DNA from: Halomonas alimentaria
Lineage (GTDB): Bacteria > Pseudomonadota > Gammaproteobacteria > Pseudomonadales > Halomonadaceae
Assembly: GCF_009902005.1 (NCBI RefSeq)
Contig: NZ_WUTT01000001.1
Coordinates: 2,862,805 to 2,926,804, forward strand
Reading direction: 5' to 3'
Length of the DNA stretch: 64,000 bases
Each line of letters opens with the position of its first letter. Position 1 is the first letter of the stretch. Below, piece by piece: positions 1-64,000 of the stretch. The notes under the pieces were generated by a model, which saw only the letters and a program-made list of their open reading frames with translations, had not been told where the DNA came from and made no database searches. The position numbers and the translations under genes were made by a program.

Positions 1-2
1 AG

Positions 3-383
3 ACCAGCGGCGGCGCCGCGCTGATCGCCGAGGCGATGCTCGCCTGGGGTAGCGAATGGCCGGTGGTGGTCACCCTGACCGGTCTCTTCGTGGTCACCAT
101 GATGCTCTCCGACGTGGTCAATAATGCCGCGGCGGCGGTGCTGATGGCACCCATCGCGGCGAGCCTGGCCAATGGCTTCGGGGTCTCCCTGGATCCTTTC
201 CTGATGGCCGTGGCAGTCAGCGCCTCCTGTGCCTTCCTGACCCCCATCGGTCACCAGTCCAACACCCTGGTGATGGGCCCCGGTGGCTACCGCTTCGGCG
301 ACTACTGGCGCATGGGACTGCCCCTGGAGGCGGTGATCACCCTGGTGGCCATCCCCATGATCCTGCTGGTGTGGCCGCTGTAA
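3..383 (+). CDS. SLC13-family permease, C-terminal part
   Basis: This is the last ~126 codons of a membrane transporter whose start lies before the window; the frame is open from base 3. Hydrophobic helices alternate with the motif DVVNNAAAAVLMAPIA and a later TPIGHQSNTLV segment. The NNAAA and PIGHQSN helix-break signatures are typical of SLC13/ArsB-like anion permeases, including the large forms with central TrkA-C domains. The substrate (sulfate, dicarboxylate or other anion) cannot be told from the C-terminus. The gene converges on fadE, and a short GC hairpin separates them. Family is seen from motifs; substrate is unknown. Confidence 0.75.
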   Translation, partial: TSGGAALIAEAMLAWGSEWPVVVTLTGLFVVTMMLSDVVNNAAAAVLMAPIAASLANGFGVSLDPFLMAVAVSASCAFLTPIGHQSNTLVMGPGGYRFGDYWRMGLPLEAVITLVAIPMILLVWPL

Positions 384-389
384 ACGAAT

Positions 390-412
390 CGCCCCGGCAC
401 ATGGCCGGGGCG
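390..412. terminator. Hairpin between convergent SLC13 gene and fadE
   Basis: A 9-bp perfect GC stem (CGCCCCGGC / GCCGGGGCG) with a 5-nt loop lies just after the permease stop and before the fadE stop on the other strand. No clear T-run is present on either side, so intrinsic termination is plausible but not certain. Confidence 0.5.
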
Positions 413-436
413 TGGGGTTGGCGGGGATGAGAACCG

Positions 437-2884
437 TCAGGCGGCGTGGTGGCGCAGTACCTTGGCCTTGTCGATGACGAAAGCGTCGTACTCGAAGTCG
501 TCCACGGTGAGCAGTTCCAGCACCTGGGCCTCGCGCTCGTGCATAAAGGTGGCATCCTCCTCACTGATGATGCCGGCTCTGGCAGCCTCTTCCACCCGCT
601 GCTCGGGATGCAGTGCATCAGAGGGCAGCTCCCCCTTCGCATAGGCCTTGTTGACGGTGCGGTAGAGGGTCTCGGCACGCTCCTGGGTGGCCAGCAGGGC
701 GTTGTACTGCGCCAGGGGGTTCGCCTGTTCGCCGTCGTCGGCGCTCCAGGTGTTGGCCAGCAGCTTCTCGCGCAGGGCGCTGTCTCGTGAGACCGCCTGG
801 GCGATGCTACGGGCCAGGTCGTCATGGGGACGCTTGAAGCGTTTGCCGCGTGGCATCACCACCCGGCGCAGCACGCCGGCGAGCAGCCGGTTGGGCAGGT
901 TGTCGAACAGCTCGTCCAGGGCCTGCTCGGCGCGGCCCAGCAGCAGCTGGCAGCTGTAGTGCAGCAGTGCCTCCTCGCCTTCCACCTTGTCTCCCTCGTG
1001 CCATTGCTTGAGCACCATGGAGGCGAGGTAGAGGTTCGACAGCACGTCGCCCAGACGCGCCGAGAGCATCTCGCGCAGCTTGAGGGTGGCGCCGAGGCTC
1101 GCCATGGCGGCATCGGCGCAGAGCCCGAAGCCGGCGGAGAGGCGCGCGACCTCCTGGGCGTAGCGCTGCGCCTCGCCATCGAAGGGCACCGCCTGCTTGC
1201 CGATGCCCAGCCCCTGGGTAAAGGCGCGGGCGGCGTTGCCGAAGATCAGGCCGGCGTGGCCGAAGAAGGCGCGGTCGAAGGCCTGGATATCGTCGGCATC
1301 CTTGGCTGCGAGTTCCTCGAGCACATAGGGATGGCAGCGGATCGCCCCCTGGCCGAAGATCATCAGGTTGCGGGTCATGATGTTGGCGCCTTCCACGGTG
1401 ATCGCCACCGGATTGGCGCTGTAGCCTATCCCTAAGTAGTTGCGCGGGCCCAGGGTCACCGCCTTGCCGCCATGGATATCCATGGCGTCGCCGAGGATCA
1501 CCCGCTGGAACTCGGTGAGCTGGCTCTTGAGGATCGCCGAGGGGACCGCCGGTTTCTCGCCACGGTCGATGGTGTTCGCGGTCTGGTAGACCGCCGCCTG
1601 GGCGATATAGCCCAGCGCCGTCATGCGGGCGAGTGGCTCTTGCACCCCCTCCATCTCTGCCACCGGCACGTTGAACTGCCGGCGGATACGCGCGAAGCCG
1701 CCGCTCCAGCCGATGGCGTAGCGGGCGGTGCCGGTGGCGCCGGAGGGCAGGGTGATGCAGCGTCCCACGGAGAGGCACTCCACCAGCATCCGCCAACCCT
1801 GGCCGATCATCGCCTCGCCACCGATGATGGTGTCCATCGGTACGAAGACATCCTTGCCCTTGATCGGGCCGTTGAGGAACGGGCTGCCGATGGGGTGGTG
1901 GCGACGGCCGATCTCCATGCCCGCGGTATCGCGGGGGATCAGCGCCAGGGTGATGCCGCGATCCTCCTCGTCACCCAGCAGCTTCTCCGGGTCGAACAGG
2001 CGGAAGGCCAGGCCCACCACGGTGGCGATGGGCGCCAAGGTGATCCAGCGCTTCTCGAAGTTGAGGCGCACGCCCAGCACCTCCTTGCCGTCGATCTCCT
2101 GTTTGCAGACCACGCCGGTGTCGGGCAGCGAGGTGGCGTCAGACCCGGCTCGAGGGCCGGTGAGGCCGAAGCAGGGGATCTCGCGGCCGTCGGCCAGCCG
2201 CGGCAGGTAGTGGTTCTTCTGCTCGTCGGTGCCGTACTTGAGCAGCAACTCGCCCGGGCCCAGGGAGTTGGGCACGCCCACGGTAACCATCAGGGTCTCG
2301 TTGATGGAGAGCTTCTGCAGCACCAGGGACTGGGCCTTGGCGGAGAAACCCAGGCCGCCGTACTCCTTCGGGATGATCATCCCGAAGTAGCGCTCCTGCT
2401 TGAGGTGGTCCCAGAGTTCCTGGGGCAGGTCGGCACGCTCCTTGGCGATATCCCAGGCGTTGCACATGCCGGCAGCCACGGAGCACTGGTGGTCGATGAA
2501 GGCACGCTCCTCCTCGGTGAGACCATTGTCCGTATAGTCCAGCAGCGCCTGCCAGTTCGGCTTGCCGGTGAAGAGCTCGCCGTCCCAGGCCACGCTGCCG
2601 GCCTCCAGCGCGGTGCGTTCGGTGTCGGAGACCTTCGGCGAGACCTTCTTGAACATGGCGAAGAGGCGCGGGGTCAGCCACTTGCCGCGCAGGGCCGGCA
2701 GGCCGGCGGCGGCGATAACCGCGGCTGCGGCGAGCAGGATGACGCCAAGCACCGCGGAGGCGACGAGCAGGCTTATCAGACCGGTGACGGCGAGAACCGC
2801 CAGGGCGGGCAGGGCGCCCGCCTCGCGGCGCATCACCGCGAGCAGGCCAACGATGGCCGCGAGAAGCAGGATCAGGGTGAGCAT
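437..2884 (-). CDS. fadE: Acyl-CoA dehydrogenase FadE
   Basis: FadE catalyses the first, FAD-dependent step of fatty-acid beta-oxidation, acyl-CoA to trans-2-enoyl-CoA. The 815-aa length matches the long FadE subfamily (about 814 aa in E. coli) rather than the ~380-aa short acyl-CoA dehydrogenases. Residues 1-65 are two hydrophobic segments, consistent with membrane association. The catalytic/FAD core is visible around residues 110-520, with the conserved stretch LTGPRAGSDATS at 241-252, and a long FadE-specific C-terminal domain follows. It sits alone on the minus strand, downstream of a 420-bp intergenic region containing a palindromic repeat. Start chosen at the ATG that opens the hydrophobic N-terminus. 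Identification is firm. Confidence 0.95.
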   Translation of the reverse strand: MLTLILLLAAIVGLLAVMRREAGALPALAVLAVTGLISLLVASAVLGVILLAAAAVIAAAGLPALRGKWLTPRLFAMFKKVSPKVSDTERTALEAGSVAWDGELFTGKPNWQALLDYTDNGLTEEERAFIDHQCSVAAGMCNAWDIAKERADLPQELWDHLKQERYFGMIIPKEYGGLGFSAKAQSLVLQKLSINETLMVTVGVPNSLGPGELLLKYGTDEQKNHYLPRLADGREIPCFGLTGPRAGSDATSLPDTGVVCKQEIDGKEVLGVRLNFEKRWITLAPIATVVGLAFRLFDPEKLLGDEEDRGITLALIPRDTAGMEIGRRHHPIGSPFLNGPIKGKDVFVPMDTIIGGEAMIGQGWRMLVECLSVGRCITLPSGATGTARYAIGWSGGFARIRRQFNVPVAEMEGVQEPLARMTALGYIAQAAVYQTANTIDRGEKPAVPSAILKSQLTEFQRVILGDAMDIHGGKAVTLGPRNYLGIGYSANPVAITVEGANIMTRNLMIFGQGAIRCHPYVLEELAAKDADDIQAFDRAFFGHAGLIFGNAARAFTQGLGIGKQAVPFDGEAQRYAQEVARLSAGFGLCADAAMASLGATLKLREMLSARLGDVLSNLYLASMVLKQWHEGDKVEGEEALLHYSCQLLLGRAEQALDELFDNLPNRLLAGVLRRVVMPRGKRFKRPHDDLARSIAQAVSRDSALREKLLANTWSADDGEQANPLAQYNALLATQERAETLYRTVNKAYAKGELPSDALHPEQRVEEAARAGIISEEDATFMHEREAQVLELLTVDDFEYDAFVIDKAKVLRHHAA

Positions 2885-3023
2885 GGAGAGACTCCGGTTG
2901 TTGTAAGTCGCAAGGATTCGAACAGATGTTTGAATTCTTGCAGGTTAGCCCACATCGGTGCAACCGGCCAGTAGGCATGCATAGGGTTATCGCAGATTGC
3001 TCGTAGCTCGGGGCTGATCTGGC

Positions 3024-3204
3024 GACAAGTCCCGGGGCGCCGGACCGTAGAGGAGGCGCTGTGAACCCCTCCCTGGGCGCTACCGACGCCCTGCTTCGCT
3101 CTCGCGTCCCGCTCCGCTTGCAGGTCCGGTGCTGGCCATCCATGGCCAGCCCGTTCGGAGCGGTGCTCCTCACCCCTGGCGTAGGACCTCCTCTACGACT
3201 TGTC
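3024..3204. repeat. Large imperfect palindromic intergenic element
   Basis: The 2885-3305 gap between fadE and betA holds no convincing gene. Its centre is a structured element. The left arm is GACAAGTC (3024-3031) plus GTAGAGGAGG (3047-3056). The right arm, CCTCCTCTACGACTTGTC (3187-3204), is contiguous, so the left arm carries a 15-nt insertion relative to it. Inside is a second perfect hairpin, GCTGGCCAT / ATGGCCAGC (3131-3150). The layout resembles extragenic palindromic repeats seen in halomonads and pseudomonads (family assignment from memory). No second copy was noticed in this window. Confidence 0.5.
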
Positions 3205-3305
3205 CCCAGCGCCCCTAAGTTCCTGCATCTGCGGTACCTCTGTTCCCACGAAAACGCCCCGCGCTGCAGGGCAGGGCGGGGCGTCGTGGTGCCGCGTGGA
3301 CGTCT

Positions 3306-4997
3306 TCAGTCGAGGCGGCGCTGCGGCTCGCTGCGAGCGGGGGAGTCGCCCGCCACGTAGTAGGGGGCGTCGCTCTTCGGCAGCGGCTCGCGGCCGCGGA
3401 TGCGGTCGGCGATCTTCTCGGCCAGCATGATGGTCGGCGCGTTGAGGTTGCCGGTGGGGATCTGCGGGAAGAGCGAGGCATCCACCACTCGCAGTCCCTC
3501 CACGCCGTGCACCCGACCCTGGCCATCCACCACGGCGTCGTCACCTGCGCCCATGCGGCAGCTGCCGCAGGGGTGATAGGCGGTCTCGGCATGCGCCTTC
3601 ACGAAGGCGTCCAGCTCGGCGTCGGACTGCACGTCCGGCCCCGGCGAGATCTCCCGGCCGCGGTAGGCGTCGAAGGCGGGCTGATTGATGATCTCGCGGG
3701 TCAGGCGGATAGCGTCGCGGAACTCCTGCCAGTCCTTGTCGGTGGACATGTAGTTGAACAGGATGCTCGGCGCCGCCTCGGGGTCCCGTGAGGTCAGCCG
3801 AATGCGGCCGCGGCTCTCGGAACGCATGGAGCCCACGTGGGCCTGGAAGCCGTGGGCCTGCACTGCACTCTTGCCGTTGTAGCTGATGGCGATGGGCAGG
3901 AAGTGGTACTGCAGGTTGGGCCACGCCTCCTGGTCATTGCTGCGGATGAAGCCCGCCGCCTCGAACTGGTTGCTGGCGCCGATGCCGCGGCCGAGGAACA
4001 GCCACTCGGCGCCGATCTTCGGCTGGTTCCACCACTTCAATGCCGGGTAGAGCGAGATCGGCTGGGTGCATTCGTACTGGATGTACATCTCCAGGTGATC
4101 CTGGAGGTGGGCGCCGACGTTGTCGTTGATGTGAACCGCCTCGATGCCGCACTCGTCGAGGACCTCGCGGGGGCCGACGCCGGAGCGCTGCAGGATCTGC
4201 GGCGAGGCGATCGCCCCGCCGCACAGCAGGACCTCGCGGCGGGCGTGTACCCGCTGCTCCTGGCCGCGGCGCTGGTAGCGCACGCCCACCGCCCGCTTGG
4301 CCTCGAACTCGATGACGTCGGTGATGGCGCGGGTCTCGATAGTCAGGTTCTCGCGCTGCTTCGCCTGGTCGAGATAGCCACGGGCGGTGGAGGCGCGCCG
4401 GCCGTTGGGCGTCACGAAGCGGTCCATGGGGCCGAAGCCCTCCTGCTGGTAGCCGTTGACGTCCTCGGTCTCCAGGTAGCCGGCCTGCTTGCCCGCCTCG
4501 ATGAAGGTGCGGTAGAGCGGGTTGTTCCCGGCTTTCGGCGTCGTGACGCTCACCGGGCCGTCGCCGCCATGGTAGTCGTTCGGGCCGATGTCGCGAGTCT
4601 CGGACTTCCTGAAGTAGGGCAGGCAGTCGGCGTAGCTCCAGTCCGCCAGGCCCGGCGCCTGGGCCCAGTGGTCGTAATCCAGGGCGTTGCCGCGGATGTA
4701 GCACATGCCGTTGATCAGCGAGGAGCCCCCCAGCCCCTTGCCACGGCCGCACTCCATGCGCCGGCCGTCCATGTACGGCTCGGGGTCGGTCTCGAAGGCC
4801 CAGTTGTAGCGCTTGCCCTGCAACGGGTAGGCCAGGGCCGCCGGCATCTGGGTGCGGAAGTCGAAGCGGTGGTCGGGACCACCGGCCTCGAGCAGCAGCA
4901 CCGAGACCTCCGAGTCCTCGGTGAGGCGGGTGGCGAGCACATTGCCGGCCGAGCCGGCGCCGATGATGACGTAGTCGAATTCACGGATCTGGGGCAC
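3306..4997 (-). CDS. betA: Choline dehydrogenase BetA
   Basis: BetA is a membrane-associated GMC-family flavoprotein oxidising choline to betaine aldehyde (and further to glycine betaine), the first step of osmoprotectant synthesis from choline. The 563-aa protein has the N-terminal Rossmann FAD-binding motif GAGSAG at 13-18, the GMC signature region [12 protein letters not shown] near residue 90, and the C-terminal [10 protein letters not shown] box with the conserved active-site His475. It is the last gene of the betI-betB-betA operon, starting 9 bp after the betB stop. Regulation is expected through BetI at the shared upstream palindrome. Family and operon context make this assignment strong. 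Confidence 0.96.
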
Positions 4998-5006
4998 GGG
5001 ATCTCC

Positions 5007-6472
<1,466 letters not shown>

Positions 6473-6476
<4 letters not shown>

Positions 6477-7090
6477 GAGTCTCTCCTTGAGGAGGTGTCG
6501 GTAGCGGAGGCGGCAAGTAGCCGGTCGAGGGTGGCGAGCGCCGCGCGGCGCGCGCCGTCGGCGTCCAGGCCCTCCGGCGTCAGCGCCCCGCGCAGCCACA
6601 GGCCATCGATCACTGCCGCCAGTGTGCGTGAGGCCAGGCGGGCCTCCTCATGCGGCATCAGGCGGCGGAACTGGGCGCACAGGTTCGAATAGAGGCGTCG
6701 GTCGTTGACCTGCTGCAGCCGGGCGAGGCTCGGCTTGTGCATGCTGCTGGCCCAGAAAGCCAGCCAGGTCTTGGCGACAGGGTCGGTCACCTGGCTGCGA
6801 TCGAAGTTGCCCTCGATAATCGCCTCCAACCGGGCTCGCGGGGTGTCATGCGGCAGCTCGCGGCGGCAGGCAGCAACGGCGTCGCCCAGGTCGGTGAGGA
6901 TCTGGCGCATGGTGGCTTCGAGCAGTCCATCCTTGCCGCCGAAGTAGTGGCTGATGATGCCGGCGGAGACGCCGGCATGCCGCGCGATGCGTGCCACGGT
7001 CGTGTCGGCCAGGCCGACCTCATCGATGGCCGCCATAGTCGCCTTGATCAGCTGCTGGCGGCGGATGGGTTCCATTCCGACCTTGGGCAT
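6473..7090 (-). CDS. betI: TetR-family choline-responsive repressor BetI
   Basis: BetI represses the bet genes and is relieved by choline. The 205-aa protein starts [15 protein letters not shown], the conserved BetI opening, and has a TetR helix-turn-helix around residues 27-50 ([26 protein letters not shown]). The C-terminal half is the ligand/dimer domain. ATG 7090 was chosen because it gives the canonical N-terminus; the open frame continues upstream without family similarity. It is first in the operon, translationally coupled to betB by an ATGA overlap, and faces the binding-protein gene across a 151-bp region holding a perfect TTGAACGTTCAA-type palindrome. Confidence 0.95.
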
Positions 7091-7170
7091 CGTTGAGCCC
7101 TCCCTTGTCCGGATGACTTGCCACCACACCGGTATGTGCGGTTAGGATAGGCACAGCTTGCCATTTCTTT

Positions 7171-7184
7171 ATTGAACGTTCAAT
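7171..7184. promoter_or_regulatory. Probable BetI operator
   Basis: A perfect 14-bp palindrome, ATTGAACGTTCAAT, lies 81 bp upstream of betI and 58 bp upstream of the divergent binding-protein gene. Known BetI sites are TTGAACGTTCAA-like palindromes within bet promoters, so one repressor dimer here could control both directions. The palindrome is seen directly; binding is inferred. Confidence 0.75.
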
Positions 7185-7209
7185 CAATAAAAGTGTGGCA
7201 GACTCCGAC

Positions 7210-7215
7210 TATACT
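7210..7215 (+). promoter_or_regulatory. -10-like element for the binding-protein gene
   Basis: TATACT, 27 bp before the ATG at 7242, follows the BetI palindrome and precedes a strong GGAGGA ribosome-binding site. No good -35 is seen at the ideal spacing, so this is tentative. Confidence 0.4.
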
Positions 7216-7241
7216 CAATTCCCCTCACCGGAGGATATTTC

Positions 7242-8207
7242 ATGAGTGCATCTCCCCTGACTTTCCGCCTCGGCCTTGGCCTGGGCGCCACTGTCCTGGC
7301 CCTCGGCGCGACCCCGCTGTATGCCCAGGAGTCCGAGAGCTGCAGCACGCTGCGCTTCGCCGAGGTGGGCTGGACGGATATCACCGCCACTACCGCCCTG
7401 ACCACCGAGGTACTCGAGGCGCTGGGCTATGACACCCGCATCGACACTGTCTCCGTGCCCATCGCCTACCAGGGCATGAAGAACGGCGACTTCGATATCT
7501 TCCTGGGCAACTGGATGCCCTCCATGGCATCGATCAGCGACCCCTACGTCGAGGACGGCAGCGTCGACCGCCTGGGTGCCAATCTCGAGGGCGCCAAGTA
7601 CACCCTGGCGGTGCCGCAGTACGTGCACGATGCAGGCGTTACCTCGGTAGAGGATCTCGCCGAGCATGCCGAGAAGTTCGATTCCTCCATTCACGGCATC
7701 GAGGCCGGCAACGATGGCAATCAGCTGATCCAGCAGATGATCGACGATGATGCCTTCGGCCTGGGGGACTGGCAGCTGATCGACTCCAGCGAGGCGGGCA
7801 TGCTGTCCGAACTGGGTGCCAGGGTGCCGGACGAGGAGTGGATGGTATTCCTGGGCTGGGAGCCCCACCCGATGAACACCAACTTCGATATGGCCTATCT
7901 CGAGGGTGCCGGCGACTACTTCGGCCCCGACCTGGGCGGTGCCACGGTCTATACCAACACCCGTAGCGGCTTCGTCGAGGAGTGCGGCAACGTCGGCACC
8001 CTGCTTTCCAACCTCGAGTTCACCCTCGAGATGGAGAACCAGCTGATGGGCGAGATCATGGACGAGGGTGAGGATCCCCGCGACGCCGCCCGCGCCTATC
8101 TGCAGGCCAACCCCGAGGTGCTCGAGGCGTGGCTCGAGGGCGTCGAGACCCGCGATGGCGAGGCGGGCCTTGCCGCGGTGCGCGAGGCACTCGATATCGA
8201 CTCCTGA
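7242..8207 (+). CDS. Choline/betaine ABC transporter substrate-binding protein, solitary
   Basis: A 321-aa periplasmic binding protein with a signal peptide of ~29 residues ending ...TPLYAQ. The mature part begins with a cysteine-containing CSTLRFAEVGWTD segment and carries ...FDIFLGNWMPS..., GIEAGNDGNQ and FLGWEPHPMN. These aromatic-rich motifs are typical of the ChoX/ProX (OpuAC) family binding quaternary amines such as choline and betaine. It faces betIBA across a BetI-type palindrome, supporting a choline role. No permease or ATPase gene follows; the next features are tRNA genes. It therefore probably works with a transporter core encoded elsewhere, as the orphan binding proteins BetX/CaiX/CbcX do with CbcWV in Pseudomonas. 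Strong RBS (GGAGGA, 8 nt) fixes the start. Confidence 0.85.
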   Translation: MSASPLTFRLGLGLGATVLALGATPLYAQESESCSTLRFAEVGWTDITATTALTTEVLEALGYDTRIDTVSVPIAYQGMKNGDFDIFLGNWMPSMASISDPYVEDGSVDRLGANLEGAKYTLAVPQYVHDAGVTSVEDLAEHAEKFDSSIHGIEAGNDGNQLIQQMIDDDAFGLGDWQLIDSSEAGMLSELGARVPDEEWMVFLGWEPHPMNTNFDMAYLEGAGDYFGPDLGGATVYTNTRSGFVEECGNVGTLLSNLEFTLEMENQLMGEIMDEGEDPRDAARAYLQANPEVLEAWLEGVETRDGEAGLAAVREALDIDS

Positions 8208-8294
8208 GGAGATGCTGCCGGGCTTGCCAAGCGGCGGGCCCGCGTGCATAATGCGTCTCCATTGCTCGGCCGAGGTCGGGCAATCTTGTGAAAA

Positions 8295-8371
8295 GGCTAC
8301 GTAGCTCAGCTGGTTAGAGCACATCACTCATAATGATGGGGTCCCCTGTTCGAATCAGGGCGTAGCCACCA
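8295..8371 (+). tRNA. tRNA-Met(CAT), elongator
   Basis: Complete 77-nt cloverleaf: acceptor GGCTACG/CGTAGCC, anticodon loop CTCATAA, T-loop TTCGAAT and encoded CCA. The body matches the elongator tRNA-Met type rather than the initiator. An identical copy lies inverted at 12349-12425. Confidence 0.95.
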
Positions 8372-8381
8372 GGATCTTCCC

Positions 8382-8421
8382 AGCGCCCGCCCGGCAATTG
8401 CCGCGCGGGCGCTGTGCGTTT
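8382..8421 (+). terminator. Hairpin after tRNA-Met
   Basis: AGCGCCCG (8382-8389) pairs with CGGGCGCT (8406-8413), followed after a few bases by TTTT. It fits an intrinsic terminator for the tRNA-Met transcript. Confidence 0.5.
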
Positions 8422-8455
8422 TGATGGGTGTGGGCAAGGATCATCGTGGAGGTCC

Positions 8456-8483
8456 TTGACCTGGCCGGGCGGATCCGTATACT
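8456..8483 (+). promoter_or_regulatory. Sigma-70 promoter of tRNA-Asn
   Basis: TTGACC (8456-8461), a 16-bp spacer and TATACT (8478-8483), followed by a GC-rich discriminator typical of stringently controlled stable-RNA promoters. The tRNA 5' end is at 8505. Confidence 0.7.
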
Positions 8484-8504
8484 ACGCCCCGTGTTCGACG
8501 CCGT

Positions 8505-8580
<76 letters not shown>

Positions 8581-8690
8581 CCTTCTTCCCCCCTGCACTA
8601 GCCACACCCTTGTATCACGACTCCTGTCCGGCCAAGCTCCGGCGTTTCTGCGTGTCCGTTCGTTGGCGGTGACGGCGATCTGCCGCCATG

Positions 8691-8718
8691 AAAAAGGCCG
8701 CCGCCCATGGGTGACGGC
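8691..8718 (-). terminator. Intrinsic terminator of prc
   Basis: Read on the minus strand, a GGCCGtCaCCC / GGGcGgCGGCC stem is followed by TTTTT, 25-50 bp past the prc stop codon. Confidence 0.6.
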
Positions 8719-8742
8719 CGTGTATCGGCAGGGTGGGGCGAT

Positions 8743-10815
8743 TCAGTCGCGGTGGGCGAAGCGGAAGTTGCTCTCCAGCTGGGCGTAGTCGAGCAGGATC
8801 TGGGCCGCTTCCTGCACCTGCACCTGCTCCACCGGTTCCTCCTCCTGTTCTTCGCCGCTCTCATCTTCCTCGCCCCGGGCGTCGATCCACTCCTCCAGGG
8901 GTTCCAGACCCAGGGCCTCGCGGCGCTGGTTCTCCAGGGCCAGCTGTTCGGCCTCCTGGGCCTCGGCTTCCTCCTGGCGGAGCTCACGGTTGAGACTGAG
9001 GCTGGTGGTCTCCTCGCGCATCCGGCGGTTCAGCTCGGCCTGCTGCTCGAGATAGCGGAAGTTGGGGTGGGCCTCGGTGCGCTGGCGATGGCGGTCGCGC
9101 AGCGACTCCAGGAAGCGCCACGGCTCGCCGTACTCGCGGTACTGCACCGAGCGCACGGTGTCCCAGTCCAGGGCGTTGTCGAGGCTGCTCTCGCCGATCA
9201 GCTCGGGGTCGATCAGGCTCGGGAAGATGATGTCCGGCTCCACGCCGCGGTGCTGGGTGCTCTCGCCGGAGATGCGGTAGAACTTGGCGCGGGTCAGCTT
9301 GATCTCGCCATGGCTGAGCTCGTTGAGGGTCTGCACCGTGCCCTTGCCGAAGGTGGGGGTGCCCACCACCAGGCCGCGACCGTAGTCCTGGATGGCGCCG
9401 GCGAAGATCTCAGAGGCGGAGGCCGACAGGCGGTTGACCAGCACCACCAGCGGGCCGTCGTAGGCGGCGCCGGTCTCGGTATCGCCGTAGAGACTGATGC
9501 GCCCGCGGGCATCGCGCACCTGGACGGTGGGCCCGCGGTCGATGAACAGCCCGATCAGCGAGTTGGCCTCCTGCAGCGCGCCGCCACCGTTGTTGCGCAG
9601 GTCGAGCACGATGCCCTCGATTCCTTGCTCCTGGAGTGACTCGATCTCCTTGGCCACGTCGCGGGTGGTGCTGCGGTAATCCTCCTCGCCGGCCTGCCAG
9701 GCGTCGAAGTCGACGTAGAAGGTGGGGACCGTGATCACTCCGACACGGTGAGTGCCGTCGTCGCGCTCGAGCTCGATCACCTCGCTCTGGGCGGCCTGGT
9801 CCTCGAGCTTCACGGTGTCCCGGGTGATCTGCACCTCCTTGGAGCGGGTCATGTCCACCGCCTGGGCGGGCACCACGTCGAGACGGACCACCGAGCCCTT
9901 GGGGCCACGGATCAGCTCCACCACCTCGTCCAGGCGCATGCCCACCACGTTGACCATCTCGCCCTCTTCCTGGCCGACCCCGACGATGCGGTCGGCGGGC
10001 TCGAGCACGCCGGCCCGTTCCGCCGGCCCGCCGGGCACCAGGCTCGATACCTTGACGTATTCGCCGTCGGCCTGGAGCAGGGCGCCGATGCCTTCCAGCG
10101 ACAGACGCATCTGGATATCGAAGGACTCCCCCTGGCGAGGGGAGAGGTACTCGCTGTGGGGATCGATGGTGCTGGTGACGGCGGCCATCAGCAGGCCGAA
10201 GACATCTTCCGGCTTGGTCTGGCGCAGGCGGTTGAGCTGGCCCTCGTAGCGCTGGCGAAGGTTGGTCTCGATCTGCTCGTCGTCCTGGTCGCTGATCGCC
10301 AGGGTCAGGGCGGCGTTCTTGAGGCGGCGGGTCCACAGCTCGTCGAGGGCCTGGGTGCTCTCCGCCCAGGGTGCATCCTCGCGGTCCACTTCCAGGCGCT
10401 GCTGGCCGTCATAGGTGAAGTCGAGGCCCTCGTCGAGGCGCGCCAGCAACCATTCGAAGCGTGCCTCGGCGCGCTCGTGGTAGCGCTGATAGAGCGCGAA
10501 GAAGGGGGATAGCTCACCATCGAGCAGGGCGTCATCGATCTGCTCTTCCAGCGGGAGGAACTCCGCCACGTCCTGTTCGGTCAGGAAGGCGCGCTGACCG
10601 TCAAGCACGTCGAGATAGCGCTCGAAGGCCTGGCGTGACCAGTTGTCGTCCAGGCTGACGTCGGCGTAGTGGCCGTAGCGCAGCGATTCGGCCACTTCGG
10701 TGGCGACCTGGCGCTGGGCGTCGGTGGGTTCTGGCTGTGCCAGGGCGACGCCGGCGGTCAGCAGCAGGCCTGCCAGCACGGCCATGGATCGTCCCGTATG
10801 GGCAAGCGGGCTCAT
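8743..10815 (-). CDS. prc: Tail-specific (C-terminal processing) protease Prc/Tsp
   Basis: A periplasmic S41-family protease that degrades or trims proteins by their C-termini and affects cell-wall hydrolases. From the chosen start (690 aa) there is a signal peptide of ~26 residues (...LLLTAGVALAQ), an N-terminal Tsp domain, a PDZ domain around residues 235-320, the S41 core, and an acidic, charged C-terminal domain. The Ser/Lys dyad region NRLSASASEIFAGAIQDYGRG...GKGTVQ gives Ser466, Asp477 and Lys491, spaced as in E. coli Tsp. ATG 10815 was chosen because it places the signal peptide correctly and has GGGAG upstream; ATG 10848 is the alternative. Divergent from the M18 peptidase. Confidence 0.93.
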   Translation of the reverse strand: MSPLAHTGRSMAVLAGLLLTAGVALAQPEPTDAQRQVATEVAESLRYGHYADVSLDDNWSRQAFERYLDVLDGQRAFLTEQDVAEFLPLEEQIDDALLDGELSPFFALYQRYHERAEARFEWLLARLDEGLDFTYDGQQRLEVDREDAPWAESTQALDELWTRRLKNAALTLAISDQDDEQIETNLRQRYEGQLNRLRQTKPEDVFGLLMAAVTSTIDPHSEYLSPRQGESFDIQMRLSLEGIGALLQADGEYVKVSSLVPGGPAERAGVLEPADRIVGVGQEEGEMVNVVGMRLDEVVELIRGPKGSVVRLDVVPAQAVDMTRSKEVQITRDTVKLEDQAAQSEVIELERDDGTHRVGVITVPTFYVDFDAWQAGEEDYRSTTRDVAKEIESLQEQGIEGIVLDLRNNGGGALQEANSLIGLFIDRGPTVQVRDARGRISLYGDTETGAAYDGPLVVLVNRLSASASEIFAGAIQDYGRGLVVGTPTFGKGTVQTLNELSHGEIKLTRAKFYRISGESTQHRGVEPDIIFPSLIDPELIGESSLDNALDWDTVRSVQYREYGEPWRFLESLRDRHRQRTEAHPNFRYLEQQAELNRRMREETTSLSLNRELRQEEAEAQEAEQLALENQRREALGLEPLEEWIDARGEEDESGEEQEEEPVEQVQVQEAAQILLDYAQLESNFRFAHRD

Positions 10816-10945
10816 CGATGAAGCACTCCCGGTTTGATGTACACTCATTTCCCTTGACCCTGATCCGGCCCGCGAGTTGCGCTGGCCGAGGATGCATTGT
10901 AGCAGCTTACCTGCTGCGCCCATCACCTCCAGCCCAGAGGAACCC

Positions 10946-12247
10946 ATGTTGTCTCAGGACGATCTGCTCCAGCGGCTTCTCGACTTCCTGCATCGCTCGC
11001 CCACCCCCTGGCACGCCACCGCCAACATGGCCGCGCGCCTCGAGGAGGCCGGCTTCCGGCGCCTCGATGAGCGCGAGGCCTGGGCGCTGACGCCCGGCGA
11101 GCGCGTCTACGTGACGCGTAACGACTCGTCGATCATCGCCCTGCAGCTGCCCGAAGGCAGGCTCGAGGCGCTACGCATGATCGGCGCACACACCGACAGC
11201 CCCGGGCTACGGCTCAAGCCCAATGCCGCCCAGACCGCGGCCGGCTGGCTGCAGCTCGGCGTCGAGGTCTACGGCGGGGCGCTGCTCGCCCCCTGGTTCG
11301 ACCGCGACCTCGGTCTCGCCGGACGCGTCCATGTGCGCCACCCCGACGGGCGTCTCGAGGGACGGCTGCTGCATGTCGACCGCCCCGTGGCGATCATTCC
11401 CAGCCTCGCCATCCACCTCGACCGCGAGGCCAACAACGGGCGTGCACTGAACGCCCAGACCGAGATGGCGCCGGTGCTGCTGCAGGGTGGTGAGCTGGGC
11501 GATTTCGAAAAGCTGCTCAAGGCGTGGATTGCCGAGCAGCACGGCCTGGCCGACGTCGAGCTGCTCGACTTCGAACTGGGATTCCATGATATGCAGCCGC
11601 CGGCACGAGTGGGGATCAACGGTGAGCTGATCGCCAGCGCCCGGCTCGACAACCTGCTCTCCTGCTTTATCGGCCTGGAGGCGCTGCTGGCCAGCGATGG
11701 CCGGCAAGGGGCGTTGCTGGTGGCCAACGACCATGAGGAGGTGGGGAGTGCCAGCGCCTGCGGCGCCCAGGGACCCTTCCTGGGGGACGTGCTGCGTCGG
11801 GTCAGCGAGCAGCTTGGCGACGGCAGCGAGGAGGGCTTCATCCGCCTGATCCAGGCCTCCAGGATGATCTCCTGCGACAACGCCCACGCGCTGCACCCCA
11901 ACTTCCAGGACAAGCACGATGCCGCCCATGGACCGGCGCTCAACGGGGGCCCGGTGATCAAGGTCAATGCCAGCCAGCGTTACGCCACCAACAGCGCCAC
12001 CGCAGCGCTGTTCCGCGACCTCTGTCGCGAGGCCGAGGTGCCGGTGCAGAGCTTCGTGACCCGTGCCGACATGGGTTGCGGCAGCACCATCGGGCCGATC
12101 ACCGCCACCGAGCTGGGTGTGCCGACCCTGGACGTGGGGGTGCCTCAGTGGGCCATGCACTCGATCCGCGAGACCGCGGGCAGTCAGGATGTGGCCTACC
12201 TGACGCGGATGCTGGCCGCCTTCTGCAATCGCGCCGAGCTGGCCTGA
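10946..12247 (+). CDS. apeB: M18-family aspartyl aminopeptidase
   Basis: A 433-aa cytoplasmic metallo-aminopeptidase, M18 family, removing acidic N-terminal residues from peptides. Dizinc-site motifs are in order: [12 protein letters not shown] (His82), NDHEEVGS in the middle third, and a late [12 protein letters not shown]...[11 protein letters not shown] stretch. Length is normal for ApeB (~430 aa). The ATG at 10946 follows an AGAGG ribosome-binding site; the frame is open a little further upstream without similarity. It is divergent from prc and followed by a strong bidirectional terminator. Family call is firm; the symbol follows the Pseudomonas name. Confidence 0.9.
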
Positions 12248-12302
12248 CCCCTGCCGGCCGCCGGTAAGGCGGCCGGCTGCCTGTTGCGCGAAGCCCGAAG
12301 CC

Positions 12303-12337
12303 AAAAAAGCCCGCCTGACGATGTCAGGCGGGCTTTT
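12303..12337. terminator. Bidirectional intrinsic terminator
   Basis: GCCCGCCTGA / TCAGGCGGGC 10-bp perfect stem with a 5-nt loop, A-run on the left and T-run on the right. It can end apeB on the plus strand and tRNA-Met on the minus strand. Confidence 0.85.
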
Positions 12338-12348
12338 CGGTGTCTGGC

Positions 12349-12425
12349 TGGTGGCTACGCCCTGATTCGAACAGGGGACCCCATCATTATGAGTGATGTG
12401 CTCTAACCAGCTGAGCTACGTAGCC
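12349..12425 (-). tRNA. tRNA-Met(CAT), elongator, second copy
   Basis: The reverse complement is identical, base for base over 77 nt including CCA, to the tRNA-Met at 8295-8371. The two therefore form a 4-kb-spaced inverted repeat. Confidence 0.95.
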
Positions 12426-12492
12426 AGCGGCGCGTACTCTATCTTCCGCGGGGCGGGCTGTCAACTGCCTGATATGGAAGGCATGCCAAGGC

Positions 12493-12521
12493 TTGACACC
12501 CTGCCGAGGGCTCGATAATAT
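12493..12521 (+). promoter_or_regulatory. Sigma-70 promoter of the Glu/Gly tRNA array
   Basis: Near-consensus TTGACA (12493-12498), 17-bp spacer and TAATAT (12516-12521), 30 bp before the first tRNA-Glu. It probably drives all seven downstream tRNAs as one precursor. Confidence 0.8.
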
Positions 12522-12551
12522 GCGCGCCACCTCGACGAGGCGAGACATTGC

Positions 12552-12627
12552 GTCCCATTCGTCTAGTGGTCCAGGACACCGCCCTTTCACGGCGGGAACA
12601 GGGGTTCGAACCCCCTATGGGACGCCA
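12552..12627 (+). tRNA. tRNA-Glu(TTC) copy 1
   Basis: 76-nt cloverleaf: acceptor GTCCCAT/ATGGGAC, anticodon loop CTTTCAC (TTC), encoded CCA. First unit of the array. Confidence 0.95.
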
Positions 12628-12651
12628 CTCGACTCATCAGGTAACCGGAGT

Positions 12652-12726
12652 GCGGGAATAGCTCAGTGGTAGAGCATCGCCTTGCCAAGGCGAGGGTCGC
12701 GAGTTCGAATCTCGTTTCCCGCTCCA
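12652..12726 (+). tRNA. tRNA-Gly(GCC) copy 1, variant T-stem
   Basis: 75-nt cloverleaf, acceptor GCGGGAA/TTCCCGC, anticodon loop TTGCCAA (GCC), encoded CCA. Its T-stem reads GCGAG/CTCGT where the other two copies read GGGAG/CTCCT, a paired compensatory change. Confidence 0.95.
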
Positions 12727-12748
12727 TCTTCCTTTAGGAAGACGATGC

Positions 12749-12824
12749 GTCCCATTCGTCTAGTGGTCCAGGACACCGCCCTTTCACGGCGGGAACAGGG
12801 GTTCGAACCCCCTATGGGACGCCA
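12749..12824 (+). tRNA. tRNA-Glu(TTC) copy 2
   Basis: Identical in mature sequence to copy 1, with encoded CCA. Only a single base separates it from copy 3. Confidence 0.95.
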
Positions 12825-12825
12825 C

Positions 12826-12901
12826 TTCCCATTCGTCTAGTGGTCCAGGACACCGCCCTTTCACGGCGGGAACAGGGGTTCGAACCCCCTATGGGACGCC
12901 A
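12826..12901 (+). tRNA. tRNA-Glu(TTC) copy 3, first base T instead of G
   Basis: Matches the other tRNA-Glu copies over bases 2-76, but base 1 is T, which cannot pair with C72 of the acceptor stem. The rest of the cloverleaf and the CCA are intact. It may be functional with a frayed acceptor end or be impaired in RNase P processing or charging. Confidence 0.85.
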
Positions 12902-12935
12902 CTTCTCCGGACAGCAAGTGCAGCATGCGAGACAA

Positions 12936-13009
12936 GCGGGAATAGCTCAGTGGTAGAGCATCGCCTTGCCAAGGCGAGGGTCGGGAGTTCGAATCTCCTT
13001 TCCCGCTCC
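12936..13009 (+). tRNA. tRNA-Gly(GCC) copy 2, abutting the next tRNA
   Basis: Full cloverleaf ending in CC; the expected A of CCA is replaced by the G that is base 1 of the next tRNA-Glu. There is no spacer, so the last A must be added post-transcriptionally. Confidence 0.9.
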
Positions 13010-13085
13010 GTCCCATTCGTCTAGTGGTCCAGGACACCGCCCTTTCACGGCGGGAACAGGGGTTCGAACCCCCTATGGGACGCCA
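13010..13085 (+). tRNA. tRNA-Glu(TTC) copy 4
   Basis: Identical mature sequence to copies 1 and 2; begins immediately after tRNA-Gly copy 2. Confidence 0.95.
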
Positions 13086-13112
13086 CCTCGCCCGCTCAGC
13101 GGTACCGATCAA

Positions 13113-13187
13113 GCGGGAATAGCTCAGTGGTAGAGCATCGCCTTGCCAAGGCGAGGGTCGGGAGTTCGAATCTCCTTTCCCGCTCCA
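13113..13187 (+). tRNA. tRNA-Gly(GCC) copy 3
   Basis: 75-nt cloverleaf identical to copy 2, with encoded CCA. Its 3' end (13170-13192) is repeated exactly at 13246-13268. Confidence 0.95.
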
Positions 13188-13188
13188 A

Positions 13189-13263
13189 TCGGTCACCTGC
13201 AACAGGCCAAGGCTCGCGTCAGGAGCCGAAAGTCGGCCCAGTCGCATCTCCTTTCCCGCTCCA
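13189..13263 (+). pseudogene. Decayed tRNA-Gly unit
   Basis: The last ~18 nt (ATCTCCTTTCCCGCTCCA) match the tRNA-Gly 3' end exactly, and a GCCAAGGC piece of the anticodon arm survives at 13206-13213. The 5' half and acceptor complement are lost and ~15 extra nt separate the two matches. It cannot fold as a tRNA. The 23-bp match extends into the flanking CAATCGG of copy 3, consistent with tandem duplication then decay. Confidence 0.55.
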
Positions 13264-13441
13264 ATCGGAACCTCCCCCCCTAATTTGATGTTGCTTCAGT
13301 CTGCCGATGCGCAGGCCATTTTGCGTGCCTGACATCCGGGCTTGGCCGCTGCCGGCTTGAACTTCATGCCAGGCGCCCCCATATCGATATGCCTTTGCGG
13401 CATGCCCGCCATCGAACCCCGAACCGTTTCAAGGATTGCGC

Positions 13442-14419
13442 ATGGCCGAACCGGCTCTGTCCATCCGTGGCCTGACCAAGGTCTACGGCAATGGCTTCCA
13501 GGCCCTCAAGGGCATCGACCTCGATGTCGCCGAAGGGGACTTCTTCGCACTGCTGGGCCCCAACGGTGCCGGCAAGTCCACCACCCTGGGGGTGGTGTCG
13601 TCGCTGGTGCAGAAGAGCGCCGGCCGCGTGTCGATCTTCGGCATCGACATCGACCGCGACTTCGCCCGCGCCAAGTACCACCTCGGCGTGGTGCCCCAGG
13701 AGTTCAACTTCAACCAGTTCGAGAAGGTGCTCGACATCGTTCTGGCCCAGGCGGGCTACTACGGCATGTCGCGGCGCCAGGCGCTGCCCCGCGCCGAGGA
13801 GCTGCTGCGCGACCTGGGGCTGTGGGACAAGCGCAATGGCAGCGCCCGGATGCTCTCCGGCGGCATGAAGCGCCGGTTGATGATCGCCCGGGCGCTGATG
13901 CACCGTCCGAAACTGCTGATCCTCGACGAGCCCACCGCCGGCGTGGACATCGAGCTGCGTCGCAGCATGTGGGAGTACATGCGCCGCATCAACCGCGAGG
14001 AGGGCACCACCATCATCCTCACCACCCACTACCTGGAGGAGGCGGAGAGCCTCTGCCGCAACGTGGCGATCATCAACCACGGCGAGATCATCCGTAACAC
14101 CAGCGTGCGTGACCTGTTGATGGAGCTGGATACCGAGACCTTCCTGCTCGACCTGGCCCATCCCGTGGAGGCCGCCCCCGAGGTCGAGGGCTTCGAGCTC
14201 AGCCAGCCGGAGCCCGCCCAGCTGGCGGTGGTGGTGCATCGCGGCCAGCGGCTCAACGACGTCTTCGAGGCGCTCTCCGCCCGCGGCATCCAGGTGGTCT
14301 CCATGCGCAACCGCGCCAACCGCCTGGAGGAGATGTTCGTCTCCATGGTGGAGCAGGGCAACCAGGCCCTGGACCGGGCCGCCGAAGATAAGGGCAAGGA
14401 CAAGGAGGCGCGCGCATGA
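13442..14419 (+). CDS. ABC exporter ATP-binding protein (YadG-like)
   Basis: A 325-aa ABC-2-type exporter ATPase. Walker A GPNGAGKSTT lies near residue 40, signature LSGGMKRRL near 140, Walker B LLILDEPTAGVD near 160, and the switch His in TTHYLEEAE. A C-terminal ~90-residue extension is typical of ABC-2 drug/lipid exporters. Start at ATG 13442 has AAGGA 7 nt upstream. It is coupled by ATGA overlap to the permease gene, together matching the E. coli YadG/YadH pair. Substrate is unknown. Confidence 0.88.
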   Translation: MAEPALSIRGLTKVYGNGFQALKGIDLDVAEGDFFALLGPNGAGKSTTLGVVSSLVQKSAGRVSIFGIDIDRDFARAKYHLGVVPQEFNFNQFEKVLDIVLAQAGYYGMSRRQALPRAEELLRDLGLWDKRNGSARMLSGGMKRRLMIARALMHRPKLLILDEPTAGVDIELRRSMWEYMRRINREEGTTIILTTHYLEEAESLCRNVAIINHGEIIRNTSVRDLLMELDTETFLLDLAHPVEAAPEVEGFELSQPEPAQLAVVVHRGQRLNDVFEALSARGIQVVSMRNRANRLEEMFVSMVEQGNQALDRAAEDKGKDKEARA

Positions 14420-15189
14420 ACCCTCGTCAGATCGCCATCGCCCTGTGGACCCTGGTGGTCAAGGAGATCAAGCGCTTCACGCGCATCTGGCCGCAGACCC
14501 TGCTGCCGCCGTCGATCACCATGACCATGTACTTCATCATCTTCGGCAACCTGATCGGCTCGCGCATCGGCGAGATGGACGGCTACAGCTATATGGACTT
14601 CATCGTCCCCGGGCTGATCATGATGGCGGTGATCACCAACAGCTACTCCAATGTCGCCTCCTCCTTCTTCTCCAACAAGTTCCAGCGCAGCGTCGAGGAG
14701 ATGATGGTGTCGCCGATGCCGAGCTGGGTGATCCTCTCCGGCTTCGTGCTGGGGGGCATGGCCCGCGGCCTCGGCGTGGGGCTGATCGTCACCATCGTGT
14801 CGCTGTTCTTCACCCGCCTCGAGGTGGCCCACCCGGTGCTGACCCTGCTGGTGGTGGTGATGACCGCGGCGCTGTTCGCCATCGGCGGCTTCATCAACGC
14901 CCTGCTGGGCAAGAAGTTCGACGACATCTCCATCGTGCCGACCTTCATCCTGACGCCGCTGACCTACCTGGGCGGGGTCTTCTACTCCATCTCGCTGCTG
15001 CCGGCGTTCTGGCAGGGGGTGTCGATGCTCAACCCCATCCTCTATATGGTCAACGTCTTCCGCTACGGCTTCCTGGGCGTCTCGGACATCCCGGTGGGCT
15101 GGGCGCTGGCCGCCATCCTCGCCTTCATCGCGGTGCTCTTCACCATCGCCCTGCGCATGCTGGAGCGTGGCCAGGGGATCCGCTCATGA
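14416..15189 (+). CDS. ABC-2 type exporter permease (YadH-like)
   Basis: A 257-aa inner-membrane protein with about six hydrophobic segments and the ABC-2 permease pattern: conserved YMDFIVPGLIMMAVI near residue 55, and a C-terminal LTYLGGVFYSISLLP loop before the last helices. Its ATG overlaps the ATPase stop (ATGA), and its own stop overlaps the queF start, so three genes are translationally coupled. It partners the preceding YadG-like ATPase; the exported substrate is not known. Confidence 0.88.
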   Translation: MNPRQIAIALWTLVVKEIKRFTRIWPQTLLPPSITMTMYFIIFGNLIGSRIGEMDGYSYMDFIVPGLIMMAVITNSYSNVASSFFSNKFQRSVEEMMVSPMPSWVILSGFVLGGMARGLGVGLIVTIVSLFFTRLEVAHPVLTLLVVVMTAALFAIGGFINALLGKKFDDISIVPTFILTPLTYLGGVFYSISLLPAFWQGVSMLNPILYMVNVFRYGFLGVSDIPVGWALAAILAFIAVLFTIALRMLERGQGIRS

Positions 15190-16019
15190 GCCGGCGTCCC
15201 GAGACCCTCGCCGACGCCCCCCTGGGGCGCGAGTCTGCCTACCCCGAGCACTACGATGCCGGGCTGCTCTATCCCATCCCCCGCGCCGCCAACCGCGCGC
15301 CGCTGGGCATCGAGGAGGGCGCGCTGCCCTTCGTCGGCGAGGACGAGTGGCACGCCTTCGAGGTCAGCTGGCTCAACGCCCGCGGCAAGCCAGTGGTGGC
15401 CGTGGCGCGCTTCCGGTTGCCGGCGGACTCGCCCAACCTGATCGAGTCCAAGTCCTGGAAGCTCTACCTCAACGGCTTCAACCAGAGCCGCTTCGCCAGC
15501 CGTCAGGCGGTCATCGAGATCCTGGAACGGGACCTGTCGCGGGCCGCCGGGGCGCCGGTGTCGGTGGAGCTCTTCGCGGTCGACGACGAGGCGCTCGCGC
15601 CGCGCCGGCTGCCCGGCGAGTGCCTGGACGACCTGGATATCACCATCGACGACTACACCCCCAGCGCCGATCATTTGCGCGTCGGCGACGAAGTGGTGGA
15701 GGAGACCCTCCACTCCCACCTGCTCAAGTCCAACTGCCCGGTCACAGGGCAGCCCGACTGGGGCAGCGTGCTGATCCGCTATCGCGGGCCGCGCCTCGAC
15801 CGCGAGGGGCTCCTGCGCTACCTAGTGGGTTACCGCCAGCACCAGGACTTCCACGAGCACTGCGTGGAACATATCTACATGGACCTGATGGCCCGCGCCC
15901 GGCCCGAGCGGCTGCTGGTGTTGGCGCGTTACGTACGCCGCGGCGGGCTGGACATCAGCCCCTGGCGCGCCACCCCGGGAGAGCATCCGCCGACGCCGCT
16001 GCGCCTGGCCCGCCAGTAG
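15186..16019 (+). CDS. queF: NADPH-dependent 7-cyano-7-deazaguanine reductase QueF
   Basis: QueF reduces preQ0 to preQ1 in queuosine (tRNA wobble base) biosynthesis. The 277-aa product is the long bimodular gammaproteobacterial form. It shows the QueF motif ESKSWKLYLNGFNQ at 87-100, catalytic Cys184 and Asp191 in NCPVTGQPDWG, and the FHEHCVEHI box at 222-230. ATG 15186 overlaps the permease stop as ATGA. Linkage to an ABC exporter is probably just operon packing. No preQ1 riboswitch is seen, as expected for an internal operon gene. Confidence 0.95.
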   Translation: MSRRPETLADAPLGRESAYPEHYDAGLLYPIPRAANRAPLGIEEGALPFVGEDEWHAFEVSWLNARGKPVVAVARFRLPADSPNLIESKSWKLYLNGFNQSRFASRQAVIEILERDLSRAAGAPVSVELFAVDDEALAPRRLPGECLDDLDITIDDYTPSADHLRVGDEVVEETLHSHLLKSNCPVTGQPDWGSVLIRYRGPRLDREGLLRYLVGYRQHQDFHEHCVEHIYMDLMARARPERLLVLARYVRRGGLDISPWRATPGEHPPTPLRLARQ

Positions 16020-16099
16020 CGGTCGGCACGACAGCCCGCCGGCACGCTGGTAGAGTGACGAGAAAGATTCTCGTGGGACGACAGCCAAGGGAGAGACCG

Positions 16100-16660
16100 A
16101 TGGATGCGATGACGCTGCTGCATGAACGCAGCTCCATGGGCAAGCTGATGGGGCCGCCGCCCGACACCGAGCAGCTCGAGGCCATCTACCGGGCGGCGCT
16201 GCGTGCGCCGGACCACAAGGAGCTGCGCCCCTGGCGCTTCATCGAGTTCTCCGGCGAGGGCCGCGAGCGCCTGGGCGAGCTGTTCGCGGAGGCGGACTAC
16301 CGCGAGGACCCCCACGTCGGCGACGCCGCCCTGGACGCCGCCCGCAAGAAGCCGCTGCGCGCGCCCATGGTGATCGCGGTGATCGCCAGGGTCACCCCGG
16401 ACGTGCCCAAGGTGCCGAAGATGGAGCAGGTGATCTCCGCCGGCTGCGCCGCCCACGCCATCCTGCTCGCCGCCCACGCGCTGGGCCTCGGCGCCATGTG
16501 GCGCAGCGGCAAGTACGCCTTCGATCCGGTGGTGCGCAAGGGGCTGGGGCTCGAGGAAGAGGACGAGGTGGTGGCCTTCATTTACCTGGGTACCTTGGGT
16601 GGGCGCCACAAGCCGATCCCCGAGCACGATATCGAGGGCTTCGTGGAGCGCTGGCGCTGA
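16100..16660 (+). CDS. Nitroreductase-family protein (YdjA-like)
   Basis: A 186-aa FMN-dependent oxidoreductase of the minimal nitroreductase type, close to E. coli YdjA (183 aa). Visible motifs: early LLHERSSMGKL, RAPDHKELRPWRFI (FMN phosphate contact region), and C-terminal GLGAMWRSGKYA...YLGTLGG, all characteristic of this subfamily. A strong AAGGGAGA ribosome-binding site lies just before the ATG. The physiological substrate is unknown. The next gene starts 1 bp after its stop. Confidence 0.85.
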   Translation: MDAMTLLHERSSMGKLMGPPPDTEQLEAIYRAALRAPDHKELRPWRFIEFSGEGRERLGELFAEADYREDPHVGDAALDAARKKPLRAPMVIAVIARVTPDVPKVPKMEQVISAGCAAHAILLAAHALGLGAMWRSGKYAFDPVVRKGLGLEEEDEVVAFIYLGTLGGRHKPIPEHDIEGFVERWR

Positions 16661-16661
16661 G

Positions 16662-17165
16662 ATGCGCGGGGTCGGCGTTCCCCATCCGCGCCTCCCGCTG
16701 CCGTCCCCCGGCGGCGAGGATGACCCCGCCGAGTTCCTGACCTGGCTCGGCGAGGCGATTCCCATGGTGGCCCATCTCGGCATCCGCGAGATGCGCCGCG
16801 ACGGCGCCCGACTCACCTGGGAGCTGGCCCTCACCCCCAGCCTCAACGACAAGGGCACCGGCTTCGGCGGGGCCCTGGCCGCCCAGACCACCCTGCTCGG
16901 CTGGTGCTGGACCACCCTCTGGCTGCGTCGTCACGGGCTCTCCCGCGATGTCGTGGTGGCCGAGGCGACCCAGCGCTTCCTGGCCCCGGTGACCGGCGAC
17001 TACCGTCTGGAGTGCCTGCCCGAAGACGAAGCGGGGCCCGAGCGCCTCAACACGCGGCTGGCCGACAAGGGCCGCGGGCGCATCGCCCTGGTACAGCGCC
17101 TGTGGTGCGGCGACACCCTCTGCCTGGAGGCGCGCGGCGATTACGCGGTACTGCCAGCGACTTGA
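16662..17165 (+). CDS. YiiD C-terminal-like putative thioesterase
   Basis: A 167-aa protein with a hot-dog-fold pattern: central helix preceded by a LNDKGTGFGGALAAQTTLLGWCWT segment and followed by beta-rich VVAEATQRFLAPVTGDYRLECL. This matches the putative thioesterase domain found at the C-terminus of E. coli YiiD. The acyl substrate is unknown. ATG 16662 lies 1 bp after the nitroreductase stop, so the two are probably co-translated. An earlier in-frame start would lie inside the nitroreductase gene and was rejected. Confidence 0.7.
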   Translation: MRGVGVPHPRLPLPSPGGEDDPAEFLTWLGEAIPMVAHLGIREMRRDGARLTWELALTPSLNDKGTGFGGALAAQTTLLGWCWTTLWLRRHGLSRDVVVAEATQRFLAPVTGDYRLECLPEDEAGPERLNTRLADKGRGRIALVQRLWCGDTLCLEARGDYAVLPAT

Positions 17166-17212
17166 TGCAGGTCAAGACAGTGTTATAACCCATTGTAAAA
17201 ATTTCATGACTT

Positions 17213-19283
17213 GTGACAAGCTTTCCCCCGGTTCATCCTGGGGTAATCCTGTTGCCATCCACCTCACCCACTTTCCTCGGCACGCGGCCGCATGTCTCGC
17301 GTGCCCGTGCGTTTGTGCTCTACGGCGCCGTGCTGGTCGTGACCGGCCTGGTGATGGGCTGGTCCCTCAGGAGCGGGACGCTCCAGTTATCTTCCTGTGG
17401 CCCTGGCACCGACGCCTATCCGGCGCTTGCCGATTGCAGTCTGCAGCAGATCCTCTGGCATCAGGTCGCCCTCCTGGGAGGAGGCTGGCTGTTCCTGGCC
17501 CTGGTGGGCCTTGTCGCCCTGCGCCGGCACCTGAGCCTGCTGGCTGCCAAGGACCGCCTGCGCGAGGAGACGAGGCACCGCGCCGAGGCCCAGCGGCGTG
17601 TCGAGGAGAGTGCCGCGGAGCTCAAGATCGCCGCCATGGCCTTCGATACCCATCTCGGCATGTTCATCACCGATGCCGCTGGGCGGGTGCTGCGTACCAA
17701 CCCCACCTTCAGCCGTATTACTGGCTACGCCGCAGATGAGGTCAAGGGCCGTAACCCCAGCATGTGGGCCTCCGGTCGTCACGATTCCACCTTCTATACC
17801 GAGATGTGGCAGACCATTGCCGCCGAGGGCAGCTGGCAGGGGGAGGTATGGAATCGGCGTCTACCCCCAGTGGCTGACCATCAGCGCCATGCGCGGCGAT
17901 ATGGGCGAAGTCCGCCACTACGTGGCGACCCTGAGCGATCTGTCCGAGGCCAAGGCGGCGGAGTCCACCATCCAGCGCCTGGCGTTCTACGATCCGCTGA
18001 CCGGCCTGCCCAATCGTCGCCTGTTGCTCGACCGCCTGGGGCAGGTGATCAGCCACACCCGGCGCCGCAATCACTACGCCTCCCTGCTGCTGGTGGGTCT
18101 GGACAACTTCAAGGCCTATAACACGACCCTCGGGCACGCCAGCGGCGACACCCTGCTGCGCCGCCTGGCCGAGGTGCTGCGTGACAGTCTGCGCGAGAGC
18201 GACACCCTGGCGCGCTGGGGCGGTGACCAGTTTGCCCTGCTGGTTCAGGACCTGGGGGACGAGCCGGCCCACGCCGCCCGGGGGGCCGAACGGCTGGGGG
18301 AGAAGCTGTTACGCGAGATCGCATGCACAGCGGGTGGCGGCGACGAGAGCCTGCCACTCACGGCCAGCATCGGTATCTCGCTGTTTCATGACGACGACCT
18401 GGATGGCGCCGAGGCGATTCAGCAGGCCGAGCTGGCCATGTACGAAGCCAAACGCGAGGGCGGTGCGGCGCTGCGTTTCTTCGACCATGCCATGCAGGCC
18501 AGCGTGACAGAGCGTGCTCATCTTGAGGCCGATCTGGACCGGGCCCTGGAGGGCAGCGAGCTGAGGCTCTTCTACCAGCCCCAGGTCGATACCACGGGCG
18601 TCACCGTGGGGCTGGAGGTGCTGCTGCGCTGGGAGCACCCTGTTCGCGGCATGGTCTCGCCCGGGGTGTTTATCCCCCTGGCCGAGGAGAGCGGCCGTAT
18701 CGTGGCCATCGGTGGCTGGGTGCTGGAGAGCGCCTGTCAGCAGCTGGCGCAATGGGCCGAACAGCCACGGCGACGGGATCTGACCATTTCGGTCAACGTC
18801 AGCCCGGTGCAGTTTCGCCAGGCGGGTTTCGTCGACAGTGTGCGCGAGATCCTGGCGAGAAGCGGTGCCGATCCGCGCCATCTGGTGCTGGAAGTGACCG
18901 AATCGCTGTTCCTGCAGGATCCGGAGCAGGCCCGCGATACCATGCTGGCACTCAGCGCGCTTGGTGTGCGCTTTGCCCTGGACGATTTCGGTACCGGCTA
19001 CTCGTCGCTTGGCTACCTCAAGCGTCTTCCCCTCGACGAGCTCAAGATCGACCAGAGTTTCGTACGGGATCTGCTCGAGAGTTCCGCCGATGCCGCCATT
19101 GTCGAGACCATCATCGCCCTGGCCGACAGGTTGGGGATGCGGGTGATCGCCGAAGGCGTGGAGACCGAGGAGCAGGCGAACTGGCTGCGTGAGCATGGCT
19201 GCCGGCGCTTCCAGGGTTACCTCTATGCGCGGCCGGCGCCGTTGGTGAGCGGCAAGGAGGCCCTGCCAGGGTTTCCGAGCTGA
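17213..19283 (+). pseudogene. PAS-GGDEF-EAL c-di-GMP protein, frameshifted
   Basis: Two overlapping reading frames make one protein: an N-terminal membrane region (two helices flanking a short periplasmic loop), a PAS domain, then GGDEF and EAL. The PAS domain is read in one frame to ...WQGEVWNRR and resumes one frame over at VYPQWLTISAM, so the break is near 17850-17857, where PAS domains normally read NRR-K-D/N-G-x-VYP. An 11-nt out-of-frame loss of the KDG codons would explain both missing residues and frame. The downstream GGDEF site is changed to GGDQF, suggesting weak or no cyclase activity. The EAL half keeps EVLLRW, DDFGTGYSSL and EGVET, so a phosphodiesterase would be expected if intact. 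Start (GTG 17213) is uncertain. Sequencing error cannot be excluded. Confidence 0.75.
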
Positions 19284-19311
19284 CGACTTCCCGGCTGACG
19301 GTGGGTATAGG

Positions 19312-21717
19312 TCAGCGGCCGTAGCGGGACAGCATCGCCTCGGGCTCCAGCGGCCGGGCAAACAGGAAGCCCTGTAATTCGTCGATGCCCAGCGAGCGCA
19401 GCCACTTGGCCTGTTCCGGTTCCTCGACCCCTTCGGCCACCACCGCCAGCCCGAGGTGGCGGGAGAACTGCACCATGGCAGCATAGGCCTCCCGGGCCCG
19501 GGGATAGCGGTCGGCGCCCAGCAGCAGGCTGCGGTCCATCTTGATCGCCGTGAAGGGCAAGCGCTGGATTAACTGGAAGGAGGTGTTGCCGGTGCCGAAG
19601 TCGTCCAGCGCCAGCCGCACGCCGTGGGCCCGCAGGTCGTTCATGTGCCGCTCCACCGCCTCCAGGTCACGGAAGTCGGAGTGCTCGGTGACCTCCAGCT
19701 CGATCATCGCCGCCGGTAGCGACAGGGCCTGCAGGCGTTCCAGCAGGCGGCGCCGGAAGGCCGCCTCGGCCAGGGTCGCCAGCTTGACGTTGATGGCCAG
19801 GCTGCCGAGCCCGGGCAGCCGCGGCCTGGCGGCGGCCAGCCAGGCGAGGCTCTCCTCCATCACCCAGTGATCCAGCCGCGAGGCCAACCCGAGAATCTCC
19901 GCCACCGGCAGGAACTCGCCGGGAGAGATCTCGCCCAGCACCGGGTGATGCCAGCGCAGCAGCACCTCGGCGCCACGCAACTCGCCATCGGCCGCGGCCA
20001 CCTTGGGCTGCAGCACCAGCCGCCACTCGCGGCCGGGGTCGTCGATCAGCCCCTCCAGGGCATCGGAGAGCTGCCGGAAGCGGGTGGCGCGCTCCCGGTC
20101 GACCGGCTCGACCCGGATCAGCGGCTGGCGCCAGCCCTGGCGCTCGAGGCGAAACAGGCCATCGTCCAGGGCGGCGCGGCACTGGGGGAAGTCTGCCTCG
20201 CTGCCGGGCAGGCGCAGCAGGCTGGCGTACCAGGCCAGGCGACGCATGCCGCCATCGTCGCTGGCATGTCCCAGGGAGGTGAGCATCCGGTCGACCAGAG
20301 GCTCGGCCTGCTCGCGATCGTGGAGCGGCAGGAAGCCAATCACCCCCAGGTCGGCGTTGAGGTAGAGTCGACCCGTGCGCGGCAGCAGGGTGCGCAGGGT
20401 GCCGAGCTGCTCCCGGAACAGCGCCTGGGCGGCGGGCAGGCCGAGGTGCTGGCGGTAGTCACGCAGCCCCGGCGAGACAAGCGCGAACAGCCAGCCGCCG
20501 GCGTGGCGACGGCATAGCGCAGGCAGTTCGCTCTCCAGCACCTGGCGCGTCGGCAGGCCGCTGGCCGGGTCGATAGCCAGCCGGCGCTGGGCGCGCCGGG
20601 CGCGCCGCCGCGACAGCGCCATCAGCAGCAGGGCGGCGAGCAGCATGACGGTGACCGCCGCTCCCCCGCGGACCAGCAATGAGATCCGGCTGTCGGCACT
20701 GGCGATGGTGCCTTCCACCGCTAGCCACTCGATGGAGTCGCGATGGGCCTCGGGCGTGCGCTGATAAAAGCTGGCATGTAGGGCATAGCGCCCTACACCC
20801 ACCTCCTGAAGCGACGGCAGTGCCTCGAAGGCCGGGCTGATCAGCGACTCTAGGGCCAGCCTACCCAGGCGCCGGGTGTCGAGCAGGGCGCCCCCGGCAC
20901 AGCCCAGCGTCACCTGATAGGGCAGGTGACAAAAGACCCGCACCCCACGCTCGCCGAGCCGCTCCAGCCACTCCCGGGAGCCGGGGTAGAGGTCCTGGGC
21001 ACCGGTGGTATGGCCCTCCACCAGGTAGACGCGCGTATCGGCCGGCAGGCGCTCGAGGGCTGCCAACACGCTCGCCGGGCGCCAGTCCCACAGCACGCTG
21101 GCGCTGCGGACCCCAGGCTCCTCGGCCACGCTGTCGAGGAAATGCTGGGTCAGGTAGCGCCCGCTGCTCTCCTCGTCGCCCAGCACCAGCAGCGACAGCG
21201 GTTCGCCGAACAGATCGCGCAGGAAGGTCAGCGATTGCCGTTCCACCGCGCGGGTCACGATCACCCGTACGCCGCGCTCGGTGGCGCGGGCGAGCAGCTC
21301 GGGGTCATTGATGCCGATCGCCACCACTCGCTCGGGGTGATGTAGGGCGCCGGGGTAGCCGAGGTAAAAGCGCAGGGCGGCATCATCGATCAGTAGCACC
21401 CGCTCGGCGGGAGCCACGGCGCGGCGCTCGGCGAGGCGGCGGCGCTCGATGTCGAAGGCGGTCTCGAGGCCCAGCCGGCGGGCGTCCAGATAGTCGACGT
21501 CCAGGCCCTCGTCCCAGCCGAGCTGTATCGCCGCCTCTTCGATTCGGTCGACCAGCTCGTCCGACCAGGGGCTGCCCCGGTGGTAGGAGGCGAGCACCTG
21601 GATGGCATCGCCCGTTGCTTCGGCATCGGGTTGCGCCTGGGCTGTCGGCCCCAGGCTTCCGGCCAGCAGCAACCAGGGAGCGCCCCAGCGGGTCAGTCGG
21701 CGCAGGCCCCTGTGCAT
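19312..21717 (-). CDS. EAL phosphodiesterase with periplasmic sensor and degenerate GGDEF
   Basis: An 801-aa inner-membrane c-di-GMP protein. A signal sequence (...GSLGPTAQAQ) leads into a ~300-residue periplasmic domain resembling ABC-type substrate-binding folds (ASYHRGSPWSDELV, later VRVIVTRAVE and VYLVEGHTTGAQDLYPG). One membrane helix lies near 345-370. A GGDEF-like domain reads NADLGVIGFL where GGDEF belongs, so it is not a cyclase. The C-terminal EAL domain keeps EVLLRWHHP, LEVTEH, DDFGTGNTSF and EGVEE. Predicted activity is c-di-GMP hydrolysis gated by a periplasmic ligand. Its start overlaps the stop of the upstream cyclase gene (TGATG), so the two are coupled. Confidence 0.85.
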   Translation of the reverse strand: MHRGLRRLTRWGAPWLLLAGSLGPTAQAQPDAEATGDAIQVLASYHRGSPWSDELVDRIEEAAIQLGWDEGLDVDYLDARRLGLETAFDIERRRLAERRAVAPAERVLLIDDAALRFYLGYPGALHHPERVVAIGINDPELLARATERGVRVIVTRAVERQSLTFLRDLFGEPLSLLVLGDEESSGRYLTQHFLDSVAEEPGVRSASVLWDWRPASVLAALERLPADTRVYLVEGHTTGAQDLYPGSREWLERLGERGVRVFCHLPYQVTLGCAGGALLDTRRLGRLALESLISPAFEALPSLQEVGVGRYALHASFYQRTPEAHRDSIEWLAVEGTIASADSRISLLVRGGAAVTVMLLAALLLMALSRRRARRAQRRLAIDPASGLPTRQVLESELPALCRRHAGGWLFALVSPGLRDYRQHLGLPAAQALFREQLGTLRTLLPRTGRLYLNADLGVIGFLPLHDREQAEPLVDRMLTSLGHASDDGGMRRLAWYASLLRLPGSEADFPQCRAALDDGLFRLERQGWRQPLIRVEPVDRERATRFRQLSDALEGLIDDPGREWRLVLQPKVAAADGELRGAEVLLRWHHPVLGEISPGEFLPVAEILGLASRLDHWVMEESLAWLAAARPRLPGLGSLAINVKLATLAEAAFRRRLLERLQALSLPAAMIELEVTEHSDFRDLEAVERHMNDLRAHGVRLALDDFGTGNTSFQLIQRLPFTAIKMDRSLLLGADRYPRAREAYAAMVQFSRHLGLAVVAEGVEEPEQAKWLRSLGIDELQGFLFARPLEPEAMLSRYGR

Positions 21718-23402
21718 CAGGCCACCACCAGTCGGTCGCGGCCGTTCTCCTTGGCGCGGTAGAGCGCCTCGTCGGCGCGCTGCAGCGCGCTTTCCAGCGT
21801 CTCGCCGGGCTGGGCCAGGCAGGCGCCCACGCTGACGGTGACACCGCCACCTGGGTAACGGGCCTGCTCGGCGACTTCCCGGCGCAGGCGGGCGGCGATT
21901 GTCATCAGGTCGTCGGCCTCACAGGGGGTCAGCAGCACCAGGAATTCATCACCGCCCCAACGTGCTGCGTGGTCGTAGCCGCGCAGGCCGGCCTCCAGTA
22001 CCCGCGCCACCTCGCACAGTGCCTGGTCGCCGGCGGCATGGCCGGCGCCATCATTGATGTCCTTGAAGCGATCCAGGTCGAGCCAGATCAGGCCGAAGGC
22101 GAGGTTGTCGCGGGCCGCCCGCGCGGTCTGCTCCTCCAATAGCAGGGTCATGCCCCGGCGATTGAGTAACCCGGTCAGCACGTCGACTCGGGCCAGGCGC
22201 TCCAGCTCCTCAGTGCGCTCGCGTACCTTGGCTTCCAGCGCCTCGGTGTGGCGGGTGACCTCGTCGGCCATGTCGCCGAAATGGCGGATCAGCTGGCCCA
22301 TCTCGCCGCTACCGCGGGGCAGAGAAACCTCGCGGCGCCCCTCGCGCAGCGCCCCCATGGCCTGCCTGAGCGAGGCCATGGGGCTGAGCAGCTGGCGGTG
22401 TAGCGCCCAGTAGAACAGCAGCAGTGCCACCAGCAGAAAGGCGATCAGCAAGCCTAGCGCCGGCACGAAGCTGGCCACCGGCATCACCTCGTCGAGGTCG
22501 AGCAGCGTGACCTCGAACCAGCCGATGCTGGCCAGGTAGGCGATGCCGGCGAGGTGGCGTTTGCCGTCCACGGTGACGAAGTCGGTGATCACACTGGGTT
22601 GCTCCAGCGGGGCGTCGCGCAGGCGACGCATGCGCTCCATCACCCGCTCGCCGTCGCTGGGGAGGTCGAACAGCAGGTCGAGGGTGCGCTTCTGCCCCTC
22701 GGGCTTGACGAAGCTGGCGAAGTCGATGAAGCGTGGATCGCGGTAGAGCTGGATGGCGCCGTTGACGTCGGCAAACAGGGTGGTGATGCCGCGCTGATCG
22801 ATGTCGATGATCTGCTCGAGGATGTTGCCGAGCTCGATGCCGGTGCCTACCACGCCGAGGATCTCGCCCTCTTCGTCGCGCATCAGCACGTCGATCCACA
22901 GCTGGGTGATACCGAGCTCGACGTCCGGGTTGACGTTGAGGTGGAAGTCTCGCCCCTCTTCGATCAGCTGATAGAACCAGGCGTCGGCGGGGCGGTTCTC
23001 GCGCAGGTGGTAGCGCAGCGGGTCCTCGCCGAATTCGTTCTCGGCGTTGTTATGGTAGTAGGCGCCGCTCTCGCGAAGGGCGACGAAGTAGTTGCGGTCG
23101 ATGAAGTTGCGCCGGAAGCTCTCCATCTCGCTGATCGCCTGGGCGCGCAGCAGGGGCTCCTCGGGGTTTGCCGCCCAGCGCTTGAGCACCTGGGAGTTGG
23201 CGAGCTGGTGGGCGAGGGCGACCTCGCGCTCCAGCGGCTGCAGCAGGCGGGCGCTGTCGTATTGCACCTGCACCTCGGCTACCCGTCGTCCCCACTGCTC
23301 GACGATCCGCTCCGCCATGTACTGGAAGCTGAACCAGGCCAGCAGCGAGGCACCCAGCATCAGGGCCGCCGCCACCAGCAGGAAGCGCAGTTTCAGGCTC
23401 AA
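21717..23402 (-). CDS. Membrane diguanylate cyclase with periplasmic Cache-like sensor
   Basis: A 561-aa protein. An N-terminal helix (7-27) is followed by a ~290-residue periplasmic domain with the RNYFVALRESGAYYHNN...DPLRYHLRENRPADAWFY pattern of dCache sensors. A second membrane helix near 318-340, a HAMP/coiled-coil linker (KVRERTEELERLARVD), and a C-terminal GGDEF domain follow. The active site RWGGDEFLVLL is intact, with an upstream DLDRFKDINDGAGHAAGD metal/GTP segment. It makes c-di-GMP from GTP. It is translationally coupled to the downstream EAL gene, so synthesis and breakdown are produced together. The signal sensed is unknown. Confidence 0.88.
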   Translation of the reverse strand: MSLKLRFLLVAAALMLGASLLAWFSFQYMAERIVEQWGRRVAEVQVQYDSARLLQPLEREVALAHQLANSQVLKRWAANPEEPLLRAQAISEMESFRRNFIDRNYFVALRESGAYYHNNAENEFGEDPLRYHLRENRPADAWFYQLIEEGRDFHLNVNPDVELGITQLWIDVLMRDEEGEILGVVGTGIELGNILEQIIDIDQRGITTLFADVNGAIQLYRDPRFIDFASFVKPEGQKRTLDLLFDLPSDGERVMERMRRLRDAPLEQPSVITDFVTVDGKRHLAGIAYLASIGWFEVTLLDLDEVMPVASFVPALGLLIAFLLVALLLFYWALHRQLLSPMASLRQAMGALREGRREVSLPRGSGEMGQLIRHFGDMADEVTRHTEALEAKVRERTEELERLARVDVLTGLLNRRGMTLLLEEQTARAARDNLAFGLIWLDLDRFKDINDGAGHAAGDQALCEVARVLEAGLRGYDHAARWGGDEFLVLLTPCEADDLMTIAARLRREVAEQARYPGGGVTVSVGACLAQPGETLESALQRADEALYRAKENGRDRLVVA

Positions 23403-23541
23403 GAGAGGCTCCTTCGTTTCTCATCTGCAACGGCGTGGAGGGGATTCGGTATATCTTCAGGATACCTGCTATGCCGGTGACGGTATTCAGCGCTGGACGT
23501 GACGCTGTCAACGCGGAGGAAGATAGGCTTTGAGGAACTCC

Positions 23542-24276
23542 TCAGTGCTCCTCGAGGATGGCCCGCAGCCCTTCGAGGGAGAGGATGGTCAGCTCTCGCG
23601 TGGCAATCTGGATCACCCCCTGGCGCTGGAAACGCCCCAGCACACGACTGACCGTCTCCAGAGCCAGGCCGAGGTGGCTGCCGATGTCACCGCGGGACAT
23701 GGCCAGGCGGAACCGGTAGCGGCTGCAGCCGCGCTGCTGGAAGCGTTCGGAGAGCCCCAGCAGGAAGCCGGCCAGGCGCTGCTCGGCGGTGCGTCCGGAC
23801 ATCAGGCAGAGCTGGCGCTTCTCGCCGCGCAACTCGCGGCTCATGCGATGAAGAAGCGACTCACTGAGGGAGGGGTTGTTGCAATACAGCTCGCTCAGGC
23901 GCGCATAGGGCAGCTCACAGACGAAGGTGGTTTCCATCGCCACCACCGAGGCGGGACAGTGAGATTCGCCGATCCCTTCCAGGCCCACCGTTTCACCCGG
24001 CAAGTAGAATCCCACCACGTGTTCCAGTTCCTGGCCCAGCGGCCTGACCACCTGCTTTAGGCTACCGCTGCGCACCAGATAGAGGCTGGTGAAGGCATTG
24101 CCCTGGGTGATCAGGGATTCACCACGCTTGAGCGGGCTGGGCTGGTCGAGCATCGAGTCGAGCCGCTCCAGTGCATCCGCGGAGAGGTCCTGAGTCAGGC
24201 AGACCCCATGCAGGCTGCAGACGTCACACTGGGCGCCCGGCAAACGGGTGCCGGGGTCCTGTTCGGTGGCGGTCAT
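23542..24276 (-). CDS. anr: FNR/ANR-type oxygen-sensing transcriptional regulator
   Basis: A 244-aa CRP-family regulator with a [4Fe-4S] oxygen sensor. The N-terminal cluster ligands Cys17, Cys20, Cys26 (C-x2-C-x5-C) and the fourth ligand Cys120 (TTFVCELP) are all present. A cyclic-nucleotide-like beta barrel and dimer helix follow. The C-terminal helix-turn-helix SRGDIGSHLGLALETVSRVLG carries Glu207, Ser210 and Arg211, the FNR-specific DNA-contact residues for TTGAT sites. ATG 24276 has AAGGA upstream; a TTG nine codons earlier is an alternative. It sits between c-di-GMP genes, which may belong to its regulon (inference). Confidence 0.92.
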   Translation of the reverse strand: MTATEQDPGTRLPGAQCDVCSLHGVCLTQDLSADALERLDSMLDQPSPLKRGESLITQGNAFTSLYLVRSGSLKQVVRPLGQELEHVVGFYLPGETVGLEGIGESHCPASVVAMETTFVCELPYARLSELYCNNPSLSESLLHRMSRELRGEKRQLCLMSGRTAEQRLAGFLLGLSERFQQRGCSRYRFRLAMSRGDIGSHLGLALETVSRVLGRFQRQGVIQIATRELTILSLEGLRAILEEH

Positions 24277-24306
24277 CTTTCGTCCTTGGATGTTGCCGAT
24301 CAAACC

Positions 24307-24320
24307 TTGACCCAGGTCAG
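24307..24320. promoter_or_regulatory. FNR-box-like half-palindrome upstream of anr
   Basis: TTGAC-CCAG-GTCAG resembles the TTGAT-N4-ATCAA consensus with mismatches, about 30 bp upstream of the start codon. Autoregulation is possible, but the match is weak. Confidence 0.3.
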
Positions 24321-24414
24321 CCTAGCCCACCATGGCGAAATTTAATAGGCGGATAGGCGTGCCCAGGCAGGTGGCCTGCAAGGTAAAGCGGGTATGGGGT
24401 GGAGGGCAGCAACG

Positions 24415-25419
24415 CTAACGCGCCTTGCGGGCCCGCTTGCGTGTATACATCTCGGCATCCGACAGCTGCAGCAGCGTCATGGCATCGGTATCACTTGGCG
24501 TCGAGGTGATCACGCCGACGCTGGCCCCGGGATACTGGATGCGCTCGCCGCAGACTCGGAACTCGCCGGCGGTCAGAGCCTCCAGCGCCGCCTTGAAGGC
24601 GTCATGCTCGGCCGATGGATGCTCGCCTGCCTGGCGCACGATCACGAACTCGTCGCCGCCGAAGCGTGCCACCAGGTCGTCGGCCTGACACCCGCCGACC
24701 AGGCGGTGGGCCATCTCGATCAGGAAGCGGTCCCCCGCGTCGTGGCCATGTTGGTCGTTGATCGCCTTGAAACCGTCCAGGTCGATGAAGGCTACATGCA
24801 AGCGGCCACCGGCGCCCGCCGACTGCTCGAGGCGCCGCGTCAGCTCCTGGAGCAGCGCGCGGCGATTGGCGATGCCGGTCAGCGGGTCGGTGTTGGCATG
24901 CTGGGCCAGGGTGCGGTTCTCGCTGACCAGCTGGCGCAGCAGGCGTTCGCTGTCCACGTAGCGGGCGATCAACTCGGCGAAGGTGTCCAGCGTCTCCATT
25001 GCCTCCGCCGACACCTCGATGGCCTGGTCGCTGGCCGCGCAAAGGGTGCCCAGCAGCGTCTCGTCGCCCAGGCGGATCGGTTGGCTGAGGTAGGTCTGCA
25101 GGCCGAGCTCGCGCGCCGCCTCGGAATCCCCCCAGCAGCTCGCCACGTCGGCGGTGTAGCGCTGCCCCTCGAGGATCGCCCGGCGGCAGAGGGTGTCCTC
25201 CCAAGGCACCGACAGCCCCTCGGGCAGTTGCAGACTGCCGCTGTTGCGGGCATACAACACCCGCTGCACGCCGGCCTGTTCGTCGATCAGCGTGAAGTAG
25301 GTGGAGTGCAGCCCGGTGACCTCCTCCGGCAGGCGTAGCAGCGGGCGTATTACCGCCTCCGGGCGCGCGCCGAGTACTGGCGTCTGCAGCAGCGACTGCG
25401 GGTTGACTCGGTCGTTCAT
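24415..25419 (-). CDS. GAF-GGDEF diguanylate cyclase
   Basis: A 334-aa cytoplasmic protein: an N-terminal GAF-like sensor (about 20-165, with CWGDSEAARELGLQTYLSQPI) and a C-terminal GGDEF domain (about 170-330) with an intact RFGGDEFVIV site and FIDLDGFKAINDQHGHDAGD. It should make c-di-GMP. The ATG at 25419 overlaps the stop of the preceding GAF-PAS-GGDEF-EAL gene as ATGA; an upstream start without similarity was rejected. The sensed ligand is unknown; the absence of membrane segments implies an intracellular signal. Confidence 0.88.
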   Translation of the reverse strand: MNDRVNPQSLLQTPVLGARPEAVIRPLLRLPEEVTGLHSTYFTLIDEQAGVQRVLYARNSGSLQLPEGLSVPWEDTLCRRAILEGQRYTADVASCWGDSEAARELGLQTYLSQPIRLGDETLLGTLCAASDQAIEVSAEAMETLDTFAELIARYVDSERLLRQLVSENRTLAQHANTDPLTGIANRRALLQELTRRLEQSAGAGGRLHVAFIDLDGFKAINDQHGHDAGDRFLIEMAHRLVGGCQADDLVARFGGDEFVIVRQAGEHPSAEHDAFKAALEALTAGEFRVCGERIQYPGASVGVITSTPSDTDAMTLLQLSDAEMYTRKRARKAR

Positions 25420-28130
25420 TCGGCCTCCTCGGAATCCGTGGGTGTCGCAGGGCCGAGCCACTCTTCGGCGAACGCTTCGGCGGCGAGCGGACGGCCGAAG
25501 TAGTAGCCCTGGGCCTCGTCGCAGCCCATCTCGGCGAGCGCCTCGGCCTGCTCGGCGGTCTCGACCCCTTCCGCCACGGTCTTCATGCCCAGCGCCTGGG
25601 CCATGGCGATGACCGTGTCGACGATGGTGCGGTCGTGCGGGTTTGCCAGCATATGCCGGACGAAGGACATGTCGATCTTGAGCGCCTGGGCGGAGAAGCG
25701 GCGCAGGTAGGCCAGCGACGAGTAGCCGGTGCCAAAGTCGTCGATGGCCAGGGTGAAGCCCGCCTTGCGCAGTGCCTGGGTGATGACCACCGCCTGCTCG
25801 GGGTCGCGCATGAAGTCGCTCTCGGTGAGCTCAAGGGCGATGGCGGTGGTGGAGAGCCCGGCGGTCAGGCGCTGGATATGCTCGGCCAGGTGAGGGTCGG
25901 CGAACTGCTGGGCCGAGATGTTGAGCGAGAGCCGGCCGGGCAGCGTCAGCCCCTGTGCGCCCCAGGCCAGCAGCTGGCGGGTGGCCTGCTCCAGCACGCG
26001 GTCTCCCAGCGGGCGGATCAGCCCGCGCTCCTCGGCCAGGGGAATGAACTCGCCGGGGCTGACCCAGCCCCATTGGGCATCCTGCCAGCGGCACAGCGCC
26101 TCGGCGCCGGTCAGCTCCCCCGTGCGCAGGTCGATCTGGGGCTGGTAGTACAGCGCCAGGCGGTCCTCGCGGATGGCCTCGCCGAGGCGCTCGGTCATCT
26201 GCTGGCGGCGCTCCAGGTCGCGGTGCATGGAGGCGCTGAAGGGGCAGACCCCATCGTCCTCGCGCTTGGCGTGATAGAGCGCGATGCTGGCCGCCTTGAA
26301 CAGCTCTCCCGGCGTTCGCGCATCGCGCGGGTAACCCGCCAGGCCGATTGAGACCCGCAGCGAGAAGGCGTGGTGCTCCAGATAAATGGGCCGTGCGATG
26401 ACCCCGCGCATGCGGGCCACGCACTGTTCGATGCGTTCCGGGGTGGCATCGGGAACCAGCAGGGCGAACTCGTCACCAGAGAGCCGCGACAGCGCTTCGC
26501 CCGGCGCCACCGAGCGCTGCAGGCGTCCCGCCAGGGTGGCCAGCAGGCTGTCGCCCAGCTGGTGGCCGTGGAGGTCGTTGATCTCCTTGAAGCGCCGGAT
26601 GTCCAGCAGCAGCAGGCCCAGGGGCTTCAGATCACGCTCGGCTACGTCGCGCATCGCCACCAGGTCCTCCATGAAGCGCACGCGGTTGGCGAGCCCCGTG
26701 GTACCGTCGAAATAGGCGAGCTGGCGCATGCGCCGATGATCCTGGCGACGCTCCACCTCCGCGGCGGCGCCGCTGGAGAGGATACGCAACACCGAGGAGG
26801 CGAAGCCGTTGGTCTCCGGCGGTTCCCGGTAGAGCACCACGATGATGCCCACCGGCTCACCCTGGGTGTTGTCCAGGCGCCGACCGATCCAGGCGGCCTG
26901 CTCCTCGGCCAGGCCCGGCCAGCGCAGCGGCGGATCCGCCTGCTCGGCACATTCTGGCGTCGTCATCAGCGCCGTGAAGGGCGAGGCCGAAAGGTCGAAG
27001 GCGTGGTTCTCCAGGCGCCCGCCATCGCCCACCGCGCTGACGGTGGTGAGGTGGCAGGGCGCGACCGAGGCCGTGCCCTGTCGTCGGGAACCCTGCTGGG
27101 TGAAGGTGGCGATGAAGCCGGCATCGGCCTCGAGGATCTCCACCAGGTGGCGCACCAGCTTATGGAAGTAGCCGTCACCGATGCGTGTGGTGATCGCTGC
27201 GGCCACTCGCGCCACGGCATCCTGCACCCGCTGGGCCTCGTACTGCTCGGTGATGTCGCTGATGAAGCCCTCCAGCACCGTCACCTCGCCCTCGGCGTCG
27301 TAGAGCGCCTGGCCCTGCTCCAGCATCCAGCGCCACTGCCCGTCGGCGATGCGTAGCCGATAGACGACCCGAAAGGGGCTGCGAGCGGCGACGCCTTCCT
27401 CGACGGCGGAATCCACCTTGGCGCGGTCCAGCGGATGGATCAGCGCCGCGTAACTGACCTCGCGGTTGTGCAGCAGCGCCTCTGGCCGATAGCCGGTCAG
27501 CGCCTCGGCGCCCTGGCTCACCACCAGCATGGTCCAGTCGGCGTCGTTCAGGCAGCGGTAGGCCATGCCGGGCAGGTGGTTGAGCAGCGTCTCGAGACGG
27601 CGCTCGCTCTCGCGGGCCACCGCCTCGCTCCTCTGCAGCGCCTGGCTGGTCTGGCTGCGCTCTATCTGGGCGCTCGCCTGGGCCGCGGCGATATGCAGGA
27701 TCTCGGACTCGAGGCCCGCCAGCTGCATGAGGCGATTGTTGAGTACCGCCAGCAGGCCCAGCGGTCGGCCGTCCATGGCGAAGAGGGGGAGGCCCAGATA
27801 GCTCTCCGCCCCGAGCCGCTGCAGCAGCTCGTCGTCGGGGAAGCGCCGCTGAACGCCTTCGGGATAGAGGCAGGCCTCCTGGCCCGCCACCGTCTCGCAG
27901 GGCGTGCCGGTCAGGTCGTAACTGAGGTTGGGTGCCAGCCCGCCCTGCGACCACACCGCCAGGGTGTGCGCGCGATGATCGTCGCCGACCCGGGCCACCA
28001 GCACGTGGTCCACGTCGAGGATCTCCGCCAGCTTCGCCACCAGGGTGACGAAGAAGGTATCGCCGGTGGCGCGGCTCATCCCGTCTGCCAACAGCCGGAA
28101 GGCGGCTTCGGCGGTCACGCGGGCTTGCAT
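25416..28130 (-). CDS. GAF-PAS-GAF-GGDEF-EAL hybrid c-di-GMP enzyme
   Basis: A 904-aa soluble multidomain protein. In order: GAF (about 1-155, FFVTLVAKLAEILDVDHVLVARVG), PAS/PAC (about 175-290, with the PAC stretch FRVVYRLRIADGQWRWMLEQG), a second GAF (about 300-450), GGDEF (about 460-630, site RLSGDEFALLV) and EAL (about 640-890, with EALCRW, TESDFM, DDFGTGYSSL, EGVET). SGDEF differs from the consensus at the first Gly but is common in active or GTP-sensing domains; the EAL site looks complete. Phosphodiesterase output is the safer prediction. ATG 28130 has AAGGA upstream. It is coupled to the following GAF-GGDEF gene. Confidence 0.87.
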   Translation of the reverse strand: MQARVTAEAAFRLLADGMSRATGDTFFVTLVAKLAEILDVDHVLVARVGDDHRAHTLAVWSQGGLAPNLSYDLTGTPCETVAGQEACLYPEGVQRRFPDDELLQRLGAESYLGLPLFAMDGRPLGLLAVLNNRLMQLAGLESEILHIAAAQASAQIERSQTSQALQRSEAVARESERRLETLLNHLPGMAYRCLNDADWTMLVVSQGAEALTGYRPEALLHNREVSYAALIHPLDRAKVDSAVEEGVAARSPFRVVYRLRIADGQWRWMLEQGQALYDAEGEVTVLEGFISDITEQYEAQRVQDAVARVAAAITTRIGDGYFHKLVRHLVEILEADAGFIATFTQQGSRRQGTASVAPCHLTTVSAVGDGGRLENHAFDLSASPFTALMTTPECAEQADPPLRWPGLAEEQAAWIGRRLDNTQGEPVGIIVVLYREPPETNGFASSVLRILSSGAAAEVERRQDHRRMRQLAYFDGTTGLANRVRFMEDLVAMRDVAERDLKPLGLLLLDIRRFKEINDLHGHQLGDSLLATLAGRLQRSVAPGEALSRLSGDEFALLVPDATPERIEQCVARMRGVIARPIYLEHHAFSLRVSIGLAGYPRDARTPGELFKAASIALYHAKREDDGVCPFSASMHRDLERRQQMTERLGEAIREDRLALYYQPQIDLRTGELTGAEALCRWQDAQWGWVSPGEFIPLAEERGLIRPLGDRVLEQATRQLLAWGAQGLTLPGRLSLNISAQQFADPHLAEHIQRLTAGLSTTAIALELTESDFMRDPEQAVVITQALRKAGFTLAIDDFGTGYSSLAYLRRFSAQALKIDMSFVRHMLANPHDRTIVDTVIAMAQALGMKTVAEGVETAEQAEALAEMGCDEAQGYYFGRPLAAEAFAEEWLGPATPTDSEEAE

Positions 28131-28544
28131 CGCTTCATCCTTGTTCCAATGGCACTCCAAGCACACGACCACCATAGCATTTCGGCACAGTGTGCAAGGT
28201 GAAGCTTACTTCGCCTCCGCGTCGTCCGATTGATGCCTGGGCTGCCATCCAATGGCTCTCTGGCCTATCTGTCAGGCCCCGTGTGATGGCGTTACCGGAA
28301 TCGTCCATTGGTCTCAGTACGATCTGCCATGTAGGCAGGGATTGCCCCGGCTCCGCTGCCTTACGCCTGGCATATCCATGTTTGGCTATGCTTTTCAATA
28401 CATTGATTTTATGGGGTTTGATTTAGGGTTTTTCTGTACTTACCGAACGAGTGAGGTATGCCCTCCAACTCCCTCGGTATTGGCCGAGCCGCTGAGGCAG
28501 CGATCACACTTGCCGGTCACGTCATGCGGACTCAGGTGAAGATC
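28131..28544. other. Intergenic region, AT-rich in its second half
   Basis: No gene was found in these ~410 bases between two divergent genes. A short inverted repeat GGCCT/AGGCC lies near 28266-28284, and 28388-28442 is markedly AT-rich, the likely promoter area of the SLC13 gene. No defined -35/-10 pair could be assigned with confidence. Confidence 0.4.
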
Positions 28545-28583
28545 ATGTCGCAAACCACCGGCGCGGCCGAACGGACGCCCTAG
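28545..28583 (+). other. Original N-terminus of the SLC13 gene, ended by an amber codon
   Basis: ATG at 28545 follows an AGGTGA ribosome-binding site and reads 12 codons (MSQTTGAAERTP) before TAG at 28581. The same frame then continues without interruption into the transporter. The TAG is one transition from CAG (Gln). This looks like the true start of the gene, interrupted by a nonsense change. Confidence 0.65.
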
Positions 28584-28616
28584 ACCGAAGCGGCTGCCTT
28601 CAAGCCATTCTCCCTC

Positions 28617-30047
28617 GTGCTGGGGCTCGTCATTGGCCTGGGGGTGTTCTTCCTGCTGCCCGAGTCATTGGCCGTCAACGCCCGTATCGTGGCGGCCATC
28701 GCCATGCTGGTGGCCACCTGGTGGATGACCGAGGCCATCCCGATCCCTGCCACCTCGCTGCTGCCACTGGTGCTGTTCCCTTTCTTCGACATCGCCTCGG
28801 TGGGGACCACGGCCTCACCCTATGCGCACAGTATCGTCTTCCTGGTGCTGGGCGGGGTGCTGCTCGGCCTGGCGACGCAGCGCTGGAACCTGCATCGACG
28901 CTTCGCCCTGCTGACGGTGCTCACCGTGGGCACCAGGCCCGCGCAGATCGTCTTCGGGCTGATGTTCGCCAGCTGGTTTATCACCATGTGGGTCAGCAAC
29001 ACCGCCACCGCGGTGATCATGGTGCCGATCGGAGGCTCCATCATCGCCCTGGTGAAGTCGCTGGGGAATGGTGAGGACACGCCCAAGTTTTCGGCCGCCG
29101 TTCTGCTGGGTATCGCCTACGCCATCACCATCGGCTCCATGGCGACACTGATCGGTCAGCCGCCCATGGCGCTGATGCGCGCCTACATGGAAGACACCCA
29201 TGGCCTGTCCATCGGCTTTGGCCACTGGATGCTGATGGGCGTGCCGTTCTCCGCCACCATGCTGGTCCTGGCGTGGTTCGTGCTGAACAAGATCGTGTTC
29301 CGTGCCGAGGTCGAGGACATCAAGGGCGGCAGGCAGATGATCGAGTCCGAGCTCAAGGCCATGGGGCGACTGACCCCGGAAGAAGGGCGGGTGCTGATGG
29401 TCTTCGCCGGGGCGGTCTTCTGCTGGGTGTTCCTGCCGCTTATCGCGAGGATTCCTGCGGTGCAGGGCGCGCTGCCGTGGCTCTCCAACATCAACGACAC
29501 CAGCGTGGCGATCCTGGCCGCGATCCTGATGTTCGTGATTCCGGCCTCCAGGGGGCAGGGCGCGCTGCTGGAGTGGACGGCGACCCGGGACGTCCCCTGG
29601 GGCGTACTGATCCTGTTCGGGGGTGGCCTGACCCTGTCAGCGCAGTTCACGGCCACCGGGCTGAGCGTCTGGATTGGCGAGAGCGTCTCGGGCCTGTCGG
29701 GGCTCCCGCCGATCATGATCCTGGCCGTCACCGCCATCGTGATCATCCTGCTCACGGAGCTGACCAGCAACACGGCCACGGCGGCGGCCTTCTTCCCGAT
29801 CATGGGGGCCATTGCCGTCGGGCTGGGTATCGAGCCCTTCCTGATGACCATCGTGGTGACCTTCGCCGTCAGCTGTGCCTTCATGCTGCCGGTGGCGACA
29901 CCCTCCAACGCCGTCGCCTTCGCCACCGGGGACCTGCCGATCAAGAACATGATCCGTGCCGGCATCTGGCTCAATGTGATCGGCCTGCTGGTGATCATGG
30001 TGGCGCTCTACACCATCGTGCCACTGGTCTTTGACGTCTCGTTCTAA
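28617..30047 (+). CDS. SLC13 (DASS) family anion/dicarboxylate transporter
   Basis: A 476-aa integral membrane protein in this form, with ~11 helices. SLC13 hallmarks are EAIPIPATSLLPLVLFP, the first SNT motif in WVSNTATAVIMVPIG, and the second in LTELTSNTATAAAFFP, followed by PVATPSNAVAFATG near the C-terminus. These form the two substrate/Na+ sites of divalent-anion:Na+ symporters. GTG 28617 is the first available start after the in-frame TAG at 28581 and has no clear ribosome-binding site, whereas ATG 28545 has one. So the protein is either made by weak reinitiation, suppressed, or lost. All transmembrane segments lie downstream of the stop. Substrate unknown. Confidence 0.8.
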   Translation: MLGLVIGLGVFFLLPESLAVNARIVAAIAMLVATWWMTEAIPIPATSLLPLVLFPFFDIASVGTTASPYAHSIVFLVLGGVLLGLATQRWNLHRRFALLTVLTVGTRPAQIVFGLMFASWFITMWVSNTATAVIMVPIGGSIIALVKSLGNGEDTPKFSAAVLLGIAYAITIGSMATLIGQPPMALMRAYMEDTHGLSIGFGHWMLMGVPFSATMLVLAWFVLNKIVFRAEVEDIKGGRQMIESELKAMGRLTPEEGRVLMVFAGAVFCWVFLPLIARIPAVQGALPWLSNINDTSVAILAAILMFVIPASRGQGALLEWTATRDVPWGVLILFGGGLTLSAQFTATGLSVWIGESVSGLSGLPPIMILAVTAIVIILLTELTSNTATAAAFFPIMGAIAVGLGIEPFLMTIVVTFAVSCAFMLPVATPSNAVAFATGDLPIKNMIRAGIWLNVIGLLVIMVALYTIVPLVFDVSF

Positions 30048-30066
30048 CCCGATCAGCGCTGCTCTC

Positions 30067-30089
30067 GACGGCGCCCTTGCGGCGCCGTC
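30067..30089 (+). terminator. Hairpin after SLC13 gene
   Basis: GACGGCGCC / GGCGCCGTC stem with a 5-nt loop, followed by a pyrimidine-rich CTTCCTTCG tail, 20 bp past the stop codon. Confidence 0.55.
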
Positions 30090-30212
30090 TTCCTTCGTTT
30101 ACCTCCTCTCCCTGTCCCCTTTCCAGAGGGTTCCCCTCACGGACCCTCCAGCTCCCACCATCCGGCCATGGTCTTCCCGCCCCAAGTTTGATGAGATAGG
30201 TGCCAGTCACCA

Positions 30213-30231
30213 CGGCCGTCTGAGACGGCCG
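30213..30231. repeat. Perfect 8-bp hairpin of unknown role
   Basis: CGGCCGTC-TGA-GACGGCCG in the leader before the small ORF at 30254. It has no T-run, so it could be an operator or an mRNA hairpin. Confidence 0.4.
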
Positions 30232-30253
30232 GCTCATCGCACAGGGAACGGCC

Positions 30254-30310
30254 ATGACCACCTTCGACAGCACCAAGCGCTCGCTGCCCGATGGTGCTCT
30301 CGCCCAGTAA
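30254..30310 (+). pseudogene. 18-codon stub, possibly the start of a lost DUF262-type gene
   Basis: An ATG with AGGGA upstream reads MTTFDSTKRSLPDGALAQ then stops. The first dozen residues recall the opening of DUF262/GmrS-type proteins (FDSTK..L..LL), recognised from memory only. If right, this is the truncated start of a type IV restriction-like gene. It could equally be a chance ORF. Confidence 0.25.
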
Positions 30311-30344
30311 CCACCGAGGCCCGAAAAAGACAGGGACAGCACCG

Positions 30345-31520
30345 ATGCCGACTTACGGAAATATCCTCCTCAGACAGGACGAGAATGGCGCCTTCACCAC
30401 CGCCCGGCGGGCGCCGCTGGGCTTCACCGATGGCCGCAACGAGGCCTGGCTTCGGGATCTACTCGCCGGCAACCCGGACTTGCTGCCCATCGAGGAGGTC
30501 GATCCCTCCTTCGCCCCGCTGGTGCCGCTGTGTACCGAGCTCTCGACCGAGGCCGGCCCGGTGGATGCGGTCTTCATCAGCCCATCCGGCCGACTGACGC
30601 TGGTGGAGTGCAAGCTGTGGCGCAACCCCGAGGCGCGGCGCAAGGTGATCGCCCAGATCCTCGACTACGCCCGGGCCGTCTCCGGCTGGAGCTACGCCGA
30701 CCTGCAGCGCCGGGTCGCCGCCGCCACCGGGCACAAGGGCAACGTGCCCTTCGAGGCCGCTCGGGAGCTGCAGCCGGACCTCGACGAGGCCGCCTTCGTG
30801 GACGCCACCGCCCGCGCCCTGCGCGAGGGGCGCTTCCTGCTGCTGATCGCCGGCGACGGTATCCGCGAGGGCATCACCGGTATGGCGGACCTGATCACCC
30901 GCAACGCCGCCCTCGGCTTCAGCTTCGGGCTGGTGGAGGTCGCCCTCTACCAGTTCGGCGAGCAGGGCCTGGTGGTCCAGCCGCGGGTGGTGGCCAGGAC
31001 CGAGACCCTCGAGCGCACCTTCGTACAACTCCAGGCCAGCGATGGCGGCGCGCTCCAGGAGGTCACAGAGGAGGGAGACGTCGAGGTGGGAGGCGAAGCC
31101 CCCTCAATGAGCGACGAACGCGCCTGGTGGGAGCCGCTAACGCGCATCACCTTCGACGACCCGGAGCAGGAGTCGCCGACCTACCGGCCCCGCAACCATG
31201 TCCGGGTGGCCATGCCCTATCCGGGGATCTGGCTTACCGCCTACCGTTCGATGGGAGATGGCGTCTGCGGCGTGTTCTTCACCGGGGCAAAGTCGGAGGC
31301 CAGGCAGGTGCTCGACCGCCTCAACGAGGAGCGCGAGCAGATCCTCGCCGAGCTCCCGGAAGGCGCCGACAACCGGCGCTCCAGTGGCCAGCCCGGTTAC
31401 GCCAGCTATGCTCGACTCAGTGACTTCGCCAGCGACGACGAATGCCGTGAGTGGCTGGCGCAGCAGCTCAACCAGTTCGTCAACGCCCTGCGCCCGCGGT
31501 TGAAGGCAATGGGCCACTGA
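30345..31520 (+). CDS. PD-(D/E)XK nuclease-fold protein, uncharacterised
   Basis: A 391-aa protein I do not recognise by name. Residues 72-110 carry a PD-(D/E)XK-type pattern: Asp74 in GPVDAVFI, Glu88 and Lys90 in LTLVECK, and the downstream Q104-x3-Y108 helix motif (QILDYA). These are the usual metal/phosphate ligands of restriction-like nucleases and related domains. The C-terminal half (about 265-391) is a separate domain with several aromatic residues (AMPYPGIWLTAY). ATG 30345 is chosen because the motif-bearing protein starts cleanly there. It lies between remnants of defence genes and before fic, suggesting a defence or DNA-processing role, but this is unproven. Confidence 0.6.
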   Translation: MPTYGNILLRQDENGAFTTARRAPLGFTDGRNEAWLRDLLAGNPDLLPIEEVDPSFAPLVPLCTELSTEAGPVDAVFISPSGRLTLVECKLWRNPEARRKVIAQILDYARAVSGWSYADLQRRVAAATGHKGNVPFEAARELQPDLDEAAFVDATARALREGRFLLLIAGDGIREGITGMADLITRNAALGFSFGLVEVALYQFGEQGLVVQPRVVARTETLERTFVQLQASDGGALQEVTEEGDVEVGGEAPSMSDERAWWEPLTRITFDDPEQESPTYRPRNHVRVAMPYPGIWLTAYRSMGDGVCGVFFTGAKSEARQVLDRLNEEREQILAELPEGADNRRSSGQPGYASYARLSDFASDDECREWLAQQLNQFVNALRPRLKAMGH

Positions 31521-31548
31521 CGCGGCTTTGAGCCGAGGGAGCGCCTCG

Positions 31549-32163
31549 ATGAATCGGTATCGCACCACAGGATCACAGGGCAGCGCCGAGCCCGGCTCAG
31601 GTGGCCGGGTCATGGCCAACAAGCTCGGCATCACCGATCAGGAGAGCCTGGACGAGGCCGAAGCCGAGCTGCTGCTGAAGCTGTACGAGGAGGTATTCGG
31701 CTCATTGGCAGAGGATCAGCCGCTTGATACCGCACTGCTCAAGCACTGGCATCAGCGCTGGCTCGGCAGCCTCTACGACTGGGCGGGAGAAGAGCGCCAG
31801 GTCAACCTGGAGAAGGATGGCTTCCCCTTCGCCGCCGCGAGACAGCTGCCCTTTCTGCTGCGCGAGCTGGATCAGAAGTGGCTGAGCCGGCTGACGCCTT
31901 GCAACGGCATGAGCCGCGAGGAGGCGATAGGCGCCATCGCCCAGGTCCACGTCGAGCTGATCCTGGTGCATCCCTTCAGAGAGGGAAACGGCCGCATAGC
32001 CCGTCTACTGGCCGATGCCATGGCCTATCAGGCGGGGCTGGGGCTACTGAATTACGATGACTGGAGAGTGAACAAGGAGGCCTACATCCAGGCCATCCAT
32101 GCCGGACTCGCCGGCGACTATGCGCCGATGGTGGAGCGGGTCAGGCAAGCGGCAGGGACTTGA
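31549..32163 (+). CDS. fic: Fic/DOC-family protein
   Basis: A 204-aa Fic protein, predicted to transfer AMP (or another nucleotide moiety) onto target proteins. The complete catalytic loop HPFREGNGRIAR is at 141-152 (His141, Glu145, Asn147, Arg149, Arg152), and the target-docking flap GFPFAAARQLPF precedes it at 91-102. The N-terminus YRTTGSQGSAEPGSGGRVMANKLGIT matches the usual opening of small Fic proteins. ATG 31549 follows GAGGGAG; ATG 31612 is an alternative. No canonical inhibitory [ST]xxxE[GN] motif was found in the protein, so it may be self-permissive or restrained by a partner. The 3' end overlaps a small minus-strand ORF by 23 bp. Confidence 0.88.
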   Translation: MNRYRTTGSQGSAEPGSGGRVMANKLGITDQESLDEAEAELLLKLYEEVFGSLAEDQPLDTALLKHWHQRWLGSLYDWAGEERQVNLEKDGFPFAAARQLPFLLRELDQKWLSRLTPCNGMSREEAIGAIAQVHVELILVHPFREGNGRIARLLADAMAYQAGLGLLNYDDWRVNKEAYIQAIHAGLAGDYAPMVERVRQAAGT

Positions 32164-32305
32164 AGCGGGACTTGCCGGAGCGAAGACGGGCTTCGATGCC
32201 GCGGCTGGCCTCGCCGGTTTCCACGGCGGTAGAGGAGGCGACGCTCTTCAGGAGGGCGTCACGGCTCACGGTACGGCGCTTCTTGGGGGAGCGGGATGTG
32301 GTCAT
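32141..32305 (-). CDS. 54-aa basic small protein overlapping the fic 3' end
   Basis: An ATG at 32305 with a near-perfect AAGGAG site upstream opens 54 codons: MTTSRSPKKRRTVSRDALLKS... ending ...FKSLPLA. It is rich in Lys/Arg/Ser and overlaps the last 23 bp of fic in convergent orientation. I do not recognise the family. It contains an SxxxE stretch (STAVE, residues 25-29) loosely reminiscent of Fic inhibitory helices, but the Gly/Asn after Glu is missing (Thr instead). Position makes a Fic regulator conceivable; classic Fic antitoxins are instead encoded just upstream on the same strand. Confidence 0.45.
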   Translation of the reverse strand: MTTSRSPKKRRTVSRDALLKSVASSTAVETGEASRGIEARLRSGKSRFKSLPLA

Positions 32306-32390
32306 GCCTGTCTCTCCTTGCTGATATGCTCATTTTACGCGCATACCGCGCCCCCTGCATCAAACACCTACAGCACCTTGGAGTCACGGT

Positions 32391-32572
32391 ATGGCAGGAC
32401 CCGAGAACACGGATGTCGAGAAGCCCTTCATCGACCAGCTGGTGGGGCAATGCTGGGAGTTCCTTGCCGGCTCGGTGACGATCCCGCCGTGATCCACCTC
32501 GAGAACTTCGGCCAGGTGGTGATGGAGCCGATGCTGCGTGAGCGGCTACATGAGAAAGATCAACCTGTGTGA
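32391..32572 (+). pseudogene. Type I restriction HsdR, frameshifted N-terminal stub
   Basis: ATG 32391, with a GGAG site 8 nt upstream, reads MAGPENTDVEKPFIDQLVGQ...WEFLAGSV in one frame. The similarity resumes one frame over as DDPAVIHLENFGQVVMEPMLRERL. Together they match the N-terminal region of HsdR (ENTDVEKPF.I.QL...G..DDP...R..F..V...LRE.L). Loss of one G after the GTG codon near 32492 explains the shift. Only ~55 of ~1000 codons remain, and the endonuclease and helicase domains are absent. No hsdM or hsdS is nearby. Family recognition is from memory of HsdR N-termini. Confidence 0.65.
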
Positions 32573-32667
32573 TGGCGCCAGGCTGGAAGAGCACGCCCAA
32601 CGCACGGGTGTGGCCCATCACGGCATACAGCCAAAGCGGAGATCTACGAGGGAAAACCGTCAGGCAA

Positions 32668-32699
32668 AGAAAAAGCCGCTGATTTCTCAGCGGCTTTTT
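32668..32699. terminator. Bidirectional intrinsic terminator
   Basis: GCCGCTGA-TTTC-TCAGCGGC stem flanked by an A-run and TTTTT. On the minus strand it ends tRNA-Ser; on the plus strand it ends transcription through the HsdR stub. Confidence 0.8.
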
Positions 32700-32708
32700 G
32701 CAATGCGG

Positions 32709-32796
32709 TGGCGGAGGGGGAGGGATTCGAACCCTCGAAGCCTTTCGACTTACACACTTTCCAGGCGTGCTCCTTCGACCACTCGGACACCCCTCC
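32709..32796 (-). tRNA. tRNA-Ser(GGA)
   Basis: 88-nt class II tRNA with acceptor GGAGGGG/CCCCTCC, anticodon loop CTGGAAA (GGA), a long variable arm, T-loop TTCGAAT and encoded CCA. Its 3' end faces the disrupted 30-32.7 kb region. Confidence 0.93.
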
Positions 32797-32850
32797 GCAT
32801 TGTGGTTCTTACGCCCGGGCAGCTGTGCCTTTCGCGTCAGAACGGCGCAT

Positions 32851-32879
32851 ATAATATCGACCTAAGTGCGCGAATGCAA
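32851..32879 (-). promoter_or_regulatory. Promoter of tRNA-Ser
   Basis: On the minus strand: TTGCAT (32879-32874), 17-bp spacer and TATTAT (32856-32851), about 55 bp before the tRNA 5' end. Confidence 0.6.
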
Positions 32880-32997
32880 GCGGTTTCCTGGCTGCGGCCA
32901 GTGGTGCCCACGGCTCGGGGGCTGCGTAGCGTCCCGGGCTGTGCCGGGGTGCGCCGGTCCGCTATGCTGGGGGCGAATCCACGACAGGGAGAGTCCC

Positions 32998-33441
32998 ATG
33001 TCCTTTCGCACCATGTCATTGCCCCCCATGCTTGCCGGCCTGCTGCTGGCACTGCCGATGACCGCCCTGGCCGAGACGCCCAACATCGTGCCCGGGGAGT
33101 GGGAATTCACCAGCACCACCTCGGTCTCCGGCGACATGCCGATCCCCGACCAGACCGAGACGACCCGCGAGTGTATCGCCCAGGGCGACCTCGCCGATCC
33201 CGACTTCCAGATGATCGAGGAAGAGGAGGGGTGCGAGCTGCTCGAACACAATGTCGGTGTCGATGGCATGGACTACCGCATGGTCTGTGAGGCCGAGGGT
33301 GGCCAGGCGGACATCGTCGGCCATATGGACTTCCTCGGCGAGACCACCGAGGGCCGCGTGGAGGTGACCGTCCAGTCGCCGCAGATGGGCGAGATGGAGA
33401 TGGTCACCGAGGTCGAGGGCCGTCGCATCGGCGACTGCTGA
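32998..33441 (+). CDS. DUF3617-family periplasmic protein
   Basis: A 147-aa exported protein: signal peptide of ~25 residues (...LLLALPMTALAE), then the DUF3617 pattern PGEWEFTSTTSVSGDMPIPDQTETTRECI, two internal Cys (...EEEGCELL, MVCEAEGG) and a C-terminal ...RRIGDC. The family is widespread and of unknown function. The ATG has GGGAGAG upstream. It converges on the RND operon across an 18-bp perfect hairpin. Family assignment is by motif. Confidence 0.8.
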   Translation: MSFRTMSLPPMLAGLLLALPMTALAETPNIVPGEWEFTSTTSVSGDMPIPDQTETTRECIAQGDLADPDFQMIEEEEGCELLEHNVGVDGMDYRMVCEAEGGQADIVGHMDFLGETTEGRVEVTVQSPQMGEMEMVTEVEGRRIGDC

Positions 33442-33459
33442 CAGCGATCATGCTGGTTG

Positions 33460-33499
33460 CAACGCAAGACGGCCACCCGTAGGTGGCCGTCTTGCGTTG
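33460..33499. terminator. 18-bp perfect hairpin between convergent genes
   Basis: Arms 33460-33477 and 33482-33499 (starting CAACGCAAGACGG) are perfectly complementary with a CGTA loop. It lies between the DUF3617 gene and the RND permease stop, so it can serve both strands. No T-run. Confidence 0.75.
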
Positions 33500-33506
33500 A
33501 GTGGGT

Positions 33507-36500
33507 TCAATGCCCTTCCGGGGTGGCCTCCATCTCCTGCTCCAGGCGCCTGGCCACGTCGCCGGGAGAGCCGGTGCGACGTGCCAGCAGGTCGTAGGCC
33601 ACCGGCACCACGAACAGTGTGAACAGGGTGGCGGCGGCCAGGCCACAGAGGATGACGATGCCGATCACCAGGCGGGTCTCGGCGCCGGCGCCACTGGAGA
33701 TGATCAGCGGCACAGCGCCGGCCATGGTGGTGGCAGCGGTCATCACGATGGGGCGCAGGCGGGTCACCGAAGCCTCCACCAGTGCCTCGTGGAAGGCCAT
33801 GCCCTGATCGCGCAGCTGGTTGGCAAACTCCACGATCAGGATGCCGTTCTTGGCGGCGAGCCCCACCAGCATCACCAGCCCCACCTGGCTGTAGATGTTC
33901 AGCGACTGGCCGGTGACATAGAGCCCCAGCAGGGCGCCGCAGATCGCCAGGGGGACGGTGAGCATGATCACGAAGGGGTGCACGAAGCTCTCGAACTGGC
34001 CGGCCAGCACCAGGAACACCACCAGGATTCCCAGCCCCAGCAGGAAGCCAGTGGCGCCGCTCGCCTCCTGGTAATCCCGCGAGGCGCCCTTGACGTCGGT
34101 CTGGGCCTCGGGCGGGAGCAGCTCCCGCACCGTCTCCTCAAGATACTCCAGGGCCTCGCCCAGCGGATAGCCGTCGGCCAGGTCCGCCTCGAGGGTGATG
34201 GCGCGAACCCGGTTGAAGCGATTCAGTGTGCTGGGGCCGGCGAAGTCGGAGATGCTCACCAGGCTGGCCAGGGGAATCAGCTCCCCGCTGCGCTGTGAGC
34301 GCACGCGCAGGCTCTCCAGACTCTGCGGGCTGGGGCGCGCGCCGGGTTCGCCTTCGAGGATGACATCGTACTCCTCGCCGTCGTCGATATAACGGGTCGC
34401 GGTGCGCCCGCCCAGCAGGGTCTCCAGGGTGCGGCCGATCTCGGTGACGGTAACGCCCAGTTCGGCGGCCCGCTCGTAGTTGATGTCGACTTCGAGCTGG
34501 GGCTGACTCTCCTCGTAGTCGCTGTCCAGGCCGGTCAGGCGAGGGTTGTCCTCGCGAATATGCTCGAACAGGGTGTCGCGCCACTCGGCCAGCTCTTCGT
34601 AGGTGCCGCCGCCGAGCACGAACTGCACCGGCTTCTCGACACTCGAGCCGAAACCCTGGCGCATCACCGGGAAGGCGCGAACACCGGGCAGGTCGGCGAG
34701 GTTGCGTCGGATCTCGTCCATGATCGCCCACGCCGAGCGCCGCTCGCCCCAGTCGGCCAGGTTGACGATCACGAAGCCGCTGTTGAAGTTCTCGATATTG
34801 CCCCAGCCGCGTGGCGCGCGTACCACCACACGGTCGACTTCACCGGTCTCGAGCATCGGCAGCAGCCGTGCCTCGATCTCGTCCATATAGTCGAGCATGT
34901 AGTCATAGGTGGCGCCGGGGGGGCCGTTGACCAGTACCCAGAAGTTGCCGCGATCCTCCTGGGGGGTGTACTCGTTGGGCAGCTCGCCATTGAGCCAGAC
35001 CATGCCGCCGATCACTCCGAGCAACAGCGCCACCACCAGCAGGCGCAGCTTGAGGGCCCGCTCGAGGAGTCGCCGATAGACGCAACGCGAGTGCTCCAGT
35101 GCCCACTGCACACCGCGAGCGAGGCGGCTCTCGTGCATGCCCGACTTGAGGATCTTGGACGCCATCATCGGTGTCAGGGTCAGCGCCAGCAGGCTGGAGA
35201 TAGCCACGGCGGCGGCCAGGGTCAGGGCGAACTCCGAGAACAGTCGGCCGATATCGCCCTCGAGGAAGCTCAGCGGCACGAATACAGCGATCAGCACCAG
35301 GGTGGTGGCGATCACCGCGAAGGCGATCTGACGGGTGCCGCGGAAGGATGCTACCAGCGGCGTCTCGCCGTGGTCGTGCATGCGGCGGTGGATGTTCTCC
35401 AGCACCACGATGGCATCATCGACGATCAGGCCGATGGCCAGCACCAGCGCCAGCAGGGTCAGCAGATTGATAGTGAAGCCCATTGCCGCCAGGGCGCCGA
35501 AGGCGCCGATCAGGGCGATGGGCACGGTGACCGCGGGGATCAGAGTGGTGCGCAGGTTGCCCAGGAACAGGAAGATCGCCACCACCACCAGGCCCATGGC
35601 GATGAACAGGGTCTGCACCACCTGGGAGATGGCCCCCTCGACGAATACCGAGGAGTCGAAGTTCAGCGCCAGCGTCATGCCCTCGGGGAGTCCCGGCTGC
35701 TGCCGCGCCATTTCGGCCTGCACCTCCCGGGAGATCTCCAGCACGTTGGCGGTGGACTGCTTGACCATGCCCAGGCCCACCATGGGGGTGCCATTGCCGC
35801 GGAAGATGGTGCGCTCCTCCACGGCGCCGATCTCCACCCGGGAGATATCGCCCAGGCGTACCAGGTAGCCGTCGTCGGCCTCGTCCAGCACCAGGCTGCG
35901 GAAGTCCTCGGGCGTGGCGAAGCCGCGCGGCAGGCGCACGATGAACTGGCGCTCGCTGGATTCGATGGAGCCACCGGGAAGCTCGACGTTGTCGGCGCGC
36001 AGGGCGTCCTCGACGTCGCCGGCGGTGAGGCCGCGGGCCGCCATGGCATCGGCGTCGAGCCATACGCGCATGGCGTATTCTCGGCCGCCGCCGATGATCA
36101 CCCGCGACACGCCGGGCTGGATCGAGAAGCGATCGACCAGGTAGCGGTTGGCGTAGTCGGTGAGCTCGGCCATGGTGTAGCCCTCGCCGGAGAGCGACAG
36201 CCAGATCACCACCTCGGAGCTGGAGTCGGCCTTCTCGACCTCGGGCGGGTCGGCCTCATCGGGCAGGTTGCCGGCGGCGTCGGAGATGCGGTCGCGGATA
36301 TCGTTGGCCGCCGAGTCGATGTCCTGGTCGAGACCGAACTCGATATTGATGCTGGAGCGTCCGTCCTGGCTGGAGGAGGAGATCACCTGGATGCCGGAGA
36401 CGCCGGCGATGCGATCCTCGAGCACCTGGGTGATGCGGGTCTCCACCACGCTGGCCGAGGCGCCCGGATAACGGGTATCGACACTGACGATGGGCGGGTC

Positions 36501-36620
36501 GATGGAGGGATACTCCTGCAGCGGCAGGCGCTGCAGGGCGAGCAGGCCGAAGGCCACGATCAGGGCGGCCAGCACGGTAGCCAGCACCGGCCGCTGGACG
36601 GAGATATCGGAGAGGCGCAT
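33507..36620 (-). CDS. RND multidrug efflux permease (HAE1 family)
   Basis: A 1037-aa inner-membrane trimeric proton/drug antiporter of AcrB/MexB type. N-terminal MRLSDISVQRPVLATVLAALIVAFGLLAL, two large periplasmic loops and 12 predicted helices are visible. The TM4 proton-relay pair is in GLIVDDAIVVLENIHRR near residue 405, and the TM10 Lys is in GLAAKNGILIVEFANQ. Its ATG overlaps the adaptor stop (TGATG), so the two are coupled. No outer-membrane channel gene is present, so it likely recruits a TolC/OprM-like protein from elsewhere. Substrates unknown; the sequence style is closest to MexW/MexI-like permeases by impression only. Confidence 0.92.
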   Translation of the reverse strand: MRLSDISVQRPVLATVLAALIVAFGLLALQRLPLQEYPSIDPPIVSVDTRYPGASASVVETRITQVLEDRIAGVSGIQVISSSSQDGRSSINIEFGLDQDIDSAANDIRDRISDAAGNLPDEADPPEVEKADSSSEVVIWLSLSGEGYTMAELTDYANRYLVDRFSIQPGVSRVIIGGGREYAMRVWLDADAMAARGLTAGDVEDALRADNVELPGGSIESSERQFIVRLPRGFATPEDFRSLVLDEADDGYLVRLGDISRVEIGAVEERTIFRGNGTPMVGLGMVKQSTANVLEISREVQAEMARQQPGLPEGMTLALNFDSSVFVEGAISQVVQTLFIAMGLVVVAIFLFLGNLRTTLIPAVTVPIALIGAFGALAAMGFTINLLTLLALVLAIGLIVDDAIVVLENIHRRMHDHGETPLVASFRGTRQIAFAVIATTLVLIAVFVPLSFLEGDIGRLFSEFALTLAAAVAISSLLALTLTPMMASKILKSGMHESRLARGVQWALEHSRCVYRRLLERALKLRLLVVALLLGVIGGMVWLNGELPNEYTPQEDRGNFWVLVNGPPGATYDYMLDYMDEIEARLLPMLETGEVDRVVVRAPRGWGNIENFNSGFVIVNLADWGERRSAWAIMDEIRRNLADLPGVRAFPVMRQGFGSSVEKPVQFVLGGGTYEELAEWRDTLFEHIREDNPRLTGLDSDYEESQPQLEVDINYERAAELGVTVTEIGRTLETLLGGRTATRYIDDGEEYDVILEGEPGARPSPQSLESLRVRSQRSGELIPLASLVSISDFAGPSTLNRFNRVRAITLEADLADGYPLGEALEYLEETVRELLPPEAQTDVKGASRDYQEASGATGFLLGLGILVVFLVLAGQFESFVHPFVIMLTVPLAICGALLGLYVTGQSLNIYSQVGLVMLVGLAAKNGILIVEFANQLRDQGMAFHEALVEASVTRLRPIVMTAATTMAGAVPLIISSGAGAETRLVIGIVILCGLAAATLFTLFVVPVAYDLLARRTGSPGDVARRLEQEMEATPEGH

Positions 36621-37714
36621 CAGCCGTTGGCCCCTGCATCGTCACGGTCCTGGCGCAGCAGCTCGGGGACGCTGGTGCTCTCGTCGAGAATGCCCAGCAG
36701 GCGAGTCGGCTGGCCGTCGCGCACGCGCTCGGTGCCATGGGCCACCACCAGCTGGCCCGCATCCAGCCCGTCGAGGACCTCTACCTCGCCCTGTCGACGG
36801 GCGCCGATAGTGATTTCGCGGCGTGTCACCCGGTGCTCGTCACTCGGCTCGAGGGTGAGCACGAACTGGCGGCGTCCCTGGGGAATCAGCGCCGACTCGG
36901 GAATCACCATGGCCTGGCGGGCCTCGCGCTCGACCGCCACGTTCATCAGCATGCCGGGACGCAGCTGGCCGTCGGGATTGTCGATCTGTGCCCGCACGGT
37001 GATGCTGCGGCTGACCGGATCAACGCGGGTGCCGATGGTGTCGATCTCCCCCTGGAACGCGGTGTCGGGATAGGCGGCACTGGTGGCGCGCAGTGCCAGG
37101 CCCGGCGTGATCTCGCCAAGGGCCCGTTCCGGCAGGGTGAAGTCGAGCTTCATCACGTCGAGCTTGTCGAGGGTGACGAGCTCGGCGCCAGGGGTGACCA
37201 GGGTACCCACGCTGACGTTGCGAAATCCCACTCGGCCGTCAAAGGGGGCGTGGATGCGGTAGTCGGCCAGCCGCGCTTCCAGGGCCTGGATCTCGGCCTC
37301 GACCTGGCGAAGTCGCGCCTGGGCATCCTCCAGGTCACCCCGCGGTGCCAGGTTGCGTTCCTGCAACTGGCTAAGGCGATTGACGGCGTTGCGGCGCTCC
37401 TCGCGCAGGGCCTGGGCGGCCCGCAGGTCGGCCTGGGCCTCGTCATCGGCGAGGCGGACCAGCAGCTGCCCTGCCTCGACGCTGTCACCATCCCGGAAGT
37501 TCAGCTCGCGCACCACGTCGGTCACCGTAGCCGAGAGTGTCACGCTCTCGTCGGCGCGCAGGGTGCCCAGCGAAGCCAGTGGATCGGACCAGGGAGCCAG
37601 GCGCACCTCGGCGGCGATCACTGCGGTGGGCTGCTGGGCCTGGAGTGGCATGGCCACCACCAGCAGCAGGCCCAGCAGCAGCGGCAGGAGTCTTGGGACG
37701 TGGCGTAGGGGCAT
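36620..37714 (-). CDS. RND efflux periplasmic adaptor (membrane fusion protein)
   Basis: A 364-aa exported adaptor linking the RND permease to an outer-membrane channel. Signal peptide of ~26 residues (LLLGLLLVVAMPLQAQ), with no lipobox Cys, so it is anchored differently from AcrA-type lipoproteins. Features in order: barrel strand, lipoyl half (RDGDSVEAGQLLVRLADDE), alpha-hairpin of ~60 residues, second lipoyl half (APFDGRVGFRNVSVGTLVTPG), beta-barrel and membrane-proximal domain. First gene of a two-gene operon, with a near-palindromic element ~125 bp upstream. Confidence 0.9.
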   Translation of the reverse strand: MPLRHVPRLLPLLLGLLLVVAMPLQAQQPTAVIAAEVRLAPWSDPLASLGTLRADESVTLSATVTDVVRELNFRDGDSVEAGQLLVRLADDEAQADLRAAQALREERRNAVNRLSQLQERNLAPRGDLEDAQARLRQVEAEIQALEARLADYRIHAPFDGRVGFRNVSVGTLVTPGAELVTLDKLDVMKLDFTLPERALGEITPGLALRATSAAYPDTAFQGEIDTIGTRVDPVSRSITVRAQIDNPDGQLRPGMLMNVAVEREARQAMVIPESALIPQGRRQFVLTLEPSDEHRVTRREITIGARRQGEVEVLDGLDAGQLVVAHGTERVRDGQPTRLLGILDESTSVPELLRQDRDDAGANG

Positions 37715-37839
37715 GGGAGCAGTCTTGTCGGTGGACGGTGGCTGGCGGTGTTCGCGCGATACTTGTACAGCGTAAACGGGGGCGGGCCGGGAGAGTGTGG
37801 CAATAATTCACAAGCCGGTATGCCGCCACTACTCCTACA

Positions 37840-37858
37840 ATGTACAAGGCTTGTATAT
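37840..37858. promoter_or_regulatory. Near-palindrome, candidate TetR-type operator
   Basis: ATGTACAAG-G-CTTGTATAT: 9-bp arms with one mismatch in the gap between the efflux operon and the divergent flavoprotein gene. A related CTTGTACA half-site occurs near 37762. No regulator gene is adjacent. Confidence 0.4.
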
Positions 37859-37947
37859 GTTTTGCCACCCTCGGCCTGGCCTGGCGTGACTGCTAGAATG
37901 CGCGCCTCGCCGTTGGCGATACAGGCAATAGCCGGGAGGGCTTGAGG

Positions 37948-39123
37948 GTGACATACGATGTGGTGGTGATCGGCGCCGGTGCCGCCGGCCTGATGTGCGC
38001 ACTTACCGCCGGATATGCGGGGCGACGGGTGCTGGTGGTGGACCATGCCAACAGGGCTGGCAAGAAGATCCTGATGTCCGGTGGCGGGCGCTGCAATTTC
38101 ACCAACCTCAACTCCACGCCGGCCAATTTCTTCTCCGCCAATCCCCACTTCTGCATCTCGGCACTGAAGCGCTACCGGCCCGAGCACTTTGTCGAGCTGG
38201 TGGAGCGCCACGCCGTCGAGTACGTGGAGAAGGCCCCGGGGCAGCTGTTCTGCGCCGATTCCAGCAAGGAGATCGTGCGCGTGCTGCTCACCGAGTGCGA
38301 GTGGGCCGGAGTGGAGATTCGCCTGAAGACGCGTATCGACGCGGTGGAGCGGCGGGGGGAGGGCGTCCGTCTGGCGACGTCCGCGGGCACGCTCGATGCC
38401 GGTGCCCTGGTGGTGGCCAGCGGTGGCCTGTCGATTCCCAGCATGGGGGCCAGCGGCTTCGGCTACGAGATCGCCCGCCAGTTCGGCCTGGCGGTGACCG
38501 ACACGCGCCCTGCGCTGGTGCCCTTTACCCTGACCTCACACTGGAAGGCGCGCGCCGAGGCGCTGGCCGGGGTGAGCTGCGAGGTGGAGGCCAGTTGCCG
38601 GGGTGGGCGTTACCGTGAGCCGATGCTGTTCACCCATCGCGGCCTCTCCGGTCCGTCCATGCTACAGGTCTCGAGTCACTGGCAACCCGGCGACGAGATC
38701 GTCATCGATCTGCTCCCCGGTGAAGATGCCTTCGCGGCGCTGTGCACCGCCCGCGACGCGACTCCGAAGCGGCGCCTCTCCACCTGGCTGGGTGAGCGCC
38801 TGCCGAAACGGCTGGCCCAGGCGCTGGTGGAGTGGCAGGGCGACGACGGGGTGCTGGCGGAGTGCGGCAACGCTCGCCTGCAAGCCTGGGCCGAGGCGCT
38901 GAACCGCTGGCGGATCAAGCCTGCCGGCACCGAGGGGTGGCGCACCGCGGAGGTGACACTGGGCGGGGTCGATACCCGTGCCATTTCGTCCCGGGACTTC
39001 GCGGTGGCGGGGCTGCCCCAGCTGCGTTTCATCGGCGAGGTGCTGGATGTGACCGGGGAACTGGGGGGCCACAATTTCCAGTGGGCGTGGGCCAGCGGGG
39101 TGGCCTGCGGCCAGAGCCTGTAG
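37948..39123 (+). CDS. BaiN/YhiN-family FAD-dependent oxidoreductase
   Basis: A 391-aa flavoprotein of the HI0933/YhiN (BaiN, RdsA) family. N-terminal Rossmann motif VVVIGAGAAGLMCA, then the family signature GKKILMSGGGRCNFTN near residue 45, a central substrate/beta domain, and the C-terminal GGVDTRAISSRDF...GLPQLRFIGEVLDVTGELGGHNFQWAWASG FAD-binding stretch. The physiological reaction of this family in proteobacteria is not established. GTG 37948 is preferred over TTG 37942 because GGGAGG lies 9 nt upstream. Divergent from the efflux operon. Confidence 0.88.
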   Translation: MTYDVVVIGAGAAGLMCALTAGYAGRRVLVVDHANRAGKKILMSGGGRCNFTNLNSTPANFFSANPHFCISALKRYRPEHFVELVERHAVEYVEKAPGQLFCADSSKEIVRVLLTECEWAGVEIRLKTRIDAVERRGEGVRLATSAGTLDAGALVVASGGLSIPSMGASGFGYEIARQFGLAVTDTRPALVPFTLTSHWKARAEALAGVSCEVEASCRGGRYREPMLFTHRGLSGPSMLQVSSHWQPGDEIVIDLLPGEDAFAALCTARDATPKRRLSTWLGERLPKRLAQALVEWQGDDGVLAECGNARLQAWAEALNRWRIKPAGTEGWRTAEVTLGGVDTRAISSRDFAVAGLPQLRFIGEVLDVTGELGGHNFQWAWASGVACGQSL

Positions 39124-39162
39124 CCTATGCCCGGCATAGGCAGGCCCGAAAGTAGGCGGTGC

Positions 39163-39897
39163 TCAGCTCAGTCGCTGGGCAACTTCTTCCCATAACTGAT
39201 GGTAGGCCTGGGCGGCGGCGGTGCGCGGCGCGAAACTGCGTAGTGGGGCGCGTTCGAGCCCCATGCGCTCGACCACACTGGCGCTTGGGATGGTATGCGA
39301 GAGACGCAGCGGCCAGCGCTCCGGCAGCGAGTCGATGATCTCGCGGTGCAGGGTGCGGCGGCGGTCGGCCAGGGTGATGAAGGGCCATACCGGGCAGGGA
39401 ATATCACGCTCGTCGAGGAAGTCACGCAGCTGCTCCAGGGTGCGTAGCGACAGCACCGTGGGCACGATGGGCACCAGCAGCGCATCGACGCTGGCGAAGA
39501 CGCTCTCGGAGAGGGTCGAGAGACTGGGCGGGCAGTCCAGGATCACCAGGTCGTAGTCATCGCGGATCGGCTTGAGGATGCGCCGGAGCTGGTTGTCGTG
39601 CCGTTCGGCGAGCAGGTGGTCCAGTTCGCGTGAGGCCAGCGCCGCCGGCAACAGGTCGAGGTTCTCGACCTGGGTGGCGCGGATCACCTTGTCGTAGGCG
39701 GCCTTGCCCTTGACCAGCCGGGCGACCCCGCCGCGCACCTTGGGTTTGGCGCGCAGATAGAAGGTGGTGGCCGCCTGGGGGTCGAGGTCCCAGAGCAGTA
39801 CACGCTGACCGGCGGCGGCCGCCTCGGCGGCCAGGTTGACCGCCGAGGCGGTCTTGCCGACGCCGCCCTTGATGCTGTAGAGGGCCAGCATGCGCAA
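39163..39897 (-). CDS. ParA-family P-loop ATPase without a ParB partner
   Basis: A 244-aa deviant-Walker ATPase. The Walker A' motif KGGVGKTASAVNLA at about 10-23 has the signature intrasubunit lysine, followed by WDLDPQAATT (A'') and Walker B LVILDCPPSLS. Length and motifs fit small ParA/MinD-like positioning proteins rather than the chromosomal ParA. No parB, parS array or plasmid gene is nearby, so it may position another cargo such as a chemoreceptor cluster or cellulose machinery; this is inference. Start is TTG 39897 (AGGAGA 7-8 nt upstream) or ATG 39891. Confidence 0.85.
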   Translation of the reverse strand: MRMLALYSIKGGVGKTASAVNLAAEAAAAGQRVLLWDLDPQAATTFYLRAKPKVRGGVARLVKGKAAYDKVIRATQVENLDLLPAALASRELDHLLAERHDNQLRRILKPIRDDYDLVILDCPPSLSTLSESVFASVDALLVPIVPTVLSLRTLEQLRDFLDERDIPCPVWPFITLADRRRTLHREIIDSLPERWPLRLSHTIPSASVVERMGLERAPLRSFAPRTAAAQAYHQLWEEVAQRLS

Positions 39898-39982
39898 GAC
39901 GCATCTCCTGTGTCAGTAAGGCGAATAGTGATTCTATCAGGCCGCCGCCGCCCCCATATGACAGAAGTATGACGGCTGGGTG

Positions 39983-40441
39983 TCACGCCAGATAGCGGCC
40001 GCCGGCAGCGATGGCGCTGGTCAACATGCCGAGGATCAGGTTGAGGCCCACCAGGCGGCGGATACTGGCCAGCTGCTGGCCACCTTCCGGCCAGGCCTCG
40101 GTGTCCACCGCCCGTTGCAGGCGCTGCCAGGGCACGAACCACAGGTGAAGATAGATGGCCATCATGGCCAGGCCCAGCGCCAGCATCAGGTGGATATGCC
40201 AGCGTGCTCCGGCCATGCCGCCGAACACCGCGAAGAGCATCCACAGTCCGGTGGCCAGCAGGACTGCCACGGCGGCCCACACCCAGGGGAAGAAGCGCGC
40301 GAATACGCCACGCCACAGGGTCAGCCGAGCGGGTGGCTCCAGCTGGCTGGCGGCCACCGGGCGCAGCACGACCCAGGCGAAGAACATGCCGCCGACCCAG
40401 ATCACGGCGGCGAGAACGTGCAGGGTGATGGCGAGCGTCAT
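39983..40441 (-). CDS. CopD-like integral membrane protein
   Basis: A 152-aa protein with four hydrophobic helices, His in helix 1 (LHVLAAVIWVGGMFFAW) and further His in helix 3 (GARWHIHLMLALGLAMM...HLWFVPW). The pattern HVLAAVIWVGG is typical of the CopD/YcnJ and related heme- or copper-associated four-helix families. A role in copper handling or heme binding is possible. It stands alone on the minus strand next to the RNase/inhibitor pair. Function remains unassigned. Confidence 0.7.
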   Translation of the reverse strand: MTLAITLHVLAAVIWVGGMFFAWVVLRPVAASQLEPPARLTLWRGVFARFFPWVWAAVAVLLATGLWMLFAVFGGMAGARWHIHLMLALGLAMMAIYLHLWFVPWQRLQRAVDTEAWPEGGQQLASIRRLVGLNLILGMLTSAIAAGGRYLA

Positions 40442-40602
40442 GGGTGGCTCCTCGGGCAGAATCGGGTGGCGGTGACGGGCTGTGCTGCTGTTGGCACCTT
40501 ACCCCAGCCCGGCCTCCCTGCCCAGGCGTGCAGGAGCTTGCGCTGGCGGTGGCCGGCACCCCGCGGCATCATGGGAATCGTTTGGCTGGCAATGAGGCCG
40601 TG

Positions 40603-40980
40603 ATGAAGAGAGTGTTGTTGGTAGCGCTGCTGGCGCTGGCGGGCCTCTCCTGGTTCGAGGGAACGCTGGATTGGCGTGGCGGCGGTGATCCTCCTGCCGT
40701 GGAGCAGCAGCTGCCGGGGCAGGCGCAGATCGACGCGACCCTGCGGCTGATCGAGCGCGGCGGCCCCTTCCCGCACTCCCAGGACGGCACCACCTTCTTC
40801 AACCGCGAGGGGCGGTTGCCGCAGGAACAACGGGGCTACTATCGCGAGTACACCGTGGAGACGCCGGGGCTGTCCCACCGTGGGGCTCGCCGCATCGTGA
40901 CCGGTGGCCAGCCACCCGAGGTCTTCTACTACACCAATGACCATTACGATTCGTTCCGGGTACTGGAGGATCGACGTTGA
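40603..40980 (+). CDS. Barnase-like secreted ribonuclease
   Basis: A 125-aa protein: hydrophobic N-terminal signal segment (MKRVLLVALLALAGLSWFEG), then a guanyl-specific RNase domain. The line-up with barnase is clear: FFNREGRLP (66-73), Glu82 in YYREYT as catalytic base, Arg96/Arg97 in GARRIV, and catalytic His114 in YYTNDHYDSF. The active site therefore looks complete. It is followed, with stop/start overlap, by a barstar-family inhibitor gene, as needed to protect the cytoplasm before export. Role may be extracellular nutrient scavenging or inter-bacterial antagonism; no secretion-system genes are adjacent. Confidence 0.85.
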   Translation: MKRVLLVALLALAGLSWFEGTLDWRGGGDPPAVEQQLPGQAQIDATLRLIERGGPFPHSQDGTTFFNREGRLPQEQRGYYREYTVETPGLSHRGARRIVTGGQPPEVFYYTNDHYDSFRVLEDRR

Positions 40981-41450
40981 CCGCCCCGCTGACCTCGCTG
41001 GAAGCCCTGGCTCGCTACCTGGAAGATCCGGCCCATGCCGGGGTGTATGGCCTCGAGGCGTCGCATGCCGCGGGGCTGGACGAGGAGACGGCCGGCACGG
41101 TGGGGCTCGACTGGCGTCGCCTGGCGTCGGCGCCGTTCTGGAGCCGCGAGGCGCTGCTCGATGGTCTGGCCGAGAGCCTGGCGTTTCCCGATTACTTCGG
41201 GCGCAACTGGGATGCCGCCTGGGACTGCCTGACGGAGCTGGAGTGGGAGACGGGGAGGGCCCGGGTGGTGGTGGTGCCGGTCGCTGCTGTCGATGTAGCC
41301 GCCATGGTCGCCTTCCTGGAGTTGATGCAGGATGCCGCCGAGCACTGGGCGTCCCGCGGGCATGCACTGGCCACGTTGCTTCTCTGGGAGGGGGAGGCTC
41401 CGTCCTGGGCCCTGGAGTTGCCGGCGCTGCCCCGGGAGGCGGTCGGGTAG
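40977..41450 (+). CDS. Barstar-family ribonuclease inhibitor
   Basis: A 157-aa cytoplasmic protein with the barstar core: ...FWSREALLDGLAESLAFPDYFGRNWDAAWDCLTELEW..., where the YFGRNWDA helix and the following Asp/Glu-rich face form the barnase-binding surface. It is longer than classical barstar (~90 aa), with an N-terminal extension of ~45 residues. It starts at a TTG (40977) with GGAGGA upstream, and the TTGA overlaps the RNase stop, so the inhibitor is made together with the enzyme. Neutralisation of the neighbouring RNase is the obvious role. Confidence 0.85.
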   Translation: MTAPLTSLEALARYLEDPAHAGVYGLEASHAAGLDEETAGTVGLDWRRLASAPFWSREALLDGLAESLAFPDYFGRNWDAAWDCLTELEWETGRARVVVVPVAAVDVAAMVAFLELMQDAAEHWASRGHALATLLLWEGEAPSWALELPALPREAVG

Positions 41451-41458
41451 CCCGGGGT

Positions 41459-41743
41459 TCAGCGCAGCATGCGCCGGACTCGGTTGACTACCAGGGCTCC
41501 GGCGGTGGCGCGGCGGCCGAGACGCAGCAAGCGTCCCGGATGCCGGCCGAGTCGAAACAGCAGCAACCCTCCCGCGGCATAGAGCGGCGCCTTGAAGCGC
41601 ATCAGGGTGCGCCAGCCGTCATCGATGGGCCGGGTCGCGCTTCGCCAGCGGCTCGCCGCGACCAGGATATCCACGCGCTGCTGCTCGATTTGCGCCTCCA
41701 GTTCCGCCTTGGTGACGGTGCGGGAGGGGCGGTTAGTCGTCAT
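41459..41743 (-). CDS. yqjK: YqjK-like small protein
   Basis: A 94-aa basic protein: N-terminal coiled segment (ELEAQIEQQRVDILVAASRWRSA) then a short hydrophobic stretch (PLYAAGGLLLFRLG) and an Arg-rich tail. This matches the third member of the yqjD-yqjE-yqjK cluster in shape and position. It overlaps the yqjE 3' end by 11 bp. Function is unknown. The name rests mainly on gene order. Confidence 0.65.
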   Translation of the reverse strand: MTTNRPSRTVTKAELEAQIEQQRVDILVAASRWRSATRPIDDGWRTLMRFKAPLYAAGGLLLFRLGRHPGRLLRLGRRATAGALVVNRVRRMLR

Positions 41744-42140
41744 GTCGACTCTCCCGACGATCCTGTTCGACCAGGTCGCGGTCGGTGGCGAGGTGCTTCA
41801 GGGTGCTGGCCAGCAGGGTGCGCCGGCGCGCCAGCTGCATGACCCGCAGGCAGAGCAGTACACCGCCACCGAGCAGCACTCCGGCGCTCACGCCGATGGC
41901 AGTCAGCCGGTAGCTATCCCAGAAGGCCACGATCACCAGGGTAGTGAGTACCGCGATGCCAAGCAGCAGCAGTATCATTGCCAGCCCGGCAAGCAGCAGC
42001 ATGCCAACCAGGCGAGCGCGTTCCTCTTCCAGCTCCAGCACGGCGAGACGCAGGCGCGTCTCGCCGGTTGCCAGCAGGCTGCCCAACAAGCGCCTGCCGG
42101 CAGTGAAAACCCGCTGAGCCGGTCCCTGGCTGGATGCCAT
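41733..42140 (-). CDS. yqjE: YqjE-like holin-superfamily membrane protein
   Basis: A 135-aa protein with a cytoplasmic helical N-terminus, two adjacent membrane helices (LVGMLLLAGLAMILLLLGIAVLT and the AIGVSAGVLLGGGVLLCL segment) and a charged C-terminus, the layout of the YqjE / phage holin family III proteins. It is coupled to yqjD by a TGATG overlap. The cluster is often stress- or stationary-phase-related in enterobacteria, but the exact function is not known. Confidence 0.8.
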   Translation of the reverse strand: MASSQGPAQRVFTAGRRLLGSLLATGETRLRLAVLELEEERARLVGMLLLAGLAMILLLLGIAVLTTLVIVAFWDSYRLTAIGVSAGVLLGGGVLLCLRVMQLARRRTLLASTLKHLATDRDLVEQDRRESRHDD

Positions 42141-42463
42141 CAGCGACGCCCGATAAGCATGCCGATCACGACCCCTACACCGGCGCCGATGCCGATGCTG
42201 GTCCAGGGGTTGTCGCGGACGTAGCGATCGCAGGCATCCACCTGGTGGTCGAGAGTCTCACGGGCTTCCCCGTAGAGGCGCTCGCCGCGAGACTCGAGAC
42301 GCTCGCGGGTTTCCTTGAGACGCTTCTCGGCTCGTGAACGCAGCTCCTTGATATTGCTGCGTGAGTCGTCGGCGGTGGCGCTGACCAGCTCCTCGATGGT
42401 CTGGCTGAGGTGCTGCAGGTCTTCCTTGAGCTGCTCGGTGGATTCTTGGGTGCGATTGGCCAT
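42140..42463 (-). CDS. yqjD: YqjD/ElaB (DUF883) family ribosome-associated membrane protein
   Basis: A 107-aa protein with a long amphipathic coiled coil (residues 5-80, Glu/Lys/Arg-rich) and a single C-terminal membrane helix with glycine zipper and basic tail (DNPWTSIGIGAGVGVVIGMLIGRR). This is the exact architecture of E. coli YqjD/ElaB/YgaM, C-tail-anchored proteins that associate with ribosomes in stationary phase. It is first in the three-gene operon. Confidence 0.88.
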   Translation of the reverse strand: MANRTQESTEQLKEDLQHLSQTIEELVSATADDSRSNIKELRSRAEKRLKETRERLESRGERLYGEARETLDHQVDACDRYVRDNPWTSIGIGAGVGVVIGMLIGRR

Positions 42464-42506
42464 GTGAGTCTTCCTGTGACAGTGGGTGACAGGCCCAGCA
42501 TAGCAG

Positions 42507-42533
42507 CCGGGGCGCGGCTTGACAGTGCCCCGG
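42507..42533. terminator. GC hairpin upstream of yqjD / downstream of pldA
   Basis: CCGGGGC / GCCCCGG arms with a 13-nt loop lie between the pldA stop and the yqjD promoter region. A terminator for pldA is possible, but there is no T-run. Confidence 0.35.
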
Positions 42534-42559
42534 CGGCGGATGATTGACGCCGGTCAGGG

Positions 42560-43621
42560 CTAGCGCAGCAGACCGCTGCTGGGTGAGAACAGCGGGTTGA
42601 GGCTGAAGCCCAGGCTTAGGCGCTGTGTGTTCTGGTCGTAGTCGATCAGGCTCTCGCCGTAGCCGTGGTAATACTGCACGTGGGCGCGCACCTTGCTGTC
42701 GAAGAGTGGCCAGGAGTAGTCGAACTGGCCCCCCATGTGTCCCGCCCCGGGGTTGCCGCGCACCATCAGGCTGAGCTCGTTGTCGCCGAAGCGCCGGGCC
42801 AGCGTGATATCACCGTAGCCCATGTAGCGCTCGATATCGGGGTTGTCGTCATCGCCGGTGGTCTCCGGCAGACGGTAGTGGGGGGCCAGGCTCACCGCCC
42901 AGTCGCCACGCTGGAAGATCGTTTCCAGGTAGAGGCGGTTCCAGCTGCGCGACAGCTCGTTGGAGCGGCCATTGGACTGATGATTGATGGCCACACGGTT
43001 GCGTATATTGGCCCAGCCAAGTACCTGCCAGTCGTTGTCGACGCTGAGAAACACCTCGGGCTCATAGTTGGTTTCGCGGAACGGCGATGAGTCGTCGGTG
43101 TTATAGGCCTGCCACCAGCTGCGCTGGGTGTAGGCAAAGTAGAGGTCACCGGTATCGCCGAACAGCCCTTCGGCAAGGGCTACCTTGGCGCTGAACTGAA
43201 ATTTCAGCTCGCTGCGCTCCATCCCGTCATCACCGGTCAGGCTCGCATAGGCCTCATGGTTGGGTTTGCGGTTGTAGGTCAGCGGGAACAGGTAATTACG
43301 CCGATAGGCGGTGATGGCATAGGGATTGCGGTTCGAGGCCTGTTCGAGCTGGCGCCGGCCGGCGGCCTCGGCCACGGCAACGTCACCTGGGGCGAGCTGC
43401 TGCTCAGAGGGCCAGGCGAACTCCCCGGCATCCGGCATGGCATCGGCTGGCTGGGCATCCATGGCGTCGAGCCTGGCTTTTACCGCGGCAGCTTCGGTGT
43501 GCAGCTGGGCAAGGCGCGCCTCCAGCTCGGCGCGGCTGGCTGCGTCCGGTGCCGCCTGAGCCGTGCCGACGATCAATAGAGCTTGTGAGGCGAGGACAGC
43601 GGTGCGAATCGGCAGGCGCAT
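42560..43621 (-). CDS. pldA: Outer-membrane phospholipase A
   Basis: A 353-aa outer-membrane beta-barrel enzyme that hydrolyses mislocalised phospholipids and helps keep lipid asymmetry. Signal peptide of 23 residues (...LLIVGTAQA), a coiled N-terminal extension (25-60), then the barrel starting NPYAITAYRRNYLFPLTYN. The catalytic His214 and Ser216 are in INHQSNGRS, matching His142/Ser144 of E. coli OMPLA. Tyr/Trp girdles and a C-terminal barrel end ...LSLGFSLNPLFS are visible. Calcium-dependent dimerisation is expected from the family. Confidence 0.92.
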   Translation of the reverse strand: MRLPIRTAVLASQALLIVGTAQAAPDAASRAELEARLAQLHTEAAAVKARLDAMDAQPADAMPDAGEFAWPSEQQLAPGDVAVAEAAGRRQLEQASNRNPYAITAYRRNYLFPLTYNRKPNHEAYASLTGDDGMERSELKFQFSAKVALAEGLFGDTGDLYFAYTQRSWWQAYNTDDSSPFRETNYEPEVFLSVDNDWQVLGWANIRNRVAINHQSNGRSNELSRSWNRLYLETIFQRGDWAVSLAPHYRLPETTGDDDNPDIERYMGYGDITLARRFGDNELSLMVRGNPGAGHMGGQFDYSWPLFDSKVRAHVQYYHGYGESLIDYDQNTQRLSLGFSLNPLFSPSSGLLR

Positions 43622-43762
43622 GGTGGTTTCCAGGGCAGAGAGGGCTGGATGATCGTTCTACCACGCCCGGAAGACAAGTCAACCGCCGGAGAGAATCACG
43701 ATTGCCTTGCGGATGATGGGGGCACAGAATCGACAGCCAGGAAAACGCGACGGGAGAGGGGC

Positions 43763-46700
43763 GTGAGGACGGCAACAGCGGGAAGTGCCAGGCAGGGCAG
43801 AGGATATGCAGCGGTCTGCTGGCGGCTGCGATGGGTTCTGCTGGGGTGGATACTGCTGGCCATGGCGTGGCCGGCCCTGGCCCAGCAGGAGCCACTGCCC
43901 GAACGTGTCGCCGTGGAGGAGCGCCTGACCGCTCTGGAGGAGGGCGCCGGCGAGACTGGCCCCTCCGATGCTGAGCAGGCCACCATCGAGCTTCTCGACG
44001 CGACACTCGCCGACCTCGATGCCCTGGCTGAGCTCGAGCAGCGTCGTGAGGCTCTCGAGAACCGTGTGGAGCAGGCCCCCCAGGAGCTGCTGCGCCTGGA
44101 GCGCGAACTGGAGAGCGAGGAGGCGGCGGCCACCCGTGTCTCCGCCGCTGAACTGGATGAACTGAGCCTGGACGAACTGGAGACCCGCCAGCAGGAAGCG
44201 GTGGTGGAACTGCAGCGCCTCCAGGATCGCCTCGCCGAGGTCAATGCGCAGCTGCTTACCGCCCAGACCCTGCCGGAACGCGCCCAGAAGTCTATCGCCG
44301 ACGCCATGCAACGGGTGGAACAGGCGCGACGCGACCTCGACGAACTGGATGTCAACGATGTCGCCGCGGACGATCCCAGGCGCTGGCAGCGCCAGGTGGC
44401 CCGGGCCCTGGCCGAGGCGCGGCTGCTCTATCACCAGCGCGAGCTGGGTACCAATACCCGCATGCGCGAGCTGGACCAGCGACGCCAGGAGCTGTTGACG
44501 CGGCAGCAGGCGCGTCAGGAGGCGGAGCTTGCGCTGCTGCAGAATGTCATCGAACGCAAGCGGAGACTGGCCTCCGAACAGGCTATCGCCGATGCGGTCC
44601 GGGATGATCCGCTGCTGGAGGAGGGGCATCCGGTGCTGGTGAGTGCCCAGCAGGTCAACCGCACCCTCAGACAGGAACTGCTGCGTGCCAACGATCGCAG
44701 TAACGTCCTGGTGCGCGAGAGTCTCATGGTACGCAGCAAGCTCGATCAGGTGCGCCAGCTGGAGCGCAGCCTCAACGAGCAGATCGAGGCGATTCGCGGT
44801 TCGACCCTGCTGGCGCGCATCCTGCGGGAGCAGCGCCGTGCGCTGCCCCAGGTGGAGTCGCAGCGCGACCTGCAGGACGAGATCGCCGATCTGCGGTTGC
44901 GCCAGTTCGACCTGGCGCGCCAGCGCGACCAGTTGCGCGAGGGGGAGCGCATGGCCAACCAGCGCCTGGCGGAGGCGGGAGTGGAGAGCAACGCGGAGCT
45001 GGTCGACTCTCTGCAGCGCCTCTATCAGTCCCGTCGCGAACTGGTCGACCGGCTAGAGCAGACCTATGGCAGCCTGCTCAGCTCGGCCATCGAGCTGCAG
45101 CTAAACCAACAGCAGTTGCTGGAGACCTCTCGCGGGCTGCGTAGCACCATCGATGAGCAACTGTTCTGGGTCGCCAATACGCGCCCGCTGGGTCTGGCTT
45201 GGGTTCGCCAGCTTCCCGACAACCTCGCTCTGGAGTGGCGTGAAGGGGAGTGGCGCCAGGTGCTGCCCACCACCTGGAACCTGCCGTCGGCGGGGGCCCT
45301 GGCGGGATTGCCGCTGTTGCTGCTGGCGACCTTTTTGCTGTGGAGACGTCGGCGCCTCCAGACGCGTCTCGCCCGTCTGCATGAGCAGATAGGGCGCCTG
45401 CGCAGCGATAGCCAGCTGCATACACCGCTGGCGATACTCCTCAATGCGCTGCTGGCGGCACCGGGCCCGCTGCTGCTGGCGGCGGCCAGCCTGGCACTGC
45501 TCGCTGGCGGCGATGCCATCGCCGATGCGCTGGGCATGGCCGGGGTGCAGCTCTCCCTGGCGTGGGGCGTGGTGGCATGGTCGCGCCGCCTGCTGGCGAC
45601 AGATGGCGTGACCACCCAGCACTTCCATTGGCCGGAGGACTATGTGGCGCGCCTGCGTCGGCTGCTGGGCTGGCTGGGACTTGCCCTGATACCGGTGCTC
45701 GGCATCGCGATCCTGGCCCGGGAATCCGAGTTCGGGCTGAGCCAGCGTCCGTTGGCGCTGAGCCTGCTGCTGCTCGGCTTGCTGGCCATGAGTGTGTTGC
45801 TGGCCAGGCTGATCCTCTCCCATGTGCCGTTCTTCGGGGTCAAGCTGTTTCGTCTGGCGCTGGGCCTGACGATGGCGTGTGTGCCACTGGTGCTGGTCGG
45901 GCTGATTGTCAGCGGGTTCGAGTATACCGCCCTGAGCCTGGTCGGCCGCTTTGTGATCACGCTCTACCTGCTGGGGCTTTGGATCCTGGTGGAGGCATCG
46001 GTGGTGCGGGGCCTGGCCGTGGCAGCGCGGCGGCTGGCGTTCCGGCGTGCCCTGGCAAGGCGCCGCGCCGAAGGCAAGGAGGGCGCCGACGGTGGGCCGG
46101 AGGTCGTCGAGGAGCCTCCGCTGGACATGGAGCAGATCAACCAGCAGTCGCTGCGTCTCTCCAAGCTGATCCTGCTGATCGGCTTCGTGCTGCTTTTCTA
46201 TCTGGTATGGGCAGACCTGCTCACCGTGCTGGGCTATCTGGAGGAGGTGGCGCTCTGGGGGGGCGAGGGAGATGACCTGGTTACCGATGCCCTGTCGGTG
46301 GCCGACCTGTTCATGGCACTGCTGATCATCGCCCTGACCCTGATGCTGGCGCGCAATCTGCCGGGCCTGCTGGAGGTCAGTGTGCTGTCCCGCCTGGAGT
46401 TGAAGCAGGGCAGCGCCTACGCCATCACCTCGCTGCTCTCCTACACCATCGTCGGCACCGGCCTGGTGGCGTCGCTGGGCACCCTGGGGGTCTCCTGGGA
46501 CAAGTTGCAGTGGCTGGTGGCGGCGCTGGGTGTCGGCCTTGGCTTCGGCCTGCAGGAGATCTTCGCCAACTTCGTCTCGGGGCTGATCATCCTCTTCGAG
46601 CGACCGGTGCGTATCGGCGACACCGTGACCCTGGGCAACCTTACCGGCACGGTGAGCCGCATCCGCATCCGCGCCACCACGGTGACCGACTTCGACCGCA

Positions 46701-47209
46701 AGGAGATCATCATCCCCAACAAGACCTTCGTCACCGACCAGCTGATCAACTGGTCGCTGTCGGACACCGTCACCCGGGTGGTGCTGACCTATGGCGTGGC
46801 CTACGGCTCGGATCATCGCCTGGTACACCGCCTCCTGCGCCAGGCCGCCGACGAGAATGCCCGGGTACTGGCGGACCCCGAGCCCCAGGTGTTCTTCATG
46901 AACTACGGTGACAGTACCCTCGATTTCGAGTTGCGCATCTTCGTCAACAGCCTCGGCGATCGGCTCTTCGCCACCGACGAGATCAACTGCCGGGTCGGCG
47001 AGCTGTTTGCCGATCATGGTATCGAGATCGCCTTCAACCAGCTCGATGTCCGGCTGCATCGCGCCAGCGACGGGCTGGAGCGCCGGGTGGAGAGGCGCAG
47101 CGCCGAAGCGCTGGTGGAGCCCCATCCAGCGCCGGGTGCCCAGGGAGATCCGGGGGATATCGAGACCGGGGATGCCGATGGCGGAGAGGCGGGAGGCGAC
47201 GGGCGCTGA
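43763..47209 (+). CDS. Large mechanosensitive channel (MscK/MscM type)
   Basis: A 1148-aa inner-membrane channel protecting against hypo-osmotic shock. Signal peptide (VLLGWILLAMAWPALAQ), a ~430-residue periplasmic coiled-coil region rich in Glu/Arg/Leu, about eleven helices from residue ~510, then the conserved MscS core with pore helix GVGLGFGLQEIFANFVSGLIILFERPVRIGD and beta domain TGTVSRIRIRATTVTDFDRKEIIIPNK. This matches E. coli KefA (MscK) and YjeP (MscM); which of the two cannot be settled here. GTG 43763 with GGGAGAGG upstream puts the signal peptide at the right place. It fits a halotolerant lifestyle. Confidence 0.9.
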   Translation: MRTATAGSARQGRGYAAVCWRLRWVLLGWILLAMAWPALAQQEPLPERVAVEERLTALEEGAGETGPSDAEQATIELLDATLADLDALAELEQRREALENRVEQAPQELLRLERELESEEAAATRVSAAELDELSLDELETRQQEAVVELQRLQDRLAEVNAQLLTAQTLPERAQKSIADAMQRVEQARRDLDELDVNDVAADDPRRWQRQVARALAEARLLYHQRELGTNTRMRELDQRRQELLTRQQARQEAELALLQNVIERKRRLASEQAIADAVRDDPLLEEGHPVLVSAQQVNRTLRQELLRANDRSNVLVRESLMVRSKLDQVRQLERSLNEQIEAIRGSTLLARILREQRRALPQVESQRDLQDEIADLRLRQFDLARQRDQLREGERMANQRLAEAGVESNAELVDSLQRLYQSRRELVDRLEQTYGSLLSSAIELQLNQQQLLETSRGLRSTIDEQLFWVANTRPLGLAWVRQLPDNLALEWREGEWRQVLPTTWNLPSAGALAGLPLLLLATFLLWRRRRLQTRLARLHEQIGRLRSDSQLHTPLAILLNALLAAPGPLLLAAASLALLAGGDAIADALGMAGVQLSLAWGVVAWSRRLLATDGVTTQHFHWPEDYVARLRRLLGWLGLALIPVLGIAILARESEFGLSQRPLALSLLLLGLLAMSVLLARLILSHVPFFGVKLFRLALGLTMACVPLVLVGLIVSGFEYTALSLVGRFVITLYLLGLWILVEASVVRGLAVAARRLAFRRALARRRAEGKEGADGGPEVVEEPPLDMEQINQQSLRLSKLILLIGFVLLFYLVWADLLTVLGYLEEVALWGGEGDDLVTDALSVADLFMALLIIALTLMLARNLPGLLEVSVLSRLELKQGSAYAITSLLSYTIVGTGLVASLGTLGVSWDKLQWLVAALGVGLGFGLQEIFANFVSGLIILFERPVRIGDTVTLGNLTGTVSRIRIRATTVTDFDRKEIIIPNKTFVTDQLINWSLSDTVTRVVLTYGVAYGSDHRLVHRLLRQAADENARVLADPEPQVFFMNYGDSTLDFELRIFVNSLGDRLFATDEINCRVGELFADHGIEIAFNQLDVRLHRASDGLERRVERRSAEALVEPHPAPGAQGDPGDIETGDADGGEAGGDGR

Positions 47210-47226
47210 ACAGGCGCCCCTGGGGG

Positions 47227-47991
47227 TCAGCGCCGCACGGCGTGGAGCAGGAACTCGCGGTTGCCGTCGCCACCCAGCAGCGGGCTCTCCTGCCAGTGGC
47301 GGACCTCCAGGCCCACTTCAGCACAGCAGTCGCGGATGCGCGCCTCCACTTCGGCGTAGCGGCCAGCATCGGTGACCAGTCCTCGGGCGTTGACCCCACC
47401 GGGGCCCACCTCGAACTGGGGCTTGACCAGGCTGGCCAGCTGGCCACCTGCGGGTAGCAGTGCGGCCAGCTGGGGCAGGATCAGCATCTGGGAGATGAAG
47501 GAGACGTCCATCACCGCCAGCTCCGGTCCGGTGGCGCCCTGCGCCGCGAAGGCCGTCTCGAGGCGGGTATCGTCGGCCATGGCCCGGGCGTTGAGCCCCT
47601 CCAGGCAGGTCACCCGGGGATCTGCGCGCAGCTCGGGGTCGAGCTGGTCATGGCCCACCTCCACGCCGACCACATGGCGGGCACCGAAGCGCAAGGCGCA
47701 ATCGGTGAAGCCGCCGGTGGACTGGCCCACGTCGAGTACCAGCCGGTCCATCAGCTCAAGGCCTAGCGTCTCGATCAGCGCCTCGAGCTTGAGTCCCGCC
47801 CGGGAGACGTAGCGCTCCTCGGGGTCCTCTTCGACAATCAGCCGGGTATCGTCGGGGAGCTTCTCTCCGGGCTTGGTCAGAACCCGGCCGCCTTCGGCCA
47901 GGGCAACTCGCCCATGACGAATCAGCCGCTGGGCGCGGGTGCGGGAGCGGGCCAGCCCCTGTTGCAGCAGGAGCTGGTCTAGCCTGGGCAT
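47227..47991 (-). CDS. tlyA: TlyA-family rRNA methyltransferase
   Basis: A 254-aa protein with an N-terminal S4 RNA-binding domain (MPRLDQLLLQQGLARSRTRAQRLIRHGRVAL) and an FtsJ-type SAM methyltransferase domain: VLDVGQSTGGFTDCALRFGARHVVGVEVG is motif I, VMDVSFISQMLILP the catalytic Asp region, and LVKPQFEVG holds the catalytic Lys. TlyA proteins 2'-O-methylate cytidines in 16S and/or 23S rRNA. It converges on the mechanosensitive channel gene with a 17-bp gap and lies downstream of the ATP-grasp pair. Confidence 0.9.
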   Translation of the reverse strand: MPRLDQLLLQQGLARSRTRAQRLIRHGRVALAEGGRVLTKPGEKLPDDTRLIVEEDPEERYVSRAGLKLEALIETLGLELMDRLVLDVGQSTGGFTDCALRFGARHVVGVEVGHDQLDPELRADPRVTCLEGLNARAMADDTRLETAFAAQGATGPELAVMDVSFISQMLILPQLAALLPAGGQLASLVKPQFEVGPGGVNARGLVTDAGRYAEVEARIRDCCAEVGLEVRHWQESPLLGGDGNREFLLHAVRR

Positions 47992-48010
47992 GTGACGTAA
48001 GCCTCCAGGA

Positions 48011-50050
48011 TCAGGGGCCCTCGTCGGCCTGCAGGTCGGTAGGAGGGATGCGGTCTGCGCCCCAGCTGCGGTGGATATGGCCGATCACCCGATCGAGCTC
48101 CTCCTGGGTGATCTGGGCCAGTTCGCCGCGCTCCAGGGGATCGTAGTGGAAGATGTAGAGTCGCGAAGCGAACTGCTCGAATGGCAGCGACGCCTCTCCT
48201 GCTCGCTCGCCGTGGCCGGCGGTGCTGACCTTGATGCCATCACCCCAGTCCTGGCCGCTGTCGTTGTTGGGGTTGAAGAAGTAGACCCGCATCACGTCGG
48301 AGGGATCGAGGTTGACTCGGAGCACGGTGATGGCGTGCCAGCCGATGAAGCGTGCCGCGCTGTCGGTGACCGCGATGCCCGCGGGCTGGGGATGGATCAG
48401 CGGCTGGTTGCCGTTGTAGTAGGGGTGGTAGCTGGCATAGAAGTGGCGCAGGAAGGTATCCAGCTCATGCAGCTGGCCGCTGGCCACGTCGACGTTGATG
48501 CGAAAGCCTCGCCCGGACCACCAGCCGTGGAACTCGGGATTGACCCAGCGGTGCGGGTCGCCTTCGCGGCCGATGCAGCGTCGCCCCATCTCGGCGTAGA
48601 TACGGTCGAGGTGGGGTACCACGATCAGCGACACCGGGTCGAGGTCCATGGGCAGACTCTGGGCCACCCCCGAGAGGCTGGCCATGGAGGAGATCGGCTG
48701 GCCCTCGAAGTGCATGATGATCTCGTCGTCACGCGCCGCCCAGGCCACCATCTGCAGCAGGTAGTCCGGGTCGTTGTAGGCCCACATGGAGAGCGCCCGG
48801 GCCGACTGGCAGGTGGGGTTGTTGCCCTGGCCCACACCCAGTGGCTGGCCGAGCATGCACAGCACCCCTTCGAGCAGCCTGGCTCGCGGCGAGATCGCCT
48901 CGCCGAAGGCCAGGTTGAGCCGTGACTGTGACCATTCGGAGAGCGTCAGGCTCAACTGGCGCCACATGGCCGGGGCCACCGGGGGCTGGTAGAGGATGCC
49001 GCGTTCGAGGGTCAGGGCCAGGCCGTAGGCGGCCTGGGGAGTGGCCGGGTGCACGCCGCCGCGGATCAGCGCCGAGACCAGCTCGCGATAGCACAGCAGG
49101 CAGTCGCGGCCGGTGGCGGAGAGGCCCAGTGCCTCGGCCAGCAGGTGGTCACCGTGATCCAGCAGGTGGCGCAGCAGCACGCTGTGATAGGGCGATACCA
49201 GGCCGGTATCATGCATCGCCCGGGCGAAACCGGTGGCCTCGCCCTGCAGGGCGGCGGTGTCCATGCTGGCGAGCCGCTCGCGGTAGACCTCGATGCCCGG
49301 ATCCTCGCGGCAGGCCCAGGTAGGGCCGAACAGCGAACTGACCAGGCGGTCGGCGCCCTGGCCGCTGGCGCCGAGATCGATATCCGGGTTGGTCTGGCAC
49401 AGCGCGATCTGGGTGATCATCTGCTTGACCGGCTCCACCTGGATGGGCCGCTGCTGCAGGATGCGCCAGATCTCCTCGATCAGGCTGTCGACGATATGTT
49501 CGTAGCCGATGCGTTCGGCCAGGTGACGGAACAGATGGCGGGGGATATTGGCCAGGCGCCCCTGGGTCTCCCGTTCGGCCTCGCTGGGCGCGCCGAACAG
49601 CAGCCACAGGTTGATGGCCATCACCTGGGTCAGATAGTGGTGTGCCTGCTCGGCGGAGATCATGGGGTGAAGGTACTCCCCCTTGGCCACCGCCAGCAGG
49701 CGTAGCTCGCTCAGCGCCTCGATGACCACCGTGTTGGGGTCGGCGCTCTTCAGTGCGTGGGTGGTCAACGTGGGCAGCAGGTACTGGGGGGTCTCCCAGT
49801 CGGAGCCGGCGAAGATGCCGGCCTGCTCGAGGGTCTGGGCGCGGGCCTCGATGGCCGCGGCACCCCCTTCCTGAAGGAGCACCCGGCGGGCCGTATCCAG
49901 CACCCGCGGCAGTTTACCGGGCTTGGCGAAGTCGCGCGCGCCATCGAGCAGGGCGGTCGCTTCGTCGAGCTTTTCCAGCAGGCCGCGCAGCTTGGCATCG
50001 TCGGGTGGCGACTCACCGCCACCCGGATGTTTCTCATCTTGCGTCGTCAC
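48011..50050 (-). CDS. Unrecognised 679-aa protein with papain-like Cys/His/Asn pattern
   Basis: I do not recognise this family. The first ~390 residues look all-helical with no signal peptide. A conserved-looking block from ~400 holds NNPTCQSARALSMWA (Cys414 at a helix start), a middle domain, then GWHAITVLRV (His572) and VYFFNPNNDSGQDWG (Asn593 and nearby Asn/Asp). The order Cys-at-helix, His-in-strand, Asn/Asp-in-next-strand is that of papain-like thiol peptidases, transglutaminases and amidases. GTG 50050 is preferred because AAGGA lies 6 nt before it; ATG 50077 (688 aa) has no such site. It follows an ATP-grasp gene at ~65 bp on the same strand, suggesting the two act together on an amide bond. 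Function is inferred only. Confidence 0.55.
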   Translation of the reverse strand: MTTQDEKHPGGGESPPDDAKLRGLLEKLDEATALLDGARDFAKPGKLPRVLDTARRVLLQEGGAAAIEARAQTLEQAGIFAGSDWETPQYLLPTLTTHALKSADPNTVVIEALSELRLLAVAKGEYLHPMISAEQAHHYLTQVMAINLWLLFGAPSEAERETQGRLANIPRHLFRHLAERIGYEHIVDSLIEEIWRILQQRPIQVEPVKQMITQIALCQTNPDIDLGASGQGADRLVSSLFGPTWACREDPGIEVYRERLASMDTAALQGEATGFARAMHDTGLVSPYHSVLLRHLLDHGDHLLAEALGLSATGRDCLLCYRELVSALIRGGVHPATPQAAYGLALTLERGILYQPPVAPAMWRQLSLTLSEWSQSRLNLAFGEAISPRARLLEGVLCMLGQPLGVGQGNNPTCQSARALSMWAYNDPDYLLQMVAWAARDDEIIMHFEGQPISSMASLSGVAQSLPMDLDPVSLIVVPHLDRIYAEMGRRCIGREGDPHRWVNPEFHGWWSGRGFRINVDVASGQLHELDTFLRHFYASYHPYYNGNQPLIHPQPAGIAVTDSAARFIGWHAITVLRVNLDPSDVMRVYFFNPNNDSGQDWGDGIKVSTAGHGERAGEASLPFEQFASRLYIFHYDPLERGELAQITQEELDRVIGHIHRSWGADRIPPTDLQADEGP

Positions 50051-50115
50051 GCTGAATCCTTGTCGTCCGGCTGTCATGTCTTACATGACGCCTAGGTCAC
50101 GCGAAGAAATCAAGC

Positions 50116-51339
50116 TCAGACATAGAAATCAAGATCTTCCATATGCTTGAGCAGTTCCTTCATGCGCGCCGCCTCGTCGCCCTTGAAGTAGATCAACCCC
50201 CAGTGGGTGCCGAAGGCCGTGCGCTTGGTGACGGTCTCCTCAATGGGCGCGGTGAGCTCGTGGGATTCGAAGTAGGGGTCGTCCTCGACCTCTTCGGGAA
50301 TCTCCAGCTTGCTGACCACGCGGCGGCGCGGATAGACCCCGAAGCAGCCGGCGTAGCCGTCGGCGTCCACCACTTCCTTGGGGAAGAAGGCCTTGACCTC
50401 CTCGGTGGTGGCCTTGGGGTCGAACACCAGCATGCTGGCCTGGTAGGCATTGAAGCCGTAGACCCGCTCGAGCAGCTCGAAGACCTTGAAGCCCGGCGGA
50501 CGATAGGCCACCTCGCCGAAGTACATCTCGCCGTCGTTGGTGACGAAGTACTCGGGGTGGATCAGGCCGAACTCGATATCGAAGGCCTTGATCAGCTTCT
50601 CGATCTGGGCCTTGATCTGCGGGCGGTACTTCTCGAGCTCCGGGGAGGCCGGGACGAACACCGAATAGCCCAGGGTCACGTACTCGGAGATGTTGAGGAA
50701 GACGATCTTGCCATCGTGGATCCACGCCTCGACCGCGAACTCCCAGCCGTCCAGATGCGACTCCATCAGCACCGGGAACTCCTCGTCCGGGATGGTATCG
50801 ACCTCGTCAGGAGTACGGATCACCCGGTGGCCCAGGCAGCCGGCCTTGTCGAAGGCCTTGAGGTGGATGGGGTCATTGGGGTCGCCATCGAGCTTGAGCA
50901 GGGTCTGGTTGACCCGCTTCAGGAAGCGGATGACGTCCTCCTTGTCGTGGGCCTCCTCGAAGATGCCCACGCGAATGCCGCCCAGCTGGGCGCGGCGCTT
51001 CATCAGCGCCTTGTCGCGCAGCAGCAGCGACTGGCCATAGAGGCGCGGGTTGTCGAGCAGCACCGAGTTGATGGCGCCGGCCCACTCCACGGTCTCCTCG
51101 AACATGGGGATGGCGACGTCCACGCCCATCTCCTTGAGCGTCTCGGCGATCTCCATGGAGCGGTCGTTCAAGCGTTCGAAGTTCCACGGCACGTAGGGGA
51201 TGTCATGCTTCTGGCAATACTCCTCTGCCCAGTCCGGCGCCACGACGACGTAGCGTCGGTCGAAGTTCTCGGCGGCTTCGACGGCGTTCAGGCTCCAGCC
51301 CAGCAGAGCGATATAGCCCTTGTTCGGATCCTTTTTCAT
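50116..51339 (-). CDS. ATP-grasp-family ligase, uncharacterised
   Basis: A 407-aa cytoplasmic protein with ATP-grasp architecture: an N-terminal Rossmann-like domain (GYIALLGWSLNAVEAAENFDRRYVVVAPDWAEEYC), a linker with the RDKALMKRRAQLGGIRV segment, and the ATP-binding core from ~150, including LMESHLDGWEFAVEAWIHDGKIVFLNISEY and FGLIHPEYFVTNDGEMYFGEVAYRPPG, the Glu/Asn-rich Mg-ATP site. Such enzymes join a carboxylate to an amine through an acyl-phosphate. The partners here are unknown. ATG 51339 has AGGAGG 7 nt upstream. It precedes the 679-aa thiol-hydrolase-like gene, with which it likely forms an operon. Confidence 0.7.
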   Translation of the reverse strand: MKKDPNKGYIALLGWSLNAVEAAENFDRRYVVVAPDWAEEYCQKHDIPYVPWNFERLNDRSMEIAETLKEMGVDVAIPMFEETVEWAGAINSVLLDNPRLYGQSLLLRDKALMKRRAQLGGIRVGIFEEAHDKEDVIRFLKRVNQTLLKLDGDPNDPIHLKAFDKAGCLGHRVIRTPDEVDTIPDEEFPVLMESHLDGWEFAVEAWIHDGKIVFLNISEYVTLGYSVFVPASPELEKYRPQIKAQIEKLIKAFDIEFGLIHPEYFVTNDGEMYFGEVAYRPPGFKVFELLERVYGFNAYQASMLVFDPKATTEEVKAFFPKEVVDADGYAGCFGVYPRRRVVSKLEIPEEVEDDPYFESHELTAPIEETVTKRTAFGTHWGLIYFKGDEAARMKELLKHMEDLDFYV

Positions 51340-51473
51340 GGGGCGCCTCCTGTGTTCGGCGATGAGCAAGCCTCCCTGACGTATCGTGCAGAGATAATGG
51401 CGTAAGGAAGGGTTGTCCTCACTCTACAGCACTCAGCGTTGGTCGACATCCCGGATTGTGTCGACGCGCCTCC

Positions 51474-51502
51474 TTGCTTGCCACCGGCGGCGCTGTTATA
51501 GT
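51474..51502 (+). promoter_or_regulatory. Candidate promoter of the 4.5S RNA gene
   Basis: TTGCTT (51474-51479), 17-bp spacer and TATAGT (51497-51502), ~75 bp before the mature RNA. A short 5' leader removed by processing would be needed. Confidence 0.4.
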
Positions 51503-51576
51503 GCCGCCGCACTCGGCAAGACGTTGATCGCAAACGTTACATCTGCCGGGTTGGCATCATCGAGATGTCATGCTGT

Positions 51577-51686
51577 GGTGGCCCCGTCGGTCCTCCCGCA
51601 ACGCTAGACCGCAAACCCCGCCAGGCCCGGAAGGGAGCAACGGTAGTGGTGGACGCGTGTGCCGGGATGTGGCTGTCGGGGCCGCC
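51577..51686 (+). ncRNA. ffs: Signal recognition particle 4.5S RNA
   Basis: Small-form bacterial SRP RNA of ~110 nt. The strongly conserved apical part, CAGGCCCGGAAGGGAGCA, includes the GGAA tetraloop and the asymmetric loop bound by Ffh. CUCCCGCAACGCU on the 5' side and GCGUGUGCCGGGAUGU on the 3' side match the E. coli molecule closely. The ends close with GGTGGCCCCG / CGGGGCCGCC. It works with Ffh and FtsY in co-translational membrane targeting. The exact mature ends are estimated from the terminal pairing. Confidence 0.92.
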
Positions 51687-51908
51687 TCCATTTTAAGCGC
51701 CGGCTCCCCATCGTTCGCCTTTATCCCCCCCTGGTCCGCTTTCACCTGCTGCTTCTTCGCGGCTGATGCCCTCTGTCCGTGACCCATGTCCCCTGCGCAT
51801 GAACGGGGCGCATTCCCGTGACTTGGTCCAGGCTGGATAACCCGCGCTTGTCTCAGCAAGGACAGGTATCGGTATTTCATAGTCACTGGATCACAGGGGG
51901 ACTCGCAA

Positions 51909-53369
51909 ATGCGCAAATGGCCACTGATCGCCGCCGCATGCGGTCTGGGCGCCTGGGGCTCAGCCACCGCCCAGCAAACGACGCCGGGGGAGGATGATCT
52001 GAAGAGGCTGGCGTCCTGTGAGGGCGGTGCCTTCACGACCCACGAGATCGCCGGCGCCGTTGCACGCTATGACGTCGTCGGCGCGGAAGCGGATCGCTGT
52101 CGGCTGCGCTTCACCTACCTTGAAAACCCCAACCCGCGGCTGGAGGGGAAGCCTCTCACCTTTCTCATCGACCCTTCGTCCGCGGACCTGGCGGCCGAAG
52201 TCCAGCAGCAACTGGGCGCTTGCCTCGAGGGGAGCGGTCGGGGTTGCCAGGGCGAGCTCTTTCGCGAACTGGGCGGCAGCGCGCGAAGGGCAGCGGCACG
52301 AGCTGTGACGGAAGGGGCGCTGCCATGCGGGGAGCCCGTGGCTTCCCAGGGATACCCTCTCTACCCCATGCCCCGTGAGGGAAAGTGGGGCTATGTCGAT
52401 CGCAGCGGCGACTGGGTCATCGAGCCCCAGTGGGACCAGGCGACGGACTTCTCGGAGGGGCGTGCCGCCGTGGGTGACTGGCGGCGCTGGGGCATCATCG
52501 ATCGTGCGGGGGAGCTGGTGTTGCCCCTGGAGTACGAGAGCCCCTCCTATTCCAATCTGGAAGGGCGGCGGGTCGTCTCCTCGCCTTTTGCGCCGTTCTC
52601 CGAGGGTTGCGCGGCCGCCGAAATCTTTACCCAGCAGGCCGAGTACCTGTTTGTCGATCGCGACGGTGCCCTCCATCGTCCTGTTCTGCCAGGTGGACAG
52701 GCGTTGGCAGGCCTGGGGAGCTTCTCGGAGGGGCTGGCCTGGTTCTCCTGGAGTGAGGATCTGGAGTGGCATTATGGATGGTTGGATCATCAAGGCCAGG
52801 TCGCCATTCCGGCGGAGTTCGCCGATGCCGGTGATTTCTCGCAGGGGCTCGCCCCAGCCGAGTCACGGCGGGGTGGTGCCGGCTTCATCAATCCCGACGG
52901 GCGGTTGACCCTGCCCCGCAAGTGGACGCTTGAGTCTGCCAGTGCCTTTTCCGAGGGTCTGGCACCGGTCTCCATCGAGCCCTTCCGCACGGTCTACATG
53001 GACGAGGAGGATTTCGTGATCATGCAGGCCCGAGATCCGCAAACCGGCCAGGAGGCGACGATCGAGATCGGCGGCGCCTTCCACAGCGGCCGCGCGCCGG
53101 TGCGGATGACGTTGGGAGAGGAGACGGTAATGGCCTATATCGATCAAGAGGGTGAGGTGGCCTTCGTGCCCGCGCGGTTGCCCGACCTGGTGCCTTGCCA
53201 TACCGGGCGCCTACCGGAGTTCCGTCATGGCCTGCTGCGTTTGCTGGTGGCGGAAGACGGGAAGCGCTGTGGCGAAGGCGCCTACGGCCTAGGCCTACCT
53301 CACTACGACGATGCCCATTACGTTTATTTGGACCCCCGGGGCGAGATCGTGCTGCGTCAGCAGGAATAG
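51909..53369 (+). CDS. Exported WG-repeat protein
   Basis: A 486-aa protein with a signal peptide of ~21 residues (...LGAWGSATAQ), an N-terminal domain with paired Cys, and at least four WG (KWGF) repeats from ~155: KWGYVDRSGDWVIEPQWDQATDFSEGRAAV, RWGIIDRAGELVLPLEYE, WHYGWLDHQGQVAIPAEFADAGDFSQGLAP, and AGFINPDGRLTLPRKWTLESASAFSEGLAPV. The repeats form a beta-propeller-like or solenoid structure of unknown function. A location outside the cytoplasm is implied. It has no clear operon partner; the next gene converges on it. Confidence 0.85.
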   Translation: MRKWPLIAAACGLGAWGSATAQQTTPGEDDLKRLASCEGGAFTTHEIAGAVARYDVVGAEADRCRLRFTYLENPNPRLEGKPLTFLIDPSSADLAAEVQQQLGACLEGSGRGCQGELFRELGGSARRAAARAVTEGALPCGEPVASQGYPLYPMPREGKWGYVDRSGDWVIEPQWDQATDFSEGRAAVGDWRRWGIIDRAGELVLPLEYESPSYSNLEGRRVVSSPFAPFSEGCAAAEIFTQQAEYLFVDRDGALHRPVLPGGQALAGLGSFSEGLAWFSWSEDLEWHYGWLDHQGQVAIPAEFADAGDFSQGLAPAESRRGGAGFINPDGRLTLPRKWTLESASAFSEGLAPVSIEPFRTVYMDEEDFVIMQARDPQTGQEATIEIGGAFHSGRAPVRMTLGEETVMAYIDQEGEVAFVPARLPDLVPCHTGRLPEFRHGLLRLLVAEDGKRCGEGAYGLGLPHYDDAHYVYLDPRGEIVLRQQE

Positions 53370-53394
53370 CGACTGACGATTGGCACTTGGGGGC

Positions 53395-54174
53395 TCATGT
53401 CTGGGTCCCCAGGTGCTTACGCAGGAAGTGCTGGGTGCGTTCCTGGTCGGGATGGCTGAACAGGTGGTCTGGGGTGTTGGCCTCGACCACCACGCCGCCG
53501 TCCATGAACATCGCCCAGTCGGAGACGTCACGCGCGAAGCCCATCTCGTGGGTGACGATCAGCATGGTCATGTGCTCCTCGGCCAGGCCCTTCATCACCT
53601 GGTTCACTTCCTCCACCAGTTCTGGGTCCAGCGCCGAGGTGGCCTCGTCGAAGAGCATCACCTTGGGGCGCATGGCCAGCGCCCGGGCGATCGCCACCCG
53701 CTGCTTCTGCCCGCCGGAAAGCGAACTCGGGTAGGCTTGGGCCTTGTCTGCCAGCCCCACCCGCTCGAGCAGCTCCATGCCCAGTTCCCGGGCGCTTTTC
53801 GTCTCCATGCCCTTCAGCTTGCGCGGGGCCAGGGTCACGTTGTCCAGCGTCGACATGTGCGGGAAGAGATTGAAGTGCTGGAACACCATGCCCATGTTCT
53901 GGCGGATATGGTTGATATGCCGCTCGAAGGCCATCCCCTTGAGGTCGGGGCGGTTCACCTGCACGCCATCGAGCAGGATCTGCCCCTCGTCGATCACCTC
54001 CAGGTTGTTGATGGAGCGCAGCAGGGTGCTCTTCCCCGAGCCCGAGGGGCCGATGATGGAGATGATCTTGCCGCGGTCCACTCTGAGGTCGATGCCCTTG
54101 AGCACCTCGAGGTCACCGAAGCGCTTCTTGACCCCCTTGAGCTCGACCATCGGCGTGTCTGTCGTCTGTGTCAT
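53395..54174 (-). CDS. Polar amino-acid ABC importer ATPase
   Basis: A 259-aa ATPase of the GlnQ/HisP/EhuA type. Walker [16 protein letters not shown], signature [15 protein letters not shown], Walker [15 protein letters not shown] and switch [10 protein letters not shown] are all intact. The family-typical [16 protein letters not shown] stretch supports amino-acid uptake. Last gene of the four-gene importer unit (binding protein, two permeases, ATPase). The exact substrate is not determined; its neighbours suggest an amino-acid derivative used by the catabolic genes upstream. Confidence 0.9.
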
Positions 54175-54196
54175 GCGTAAGCCTCGTGGGTAGGGG

Positions 54197-54850
54197 TTAG
54201 CGGCGGTAGGCGGCGCGGCGTTCGATCCACGACTGGCCGGCCTCCATCATCAGGTTGATCAGGTAGTAGATCACGGCGATGGTGATGTAGAACTCGAAGG
54301 GTCGGAAGGTGATGCTGATCGCGTACTGGGAGACGTACACCAGCTCGCCGATGCCGATGGCGGAGAGCACCGCGATATCCTTCACCATGATGATCATGTT
54401 GTTGCTGAGCTGCGGCAGGGCGCGATAGAAGGCCTGGGGCAGGATGATGTAGAACAGCGTTCGCAGGTGGCCGAAGCCCAGGGATCGCGACGCCTCGTAC
54501 TGGCCGCTCGAGACCGAGCGGATGGTGGCCATGAAGATGTCGGCGTTGTAGGCCATGTAGTGGAAGCCGAGTCCCAGGATCCCCACCACGATGGCCGGGA
54601 TCAGGATCAGCTCGCCGAGGCCGAAGTAGAGGAAGTAGAGCTGCAGCAGCAACGGGGTGGTCATGAACAGCCAGATGAAGAAGCGCAGCGGCCAGTTCAC
54701 CACCTTGCGGGTGTAGAGCGAGATCACTGCCACCAGCTGTCCGCCGAGGATCGACAGCAGGGCGACCGCCAGGCCGATCAGCAGGGTGACGCCCACCCCC
54801 TTGAGCAGGGTGGGGAAGTAGTCGATGACGGGGGTGAAGTCGAATTCCAT
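54197..54850 (-). CDS. Polar amino-acid ABC importer permease 2
   Basis: A 217-aa inner-membrane protein with about five helices and the HisMQ-family signature: [47 protein letters not shown], containing the EAA loop that docks on the ATPase. N-terminal [24 protein letters not shown] is the usual opening. It pairs with the preceding permease as a heterodimer. The gap to the first permease gene is ~33 bp and to the ATPase ~22 bp. Confidence 0.9.
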
Positions 54851-54883
54851 GGTGCTGTCCTGGTGGTTGTGGTCCGGCAGGCG

Positions 54884-55540
54884 TTACAGGAAGGTGTAGC
54901 GCGTGGCTCGGCGGTAGAGGAACTCGACCATGCCCATGACGGCGTAGATGATCACGATGTACATCAGCGCGCTGAGCGTGAAGACCTCCAGAGGCTTGTA
55001 GGTGGAGCCGATCAGACGCTGCGCCTGATAGGTCAGCTCGACCACCGAGATGATCGAGACCAGCGAGGAGTTCTTGACCAGGATAATGGCGAGCACCCCG
55101 ATGGAGCGGATCATCAGGCCCGCCGCCTGGGGCAGGATGATGTAGCGCAGCGTGGCCAGGCGCCCGAAGCCCAGGGATCGCGAGGCCTCGTTCTGGCCGC
55201 TCTCCACCGACTCGATGGCGCCGCGCATGGCCTCGCTCATGTAGGCCCCGATGTTGAAGGCGCCCACCACCACCCCGCAGGTGAAGGGGTCCAGGCGCAA
55301 GCCGATCGCCGGGCCTCCATAGAAGACCAACAGCAGCTGCACGAAATAGGGAGTGCCGCGCACCACGCTGATATAGGCGCGGGCCAGCCAGCGCGGCGGC
55401 GGCAGGCGGGCGGTCCTCATGACCACCAGCGCCGCGGCGATGAAGAAGCCGAAGAACAGCGCACGCGCGGAAATGTCGACGGTGACCCACGCCGCCTTCA
55501 CCAGCAGCGGCGTGATGTCGATCATCAGGTTGAAGTCCAT
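54884..55540 (-). CDS. Polar amino-acid ABC importer permease 1
   Basis: A 218-aa HisMQ-family permease with five predicted helices and the EAA motif region [45 protein letters not shown] 55540 begins MDFNLMIDITPLLVKAAW, aligning with family N-termini; the open frame continues 16 codons upstream without similarity. An 11-bp GC hairpin lies between this gene and the binding-protein gene and may set the ratio of the two products. Confidence 0.9.
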   Translation of the reverse strand: MDFNLMIDITPLLVKAAWVTVDISARALFFGFFIAAALVVMRTARLPPPRWLARAYISVVRGTPYFVQLLLVFYGGPAIGLRLDPFTCGVVVGAFNIGAYMSEAMRGAIESVESGQNEASRSLGFGRLATLRYIILPQAAGLMIRSIGVLAIILVKNSSLVSIISVVELTYQAQRLIGSTYKPLEVFTLSALMYIVIIYAVMGMVEFLYRRATRYTFL

Positions 55541-55588
55541 GGTCCTGTGACCCTGCGTTGTGGTTATCGTGACGGGTCGAGGCGACAA

Positions 55589-55615
55589 GGCCCCGGCCGA
55601 ACGCCGGCCGGGGCC
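55589..55615 (-). promoter_or_regulatory. Intercistronic hairpin between binding-protein and permease genes
   Basis: GGCCCCGGCCG / CGGCCGGGGCC, an 11-bp perfect stem with a 5-nt loop, directly after the binding-protein stop. It likely protects the upstream mRNA or attenuates read-through, giving more binding protein than permease. Confidence 0.6.
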
Positions 55616-55621
55616 CGGGCC

Positions 55622-56425
55622 TCAGTTGAAATCGACGCCTTGGCCGATCCAGGTGTCGACGATCTCCTGGTAGGTGCCGTCAGCGCGGATCTCGGCTAGT
55701 GCCTCGTTGAGCGCCACTCTGAGCTCCGGTGAGCCCTTCTGGACGGCGATGGCGGCCGGGAAGCGCGGCAGCTCGCCGACGTCGACCTGCTTGATGGGCA
55801 GGTCGTCCTCGTTGAGCGCCACATAGACCGGGATGTCATCGGCCACCATCACGTCGATGCGCCCGGTGGTGAGGGCGTTGAGCATGTCCGGCAGCCCCTG
55901 GAAGGTCTGGTTGCGCCAGCGGCCGTCGGCCTTCTCGGTGGCCCACTGGTTGCCCGTCTCGCCGAGGGTCGAGCCGACCCGCTTGCCCTCGAAGTCGGCG
56001 ATGCTGGCGACGTCGTCGGTCTCCTCCCGCACCCAGATCGAGAGGCCGGAGCTGTAGTAGGGGTCGGTAAAGTCGACCGCCTTCTGGCGCTCCTCGGTGG
56101 CGCTCATGCTGCAGATGCAGGCGTCGAAGCGACCACCGGCCAGGGCGGCGACGATGCCGTTCCAGGGCGAGGTCTGGATGTTGACCTCGACGTCCATCTT
56201 CTCGGCCAGGGCCTCGGCGATGTCCACATCGAAGCCGACCAGCTCGCCGTCGGTGTTGACGAAGCTGAAGGGCGGGTAGGCGCCGGAGTTGGCGACCTGG
56301 AACACATCCTCCTGGATGGCTGGGAGGTCCCGTGCCTGGGCCGGGAGGGTGGCGAGGGTGACGGCGCCCAGCAGGACCAGGGTGCCGACAAGGGGGCGAA
56401 CAAGGCGGTTGTTGTGCATTGTCAT
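55622..56425 (-). CDS. Polar amino-acid ABC importer binding protein
   Basis: A 267-aa periplasmic protein: signal peptide of ~31 residues (LVLLGAVTLATLPAQA), then a type II binding fold with the SBP_bac_3 signature FQVANSGAYPPFSFVNTDGELVGFDVDIAEALAEKM and hinge/ligand segments GRFDACICSMSATEERQKAVDFTDPYY and GKRVGSTLGETGNQW. The conserved Arg of SATEER and the late Asp (IDVMVADD) would hold an alpha-amino/carboxylate group. The ligand is probably an amino acid or derivative. First gene of the transporter unit and ~165 bp downstream of the thiolase gene. Confidence 0.9.
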   Translation of the reverse strand: MTMHNNRLVRPLVGTLVLLGAVTLATLPAQARDLPAIQEDVFQVANSGAYPPFSFVNTDGELVGFDVDIAEALAEKMDVEVNIQTSPWNGIVAALAGGRFDACICSMSATEERQKAVDFTDPYYSSGLSIWVREETDDVASIADFEGKRVGSTLGETGNQWATEKADGRWRNQTFQGLPDMLNALTTGRIDVMVADDIPVYVALNEDDLPIKQVDVGELPRFPAAIAVQKGSPELRVALNEALAEIRADGTYQEIVDTWIGQGVDFN

Positions 56426-56590
56426 GTTCGATACCTGCTTGTTGTCGTGGGTGGGTGTTGGCTCGGGTGAGCCTCTTCGGGGGCACGGGACGCCGGGGCG
56501 GCCCGCGACGAAGCACTGACTGACGGTGGTGACCTCCTTTCCCGACAGCGAAGTGGGATAGTCGAAACTAGCAGGCGCCAGCGGCGCCTG

Positions 56591-57781
56591 TCATACGCGC
56601 TCGAGGATCACGGCGATGCCCTGGCCGCCACCGATGCAGGCGGCCGCACAGCCGTAGCGTCTGCCTTCGACTGGCAGAATGCGTGCCAGGGTGCCGGCGA
56701 GCCGGATGCCGGTGGCGCCGAGCGGATGACCGAGCGCCAGCGCGCCGCCCCAGACGTTGACCCGCTCGGGGTCCAGTGCCAGCTCAGCCATGGCGTGCAG
56801 CGGCACGGCGGCGAAGGCCTCGTTGATCTCCCAGATATCGATATTCTCGACGTGGAGGCCGGTCTGCTGCAGCACGCGGCAAATGGCGGCGGCCGCACCG
56901 GCGCCCATTCGCTCCGGGGCGACGCCGCAATCGGCCACGCCCACCACCCGGGCCAGGGGCCTGGCGTCATGGCGCGCCAGGGCGTGCTCGGACATCAGCA
57001 AGGCGGCGGCGGCCCCGGAGGTGAGCGGCGAACTGTTGCCGGCGGTGACCTTGCCGCCTTCCAGAAATACCGGGTCGAGGCCGGCCAACCGCTCGGCACT
57101 GGTGTCGGCGCGGATATTGGCGTCCCGGGCGACCGGTTCGCCCTCGGCGTTGGTCAGGACCAGTCGCTCGTCGTCGAAGCGTCCCGCGGCATCGGCCGCC
57201 GCGGCCCTCTGGTGGGAGGCCAGGGCGAAGGCGTCCATGGCCTCGCGCTCGATGCCCGCAGAATCGGCCAGACGCTCGGCGGTCAGGCCCATGTTCAGGG
57301 CCACGTCGAGCTCGAGCCAGGGAGCCTGCTGGAGCGCGGCGGGGCTGGTCAGCACGCCTTCCTTGAAGAGCGCCGGCCCCATGGGCACCCGGGTCATGTT
57401 CTCGAAGCCGCCGGCGAGGCCCACCTCGATCGCCCCGGCCTGGATCTCCCGGGCGGTGCTGCGCAGGGCGGCCAGCCCCGAGCCGCACTGCTGGTCGATC
57501 TGACGGCTGGCGCAGCCGCGGCCTCGCTCCCCCAGGCGTTTGGCGAGCCACAGCGGATAGCGGCCGCCGAAGCCCCACTGCTCCTTCACCGGCAGGGCAC
57601 AGCCCACACTCAGGTCTTCGACGGCGGCGCCGTCGAGGTCCTGGCGTTCGAGCAGCGCGTCGATCACCCCGGCCAGCAGGGCGTCGCCGCGGGTATCGGC
57701 CCAGGCGTCCACCTCCGGCTTGCGGGGATGGGCGCGGCTGAAGCCGCTGCGGGCGTAGTCGGCGATATAGGCGTCCTTCAT
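56591..57781 (-). CDS. Acetyl-CoA C-acyltransferase (thiolase)
   Basis: A 396-aa thiolase cleaving 3-oxoacyl-CoA with CoA to acetyl-CoA plus a shortened acyl-CoA. Nucleophilic Cys in QIDQQCGSGLAAL near residue 88, NEAFAAVPLHAM, GGALALGHPLGATG with the catalytic His, and the C-terminal Cys in YGCAAACIGGGQG are all present. Length is normal. ATG 57781 overlaps the deacylase stop (ATGA); a longer frame upstream lies inside the deacylase gene and was rejected. Fifth gene of the run beginning at the aminotransferase. The true substrate chain is not known. Confidence 0.9.
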   Translation of the reverse strand: MKDAYIADYARSGFSRAHPRKPEVDAWADTRGDALLAGVIDALLERQDLDGAAVEDLSVGCALPVKEQWGFGGRYPLWLAKRLGERGRGCASRQIDQQCGSGLAALRSTAREIQAGAIEVGLAGGFENMTRVPMGPALFKEGVLTSPAALQQAPWLELDVALNMGLTAERLADSAGIEREAMDAFALASHQRAAAADAAGRFDDERLVLTNAEGEPVARDANIRADTSAERLAGLDPVFLEGGKVTAGNSSPLTSGAAAALLMSEHALARHDARPLARVVGVADCGVAPERMGAGAAAAICRVLQQTGLHVENIDIWEINEAFAAVPLHAMAELALDPERVNVWGGALALGHPLGATGIRLAGTLARILPVEGRRYGCAAACIGGGQGIAVILERV

Positions 57782-59067
57782 GCGCTCGGCTCCTCTTGTG
57801 CTTGCGTGGCCTGCCGTCCCCAGCGGTGGAGGAACAGCGCATAGGTGGTCAGCACCTGGCGGATGGAGGCGATGTTGACGCACTCGTTCACCCCGTGGAT
57901 GCGCTCGGCCACCGGGCCGTAGCAGGTGCCGTTGATCCCCCCGGAGACATGAAAGGCGCGCAGGTCGGTGGTGCAGGTGGAGAGGTAGTGGGCCGGCGGC
58001 TCCCCGAGCAGCGCCTCGTGGCACGCCGAGAGCAGCCGGATGCCCGGGGTGTCGAGGTCGACCAGGTGCCCTTCGGAGCGGAAGCCGTGGAAGCTCACCC
58101 GCGGCGGCGGGGTGGCGTCGTCGAGCTCGGCGTGGCGGGCGGCGATCGCCTCGCGCACCCGTGCCATGGCGTCGTCCGGGGACATGCCCGGGGGGAAGCC
58201 GACCCGCCCCTCGAGCACGGCATGGGCCGGCACGCTGGAGGCCCAGTTGCCCCCCTCGATCCGGCCGATGCTGAGGTTGAAGGGGTGGGGGTGGCCTGCG
58301 TAGGGCGCCGGGCGCGGCAGGGCGTTGATCTCAGCCTCCAGCGCCTTGAGCGCCGGCAGGTAGAGCTGCAGGGTCTCGATGGCGTTGCGGCCGGCGGACG
58401 TATCCAGCACATGGGCGGGCAGGCCCTCGAGATAGAGCCGGAACCACAGTACCCCCACCTGGCCGCTGTAGATCCGGGCGCCGAAGGGCTCGGGGATCAG
58501 CACGAAGTCGCCGCCGTAGCCCTGGTGCAGGCAGGCCAGGGCGCCGTTGCCGGTGCACTCCTCCTCGATCACCGTCTGCAGGGTCAGCGGGAAGTCGATG
58601 CTCGCCCCGGCCCGGCGCACCGCCGCCACCGCCATCACCATGGCGGCGATGCCGGCCTTCATGTCGCCGGCGCCGCGGCCATAGAGCCAGCCGTCCTGCT
58701 CCCAGGGCTCCCAGGGCGGACGGGTCCACATGTCGGTGGGCTCGGCGGGCACCACGTCCAGGTGGCCGTTGAACACCAGGTGCGGGCCCTCGGCCTCGGG
58801 GTTGAGCCGCGACACCAGGTTGTAGCGCCCGGCATTGTCCCACTCGGTGGGGGCGCGGTGCGGGTGGTCGGCGAAGCCCGGGGCATCCAGCGGTACCCGG
58901 TCCAGCGGCAGGTCGAGCCGTGCGAACCACGCCTCCATGGTGTCCAGCGCCCCCTGCTCCTGGCCCAGCACGCTGTAGCCGCGCACCAAGTCGCGGGTCA
59001 GCGCCAGGGTGTCGTCCATCAGCGCCTCGCAGGCCTCGACGATGCGTGTCTCGGTGGCGTCCAGCAT
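57778..59067 (-). CDS. M20-family N-deacylase (ArgE/DapE-like)
   Basis: A 429-aa metallo-hydrolase of the M20 family. Metal ligands in order: His in VFNGHLDVVP (~100), Asp in GRGAGDMKAG (~130), the EEEC catalytic Glu pair in VIEEECTGNG (~168), and a late His in YLSTCTTDLRAFH...GVNECVN. Such enzymes remove acyl groups from N-acyl amino acids or cleave related amides. The start overlaps the CoA-transferase B stop (TGATG) and the end overlaps the thiolase start, so it is tightly embedded in the catabolic operon. This argues that an N-acylated amino compound is the pathway input. Confidence 0.88.
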   Translation of the reverse strand: MLDATETRIVEACEALMDDTLALTRDLVRGYSVLGQEQGALDTMEAWFARLDLPLDRVPLDAPGFADHPHRAPTEWDNAGRYNLVSRLNPEAEGPHLVFNGHLDVVPAEPTDMWTRPPWEPWEQDGWLYGRGAGDMKAGIAAMVMAVAAVRRAGASIDFPLTLQTVIEEECTGNGALACLHQGYGGDFVLIPEPFGARIYSGQVGVLWFRLYLEGLPAHVLDTSAGRNAIETLQLYLPALKALEAEINALPRPAPYAGHPHPFNLSIGRIEGGNWASSVPAHAVLEGRVGFPPGMSPDDAMARVREAIAARHAELDDATPPPRVSFHGFRSEGHLVDLDTPGIRLLSACHEALLGEPPAHYLSTCTTDLRAFHVSGGINGTCYGPVAERIHGVNECVNIASIRQVLTTYALFLHRWGRQATQAQEEPSA

Positions 59068-59720
59068 CAGAACCTCCCCAGCCGTGATCTATCGATGAGC
59101 AGCGGCGCCTCGGTGGCCGCCTCAAGGTCCGCGGGGTCGAGCCCCTCGGCGATCTCCACCACGGCGAGTCCCTCCGCGGTCACGTCCATCACCGCCTTGT
59201 CGGTGATGATGCGCGACACGCAGCCGCTGGCGGTGAGCGGCAGGCGGCAGCGCGCCAGGATCTTGGGGTTGCCCTGCTTGTCGTTGTGGGAGCAGAGCAC
59301 CACCAGCCGCCTGACCTTCTGGGCCAGCTCCATGGCGCCGCCGATGCCCGGCGAGAACTTGCCGGGGATCTTCCAGTTGGCCAGGTTGCCGGCGGCATCC
59401 ACCTCGAAGGCGCCCATGAAGGTGATGTCGACCCGGCTGCGCCGGATCATGGCGAAGGAGGTGGCGCTGTCGAAGACGCTGGCCCCGGGGCGGGTGGTGA
59501 TGTAGGCCCCGCCGGCGTCGATCATGTCGTGGTCCGGCGGCTCGCCCTCGCGCCGCGGGCGGCAGCCCAGCACGCCGTTCTCCGAGTGCACCAGCACCTC
59601 CAGGTCGTCGGGCAGGTGGTAGAAGAGGCGGGTCGGCAGGCCGATGCCGAGGTTGACGATCTGGCCGGGAAGCACCTCCCGGGCGGCCCGAGCCAGGATG
59701 CGCTGGGTATCAGAGGCCAT
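59067..59720 (-). CDS. CoA-transferase subunit B
   Basis: A 217-aa beta subunit of a 3-oxoacid-type CoA-transferase. The catalytic Glu is in VLVHSENGVLG (~50), the start MASDTQRILARAAREVLPGQIVNLGIGLPT is family-typical, and GGAMELAQKVRRLVV and LTASGCVSRIITDKAVMDV follow. It pairs with subunit A, encoded just upstream and overlapping by 11 bp. ATG 59720 is the family start; an earlier ATG lies further inside subunit A. Likely transfers CoA from succinyl-CoA or acetyl-CoA to an oxo-acid. Confidence 0.92.
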   Translation of the reverse strand: MASDTQRILARAAREVLPGQIVNLGIGLPTRLFYHLPDDLEVLVHSENGVLGCRPRREGEPPDHDMIDAGGAYITTRPGASVFDSATSFAMIRRSRVDITFMGAFEVDAAGNLANWKIPGKFSPGIGGAMELAQKVRRLVVLCSHNDKQGNPKILARCRLPLTASGCVSRIITDKAVMDVTAEGLAVVEIAEGLDPADLEAATEAPLLIDRSRLGRF

Positions 59721-60411
59721 GGGGGCGCACTCCCTGTTCGCTGGTGGCACGCTCGACCTGCACCACCCGGCTGACGAAGGCGCAGGGGGTGTGGATGGCG
59801 TCGATGGGCAGCTCGCCCGGGGCGTCGAGGCGATAGGCCTGGGCGATCACCTGGTCCGCGGCCATGGCCATCAGCGGGTTGAAGTTGCCGGCGGTGGCGC
59901 GATAGATCAGGTTGCCGTAGCGGTCGGCCCGCTCGGCATGCACCAAGGCGACGTCGGCGTGCAGGGCGGGCTCGATGGCCCAGTGCCGGCCGTCGAGCTC
60001 GAGCTCCCGGCGCCCGACGGCGATCTCGGTACCCAGGCCGATGTCGGTGAGGAAGCCCCCATGGCCGGCGCCGGCGCAGCGGATCTTCTCGGCGAGCAGC
60101 CCCTGGGGGTGGAAGCTCACCTCGAGCCGCCCGGCGTTCATCGCCTCGATGGCGGTGCGGTTGAGGCCCAGGTGCGAGGTGATCAGGCGCCGCACGCGGC
60201 CGGCCTCGATCAGCCTGCCGATGCCGATGCCGGGTTCGTTGGCGTCGTTCTTGATCAGGGTGAGCCCGCCCTGGCCGCTGGCGAGCAGGGCGTCGAGCAG
60301 CGCGAAGGGGGTACCCGGCGAGCCGAAGCCACCCACCATGATGGTGGCGCCCTCGGGGATGTCGGCCACCGCCGCCTCGATATCGCACACCTTCTGGTCG
60401 AGTCGTGTCAT
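59710..60411 (-). CDS. CoA-transferase subunit A
   Basis: A 233-aa alpha subunit: the CoA-binding glycine loop IMVGGFGSPGTPFALLDALL near residue 25, LTLIKNDAN, and the late ADVALVHAERADRYGNLIYRATAGNFNPLMAMAAD are classical. With subunit B it forms a 3-oxoacid / dehydrocarnitine-type CoA-transferase. It overlaps the aminotransferase stop by 4 bp (ATGA) and subunit B by 11 bp. Context between a transaminase and a thiolase fits activation of a 3-oxo acid. Confidence 0.92.
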   Translation of the reverse strand: MTRLDQKVCDIEAAVADIPEGATIMVGGFGSPGTPFALLDALLASGQGGLTLIKNDANEPGIGIGRLIEAGRVRRLITSHLGLNRTAIEAMNAGRLEVSFHPQGLLAEKIRCAGAGHGGFLTDIGLGTEIAVGRRELELDGRHWAIEPALHADVALVHAERADRYGNLIYRATAGNFNPLMAMAADQVIAQAYRLDAPGELPIDAIHTPCAFVSRVVQVERATSEQGVRPHGL

Positions 60412-61775
60412 GAGGGGCGCGCCTCCGTCGTGGGGACCGTCAGGGTGTCATCCGCCTCCAGCGAGCGCTCGAAGCGTGCCATGGCACGCCCCAGCCGCTC
60501 GAGCAGCAGCGCCACCTCGTCGGCGCCGATGGTCAGCGGCGGGGTGACCAGGAAGTGGTCGCCGGCGACGCCATCCAGGGTGCGGCGGGGGTAGACCAGC
60601 AGCCCCTCCTCCCGGGCCAGGGCGGTGATCTGGGCGAAGCGCTGCTGCGCGGCGGGGAAGGGCTCGCGGGTCACCGGGTCGGCCACCAGCTCCACCCCCC
60701 ACAGCAGGCTCAGGCCGCGTACGTCGCCCACCCAGGGATGGCGTTCGGCGAGGGAGCGCAGGCCGGCGCCGAGCTCTGCCCCCCGCGCCCGGGCGTTCTC
60801 CAGCAGGTCCTCGCGGCGGATCGCCTCGATCACGGCCAGCGCGGTGGCGCAGGCCAGCGGGTTGCCGGCGTAGGTGTGGCCATGCTGGAAGCCGCCGCTC
60901 TCCATCACCGCCGCGACGATGTCGTCGCGGGCGAGCAGGGCGCCCACCGGGTAGTAGCCGGCACCCAGCCCCTTGGCGGTGGCCAGCAGGTCGGGGGTCA
61001 CGCCATAGTGCTGGTAAGCGAACCAGGCGCCGGTGCGGCCCACGCCGGTGAGCACCTCGTCGAGGATCAGCAGGCAGCCGAGTTCGTCGCACAGCGTACG
61101 CATCCCCTTGAGGTAGCGCTCGCCTAGCAGCCGGGCGCCGGTGCTGGCGCCGCCGATGGGCTCCAGCACCACGCCGATCAGGGTCTCGGGCCCGGCGGCC
61201 TCCATGGCCGCGCGGGTCTCGGCCAGCACTCGGTCGATGTGGGCCTCGTCGCTGGCATCGCTATGGCGGTAGAGGTCCGGCCCCGGCACCTTGAGCGAGG
61301 CGTGGGTCAGCTCGGCGAAGGGGGCCTCCAGGGGGTGATAGCCGGTGACGCCCAGCGCCCCCAGGGTGCTGCCATGGTAGGAGGGGCGCAGCGATACGAA
61401 GCGCCGGCGTTGCGGCTGGCCGGTGGCGACGACGTACTGCCTCGCGAGCTTGAGGGCCGACTCCACGGCCTCGGAGCCGCCGGAGACGAAGAACACCTTC
61501 TGCAGGGCGCCGCCGGTGAGATCCACCAGGGCACGCCCCAGCGCCAGCGCCGGGGCATTCTCGAACTGGGTGCGATAGGTGAAGGCGACGCGGTCGAGCT
61601 GGGCCAGCATGGCGTCACGGATGTCCTGACGGCCATGGCCCAGGTTGCAGCAGATGGCGCCGGCGCAGCCGTCGAGGTAGTCCTTGCCCTGGGTGTCCCA
61701 GAGGGTGATGCCCTGGCCGTGGCTGACCTCCGGCAGGTCGGTGCCACCCTGATAGAAGAGGGGGGATGCGGTCAT
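60408..61775 (-). CDS. Class III PLP aminotransferase
   Basis: A 455-aa omega-/class III aminotransferase. SGGSEAVESALKLARQY is the PLP phosphate-binding region, EPIGGASTGARL and LILDEVLTGVGRTG hold the cofactor Asp, and the PLP-Schiff-base Lys is in LLATAKGLGAGYYPVGALL. These enzymes move amino groups from omega-, beta- or diamino acids to pyruvate or 2-oxoglutarate. First gene of the minus-strand catabolic run, divergent from a LysR regulator. The substrate is unknown; the pathway context suggests an amino acid whose keto form can become a 3-oxoacyl-CoA. Confidence 0.9.
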   Translation of the reverse strand: MTASPLFYQGGTDLPEVSHGQGITLWDTQGKDYLDGCAGAICCNLGHGRQDIRDAMLAQLDRVAFTYRTQFENAPALALGRALVDLTGGALQKVFFVSGGSEAVESALKLARQYVVATGQPQRRRFVSLRPSYHGSTLGALGVTGYHPLEAPFAELTHASLKVPGPDLYRHSDASDEAHIDRVLAETRAAMEAAGPETLIGVVLEPIGGASTGARLLGERYLKGMRTLCDELGCLLILDEVLTGVGRTGAWFAYQHYGVTPDLLATAKGLGAGYYPVGALLARDDIVAAVMESGGFQHGHTYAGNPLACATALAVIEAIRREDLLENARARGAELGAGLRSLAERHPWVGDVRGLSLLWGVELVADPVTREPFPAAQQRFAQITALAREEGLLVYPRRTLDGVAGDHFLVTPPLTIGADEVALLLERLGRAMARFERSLEADDTLTVPTTEARPS

Positions 61776-61843
61776 CCTGGTGCCCTGATGGTTGTTGTTG
61801 AGAAGGCGTGTGTCGGATGAGGTCAGTCTAGGTAGTCGCTCCA

Positions 61844-61867
61844 GAATATTTCAATATATGATATTTA
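61844..61867. promoter_or_regulatory. LysR-type operator candidate
   Basis: AATAT (61845-61849) and ATATT (61861-61865), separated by 11 bases in an AT-rich patch that stands out from the GC-rich surroundings, lie in the 116-bp gap between the aminotransferase and LysR genes. The layout matches the T-N11-A type sites LysR proteins use for divergent control. Confidence 0.5.
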
Positions 61868-61891
61868 AAGCCAATTCGATGAGTTGAAGTC

Positions 61892-62800
61892 ATGGCAGAT
61901 GTCTCCCTCCACTCGCTGAAGGCGCTGGCCGTCTTCAAGACCCTGTTCGAGGCGGGCAGCGCCTCCCAGGCGGCGCGCACCCTGGGCATGACGCAGTCCG
62001 GGGTCAGCCGCTCGCTGGCCAGGCTCGAGGAGGACCTGGGCCTGAGCCTCTACCATCGCGAGAAGAACCGCCTGGTGGCCACGCCGGAGGCCGGCGAGCT
62101 CTACGACGAGATCCTGCGCCTGATGGGCAATATCGAGGAGCTCCGCCACAGCGTCCTGGCGCTCAAGGAGTTCGGCACCTCGCGGCTGCGCATCGCGGCG
62201 ATCCCCGGCCTCTCCTTCGGCTTCGTGCCGCGCCTGGTGGCGTCGCTGCTGGAGAACCGTCGCTTCAGCGTGAGCCTCGACATGATGTCCAGTCATGAGG
62301 TGCAGGCGGCGGTGGAGTCCAGCCACGCCGACATCGGCTTCATCACCCTGCCGGCCACCTCGCCCCAGCTGAACGTCGAGGCGCTGCTCACCACCCAGGC
62401 GGTCTGCCTGCTGCCGGCGTCACACCCCCTGGCGGCACAGGACGCGGTGGACGTCACGGCGCTGGCCGACCAGCACCTGGTGATCAGCAACCAGCCGAGC
62501 CTCGCCAGCAACCCCCTGCTGGAGCTGCTGGCCCAGCACGGGGTGCGCATCGCCGGCAAGACCGAGGCCAACATCGGCACCATCACGGCGCTGGTGGCCG
62601 GCGGCGCGGGCATCACGGTGATGAACCCCATCACCGTCCACGACCAGCTGGGGTGCCACGCGGGGGTGGTGGTGCGCCCCTTCACGCCGGTCATGGGCTT
62701 CGACTTCGGCCTGGTCTATCGCCACGAGTGGCGTGACTCCCGGGTGCTGGCCTTCCTGCGCGACCGTGGCCGGGAGCTGCTGGCGGACTATTCCCCCTGA
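61892..62800 (+). CDS. LysR-family regulator of the catabolic operon
   Basis: A 302-aa LysR transcription regulator: winged helix at ~6-65 (LKALAVFKTLFEAGSASQAARTLGMTQSGVSRSLARLEEDLG) and a periplasmic-binding-like effector domain from ~92 with RLRIAAIPGLSFGFVP, HADIGFITLPA and GGAGITVMNP. It is divergent from the aminotransferase gene across an AT-rich inverted repeat, the classic layout for activation of the neighbouring operon by its substrate or an intermediate. Effector unknown. Confidence 0.9.
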   Translation: MADVSLHSLKALAVFKTLFEAGSASQAARTLGMTQSGVSRSLARLEEDLGLSLYHREKNRLVATPEAGELYDEILRLMGNIEELRHSVLALKEFGTSRLRIAAIPGLSFGFVPRLVASLLENRRFSVSLDMMSSHEVQAAVESSHADIGFITLPATSPQLNVEALLTTQAVCLLPASHPLAAQDAVDVTALADQHLVISNQPSLASNPLLELLAQHGVRIAGKTEANIGTITALVAGGAGITVMNPITVHDQLGCHAGVVVRPFTPVMGFDFGLVYRHEWRDSRVLAFLRDRGRELLADYSP

Positions 62801-62932
62801 ACCGTCGGGGCCGGGGAGGGCGCCTGAAAGGGGTGGGAAAACGGTCGTTCGTTGGCAGGACGTATTGGCCGCGGCGGGGAAGCGCGCTAAGGTGCAGGCT
62901 CGTTATCCACTCCACAAGAACGAGGGAACACC

Positions 62933-63895
62933 ATGATGCGGCGTCGAATCCTCTCCGCGGTGCTGGGCTCCATGCTGATGGCCGGGGTGGCCCAGGCCGA
63001 GACCGTCAACCTGGGCATCACCCAGATCGTCGAGCATCCGGCGCTGGATGCCAGCCGCCAGGGGGCGCTGGACGAGCTGGCCGAGCGCGGCTATGTGGAG
63101 GGCGAGAACCTCGCGATCGACTTCCAGAACGCCCAGGGCAATCCCACCATCGCCGCCCAGATCGCCCGAAAGTTCGCTGGCGAGCGCCCCGACATGGTGC
63201 TGGCGATCAGCACCCCCTCGGCCCAGGCCGCGGCCGCGGCGCTGCAGGACGACACCCCCATCGTCTTCACCGCGGTCACCGACCCGCTGCTGGCCAAGCT
63301 GGTGAGCGACATGGACGCCCCCGGCGGCCACATCACCGGCGTGGTCGACGCGCCGCCGCTCCAGGCGCAGCTGCAGCTGATCCGCGACATGTTCCCCGAG
63401 GCCGAGCGGCTCGGCGTCCTCTACAACCCCGGCGAGGCCAACTCCGTCTCCCAGGCCGAGAAGCTCCAGGCCATGGCCCCCGAGCTCGGCTTCGAGCTGG
63501 TCGAGGTGACCGCCTCGCGCACCTCCGAGGTGATGGGCGCGGCACGCAGCCTGGCCGGTCGCGTCGACGCCATCTACGTGCCGGTGGATAACACCGTGGT
63601 CTCCGCCCTCGAGAGCGTGCTCAAGGTCAGCTACGACGCCGACATCCCGGTGTTCACCGGCGACAACTCCTCGGTGGAGCGTGGCGCCCTGGCCTCGCTG
63701 GGCTTCAGCTACTACGACATGGGCCGCCAGACCGGCGAGATGATGGCGCGCATCCTGGACGGCGAGAAGGCCGGCGACCTGCCGGTGGGCACCGTGGAGA
63801 AGCTGGAGCTGATCCTCAACCGCGGCGCCGCCGAGCAGATCGGCTACGAGATCCCGGCCGAGTTCGAGGAGCAGGCGGTCGAGATCTTCGACTGA
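62933..63895 (+). CDS. ABC transporter substrate-binding protein (TrpX/ABC_sub_bind type)
   Basis: A 320-aa exported protein: signal peptide of ~22 residues (...SMLMAGVAQA), then the ABC_sub_bind fold with VNLGITQIVEHPALDASRQGALDELAERGYVEGENLAIDFQNAQGN, PIVFTAVTDPLLAKLV and LGVLYNPGEANSVSQAEK. This is the family of TrpX-like binding proteins used for aromatic amino acids and other small ligands. A permease gene starts 48 bp downstream, beyond a strong hairpin. Tandem ATGs at 62933/62936 follow GAGGGA. Ligand not determined. Confidence 0.88.
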   Translation: MMRRRILSAVLGSMLMAGVAQAETVNLGITQIVEHPALDASRQGALDELAERGYVEGENLAIDFQNAQGNPTIAAQIARKFAGERPDMVLAISTPSAQAAAAALQDDTPIVFTAVTDPLLAKLVSDMDAPGGHITGVVDAPPLQAQLQLIRDMFPEAERLGVLYNPGEANSVSQAEKLQAMAPELGFELVEVTASRTSEVMGAARSLAGRVDAIYVPVDNTVVSALESVLKVSYDADIPVFTGDNSSVERGALASLGFSYYDMGRQTGEMMARILDGEKAGDLPVGTVEKLELILNRGAAEQIGYEIPAEFEEQAVEIFD

Positions 63896-63905
63896 GGCAT
63901 GTCAC

Positions 63906-63927
63906 CGGGGAGGGGTGACCCTCCCCG
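63906..63927 (+). promoter_or_regulatory. Intercistronic hairpin after binding-protein gene
   Basis: CGGGGAGGG-GTGA-CCCTCCCCG, a 9-bp perfect stem between the binding-protein stop and the permease start. As in the other ABC operon here, it probably stabilises the upstream message or reduces downstream expression. Confidence 0.6.
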
Positions 63928-63942
63928 TCACGGAAAGCATTC

Positions 63943-64000
63943 ATGAGTCTTATCGCGTTTCTCGGGGCCATCGAGCTTGGCCTCATCTTCGGTTTCGTCG
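63943..64000 (+). CDS. ABC transporter permease, N-terminal fragment
   Basis: Only the first 19 codons are in the window (MSLIAFLGAIELGLIFGFV), hydrophobic from the start and continuing past the end. Position after a TrpX-type binding protein and this opening fit the membrane component of the same importer. Confidence 0.7.
   Translation, partial: MSLIAFLGAIELGLIFGFV

Follow-up and report, generated by a model that had tools for sequence, protein, structure and literature searches.

The window, a stretch of 64,000 nucleotides from a Halomonas alimentaria contig (NZ_WUTT01000001.1), contains two adjacent genes that raise one question: do an ATP-grasp enzyme and a large protein without a family name form a functional unit, and what would such a unit do? 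An earlier note, made from the letters of the window, had described two same-strand genes about 65 bp apart and had pointed to a cysteine, a histidine and an asparagine in the larger product. Both reading frames are indeed open on the minus strand at the position it gave. The larger protein is here called P1 and the ATP-grasp enzyme P2.

48011..50077, minus strand: P1 gene, open reading frame of 688 aa from ATG, or 679 aa from GTG at 50050
50116..51339, minus strand: P2 gene, open reading frame of 407 aa (PF13535), an ATP-grasp enzyme that probably forms amide bonds

The 679-aa start of P1 is plausible because AAGGA stands six bases 5' of the internal GTG at 50050; the start of P2 is preceded by AGGAGG. 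The gap from P2 to P1 is 65 bp with the shorter form of P1, in agreement with the note, and 38 bp with the 688-aa form. The three residues are present, their numbers being raised by nine in the longer form (C414 to C423, H572 to H581 and N593 to N602). Both proteins are probably cytoplasmic, since neither sequence has a long hydrophobic stretch (19-residue Kyte-Doolittle maxima of the two, 1.1 and 1.3).

Candidate catalytic residues and predicted fold of P1

The view that the larger protein cannot be placed in a family held throughout the searches. P1 of the window gave no usable match in Pfam, NCBIfam, PADLOC, PHROGs or the sequences of the PDB. When 47 homologues were searched against Pfam and NCBIfam with E values up to 1, the best was 0.011 and none was papain-like; the matches were scattered, each touching only one or two members. 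Sequence searches with five further divergent copies or repeats and with the C-terminal domain returned nothing usable, and a P1 profile gave six PDB matches, to designed helical proteins, thioredoxin reductase and a PPR protein, none with an E value better than 0.007. At least 576 stretches, possibly two per gene, were confirmed as relatives of P1 in genome contigs, and the family is one of several hundred members with no name in the libraries searched. P1 was not found in viral contigs, and one record carries it on a plasmid, a 1.8-Mb Halomonas replicon.

Residue conservation was read from 135 distinct P1 sequences including that of the window, with identical sequences and those aligned over 550 residues or fewer excluded. 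The features of P1 are as follows.

48848..50002, minus strand: predicted all-helical N-terminal region, residues 26-410 (AF2 model)
48128..48844, minus strand: putative papain-like domain, residues 412-650 (model, fold matches and invariant residues)
48827..48829, minus strand: Gln417, presumed oxyanion-hole residue, six before Cys423, invariant in 135/135
48809..48811, minus strand: Cys423 (Cys414 of the earlier note), presumed nucleophile at a helix start, invariant in 135/135
48335..48337, minus strand: His581 (formerly His572), in a long beta-strand, invariant in 135/135
48272..48274, minus strand: Asn602 (formerly Asn593), directly after the next strand, invariant in 135/135

The Cys/His/Asn pattern is more than chance because all three residues are invariant in these distinct sequences. 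Cys423 is the only invariant one among the seven cysteines of P1; its loss among homologues had been named beforehand as an observation that would speak against the proposal, and no such loss is seen. In papain, Gln19 stands six residues before Cys25, the same spacing as that of Gln417 and Cys423.

The order of the three residues and their secondary-structure setting, which had been likened to those of thiol amidases and peptidases, agree with the predicted models and with the fold matches. In models of moderate or low confidence, a helix (424-435) follows immediately after C423, H581 lies in the strand 577-590 and N602 comes after the strand 596-601. The model of the isolated C-terminal domain has a pLDDT of 69.8, and that of the catalytic loop is below 50. 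Of the 50 structural matches listed for this domain, 43 are papain-like, judged by their titles or the known nature of the proteins, and 21 of these 43 are calpains; none of the matches reaches Z 5, and values below 8 may reflect only a common arrangement. The matches include Ly7917 (Z 4.8), calpain-3 (4.7), Pd_dinase (4.3), bleomycin hydrolase (4.0) and phytochelatin synthase (3.9). Foldseek gave no significant match for P1 (best E 0.1 for the C-terminal domain and 0.085 for the full length). Similarly, a Foldseek search of the C-terminal model against viral structures found nothing significant, the weak matches including giant-virus papain-family proteins and a CHAP protein. The C-terminal domain is thus predicted, from weak but coherent matches, to have a papain-like fold, and the chemistry could equally well be that of an amidase or an acyltransferase as that of a peptidase.

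The AF2 model of the N-terminal region contains blocks with pLDDT of 86-97 over residues 31-150, and the pLDDT is below 50 over residues 192-245. Its best structural matches (FBF-2 with Z 6.4, condensin, Nop9 and importin-alpha) are below the telling level for helical proteins, and the modelled region is possibly an alpha-solenoid.

Identity and conservation of P2

The assignment of the 407-residue protein as an ATP-grasp enzyme was borne out by a match to PF13535 (ATP-grasp_4) over the cut-off, a marginal one at 28.3 bits against 27. Its PDB matches are weak and fall on L-amino acid ligases, 4wd3 at E 8e-6 with the single sequence and 3vot and 4wd3 at E 3e-4 to 4e-4 with a profile, the alignment covering about 125 of 407 residues. 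Across 122 aligned rows, from which identical sequences and those aligned over 380 residues or fewer were excluded and in which the window protein is counted twice (two starts), K161, C168, E193, E200, E263, E276 and R280 are invariant, and K149 is kept in 121. The conserved Lys, two Glu and Arg presumably have roles in ATP and Mg binding, and the two Glu and the Arg can be aligned with motifs of the L-amino acid ligase BL00235.

50551..50553, minus strand: E263, first presumed Mg-binding Glu, in the motif HPEYF (122/122 rows; aligned with HtE of BL00235)
50512..50514, minus strand: E276, second presumed Mg-binding Glu, in the motif GEVAYRPPG (122/122 rows; aligned with EvgaR of BL00235)

P2 is probably an ATP-dependent carboxylate-amine ligase. 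Like the L-amino acid ligases (BL00235, PDB 3vot; 4wd3), it has the Glu/Glu/Arg motif in an aligned position. It differs from them in the weakness of the profile match and in the motif E-V-A-Y-R-P-P-G. These ligases are not known to have a papain-like partner.

P2 is strongly conserved. Outside the family of the window organism, its identity to the window protein is higher than that of RecA in 36 of 39 genomes, equal in two and lower in one; inside the family it is higher in four of seven. RecA was not found in one of the 48 genomes (G002, 75% complete), and the RecA query began about 66 residues ahead of the true start, so that the RecA identity is lowered in a few rows. At the fourfold-degenerate sites of P2 in 17 chosen loci, agreement outside the three closest was 0.38-0.69, where 0.30-0.49 was expected. 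Agreement at these sites is thus much nearer to chance than the protein identity, so that constraint rather than recent transfer explains much of that identity; older transfer may contribute.

Co-occurrence and linkage of the two genes

P1 and close relatives of P2 were found in identical genomes at each of three sampling levels: 40 of 293 in the order-level draw, 8 of 274 in the class-level draw and 8 of 299 in the phylum-level draw. Together the three overlapping draws, which we estimate at about 825 distinct genomes, hold 48 distinct genomes with both genes and none with only one. This both-present-or-both-absent distribution points to an undescribed two-enzyme system. Four class-level genomes have weak P2-like matches (29-38% identity over part of the protein) and no P1; these matches are taken as other ATP-grasp enzymes.

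Linkage of the two genes, which the earlier note had proposed to examine, is also kept in most of these genomes. The genes lie within 2 kb of each other, the definition of linkage used here, in 44 of the 48 genomes, and two of the links are longer than 1 kb (one of the pairs in G060, and G550). Four layouts occur among the 48 linked copies of P1, namely 39 tandem with P2 before P1, three tandem with P1 before P2, five divergent and one convergent, so the linkage has been kept or re-formed through rearrangement. Occurrence of either gene without the other had been set as a refuting test. Neither occurs alone in any genome searched, yet a partner gene is missing next to 14 of the 62 copies of P1 and next to 11 of the 59 copies of P2; the genomes concerned still hold both. 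Copy numbers, which are lower bounds because the best few candidates were scored per genome (three for P1 in the order-level draw, where the phylum-level search added a fourth in two genomes) and which exclude a broken P1 piece in G230, differ between the two genes, with four P1 and two P2 each in G019 and G093. A strict one-to-one couple is therefore not required.

One genome of a second proteobacterial class carries P1 and P2 side by side, and a search of 11 further members of its family found P1 in none; for these reasons the two genes seem to move as a pair. The 80 named nearest relatives of P1 belong mostly to Halomonadaceae and other genera that we take to be marine or halophilic, a bias that may be one of sampling because these are the sequences closest to a Halomonas query. 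Nine of the 80 loci have no P2 reading frame within 8 kb of P1, and in one of these nine (L145) P2 is cut by the contig end. The mirror-tree correlation of the two proteins (r 0.83, 28 of 98 loci with both) has no control and carries no weight.

The proposal that an ATP-grasp enzyme and a papain-like thiol enzyme act as one functional unit is thus supported, because the Gln/Cys/His/Asn set is invariant, the papain-like matches are weak and coherent, and the genes co-occur in 48/48 genomes and are linked in 44/48.

Possible functions and neighbouring genes

P2 would convert a carboxylate to an acyl phosphate at the expense of ATP and couple the activated group to an amine, forming an amide or peptide bond. 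P1, with the triad Cys423-His581-Asn602 and Gln417 in the oxyanion hole, would attack this bond, or a product carrying it, via a thioester. Hydrolysis would complete a make-and-cut cycle like that of glutathionylspermidine synthetase/amidase; the acyl group could also pass to another acceptor, as in phytochelatin synthase. The helical N-terminal half of P1 may hold the substrate or dock P2. That the two enzymes act on the same product, and in this order, is what we infer, and there is about an even chance that they form a self-contained module that makes one amide bond and then cuts or transfers it.

Glutathionylspermidine synthetase/amidase combines, within one chain, an ATP-dependent amide ligase with a papain-like thiol amidase, and both work on the same amide bond. 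The amidase of the E. coli enzyme (PDB 2IO7) is given as MEROPS C51.A and CHAP in PMC10318531. The proposed couple of P1 and P2 is like this enzyme in combining a ligase and a papain-like enzyme on one amide bond. Unlike it, P1 and P2 are separate genes, also in the linked pairs elsewhere; P1 carries an extensive helical region at its N-terminus, and the match of P2 is to ATP-grasp_4. The CHAP model was absent from the Pfam matches of the 47 P1 homologues at E up to 1, a range in which HMMER drops most matches above about 0.1. Gene neighbourhoods of ATP-grasp amidoligases and peptidases were reportedly described by Iyer et al. in 2009, and P1 and P2 share the general theme of a ligase beside a peptidase-like gene. 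The case is one of a known type of pairing that involves a protein family without a name. Among the papers listed in searches of an open-access library, none appeared to deal with this pair.

Two alternatives are unlikely. In the first, P2 would tag one conserved protein with an amino acid or small peptide, which P1 would remove after recognizing that protein through its helical region. In eukaryotes, tubulin tyrosine ligase is such an ATP-grasp writer and vasohibin the papain-like eraser. P1 differs from vasohibin in its Cys-His-Asn triad, and the searches made found no sequence relation to this couple. The triad of vasohibin is given as Cys-His-Ser in PMC10318531. The helical part of P1, about 385 residues long and weakly matching alpha-solenoids, exceeds what a small-molecule amidase needs, and the conservation of P2 beyond RecA, with fourfold sites nearer chance, would be expected if a conserved partner held P2. 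However, a demanding small-molecule reaction would fit that conservation too, all PDB sequence matches of P2 fall on amino acid ligases, and linkage to the pair is constant for no third gene. It is similarly unlikely that the two genes are a bacterial system of reversible protein tagging, with an exceptionally conserved ligase as writer, that has spread as a unit within the Gammaproteobacteria and to another class.

The second, on which we place no more than a limited probability, is that the genes code for two successive steps of a biosynthesis, P2 making a peptide-like intermediate that P1 finishes as an acyltransferase or transpeptidase. Papain-like acyltransferases exist; phytochelatin synthase is a papain-like enzyme that acts on a peptide made by ATP-grasp chemistry, extends glutathione and has Asp as its third catalytic residue, where P1 has Asn. 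Its representative Alr0975 (C83; PDB 2bu3) is among the fold matches of P1 (Z 3.9 and 3.8, the former over 144 residues with rmsd 4.2), although it shows no sequence match and P1 is about three times as long. The presence of several P1 copies per P2 in some genomes would be in keeping with more than one end product, but the surroundings of the pair hold no other constant gene for biosynthesis, tailoring or export. Co-occurrence in 48/48 genomes fits a shared product and different steps of one pathway alike.

A further possibility, quite improbable, is that P1 is a common protease, or a papain-like scaffold devoid of activity, that P2 acts on something unrelated and that the genes merely travel together. 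The fold evidence for P1 is weak, but full invariance of the four residues argues against a dead enzyme, and co-occurrence that includes four genomes with unlinked genes argues against mere linkage.

The pairing implies a specific amide-bond product that is made and processed by many marine and halophilic Gammaproteobacteria. An unnamed family is tied, in all of the 48 genomes found to have it, to an ATP-grasp enzyme mostly more conserved than RecA, and identification of the product would reveal a metabolite or a protein modification that is new. The invariant Cys423 offers a direct handle for catching it (C423A trap).

The earlier remark that neither a substrate nor an attached gene for transport or defence is evident still stands: the neighbours vary by lineage, no constant third gene was found in the neighbourhoods examined and PADLOC (2023 library) returned no family for P1 or P2 at E up to 0.1. 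An ABC transporter, polyamine-type by eye and confirmed in its permease domain only, lies upstream of a solo P1 in two loci of the Marinobacter family (L043, L046), and a same-looking one, confirmed to the same extent, lies upstream of the pair in Saccharospirillum (L156). A fatty acid desaturase gene stands beside a solo P1 in L041 and L044, and a fatty acid hydroxylase gene follows the pair in Haliea (L126). Polyamine metabolism and lipid modification were set aside as functions, each resting on one or two lineages and lacking a control.

A lead towards osmoregulation came from genes of the MscK, MscS and BCCT-like types that adjoin the pair in certain lineages. MscS-family genes occurred in 9 of 81 test regions (six of the nine in Halomonadaceae) versus 3 of 55 controls, and BCCT-like genes in 5 of 81 versus none of 55, the test regions (1.45 Mb; 10 of them from the 80 named loci) being compared with regions elsewhere in the same genomes (1.05 Mb) at chosen round-number positions, not randomly drawn. 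The 25 test regions examined after the lead arose, most of which had been covered before for only about 1.5 kb to either side of P1, contained neither type. Osmoregulation is therefore not supported, and it is very improbable that salt-adapted bacteria use the pair to form and degrade an osmolyte-like dipeptide, even with these neighbours and the marine or halophilic relatives in favour of this reading.

One further neighbour in the window is the gene directly downstream of P1.

47227..47991, minus strand: TlyA-type rRNA methyltransferase gene, 19 bp 3' of P1 (TIGR00478 over the cut-off)

It is possibly co-transcribed with P1 at this locus. As a third partner TlyA was rejected, not being constant: of 69 matches in the neighbourhoods examined, 68 follow P1 in the same orientation, at -221 bp to about 7 kb, and all of these are from Halomonadaceae. 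The remaining match, in Marinimicrobium (L158), is convergent and only 52% identical.

The gene pair and its two proteins

The ATP-grasp enzyme gene (P2) and the neighbouring gene for a putative papain-like protein (P1) form a real pair, which is no artefact. On the minus strand, P2 is followed by a 38-bp gap, P1, a 19-bp gap and a TlyA-type gene:

50116-51339, minus strand, P2, 407 aa
48011-50077, minus strand, P1, 688 aa
47227-47991, minus strand, TlyA-type rRNA 2'-O-methyltransferase gene, 19 bp past P1

An alternative P1 start, an internal GTG with AAGGA 6 bases upstream, would give 679 aa and a 65-bp gap to P2; residue numbers here refer to the 688-aa form. The closest named relatives among the matches listed, from which the window's own genome records were possibly excluded, belong to Halomonas; the P1 protein of Halomonas sp. 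SSL-5 shows 97% identity. Between P2 and a putative amino acid ABC transporter operon, judged by eye, lies a gene for a WG-repeat protein (window 51909-53369, plus strand).

P2 is an ATP-grasp enzyme. Its score for Pfam ATP-grasp_4 (28.3) lies just above the cut-off of 27, and its PDB matches were L-amino acid ligases only: 4wd3 in a single-sequence search (E 8e-6), and with a P2 profile 3vot and 4wd3, with E values of 3e-4 to 4e-4 over about 125 residues. Across 122 P2 rows there is no variation at Lys161, Glu263, Glu276 or Arg280, nor at Cys168, which lies in the presumed glycine-rich loop, or at Ala278, the position matching an asparagine in the classical ATP-grasp motif.

P1 has no usable match to any curated family in the libraries searched; 47 homologues searched against Pfam and NCBIfam gave scattered matches, none usable, with a best E value of 0.011. 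P1 is likely papain-like, an assignment that leans more on its residues than on the models. Gln417, Cys423, His581 and Asn602 are all invariant in 135 distinct sequences with identities down to 43%, and Cys423 is the sole invariant one among seven cysteines. Gln417 lies six residues ahead of Cys423, the spacing found in papain.

The P1 model is not firm, because its 53 input sequences (the window's and 52 relatives at 74-92% identity) are too similar. The full-length model reached a pLDDT of 73.8 and a pTM of 0.55, and residues 376-688 modelled alone reached 69.8 and 0.61. Both place Cys423 immediately ahead of a helix, His581 within a long strand and Asn602 right after the next strand. Foldseek searches with the P1 models returned no significant match, and in VIA-align no chain reached Z 5 against the C-terminal model. 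Of the 50 VIA-align matches listed for that model, 43 were papain-like by their titles or known family: 21 calpains, and also endolysin Ly7917, bleomycin hydrolases, Pd_dinase, phytochelatin synthase, C39 transporter domains, staphopain and cathepsins. The remaining seven were unrelated or not placed. With the full-length model, the C-terminal half matched calpains, staphopain C, Pd_dinase and kin (Z 4.6-5.6), and the N-terminal half matched helical-repeat and other helical proteins (FBF-2 at Z 6.4, condensin, Nop9 and importin-alpha), matches that fall below the level telling for helical proteins.

Co-occurrence and conservation

Three overlapping whole-genome searches found P1 in 40 of 293 order, 8 of 274 class and 8 of 299 phylum genomes, and close P2 relatives in the identical 40, 8 and 8 genomes (cut-offs for P2 of 1e-20, 1e-10 and 1e-10 respectively). 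Combined, both genes occurred in 48 genomes and one gene alone in none. Four further class genomes, lacking P1, gave weak, partial P2 matches (E 1e-11 to 1e-23, 29-38% identity), which are taken as other ATP-grasp enzymes. The genes lie within 2 kb of each other in 44 of the 48 genomes, and four layouts occur among the 48 linked P1 copies. Unlinked copies numbered 14 of 62 for P1 and 11 of 59 for P2, copy numbers being lower bounds because only the best few candidates were scored per genome. At 71 of 80 named loci P2 lies within 8 kb of P1, and at one more it is cut by a contig end; this is a neighbourhood figure, with a rest-of-genome view for L133 only among the other eight genomes.

Gain and loss of the two genes are joint throughout. 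Both are absent from four genomes of the window's own family in the order draw, and one genome of another class carries an adjoining pair, although a search of 11 further genomes from its family found P1 in none. Because the genomes are related, independent events are fewer than the raw counts suggest; by genus within the order, the genes occur together in 19 of 118. In one genome a short P1 remnant (G230:C16:40623-40760) adjoins a P2 copy, and an intact P1 lies elsewhere.

P2 is strongly constrained, since its fourfold sites are much less similar than the protein. Outside the window's family, P2 identity to the window protein exceeded that of RecA, the sole yardstick, in 36 of the 39 genomes, matched it in two and fell below it in one (means 83% and 76%), although the RecA query began upstream of the true start and its extra residues lowered identity in a few rows. 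Inside the family P2 exceeded RecA in four of seven genomes.

A probable shared pathway

Given the strict co-occurrence, P1 and P2 very likely share a pathway; that they act on one product is roughly an even bet. Most likely P2 would form an amide bond, and P1, via a thioester on Cys423, would either cut that bond or pass the acyl group on. The nearest working model is glutathionylspermidine synthetase/amidase, in which the ligase is fused to a papain-like amidase. In contrast, P1 and P2 are separate genes, and Pfam found no CHAP domain in 47 P1 homologues, which together place them outside that family. The helical half of P1 and the strong conservation of P2 leave room for a bolder but less likely reading, in which P2 would be the writer and P1 the eraser of a protein tag. 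Each protein is a certain or probable member of a known superfamily, and their pairing follows a known theme; in the libraries searched, neither the family of P1 nor its strict tie to P2 has a name.

Neighbouring genes

In the fetched neighbourhoods, no gene near P1 or P2 is constant except the partner. TlyA and MscK adjoin the pair chiefly in Halomonadaceae, many of which share the P1-TlyA order; in Marinimicrobium (L158) TlyA is convergent beside P1. Genes for MscS, BCCT-like proteins, ABC transporters and fatty-acid modification also recur, each in a few lineages. An osmoregulatory role, suggested by the MscS, MscK and BCCT-like neighbours, found no support in a comparison with control regions of the same genomes.

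ABC transporter genes stand immediately upstream of P1 copies without an adjoining P2 in loci L043 and L046 (gap of 3 bp in L046), and similar ones upstream of the pair in Saccharospirillum (L156); their polyamine type was judged by eye, the confirmed part being the permease domain only. Such solo P1 copies adjoin a fatty acid desaturase gene in L041 and L044, and in Haliea an overlapping fatty acid hydroxylase gene follows the pair (domain tested in L126, relative in L148). A solo P1 overlaps a 7TM-GGDEF diguanylate cyclase gene by one base (L045:10160-11962), and at another locus (L141:10067-11830) a GGDEF-EAL gene comes after the pair.
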